Shown piece by piece: positions 1-12,213 of a stretch of DNA of 12,213 nucleotides. Below the pieces are notes generated by a model. The model saw nothing but the letters and a program-made list of their open reading frames with translations. It did no database searches and was not told the DNA's origin. A program made the translations under genes and the position numbers. Where the stretch lies: the NCBI GenBank assembly GCA_946480995.1, contig CAMLMF010000035.1, positions 1-12,213 of the forward strand, in the 5' to 3' direction. Positions within the stretch are counted from its first letter, which is position 1; each line of letters begins with the position of its first letter. This DNA comes from an uncultured Bdellovibrio sp. (GTDB taxonomy: Bacteria > Bdellovibrionota > Bdellovibrionia > Bdellovibrionales > Bdellovibrionaceae).

Positions 1-653
1 AGCGACTTCATCGCTTCACGGTGACTTTCTTTGAACGGATAGGGTTCTGACGATAGCAGGATAAGGTCAGGATCGATTTGTTTCATCTCCGACTCACTTA
101 GCTCCGGGTAACGCGATCGTTCCACAGCGTTGATTAAACCCAGCCGGGAGAGCATGCAATCAATGAAAGTATTTTTGCCAGCCGCCATCCAGGGTTTTTT
201 CCAGATTAGGTATGTGACTTCGTCATAGTTTTTTGATGGTTTTTTTACCCACTCTTGGAAGCCTGGAATTTTTTGGTTGTTCCATTGTGCTGGCGGCGCT
301 TCGACGACATCTAGGCACGCGGCTGACCATTCGATTAGATTGGCGTTTTTAAAGTGATCGCCTAAGCGTTCTAATTCTTTTTGTAGCGCTGCTATCGATG
401 ACACATGTGTTGCTAAATAAGGCACCGGGCATTCTTCGGCCATCTCTAAGGGATTTTCTTCTTGATCTAACAGAACTAAATCTGGCTTTAAATCCATCAC
501 TAATTCCCAGGACACTTCTTTGGTGCCGCCGACGATGGGGATATTGGTGATTTTTTGTGGAGGATGGATGCAAAAACGCGTGCGGCCAACGACGTTGACT
601 CCGGCTTTTAAAAGCGTTTCTGTCCAAGATGGGACCATGCTTACAACTCGCAT
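1..653 (-). CDS. BtuF-like helical-backbone metal/cobalamin receptor, no signal peptide (partial)
   Basis: The frame is open from an ATG at 653 to the window edge, giving 217 codons with the C-terminus missing. It begins MRVVSMVPSWTETLLKAG, followed by VGRTRFCIHP (22-31), PIVGGTK (39-45) and LKPDLVLLDQEEN (55-67). This is the order seen in the N-terminal lobe of BtuF/FhuD-type periplasmic-binding proteins (helical backbone metal receptors). The second lobe follows with WKKPWMAAGKNTF (151-163) and QIDPDLILLSSEPYPF (192-207). Family members bind cobalamin or iron chelates for an ABC importer, but this one starts directly at the first beta strand with no signal peptide or lipobox, so it is probably cytoplasmic and its ligand is unknown. 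A strong AGGAGG lies 6 bases upstream of the ATG and a good sigma-70 promoter precedes it, so the start is secure. No transporter genes are visible. Family sure; ligand and role unsure. Confidence 0.85.
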   Translation of the reverse strand, partial: MRVVSMVPSWTETLLKAGVNVVGRTRFCIHPPQKITNIPIVGGTKEVSWELVMDLKPDLVLLDQEENPLEMAEECPVPYLATHVSSIAALQKELERLGDHFKNANLIEWSAACLDVVEAPPAQWNNQKIPGFQEWVKKPSKNYDEVTYLIWKKPWMAAGKNTFIDCMLSRLGLINAVERSRYPELSESEMKQIDPDLILLSSEPYPFKESHREAMKS

Positions 654-670
654 TATTTTCCTCCTGCAAT

Positions 671-699
671 AGATTACCCACTGGGCCATTCAGAGTCAA
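671..699 (-). promoter_or_regulatory. Sigma-70-type promoter for the BtuF-like gene
   Basis: On the minus strand, TTGACT (699-694), a 17-base spacer and TAATCT (676-671) match the sigma-70 consensus closely. The predicted start near 664-665 falls at the edge of the AGGAGG ribosome site, so the leader would be only about 12-15 bases long with the Shine-Dalgarno at its 5' end. Confidence 0.6.
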
Positions 700-704
700 A
701 AAAC

Positions 705-733
705 TTGACCCCTTTTCGGGGCCGTCGGACTAT
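705..733 (+). promoter_or_regulatory. Sigma-70-type promoter for the reductase/hydrolase pair
   Basis: TTGACC (705-710), a 17-base spacer and GACTAT (728-733) make a fair sigma-70 promoter. Its -35 box is only 5 bp from the -35 box of the opposing promoter. The spacer holds a CCCC-TTTTC-GGGG inverted repeat (709-721), and GACCC (707-711) pairs with GGGTC (734-738). Transcription would begin near 740, and a GAGG ribosome site (749-752) sits 7 bases before the ATG at 760. Confidence 0.5.
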
Positions 734-759
734 GGGTCCCCTAACAGCGAGGTTCATTT

Positions 760-2052
760 ATGACGCAGCTATTTCCTCTTCGTGAGAAGCCAGCATTGAG
801 TCCCTACAAGAAGGGCGATGTTCTTGTGCTTTTCGGCGAACTTTTTTCCCGAGGCTATGCCAACGGTCTGGTTGAAGAAGCCGAACGCCGTGGAATGACA
901 ATCGTGCGCGCCACTGTCGGCCGCCGTGAAAAAGATGGCGCCCTTCGTGCTTTGAATGCCGAAGAAACGGCCAACATTCCGCAACCATTTATCAATATTC
1001 CTCTAGAAGCTGGTTTTGACATGGAGCCAGACTCCAAGGGTGTGACTCCTTGTGATCAACTTAAAGACATTAAGCTTTCTGATTGGGACCAAGCAAAACT
1101 TGATTGGCCATCGATTGATGAGTCCGAAAAAAACGGAATTGCGCGTTTTAAAAAGAACACCGAGCTTTTCATGAAAGAACTTGAAAAGCACATTCCTGCC
1201 GGCGCCAACGTCTTGTTTGCACACTTAATGGCTGGCGGCGTTCCGCGCACGAAAATCATTATGCCTTTGTTAAATCGTGCATTCAAAGGAACTGGCGATC
1301 GACATATTCCGACCCAAGCTCTTTTGGATTCGCAAATAGGCCAATTCTGTTTGCGTAACTTTAAAGAAGTGACTGCCGAAACATTCCGCCATTTGATTGA
1401 AATTTCAGCTCCGCTGCGCAAAAAAATTGAAGCCCAAGGCAACAATGTGTCTTACACGGCTTACGGTTACCACGGCACGGAAGTTTTGATTCGCGACCAA
1501 TACATGTGGCAAACATACACATGTTATTTCCAAGGTTGGGCAAAAATGGCTTTGGAACAACATGCTGAAAACTTCGCCAAACAAGGCGTGCACTGCTGCG
1601 TTTACAACTGCCCAGAGATCTTAACGAACTCAAGTTCCGTCTTCCAAGGCGTTGAAGTATCACTTTATCCTTTGCTTTCAGCTATTCAAAAAGACGCTGG
1701 AGATAAAAAACACGGCGAACAAGTTTTGGCTCAATGCAAAGACTTGCTGAAAGACGACGTGACCTTTGCGCAAATTAAAAAATTCACTGATGATTATCTG
1801 ACCAATGATCTGACTTTGGCTTTTTCGAAATACGATAAGTGGCCACAGCATTCACGCCAAGATCAAATGGAGTACATGCTTTCAAGCTCTGACACATTGT
1901 TTGAAATGCACAAAGACCAAAAGAATTTAATCACGGCAGTGTTAAGTGAAGTCGTATTTAAATCATGCGGTTATGTGATGTTGCACGACTCATGGAAACC
2001 CAAAGCACCTGTCGCATGGATCGGCCACGATCTTGTCGCACGTTGCATGTAG
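760..2052 (+). CDS. SDR-type reductase, probably FabMG-family enoyl-ACP reductase
   Basis: A 430-residue protein with no signal peptide. The N-terminus (20-54) has a beta-strand then GELFSRGYANGL and a helix, like the Rossmann nucleotide-binding start of short-chain dehydrogenases. A second strand-turn (VLFAHLMAGGVP, 151-162) follows. Around 253-290 the layout matches the SDR active-site helix and next strand: Y253-x8-K262, then MALEQHAENFAKQGVHC and a C-P-x(3)-T turn. Tyr-x8-Lys is the spacing known for FabV enoyl reductases; Tyr256 would instead give x5. From memory, closely similar Bdellovibrio proteins are named as the FabMG family, a divergent enoyl-ACP reductase type. If so, it would reduce trans-2-enoyl-ACP with NAD(P)H in the last step of fatty acid elongation in the cytoplasm. 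A tail of about 130 residues is unexplained. The next gene starts 6 bases after the stop, so the two are probably co-transcribed. Fold likely; enzyme name tentative. Confidence 0.6.
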   Translation: MTQLFPLREKPALSPYKKGDVLVLFGELFSRGYANGLVEEAERRGMTIVRATVGRREKDGALRALNAEETANIPQPFINIPLEAGFDMEPDSKGVTPCDQLKDIKLSDWDQAKLDWPSIDESEKNGIARFKKNTELFMKELEKHIPAGANVLFAHLMAGGVPRTKIIMPLLNRAFKGTGDRHIPTQALLDSQIGQFCLRNFKEVTAETFRHLIEISAPLRKKIEAQGNNVSYTAYGYHGTEVLIRDQYMWQTYTCYFQGWAKMALEQHAENFAKQGVHCCVYNCPEILTNSSSVFQGVEVSLYPLLSAIQKDAGDKKHGEQVLAQCKDLLKDDVTFAQIKKFTDDYLTNDLTLAFSKYDKWPQHSRQDQMEYMLSSSDTLFEMHKDQKNLITAVLSEVVFKSCGYVMLHDSWKPKAPVAWIGHDLVARCM

Positions 2053-2058
2053 GTAGTT

Positions 2059-2901
2059 ATGTCAGTTCAGGCCGGAGAAAGTTGGATTCACGACAAGTAC
2101 AAGTTCTTCGGTCTGTCTTTATCAGGCATCCGCACTGCCATAGCGATGCCTGAGTTGTCCTTAAGCTTCGATGTCGCTCAGGGATATCCGTTTCTTTTAA
2201 ACTTAAAGCATTTCTTTATCTCCCACGGCCATCTTGATCATGCGGCTGGAGTTCCGTATATCATTTCGCAAAAAGCGATGAACTCCCAAGACGCTGGCAA
2301 CTTCTATATGCCACCTTCGCTGGTGGAACCTTTAGATAAAATCATGAAGCTGTGGCAAGAAATCGAAAAGCACGAATACAAATACAACTTCATCCCAGTA
2401 ACCCCAGGTCAAGAATTTCACTTGAACGCGCAAACCTTCGTAAAAGTTTTCGCCACAACCCACCGCGTGGAATCTTACGGGTACACCGTTTTTGAAACCC
2501 ACAAAAAACTAAGATCCGACCTTGCAGGCCTAAAACAAAACGAAATCGTCCAACTGCGCCGCGAAGGTAAAGAAGTTAACGAAACACATCACATTCCCGC
2601 AGTAAGCTTCACCGGAGACACACAAATAGAGTTTTTAGAAAGCTGCGACTGGATTAAAAAATCCAAGATCCTTTTTTTAGAAGCCACCTATTTAGACGAA
2701 AGAAAAACCATCGCCCAGGCAAGACAATGGGGCCACACCCATTTAGAAGAAATCATCCCAAGACTAAAAGACCTAGAATGCGAAAAGATCGTCTTCATCC
2801 ACGCATCAAGCCGCTATTCTGACAAAGAAGCCCTAAAAATCCTGCAAACAAAAATCCCCAAAGAATACCACGAACGCATCGCCCTATTCCCCGGCCGCTA
2901 A
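2059..2901 (+). CDS. Metallo-beta-lactamase-fold hydrolase, tRNase Z-like
   Basis: A 280-residue cytoplasmic protein with the full metal-site layout of the RNase Z branch of the MBL fold: HGHLDH at 56-61 (H56, H58, D60, H61), H135 in TTHR, D187 in SFTGDT, the EATYLD strand (209-213) followed by GHTH (225-228), and H248 in IHASSRYS, the last resembling the THFSSRY box of tRNase Z. All expected ligands are present, so it should be an active metal-dependent hydrolase. tRNase Z removes the 3' trailer of precursor tRNAs. The family's flexible arm is not obvious, although the segment at 143-175 (charged, Lys-rich) could be a reduced version or a substrate-specific insert. It starts 6 bases after the reductase stop with only a weak ribosome site (TAGGTAG), suggesting translation coupled to the upstream gene. 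Length is shorter than full RNase Z (about 300). It could be a phosphodiesterase-like relative with a different substrate. Confidence 0.75.
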   Translation: MSVQAGESWIHDKYKFFGLSLSGIRTAIAMPELSLSFDVAQGYPFLLNLKHFFISHGHLDHAAGVPYIISQKAMNSQDAGNFYMPPSLVEPLDKIMKLWQEIEKHEYKYNFIPVTPGQEFHLNAQTFVKVFATTHRVESYGYTVFETHKKLRSDLAGLKQNEIVQLRREGKEVNETHHIPAVSFTGDTQIEFLESCDWIKKSKILFLEATYLDERKTIAQARQWGHTHLEEIIPRLKDLECEKIVFIHASSRYSDKEALKILQTKIPKEYHERIALFPGR

Positions 2902-2910
2902 AACAAAAAA

Positions 2911-3134
2911 AAGAGAATTCCTTGATCCACTATCGGAACGCCGATTTAAGGTTGGGTATTTGAAAATACCTGATCGAAAGGAGGCCTTCGTGGGCGCCAC
3001 GATGGCGCGCATCCGACAGCGAAGCTGGCGGACCACGATTGAGCATGGATGCGTGCCGACTGAAGCATCAGGTATTTTCAAATACCCAACCTTAAATCCC
3101 GCGCGGGCCCGAGAGCGGACCCCAGGAATCTCTT
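2911..3134. repeat. 224-bp fold-back (long inverted repeat) element between convergent genes
   Basis: The interval between two convergent genes is a large inverted repeat. The inner arms, 2943-2974 and 3067-3098, are perfect reverse complements over 32 bases. Each inner arm also contains its own hairpin, GGTATTT-GA-AAATACC on the left and its complement on the right. The outer arms, 2911-2942 and 3099-3134, are diverged reverse complements sharing in order AAGAGA, TTCCT, TCC, CT and TCGG, with a few small indels. Together this gives terminal inverted repeats of about 64 bp around a 92-bp GC-rich spacer. The heptamer TAAAACA occurs outside both ends (2899-2905 and 3134-3140) and may be a target-site duplication. 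I could not recognise the element. It could be a MITE/REP-like dispersed element, a structured RNA, or a bulky bidirectional terminator, although no long T-run follows it. No credible gene lies inside. Confidence 0.85.
2975..3066. other. Structured spacer of the fold-back element
   Basis: The spacer between the 32-bp arms is GC-rich and full of nested hairpins: CGAA/TTCG (2975-2978 with 2987-2990); GCGCCA-CGA-TGGCGC (2994-3008); CCG-A-CAGC-GAA-GCTG-G-CGG (3013-3031); and GCATCC (3009-3014) with GGATGC (3047-3052), extendable to 9 bp with one G-T pair. This density of pairing suggests that folding of an RNA or single-stranded DNA matters. The strand is not decided, and I match it to no known RNA family. 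Confidence 0.45.
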
Positions 3135-3846
3135 AAAACATGTCGTTGAGATCCAACCAAAGCTTCCGAGTTTTCATCTTCTTCGTCTTAAGGTACTCAA
3201 CCCAGTCCATAGCACTGCGTTTCTGCCAACTTTCAGCCAAGTTCGCTGCAAAAATCAACGGACCATAACCTTGTCCCATGATTTCTTTCGGCGGACGAAG
3301 AGCTGTTAACATCTCAGGACCATAAAAGGCCGTTGGCATCAAACGATCACGCTCTGACAATTCACCGATAATCAAAGCTCCATGGGTTTGCCCCAATAAA
3401 GTTCTGCTTAAAGGACCCGACGCTTCCGAAGGCTTCGGTGCCCCGGCAGAGCCCACAACAACTAAACCCGAATCTGCTTTTTTATTAAGCAGCTCAAGCA
3501 CCGCACGATTGTCATCATTAATACGGAAATTAAAATCAAAAAAGACGAAACTTGTGCCAGCAGGCAAAGACTCTAGCCGCTCATGCAAAGCTTCCATGTC
3601 CACTTCGCCGACTTTATTGTAGGGCGTATAGTTGACGATTTCGCAGTTTTTGCAGGGACGAGATTTTTCTAAGAAAAGAGGTTTGATTTTAAGCTCAAAC
3701 TCTTCTGCGCGCTGCTGACCGAAATAGATCACCGTGGTTTTCGTGGACGGCACGGACGCCTGCGCCCATGTTGCTCCGCAAGACAACGTCATTAACGCAG
3801 TCCAAAGAATAATTTTTTTGAAATTCCAGAAATTGCACTTAGTCAT
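3133..3846 (-). CDS. Exported protein of unknown role with a degenerate subtilase-like C-terminal half
   Basis: 237 residues beginning with a clear Sec signal peptide (basic MTKCNFWNFKK, hydrophobic IILWTALMTLSCGATW, cleavage probably after AQA at 30), so periplasmic or secreted. A C-x-x-C pair (C65, C68) may form a disulfide. Residues 124-205 follow the order of the C-terminal half of S8 subtilases: a strand like the one before the oxyanion Asn (SGLVVVGSAGAP, where Asn would be A135), a VGA-like strand with charged turn (ALIIGELSERDRLM, 157-170), a YGPE segment (175-178), and GYGPLIFAANLA (193-204) in the place of the GTS-AAP motif. The catalytic Ser is not there and no Asp or HGTH motif is seen upstream, so if the relationship is real this is an inactive relative. 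The start has a poor ribosome site (a G-rich run 11-15 bases upstream), but it is the ATG that gives an intact signal peptide. The subtilase link is my reading by eye and unproven. Confidence 0.7.
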   Translation of the reverse strand: MTKCNFWNFKKIILWTALMTLSCGATWAQASVPSTKTTVIYFGQQRAEEFELKIKPLFLEKSRPCKNCEIVNYTPYNKVGEVDMEALHERLESLPAGTSFVFFDFNFRINDDNRAVLELLNKKADSGLVVVGSAGAPKPSEASGPLSRTLLGQTHGALIIGELSERDRLMPTAFYGPEMLTALRPPKEIMGQGYGPLIFAANLAESWQKRSAMDWVEYLKTKKMKTRKLWLDLNDMF

Positions 3847-3854
3847 AGAGTCAG

Positions 3855-3900
3855 TTTGCCCCCGGCCTTGCTTTGATGTCGACTTTTTTCAGTATTTAAT
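3855..3900 (+). promoter_or_regulatory. Probable control region of the PLD-family gene
   Basis: The gap between the divergent genes (3847-3898) contains TTTGCCCCCGGCCTTG (3855-3870), nearly the same as a sequence in front of the AAA_28 gene. It also has an AT-rich TATTTAAT (3893-3900) that could be a -10 box, although no good -35 lies 17 bases before it. No convincing promoter was found for the minus-strand gene. Confidence 0.25.
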
Positions 3901-5056
3901 GAACAATCGACATATGGAGTCATGGGACAAAGTTCGCTTATTTTATACTGGAGACGACTTCTTTCAAAGTCTCATCTCTGACATTCGTAACGCCACTCGA
4001 AGCATTACGATTGAAAGCTATATTTTTTCCTACGACCCACTGACCATCGAAATTTTAAAAGAACTCAAAGACGCCCGCGAACGCGGCTGCACCGTCAAAA
4101 TTGTTGTCGATGGTTTTGGCTCCTACTATAGCATTCCGCAACTGGATGAGGCTTGCGATGCCTATGGCATTGAACTGCGCGTATTTCATCCCTTCCCCTA
4201 TCCTCTGCAGATTGCGCGAAACCTTTTCAAAAAGAAATCTGCCAACCGTCCGTTCTTGATGAAACGCATGAACCGTCGCAATCATCGCAAGATTGCATTA
4301 ATCGATGAAAAGCGCGCTTACTTAGGAAGCTTTAATTTCACGCAAGAGCACTGTGCAAAATATGTGGGTTCGCAAGCCTGGCGCGACACGGGGGTTTATG
4401 TCGAAGGCTCTCCTGTGCGTTGGATGGTCTTGTCTTTTCAACTGACCTATTTACGTACTTTTATGAAGGGGCTGTTGAATTGGGTCGACCGTTGGAAGAT
4501 GCGCACCGATTTGGCGCACGGACCTTTGCGCTTAAATACCACGCAGAAAATGCGCCGAGAATTGTATCAAGATCTGTTGCGACGAATTTCTCGGTCGCAG
4601 TCACGCATATATATCACGACGGCCTATTTTTTACCCAAGCGTTCTTTACTAAGAGCTTTATTAAAAGCAGCCCGCCGAGGCGTGGATGTGCAGATTTTGA
4701 CTCCGGGAAAATCCGACGTTCCCGCCGTCAAATGGGCGGCCTTTTATATTGTGCGCTTCCTTTTACGAAAACGCGTGCAGATTTTAGAATATCAAAAATC
4801 AATTTTGCACGCCAAAACGATGATCATCGACAACGATGTTCTGGTCGGCTCATTTAACTTAAATCATCGCAGCATCTTGCATGATCTGGAAGTCGAAGTG
4901 GTGCTGAACGATCCGCCAAGCTTAGCCAGCATGTTAAAACAATGGCACACAGACTTGCATCACTCCCGCCCTATTTCCGAAAAGGATCTTTCCGCCCCAT
5001 CATGGCTAGCGCGCATCGTGTACTCTATTGCATTCCGTCTACGTTATATGCTCTAG
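3899..5056 (+). CDS. Phospholipase D-family / cardiolipin synthase-like enzyme, two HKD motifs
   Basis: About 385 residues. Numbered from the ATG at 3914, it has two complete HKD motifs, H124-R-K126-x4-D131 followed by GSFNF, and H299-A-K301-x4-D306 followed by GSFNLNHRS. The N-terminal part (LFYTGDDFFQSLISDIRNA, then VKIVVDGFGS) is typical of bacterial cardiolipin synthases, which join phosphatidyl groups through a phosphohistidine intermediate at the inner membrane. It lacks the two N-terminal membrane helices of ClsA and is closer in length and form to ClsB-type enzymes. Arg- and Lys-rich stretches suggest membrane surface binding. The reading frame extends back to 3734, but that part is antisense to the exported-protein gene. 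ATGs at 3899 and 3914 are both possible, neither has a ribosome site, and homology begins at the second (MESWDKV). The AAA_28 gene starts 45 bases downstream, so an operon is possible. Family secure; cardiolipin as the product is likely, not shown. Confidence 0.85.
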   Translation: MNNRHMESWDKVRLFYTGDDFFQSLISDIRNATRSITIESYIFSYDPLTIEILKELKDARERGCTVKIVVDGFGSYYSIPQLDEACDAYGIELRVFHPFPYPLQIARNLFKKKSANRPFLMKRMNRRNHRKIALIDEKRAYLGSFNFTQEHCAKYVGSQAWRDTGVYVEGSPVRWMVLSFQLTYLRTFMKGLLNWVDRWKMRTDLAHGPLRLNTTQKMRRELYQDLLRRISRSQSRIYITTAYFLPKRSLLRALLKAARRGVDVQILTPGKSDVPAVKWAAFYIVRFLLRKRVQILEYQKSILHAKTMIIDNDVLVGSFNLNHRSILHDLEVEVVLNDPPSLASMLKQWHTDLHHSRPISEKDLSAPSWLARIVYSIAFRLRYML

Positions 5057-5064
5057 TTTTTTGC

Positions 5065-5090
5065 TTTGACCCCCGGCCTCTTTATAGAGG
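5065..5090 (+). promoter_or_regulatory. Conserved GC-rich motif with a hairpin covering the ribosome site
   Basis: TTTGACCCCCGGCCTC (5065-5080) resembles the sequence before the PLD-family gene. CCTCT-TTAT-AGAGG (5077-5090) forms a perfect 5-bp hairpin whose 3' arm is the only Shine-Dalgarno-like sequence (AGAGG, 11 bases before the ATG at 5102). TTGACC (5066-5071) could be a -35 box, but GGATTC, 17 bases on, is a poor -10. Confidence 0.3.
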
Positions 5091-5101
5091 ATTCTTTAAG
5101 T

Positions 5102-5707
5102 ATGAAACCTTACGTCAAAGTTGCCATCACGGGAGGCCCCTCAGGGGGAAAGACTACTCTTATCGAAACTCTGAAAAAAGAGTTGGGACAAAAATGCTCT
5201 GTCGTTCCTGAAGCGGCCAGCATTTTATATCGCGGTGGTTTTCCACGCTATAAAGAACCGCAAGCTGTGATTCATGCGCAAAAAGCAATTTATGCCACGC
5301 AACGCGAGCTTGAAGATTTGATTTGTTATATCAGCCCCAAACCCTTGATCGTCTGTGACCGTGGCTCCTTGGATAGCGTGGCTTATTGGCCTTCCAGCGA
5401 AGACAACTTCTTTAACGAAGTTCACAGCACCCGCCAAGCTGAACTCGCACGCTATGACTGGGTCATTCATCTCGACACCGCTTCTATAGACGGTTACGAC
5501 ACCAGCAATCCGATTCGCACCGAAACTTTTCAAGAGGCCTGGGACTTAAACGACAAAGTAAAAAAAGCCTGGGAGGGTCATCCACGCCGCGTGGTGATCA
5601 CCCATAGCGCCGACTTCTTGACAAAAATAACCACCTCCTTAGCCGTGATCAAAGCGATCATGGCCCACAAAAGTGCCGAAGAAATTCATGAGGAGATTTT
5701 AAAATGA
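5102..5707 (+). CDS. AAA_28-type P-loop NTPase (NadR/Ttd14-like fold)
   Basis: 201 residues from the ATG at 5102. The Walker A motif GGPSGGKT (11-18) follows the first beta strand (KVAITG). CDRGSLDSVAYWP (85-97) matches the conserved D-R-G motif of AAA_28 proteins, and HLDTAS (123-128), NPIRTET (136-142), W147 and AWEGHPRRVVI (156-166) match the family's C-terminal signature. Family members bind ATP or GTP. The bacterial ones are mostly uncharacterised, some related to the kinase domain of NadR, and eukaryotic Ttd14 binds GTP and phosphoinositides. A TTG at 5066 would add 12 residues, but these overlap the conserved GC motif and homology begins at MKPYVKV, so ATG is preferred. The stop overlaps the next start (ATGA, 5704-5707), so production is probably coupled to that of the exported barrel protein. 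A nucleotide-dependent role linked to the envelope is inferred from position only. Confidence 0.8.
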   Translation: MKPYVKVAITGGPSGGKTTLIETLKKELGQKCSVVPEAASILYRGGFPRYKEPQAVIHAQKAIYATQRELEDLICYISPKPLIVCDRGSLDSVAYWPSSEDNFFNEVHSTRQAELARYDWVIHLDTASIDGYDTSNPIRTETFQEAWDLNDKVKKAWEGHPRRVVITHSADFLTKITTSLAVIKAIMAHKSAEEIHEEILK

Positions 5708-7485
5708 TAAAAATTTGCCTAAGCCTTCTCTGTCTTGTGGTTTCTGTTTCGGCGGCAGCCCAACAGAATCGCACGAAACTGAAGCCCTTGTATTTTCAAG
5801 CGGATAAAAACAATCTTCAGGTGTTACCGCAACGCTTTGAATACACTTTGCTGGATGAAGATCGCTTGAAGGTCGGCGACATCCTGATTGATGCGTCTCA
5901 GATCACCTTCCACATTGAGCCGTCATCACAAATCAAAGGCACCTATAACATTCGCTTTACTTGGCCAGCGGGTCTTTTAAAAGAAGGCGCCATTTCTATT
6001 AAGAACAATTCTGGCAAAGCCGTGCTGAACTCCGTGATCACGCCTGAAAACATCAAGGTGTCCCAGGAGGTTCCGCAAAATGGCGAAGAAGAAAAATTAC
6101 GTTCTGAAGTGGCCACGATTAACTTTGATGGAATTTCTTCCTCTATTATCGACGACATGAAGTACTTCCCCTTCATGGTTTTTTGTATTTACAAAGAAAG
6201 CGACGACACTCGGCTTTATCTGTGCTCAAAGGAACTTTACTTAAGTTCGCAACAAGGACAGATGGTGGTAAAGCCTCGTTCCGCGGCAAAAAAACCGGCA
6301 CAAATTGAAATCAACGGCAAGATCGTCGGCAACCAGGGCATTATTTATTTAGATGACAAATCTGAAAACGTCGCTTTCAAAGCGCAAACCCAAACCGGGG
6401 CTTTCTTAGAAGTTGAGACCAGCAAAAAGGACGTGGACTTCAAGGACGTAGTTGTTTCTGAAGACGGCGAAAAAATTATTCTCACGGCTTCGGGTGCTGA
6501 GCCCGTTGATGAAAAGAAGGTTAAAAAGATCTCAGAGCAAGAATGGCAAATCGCCTTGCCTAAAGCTCGCCCCGTTCTGTATCTCAAAGGCAATGGCGAC
6601 ATCCCGATGCGCCAAGAGTTTTATGTTCGCGGCCCCTTGCCTAAAGAAAAAAATCGCCCGTTCCTTTCGGCTCGGTCCGCAGAGCGCACTTATTCCTCAA
6701 AACTTTCTTTTAGCGGTGTGACTCCTGAAGGAACCCAAGTCAAAGTGGACGATAAAGACTCCCAAGCAAGTCTTGAAGCCACGAAAAAGAATCAGTTCCT
6801 GTGGACGGTTCAAGATATTCCCGCGGGTGTTGAAAACCGTCGTTATCTGAACGTGCTCAGCGAGGGCCAAAACTTTGCTGTCGGCTATGATATGTTTCGC
6901 GGCCTCCCTTTTGGTGTGGGCCTAGGTGCACAATATCTGACGCCTTCGGGAGTTGCTTTTGGTTCTGTCTCCTTTGATTGGTGGATTGAAAATTTCTTAG
7001 GCATGAACGCCAATTGGTCTCGATTTCATTGGGGCCTATCACTCAGTCGCGATCAGCACTTAACAGAATCCGATGGCGTTGCCAAAGTCGACATCACAAC
7101 TTTTGAATTGCTTTGGCGCAACCAGGACGGTTTTGACTTGATCGATGAAACCTGGGGCTTATCTTTGCCACTAAAAATGATTCAAGGACCTAGCGCGAGT
7201 GCTATGACCTATGGATTGGGCGGTTTTGTTTCAAAAAAACCAATGCGCTGGTTGAAGCCTTTCATGCATTGGTCAGAGCTTGAGCTGCAATATTTTCTGG
7301 GCTCTTCGGGCAGCGACTTCAAAGTCAAGTCAGCGTACATGCTTAATGCAAAAGCCTTTTGGAAGGTTTCGGCAAGGACTCACTGGTACTACGGACTGAG
7401 CCTTAGCGATTACAAATACGACCCTGCCGCCGCCAAAGAAAATCTGCAAATTGGCTTGAATGGCGGAATCTACTGGAAGTTCTAA
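5704..7485 (+). CDS. Exported protein with a probable C-terminal outer-membrane beta-barrel
   Basis: 593 residues. A signal peptide (MIKICLSLLCLVVSVSAAAQ, cut near 19-20) sends it across the inner membrane. Residues 21 to about 390 look like successive beta-sandwich modules with charged linkers and a Lys/Glu-rich character. From about 395 to the end, short amphipathic strands rich in Trp, Tyr and Gly alternate with turns (for example GLPFGVGLGAQYL, HWYYGLSLSDYKY), and the protein ends in Tyr-Trp-Lys-Phe. A C-terminal Phe is the usual BAM recognition signal of outer-membrane barrels, so an 8-strand barrel tethering a periplasmic or surface domain is plausible. I recognise no family. A GAGGAG ribosome site lies 8 bases upstream inside the AAA_28 gene, and the start overlaps that gene's stop by 4 bp. 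A strong terminator follows. Export is sure; the barrel is likely; function unknown. Confidence 0.75.
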   Translation: MIKICLSLLCLVVSVSAAAQQNRTKLKPLYFQADKNNLQVLPQRFEYTLLDEDRLKVGDILIDASQITFHIEPSSQIKGTYNIRFTWPAGLLKEGAISIKNNSGKAVLNSVITPENIKVSQEVPQNGEEEKLRSEVATINFDGISSSIIDDMKYFPFMVFCIYKESDDTRLYLCSKELYLSSQQGQMVVKPRSAAKKPAQIEINGKIVGNQGIIYLDDKSENVAFKAQTQTGAFLEVETSKKDVDFKDVVVSEDGEKIILTASGAEPVDEKKVKKISEQEWQIALPKARPVLYLKGNGDIPMRQEFYVRGPLPKEKNRPFLSARSAERTYSSKLSFSGVTPEGTQVKVDDKDSQASLEATKKNQFLWTVQDIPAGVENRRYLNVLSEGQNFAVGYDMFRGLPFGVGLGAQYLTPSGVAFGSVSFDWWIENFLGMNANWSRFHWGLSLSRDQHLTESDGVAKVDITTFELLWRNQDGFDLIDETWGLSLPLKMIQGPSASAMTYGLGGFVSKKPMRWLKPFMHWSELELQYFLGSSGSDFKVKSAYMLNAKAFWKVSARTHWYYGLSLSDYKYDPAAAKENLQIGLNGGIYWKF

Positions 7486-7497
7486 ATTTGAAGTTAC

Positions 7498-7534
7498 AAA
7501 AAAAAAGCAAAGAGTCGGCCTCTTTGCTTTTTTT
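7498..7534. terminator. Bidirectional rho-independent terminator
   Basis: GCAAAGAG (7507-7514), loop TCGGC and CTCTTTGC (7520-7527) form a perfect 8-bp stem flanked by nine A's on the left and seven T's on the right. It works as an intrinsic terminator in both directions, serving the barrel-protein gene on the plus strand and the response-regulator gene on the minus strand. Confidence 0.93.
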
Positions 7535-7561
7535 ATTTTCCGATATTCATTACATCAATAG

Positions 7562-9496
7562 TTAGGAACGTTTTTTAAAGAATCCCGAAACGACCTGCTT
7601 AAGATCCATATTAAAGACATCTTGATTCTTTTTAGCCGCCGCCAAAAGCGAGATCTCGCGCCGTGCTGGTATGAACGAACCATCTAAGGCGACACTCTTA
7701 TCAAACGACCGGCGAGCCGCCACCACATCGCCTTTGACCTTGTGAAAAAGACCCATCACAAAAGGGAAAAGCGCATCGTACCGTTCATCTGGAGGAATTT
7801 GTACCAACTCAAGTTCAACTTCTTTTAAAACGTATTGGCGGCGAGCCGGATCGATAGCCACGCCTAGTTTTGCCCAAGAGCTTAAGATATGCAATTGCGG
7901 CACTTGCGGATTGAGTTTCGCGACCTCTGCCAATTGTTGCGCGGCTTTAGCGAACTGATTCAGCTGCAAATGCTTGCGAGCTTCTTCCAACAATGTGGTC
8001 GCTTTGATTTTTGCTTCCGCTTCTGTTTTTTGGCTGGCTTGGCGCAACTGATCCACTTTGCCCGTATCCCGAGACATCGCCACGGCTTCTTCCGCCGATT
8101 TTTTAATCTTGTTCCACACCGAATACACTTCCGAGGATTTGTCTTCTGGAGCAATGCCAATTAAATTCATAAAGTCAGCAAGGGCCGCGTCCATTGATTC
8201 TTCCGCAGAACCCATTTCAAGGTAAGAAACGATTTCATAGCTGTTCTTACCATCAAGCTCTGCCCAAATCTTTTTAAGTACTTTGAACTGCTCTTGGGCA
8301 TTTCTGAAGGCGGCCTTTTGCGCAAAAACGATCAGCCCCTTAGTTAAAAGAAAGTGAATGGCTTTATAGACAGCCACTTCGCTGTAACCTTTGATATCTA
8401 ATAATTGTGCCAAGGACACTTGGTTATTGAGCTTCACCGTCAAGCCGTCTAAAGACTTAATCAGCGACATTCCCAACGCAGGGTGATCTTCACGATATGC
8501 CGGGCTTTTCACGATCAAGTTCCCCGACCACATCACATAGAAGGACTTTAACCAACCAACAGAAATTTTTGAAGCGATCCAGTCATGCAAGTAAAACGAC
8601 AGCGAATCGGCATCAATACTTGGACTGCTCATGTCCACTTCGGCCGAGGCAAAATTCACACGGATCTTTTGATCGACAATCGTGCGCACCAAGCGAATAT
8701 TCATTTGCTCCATCAGGATCAAATCAAAAGCATGGGGACTGAGCTGATTGTTTTGAATAAGGTAATGACCGATGCGGCGATTGTTTTTATCACGCAAAGC
8801 TGTCTGCACGTCATCCGGAGTCGCGTAACCGCTTTGGATTAACATCTCGCCTAAGAATGTCGTACGGTCGTCAACGTCCACGCCCACAATGTTGCCATTG
8901 CAAAACGAAATACCTGACACGGACCCGTCAGAGTTATAAATATTTAAGTAACCACTGCTTTTTGTTTCAACCAAAAGCGAATATAGAAACGGCAAATCAA
9001 AACCACTGACTTCTTCAATCGACTCAATGACTTTACGTTTTTGTCGATTGGTCACCTGCGGATTGTTGAACATCTGGTATAAAAGCTTTCGCGCACTCGA
9101 GGATTCTTTTTTCGGCGCATCTTCTTTTTTTACGATCTTTAAAACTTGTTCCATTTCGAAGGGCTTTTTTAAGAAAGCCACAGCTTGCGCTGCCTGGGTG
9201 GACTCTTGGATGAACTGTTTGTCACCGTAAATACCGCTCATCAGAATCACTTTAAAACGCACGCTCGGATAATGTTCACGCGCCTGCTTAATAAAATCCA
9301 AACCCGTCATTTGCGGCAAAAGACAATCGCAGAAAAGAAAATCGATATTGTTGTGGCTGGATAAAACTTCATTGGCTTCGCTTGGACGAGTCGCCAAAAA
9401 GACATGATGACCTGCGCGCGCTAGAACTTCTTTCAGCGCGACACCGACAGCTTCGTCATCTTCTAATATAAGAATTCTTGATTTTCCTAATTCCAC
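7562..9496 (-). CDS. Response regulator: REC, PATAN/DUF4388-like region and helical repeats
   Basis: 644 residues. Residues 6-122 are a CheY-like receiver with all key positions: acidic pair D13/D14, phosphoacceptor D57, switch Ser87 (ILMSG) and Lys111 before Pro112. Residues about 170-290 resemble the PATAN (DUF4388) domain, with SGYLNIYNSDGSVSGISF, a GNIVGVD strand and GEMLIQSGYAT, a module common in regulators of myxobacteria, bdellovibrios and cyanobacteria. Another helical module (340-400, SLAQLLDIKGYSEVAVYKAI) looks winged-helix-like and closes this PATAN-type region. Residues 490-625 are Ala- and Leu-rich helical pairs typical of TPR repeats (AKAAQQLAEVAKLNP). No DNA-binding, GGDEF or kinase output is present, so it probably acts through protein contacts. 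The start is a GTG at 9496 with AGGGGA directly upstream; the next Met (63) lies inside the receiver. It is separated from the STAS gene by a hairpin terminator. REC is certain; the other boundaries are approximate. Confidence 0.85.
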   Translation of the reverse strand: MELGKSRILILEDDEAVGVALKEVLARAGHHVFLATRPSEANEVLSSHNNIDFLFCDCLLPQMTGLDFIKQAREHYPSVRFKVILMSGIYGDKQFIQESTQAAQAVAFLKKPFEMEQVLKIVKKEDAPKKESSSARKLLYQMFNNPQVTNRQKRKVIESIEEVSGFDLPFLYSLLVETKSSGYLNIYNSDGSVSGISFCNGNIVGVDVDDRTTFLGEMLIQSGYATPDDVQTALRDKNNRRIGHYLIQNNQLSPHAFDLILMEQMNIRLVRTIVDQKIRVNFASAEVDMSSPSIDADSLSFYLHDWIASKISVGWLKSFYVMWSGNLIVKSPAYREDHPALGMSLIKSLDGLTVKLNNQVSLAQLLDIKGYSEVAVYKAIHFLLTKGLIVFAQKAAFRNAQEQFKVLKKIWAELDGKNSYEIVSYLEMGSAEESMDAALADFMNLIGIAPEDKSSEVYSVWNKIKKSAEEAVAMSRDTGKVDQLRQASQKTEAEAKIKATTLLEEARKHLQLNQFAKAAQQLAEVAKLNPQVPQLHILSSWAKLGVAIDPARRQYVLKEVELELVQIPPDERYDALFPFVMGLFHKVKGDVVAARRSFDKSVALDGSFIPARREISLLAAAKKNQDVFNMDLKQVVSGFFKKRS

Positions 9497-9543
9497 GTCC
9501 CCTATTCGGAAAAAACCAGCTTTCTGTTAAGTCCAAAACGACA

Positions 9544-9573
9544 AAAGCAGGACCTTGGTGGGGCTCCTGCTTT
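9544..9573 (-). terminator. Terminator-like hairpin after the STAS gene
   Basis: On the minus strand a 9-bp stem (AAAGCAGGA/TCCTGCTTT) with a 12-base loop is followed by TTGTCGTTTT, a broken T-run. It lies between the STAS gene and the response-regulator gene, so transcription may end or be reduced here. Confidence 0.6.
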
Positions 9574-9579
9574 CATTCT

Positions 9580-9596
9580 AGACTTTATGCGAGTCT
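9580..9596 (-). other. Small hairpin just after the STAS stop codon
   Basis: AGACT (9580-9584) and AGTCT (9592-9596) form a 5-bp stem with a 7-base loop, just past the stop codon on the minus strand and before the larger terminator-like hairpin. It could help protect the 3' end of the message. It is short enough to be chance. Confidence 0.3.
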
Positions 9597-9598
9597 GA

Positions 9599-10069
9599 TT
9601 ATTTTTTGATGAACTTAAAGTACTTCGACTCAATGACATCCATCTCCATATCATTGCCTTCTTCATCTTTCACTGACGCTGGCGGTGTCACAGACGAGTC
9701 TGTGAACTCTGTCCCATAACGGAACAAGACGTTTTTTTCCGAGCCCGCATCGTCGTTGTAATAAGGCACGTAAAATGAATTCACTTTACCTGAAGCTGGC
9801 AAAAATCCATCGACCATATTGATTTGGTCCACGATCACTTTGGGGCAATTAGAAAATGAAATTTGCGCCCCCGAAGCCGTACCCATCCACTTAATCCACT
9901 CGCGAATACCGCACGAGTTGATGCTTTTTAAACCACTCAACTCAACGTCAATCGCCGGACTGCCGGCTAAATTAAACTGTGAAAAGTCCACGTCTTCATC
10001 GATAGTTCCAGCCATACGAACCACCAATTTTTCAGGAGTTTTATCCATTTTTACATCCAGTTTACCCAT
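9599..10069 (-). CDS. STAS-domain protein, likely anti-sigma-factor antagonist-type, with an unusual C-terminal tail
   Basis: 156 residues, no signal peptide. Residues 4-95 have the STAS pattern: a first strand pair (LVVRMAGTIDED), IDVELSGLKSINSCGIREW (40-58) in place of the usual D-SSG helix start, and a later strand-helix ISFSNCPKVIVDQINMV (70-86). In SpoIIAA/RsbV relatives the Ser in the D-S-S-G loop is phosphorylated by a partner kinase and dephosphorylated by a SpoIIE-type phosphatase. Here the loop is N-S-C-G, with Ser52 as the candidate site and Cys53 in place of the second Ser. The tail (100-156), with Tyr-rich and acidic stretches and a Lys-rich end, is not part of the STAS fold and has no match known to me. 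A perfect AGGAGG lies 7 bases before the ATG. The phosphatase gene ends 45 bases upstream, so the two form a pair. STAS is likely; being a true sigma-factor regulator is inferred. Confidence 0.75.
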   Translation of the reverse strand: MGKLDVKMDKTPEKLVVRMAGTIDEDVDFSQFNLAGSPAIDVELSGLKSINSCGIREWIKWMGTASGAQISFSNCPKVIVDQINMVDGFLPASGKVNSFYVPYYNDDAGSEKNVLFRYGTEFTDSSVTPPASVKDEEGNDMEMDVIESKYFKFIKK

Positions 10070-10114
10070 AGTATTTCCTCCTTGATTTACCGAAATTTTA
10101 ACATAGATCTAAGT

Positions 10115-11950
10115 TTATTGAACAGCTTCGCGTTTGACCACAAAAAATGTGACGTCATCAATCAAGGCCGCCCCTTGACGATGCCCTTGAAAACTCAAAA
10201 TGAAACGATCCACCGAAGCACCCACTTCAGGCTGATCTTTATTGGCGCTGATCAAAGCTTTGATAAACTCCCGTTCACCCCAAGCTTCTTTGGCCGGATT
10301 TTGAATATCTGGAATTCCGTCGGTATAAAAAAAGACCGAATCCCCTTCATCCAACTGCACGCTGGTCTGCTGATACGATGAATCGCGGGCTTGGCCCAGC
10401 CTTGGATTGTTCACTTCATTAAGCGGAACTAGATCCTTTTTCTTCAAAGCCGTTTCTGATTTTTTGATCAAGAACGGAGCTTCGTGGGATGCATTACAAT
10501 ATACAAACTCGCCCGTCTCTAAATCGAAGGAACCCAAAAAGAAGGTCATCATGATGCGACCCTTGGAAACATCATAGATCGAGCGATTTAAAAGCTCTAA
10601 GGCTTTCGCCGGTGAAATATTTAAACGTTCAATGATCGTCGATGCGGATTTTGCCGCACTGGTGATCAACGCCGCTGGAGCCCCATGCCCCGTTGCATCG
10701 CCGATCCACAAAAAGATCTTGTTACCAATTTGGCAGTAATGCCACCAGTCCCCACCGCACTCACTGGCTGGTTCGTAATAACCAGCAATAGCCAACGGAC
10801 CAATTTTAGCGCGGGTTTCAGGGAACAGAGTTTCTTGCACGGTCTTTGCCGTTTGCAGCTCTGATTCCATACGAGCCTTTTCGGCAGTTTGTTCAAGCAA
10901 ACGCGAAACTTCCGCAGCCATGATATTAAAGTTATCGGCAAGGCTGCCCACTTCATCATTCGAAGTCACATCAACGCGAATATTAAAGTCCCCTTCCGCC
11001 ACCTTTTGGGTCGCACGAAACAGCTGCGTTAACGCTTGGGTAATCCCACTGGAGGCGAACAAACTTAAGATCACGGTCAGTGAAATCAAGATACCAAAAA
11101 AGATTAAAGACTTGCGAATCAAAACTTGCACGGCCCCCAGGGCTTTGTCTTTTTCTACCGTAGTCACGACGATCAAATCACCAAAGCCAGCACGCGAATA
11201 AGCCACCAAAAGCTCTGTGCCATTGACTGTCTTGCTAGTCTCTGCCCCTTGTGCCACTTGCGCCGCTGTTCCACTTAAAAATGTCGGCGCCACAATCGTT
11301 TGCAACTTTTTACCGGCCATCGCGTCCGGTCCAAACAGCACGGAACCATCTTGGCCGATTAAATAGATTTTTTGTGAAACGCCAGAACGAAACATTTCAG
11401 CCGCTTCACTCATTCGCACAATCACCAAAAACACGGTGGTGCGTGTTTTGGTTTCATCTGTCACCTTTTCTAAAATAAAAACGCGATCGTCATTAAACGG
11501 CGTTTTGGCTATGCGCCGCCCCTTATCAACTTCATTGAAATAGGCGGCCATCGGAATTTGCAACGAGTCTAAAACTCCTTGCGTTTGCCCTTCGACTTTT
11601 TCTAGTAATGCTACTTTTTCAAGAGCGCCGGAAGCATTCGGCGAAAACACCACGACGGCTTCAAGATCGGATTCATTTTTGAAAATAGATTCAGCTACAG
11701 ATGAAAATTTTTGCTGACCCAAATACTCTTGGAAGATAGGTTTCGTAGTTCCTAGCACACCATTAAGCTGTGTCTTAATTTGAGCCGCCATGGTGCCTGA
11801 CATATTGCTTGAGGAGTCAAAGACATAGGCAATCTTGTCTTCTTCAAAAATCTGCAAAGCCAAAACTAAGTACACAGAAAGTGTAATTAGGGGCAGCGAA
11901 GTTAGTAACAAAAGAATCTTATATCTTATTGATATGCCACGTTTTTTCAC
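10115..11950 (-). CDS. Membrane sensor phosphatase: periplasmic sensor, HAMP, SpoIIE/PP2C
   Basis: 611 residues. A membrane helix (12-33), a periplasmic region of about 245 residues with a Cache-like layout (including QKIYLIGQDGSVLFGP, 193-208), a second helix (281-303), a HAMP domain (about 304-356) containing PxE-style EGDFNIRVDVTSNDEVGSLA, a short coiled segment ending in QETLFP (372-377), then a SpoIIE/PP2C phosphatase. Metal residues are present: D401 in GGDWW, D418 in GDATGHG, D544 in YTDG and D598/D599 in DDVTF. It should be a Mn/Mg-dependent Ser/Thr phosphatase controlled by a periplasmic signal, working on a phosphorylated STAS protein; the STAS gene directly downstream is the obvious target. 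The start is GTG (the next Met lies past the first helix) and the ribosome site is weak. No promoter is convincing in 11951-12062. Confidence 0.93.
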   Translation of the reverse strand: MKKRGISIRYKILLLLTSLPLITLSVYLVLALQIFEEDKIAYVFDSSSNMSGTMAAQIKTQLNGVLGTTKPIFQEYLGQQKFSSVAESIFKNESDLEAVVVFSPNASGALEKVALLEKVEGQTQGVLDSLQIPMAAYFNEVDKGRRIAKTPFNDDRVFILEKVTDETKTRTTVFLVIVRMSEAAEMFRSGVSQKIYLIGQDGSVLFGPDAMAGKKLQTIVAPTFLSGTAAQVAQGAETSKTVNGTELLVAYSRAGFGDLIVVTTVEKDKALGAVQVLIRKSLIFFGILISLTVILSLFASSGITQALTQLFRATQKVAEGDFNIRVDVTSNDEVGSLADNFNIMAAEVSRLLEQTAEKARMESELQTAKTVQETLFPETRAKIGPLAIAGYYEPASECGGDWWHYCQIGNKIFLWIGDATGHGAPAALITSAAKSASTIIERLNISPAKALELLNRSIYDVSKGRIMMTFFLGSFDLETGEFVYCNASHEAPFLIKKSETALKKKDLVPLNEVNNPRLGQARDSSYQQTSVQLDEGDSVFFYTDGIPDIQNPAKEAWGEREFIKALISANKDQPEVGASVDRFILSFQGHRQGAALIDDVTFFVVKREAVQ

Positions 11951-11997
11951 GTGTTTAGTATGCCCTTTTACAAGGGGTCAGAAAACAAATTCCGAGA

Positions 11998-12015
11998 GGA
12001 CTTAGCCTTAGGTCC
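11998..12015. promoter_or_regulatory. 18-bp dyad in the divergent control region
   Basis: GGACTTAGCCTTAGGTCC is a near-perfect palindrome (4 bp of perfect ends, then A-T pairs and two G-T positions) midway between the divergent phosphatase and FecR-like genes. It could be an operator for either gene. It is short enough that chance is not excluded. Confidence 0.3.
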
Positions 12016-12016
12016 G

Positions 12017-12044
12017 TAAAAGATCTGTGATTTCCGACCGATAA
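12017..12044 (+). promoter_or_regulatory. Sigma-28 (FliA)-like promoter
   Basis: TAAAAGAT (12017-12024), a 12-base spacer and ACCGATAA (12037-12044) resemble the sigma-28 consensus TAAAGTTT-N11-GCCGATAA. The -10 box matches 7 of 8 bases; the spacer is one base long. Transcription would begin near 12051, giving a leader of about 12 bases with GGGAGA just upstream of the ATG at 12063. Sigma-28 promoters serve flagellar and chemotaxis genes, so this gene may be tied to motility or attack phase. Confidence 0.45.
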
Positions 12045-12062
12045 GCTTCAACGGGAGACCTC

Positions 12063-12213
12063 ATGTCGCGTTTTGGACAAACAGAGAAAAGCATTTTCAT
12101 CACGGCTTGCATAGCATTGCTGGCGTTTTCATACTTTCTGTATGATGACTCTTTGCTATTCCCGAAAGCCAATAACAGTGCTTTACAAAGAATTGGCGAT
12201 GTCTCCGTTTCAG
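12063..12213 (+). CDS. Membrane-anchored protein, possibly with a FecR domain (partial)
   Basis: Only the first 50 codons are in the window. MSRFGQTEKSIFITACIALL gives a short basic start, and one membrane helix covers about 10-27 (SIFITACIALLAFSYFLY). Thereafter LQRIGDVSVS (41-50) resembles the opening strand of a FecR domain, so this is perhaps an inner-membrane-anchored protein with a periplasmic FecR-like part. In TonB systems FecR relays an outer-membrane signal to an ECF sigma factor; in Bdellovibrio-like bacteria many standalone FecR proteins have no such partner. GGGAGA lies 4 bases before the ATG. The domain call rests on ten residues and is weak. Confidence 0.5.
   Translation, partial: MSRFGQTEKSIFITACIALLAFSYFLYDDSLLFPKANNSALQRIGDVSVS

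Follow-up and report, generated by a model that had tools for sequence, protein, structure and literature searches.

A dispersed hairpin element of Bdellovibrio that accompanies an IS1-like transposon and whose arms change on both sides

Fold-back element between two convergent genes

The window, by which the whole analyzed stretch of 12,213 nucleotides from an uncultured Bdellovibrio sp. is meant, contains a fold-back structure that occupies the gap between two convergent open reading frames (ORFs), at 2059 to 2901 on the plus strand and 3133 to 3846 on the minus strand. The product of the left ORF belongs to the metallo-beta-lactamase superfamily, and its RNase Z-like match stays under the cut-offs. 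The right ORF had no family match in either of two family libraries. Elsewhere in the window, positions 760 to 2052 strongly match the FabMG enoyl-ACP reductase family (PF22046, E = 4.5e-198).

The inner arms of the structure (2943 to 2974 and 3067 to 3098) are 32 nt each, 100% complementary and spaced by 92 nt. They are continued by outer arms (2911 to 2942 and 3099 to 3134) that the fold and the arm alignment identify as degraded complements; outer and inner parts together, aligned arm against arm, have 82% identity over 68 columns. An earlier note on this DNA had described the perfect inner arms, the worn outer arms and the filling of the convergent gap, and all three were confirmed. Its statement that each inner arm is also self-complementary held weakly in the window, where a 6-bp hairpin lies within the arm and 2% of 200 shuffles were as good, and failed as a feature of the family described below (mean z of −0.16 over 241 copies; −0.19 for control flanks). 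The predicted RNA fold of 2890 to 3160 was −115.8 kcal/mol on the plus strand (z = −8.1) and −127.2 kcal/mol on the minus strand (z = −9.2), with 0 of 200 shuffles as good on either strand.

Between the arms sits a branched conserved core. The covariance model R1, built from the family, hits the window once, at 2969 to 3075 on the plus strand with 91.3 bits, and this match covers the core and the first arm pairs. In the consensus fold, helix P3 (2988 to 2993 with 3033 to 3038) encloses hairpin P1 (2994 to 3008), which is also placed by the model match, and hairpin P2 (3012 to 3032), which is folded with a GAA triloop and a C-G closing pair. A short hairpin, P4, lies at 3043 to 3052.

The element is probably slightly larger than 2911 to 3134, at about 2906 to 3133 on the plus strand, with uncertain ends. 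These 228 bp between the two genes are without a coding gene and lie between two TAAAACA repeats, a candidate 7-nt target-site duplication that is possibly a chance match. The left repeat (2899 to 2905) overlaps the left gene's stop codon, and the right repeat (3134 to 3140) the right gene's 3' end. At 2921 to 2936 on the plus strand, CTTGATCCACTATCGG resembles by eye the terminal repeat AACTGATCCACTAGACTGG of transposon copies in genome G013.

A dispersed family in Bdellovibrio

BLASTN with the element found copies in 19 of 59 related genomes. When set in one orientation, the copies have a core of about 100 nt in common and differ in their arms. The consensus fold of 35 cores contains 21 pairs, for 15 of which one or more sequences showed a change of both partners. 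Model R1 of this branched core was built from a plain MAFFT alignment, which shows the same covariation pattern, and gave at least 336 matches in 24 of the 59 genomes, with up to 31 per genome. This number is a lower bound, summed by genome with at most 68 candidates scored in each; genome G013, when searched singly, gave 19 matches versus 17 in the 59-genome scan. The count of copies in Bdellovibrio relatives had been set beforehand as a test by the earlier note, and its outcome indicates that the element is not a single-copy local duplication. Twenty-two of the positive genomes fall within G001 to G024, in which only G004 and G005 were without a match. Outside that set, G030 had one weak match and G036 had four.

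The analyzed set (n = 241) consisted of the window copy and 240 further copies, mostly higher-scoring ones. Repeated places were removed before counting, and L130 was excluded, its core and 40-nt flanks being identical to those of L129. The arm-pairing tests (155 and 154 copies) and the shared-arm test (157 copies) were done on earlier, smaller copy sets.

BLAST searches of the element against 50,697 phage records and 72,556 plasmid records gave no match, and searches of viral contigs with two exact core patterns gave 0 hits each. The literature on Bdellovibrio repeats, miniature inverted-repeat transposable elements (MITEs) and terminator insertion, searched with coverage of few subscription papers, yielded no account of this family.

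Filled and empty sites

The sole relative found in the named genome collection was a Bdellovibrio metagenome-assembled genome (MAG) with a protein 93% identical to that of the left gene. In this MAG the left and right genes lie almost end to end and the element is absent. Among 19 orthologous sites (the window and 18 others), an R1 match was present in four, namely, the window, L173 of G002, L174 of G019 and L175 of G009. In the remaining 15 the genes lie close together or have a small terminator in common. A further copy at the same site, L132, belongs to G020, a genome outside the 19-site set.

Filled and empty states of orthologous sites could be compared directly for the window versus L001/L171 and for two copies of G002, L105 and L195, picked among the G002 copies without an ortholog copy in G019. 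The sites of these two in G019 are clean and empty, so that insertions of 235 and 376 bp are seen, with overlaps of 6 and 8 nt that lie within an A-tract.

IS1-like transposon with the same hairpin

Four copies in G013 have up to 1.23 kb in common, two of them with internal deletions. These long copies contain transposase pieces and have AACTGATCC or AACTGGTCC as inverted ends. Direct repeats at the ends, judged by eye, are 10 nt in L048 and 7 nt in L051, and none is clear in L046 and L047. With two of the transposase pieces, tblastn found stretches beside the hairpin at 7 loci of G010, G011 and G013. Intact transposase reading frames encode 291 amino acids (L021) and 298 amino acids (L035). 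The best model for both was NF033558, IS1 family transposase (E = 1.9e-14 and 54.1 bits for L021; E = 2.5e-9 and 37.4 bits for L035). Both scores are under the cut-off of 100, and the transposase is therefore called IS1-like and not filed as a member of the IS1 family. Against Pfam, searched twice, the transposase had no more than weak matches, to helix-turn-helix families and to unrelated ones. The earlier note had found nothing it could name in the element; this no longer stands, since the hairpin accompanies an IS1-like transposon.

Transposase homologues at E ≤ 1e-15 were present in 31 of the 59 genomes. Most copy-rich genomes, among them G003, G006, G012, G018, G021, G022 and G024, had no match at this threshold. 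An R1 match lies directly past the transposase stop codon at 4 of 30 homologue loci (L281 to L284, in G010, G013, G011 and G014), indicating that the hairpin is a feature of a subgroup within the IS1-like elements; at the other 26 loci there was no R1 match. Three of these four genomes are those in which tblastn found transposase adjacent to the hairpin. The core and the conserved end motifs are common to the small elements and the transposase-bearing element, and the outermost repeat of the window copy is by eye only a partial match to the transposon end. Judged from these sequence comparisons, the window copy would most simply be an IS1-like derivative without a transposase gene.

Placement of the copies

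Copies were often placed between convergent genes (88 of 237, versus 69 of 291 other gaps longer than 60 nt at the same loci), as the earlier note had envisaged for a dispersed element. The right-hand gene pointed at the element more frequently than at other gaps (133 of 291 for the latter; the count for the copies is given below), and divergent placement was rare (30 of 237 versus 87 of 291). The ORFs for these counts were called mechanically, and 13 of the 237 copies overlap a long ORF.

In 46 of 241 copies, a terminator with its T-tract facing the 3' end of the element was found 20 to 80 nt from the core; the corresponding numbers were 1 at 80 to 140 nt and 2 in the complement control. Left-side terminators numbered 17 and 12 and were more spread out. 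The profile over the 241 copies showed no sharp T-tract at a fixed distance. Direct repeats of at least 8 nt at the ends occurred in 39 of 238 copies versus 21.7 expected, and a control region was similarly enriched (21 versus 11.4), so these repeats are no evidence for a family-wide target-site duplication.

The arms were also considered as guides to the target, as in RNA-guided, bridge-RNA-like insertion. This idea was rejected, as the arms had no excess match to their own flanks: 0 of 232 exceeded the 99% control at 60 to 170 nt, and 4 of 232 did so at 200 to 1200 nt, where 2.3 were expected.

Two-sided change in the core

Evolution of the core was followed in two alignments, A3 and A4, with 90 and 84 distinct rows. 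Both were fitted to model R1 and hence lean towards its structure, in which 99.3 and 99.4% of helix cells were a standard pair. Two-sided changes numbered 275 in A3 and 298 in A4, 573 together, versus 4 and 6 one-sided changes, 10 together. A-C cells made up 0.11 and 0.17%, and G-U cells 0.21 and 0.40%. The RNase P RNA control, which comprised 24 sequences from 30 loci with a predicted structure, mostly from the same genomes (three from outside G001 to G024, namely, G025, G045 and G046), had 201 two-sided versus 87 one-sided cells and 8.1% G-U. The ratio of one-sided to two-sided change was thus 0.015 to 0.020 in the core and 0.433 in RNase P RNA.

The P2 loop is a triloop in 211 of 235 copies and is closed by C-G in 220; the GNA type accounts for 112 and AAA for 77. 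Triloops of the GNA type and AAA suit DNA hairpins. The two-sided change with almost no G-U, together with the triloops, favors a fold or copying at the DNA level over RNA selection. These patterns point to a hairpin that may be kept by DNA-level folding or by DNA-level copying (template switching). The data fit selection for the folded DNA as well as template switching.

Change of the arms

For 148 of 154 copies, the 40 nt flanking the core outdid 99% of swapped controls in pairing with the opposite side. Within a genome the inner arms are nearly copy-specific, yet mutually complementary. Some common arm stretch was found in 58 within-genome pairs, 37 of them in G006 and 13 in G013; among 40 of the 58 pairs listed, the stretches outside G013 were largely the conserved end motif by eye.

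Close ortholog pairs were kept when the mean flank identity was at least 84%, which left 64 of 120. These 64 have copies in common and hence are not independent, and the pairs of L076 with L204 or L205 and of L263 with L258 may be neighbours and not true orthologs. Among the arm cells that are Watson-Crick in one species, 2129 were unchanged and 152 were gapped. In another 174 both sides had changed to form a different Watson-Crick pair, in 40 both sides had changed otherwise, and in 246 only one side had changed (65 G-U, 56 A-C and 125 other). Both-sided changes were thus seen in 214 cells, versus 73 after shuffling within pairs. The 174 two-sided Watson-Crick changes consisted of 89 transversions and 85 transitions, and this absence of transition bias speaks against a route through G-U, which would favor transitions. 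The one-sided changes (125 transversions and 121 transitions) were common, indicating that copying between arms is not immediate.

By arm identity, both arms were kept in 28 of the 64 pairs, 30 were intermediate, both arms were replaced in 4 and one arm was replaced in 2; two of the 4 involve L076 and one of the 2 is L263/L258, and these are the doubtful pairs named above. In L116 and L124 the 3' arms are identical and the 5' arms are different. Over 32 nt, the L116 5' arm exactly complements its own 3' arm. Next to the core, the outgroup L153 has the L124 form. This single case may be read as one arm having been overwritten by the other.

Concerted arm change at one locus was seen in L173, L174 and L175 at the orthologous site of the window and also in L106/L118 and L159/L206. 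The outer flanks of L173 to L175 are alike, and the matched segments on both sides differ. L173 and L174 have the same inner arm, L174 and L175 the same core type, and L173 and L175 the same outer arm.

Complementarity also extended past the asymmetric element ends, at 40 to 100 nt in 41 of 154 copies and farther out at 60 to 160 nt in 21 and at 100 to 200 nt in 10, where about 1.5 were expected. In a minority of copies (L068, L076, L083, L108 and others) the inverted similarity of the flanks runs for about 100 nt or more past the ends. Plain insertion or template switching accounts poorly for the complementarity past the ends, part of which may be due to terminal repeats and paired terminators.

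Interpretation

It is likely, in our judgment, that the element derives from a Bdellovibrio IS1-like insertion sequence as a MITE-like form without transposase, that it has spread by transposition and that its hairpin is kept at the DNA level. The full transposon would carry a long branched hairpin between the transposase stop codon and its right end, and the small derivative would retain the ends and the hairpin. Moved presumably by the IS1-like transposase, the element would often insert at gene 3' ends, within an intrinsic terminator's A/T tract, as suggested by its position, the two empty sites and the short A/T-rich repeats. During replication the hairpin probably takes the form of a cruciform or of folded single-stranded DNA, and one arm would then be copied onto the other by short-range template switching, so that the arms could change wholly yet remain paired. 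The branched core may be preserved by that copying, by selection for the folded DNA or by both, and the hairpin may have a role in transposition or as a transcription barrier. This reading is weakened by the transposase scores under the IS1 cut-off, by the R1 match at just 4 of 30 transposase loci, by the copy-rich genomes without a transposase match, by the partial match of the outermost repeats, by end repeats no more enriched than in the control region, by the frequent one-sided arm changes and by the complementarity past the ends. The proposal of the earlier note, recent exchange or selection on the inner stem, was roughly right and can be sharpened to two-sided change at the DNA level that includes both arms and core. 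A bolder version, which is possible but doubtful, is that the hairpin is a working DNA part of the IS1-like transposon, a cruciform or folded single strand that serves the transposase or replication. The arms would then be rewritten as a pair by fold-back synthesis while the element transposes or is replicated, and each copy would be left with its own self-matched arms. If true, this transposon structure would be of a new kind, one in which arm renewal is built in.

Ectopic gene conversion or re-insertion could make template switching unneeded if arm-core-arm cassettes were swapped among copies. Arms and core do differ as a block between the close orthologs L159/L206 and L106/L118, and the conserved ends and core common to the copies could start recombination. 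Against this, the inner arms are nearly copy-specific in each genome with no donors among the copies analyzed, and in L173 to L175 arm segments change with the core constant and vice versa. Conversion is therefore unlikely as the full explanation, and it could explain part of the arm replacement. It is quite unlikely that the element is a structured regulatory or 3'-end-protecting RNA that is incidentally mobile and whose pairing is kept by RNA selection. The strong RNA fold predicted on both strands, the strong covariation and the right-hand gene pointing at the element in 160 of 237 copies would suit such an RNA. The scarcity of G-U cells (0.2 to 0.4% versus 8.1% in RNase P RNA), the low ratio of one-sided to two-sided change (0.015 to 0.020 versus 0.433) and the two-sided arm changes without transition bias argue against it, and Rfam gave two matches, both far below the gathering score (the best with 17.7 bits versus 105). 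An ordinary bidirectional intrinsic terminator between convergent genes, locally enlarged, would fit the convergent position and the A-run left of the window copy. It is very improbable in view of a dispersed homologous family linked to a transposon, the absence of a sharp T-tract at a fixed distance and the right-side terminator, which, where found, is a separate hairpin beyond the element.

Relation to known systems

Like MITEs, the element is small, gene-less, intergenic and dispersed, and its hairpin, probably with its ends, is common to a transposase-bearing copy; unlike them, its hairpin has a branched core, and its arms are copy-specific and complementary to each other. We know of no MITE with such arms, and the literature search gave none either. 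IS1 makes 8- to 9-nt duplications in A/T-rich DNA. The NF033558 match, the A/T-rich insertion sites and the 7- to 10-nt repeats in some copies agree with the IS1 family, whereas the parent transposase is under the curated cut-off and a long structured hairpin stands between its stop codon and the right end.

REP/REPIN elements are palindromic, dispersed and extragenic, often at the 3' ends of genes, and REPs go with RAYT transposases. The present element is also palindromic, dispersed, extragenic and often near gene 3' ends, but it is longer and branched, and its association is with an IS1-like transposase. Group IIC introns sit at the T-tracts of intrinsic terminators, as this element often does; in contrast to them, it is about 230 bp long, linked to a transposase, oriented with its 3' end facing the terminator and without an Rfam intron match.

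The family is an abundant Bdellovibrio repeat tied to a likely parent transposon. Compensatory change in a stem is usually read as a sign of RNA selection, and covariation scans could call DNA elements such as this one RNAs. Template switching as a source of compensatory change has already been published (PMC8794818). The two-sided changes without G-U steps and the arm that becomes the exact complement of the other resemble the template-switch (quasi-palindrome) mutation described there; in that report it is proposed for RNA genes (PMC8794818), whereas the present case concerns a presumably mobile DNA hairpin that exists in hundreds of copies. With hundreds of natural hairpin copies and orthologs in close species, the template-switching idea is directly testable in a bacterium.

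Variants and arrangements of copies

Several copies depart from the common form. In G013, the weak R1 matches L057 to L060 and L062 (33 to 42 bits) stand apart visibly as a subfamily (GGGATC..GGCAGGCATGGATGCCTGCGACCGCC) whose arms, next to the core, are long and perfect. L286 of G020, downstream of a transposase, resembles the other copies by eye in its ends and in having matched arms, which enclose a different core, and the core may be an exchangeable module. A smaller palindromic insert is nested inside the core of 6 of the 241 copies, in 4 genomes (L006, L042, L056, L064, L160 and L203). It consists of a AATAGCAGGATGCTATT-like hairpin and a second hairpin and is a repeat family in its own right. 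Where a locus holds two copies (e.g., L068, L093, L098 and L139), the order was minus then plus in 20 of 20 loci, some of which are orthologous to each other; the 5' sides of the two copies are thereby turned inward and the 3' sides outward.
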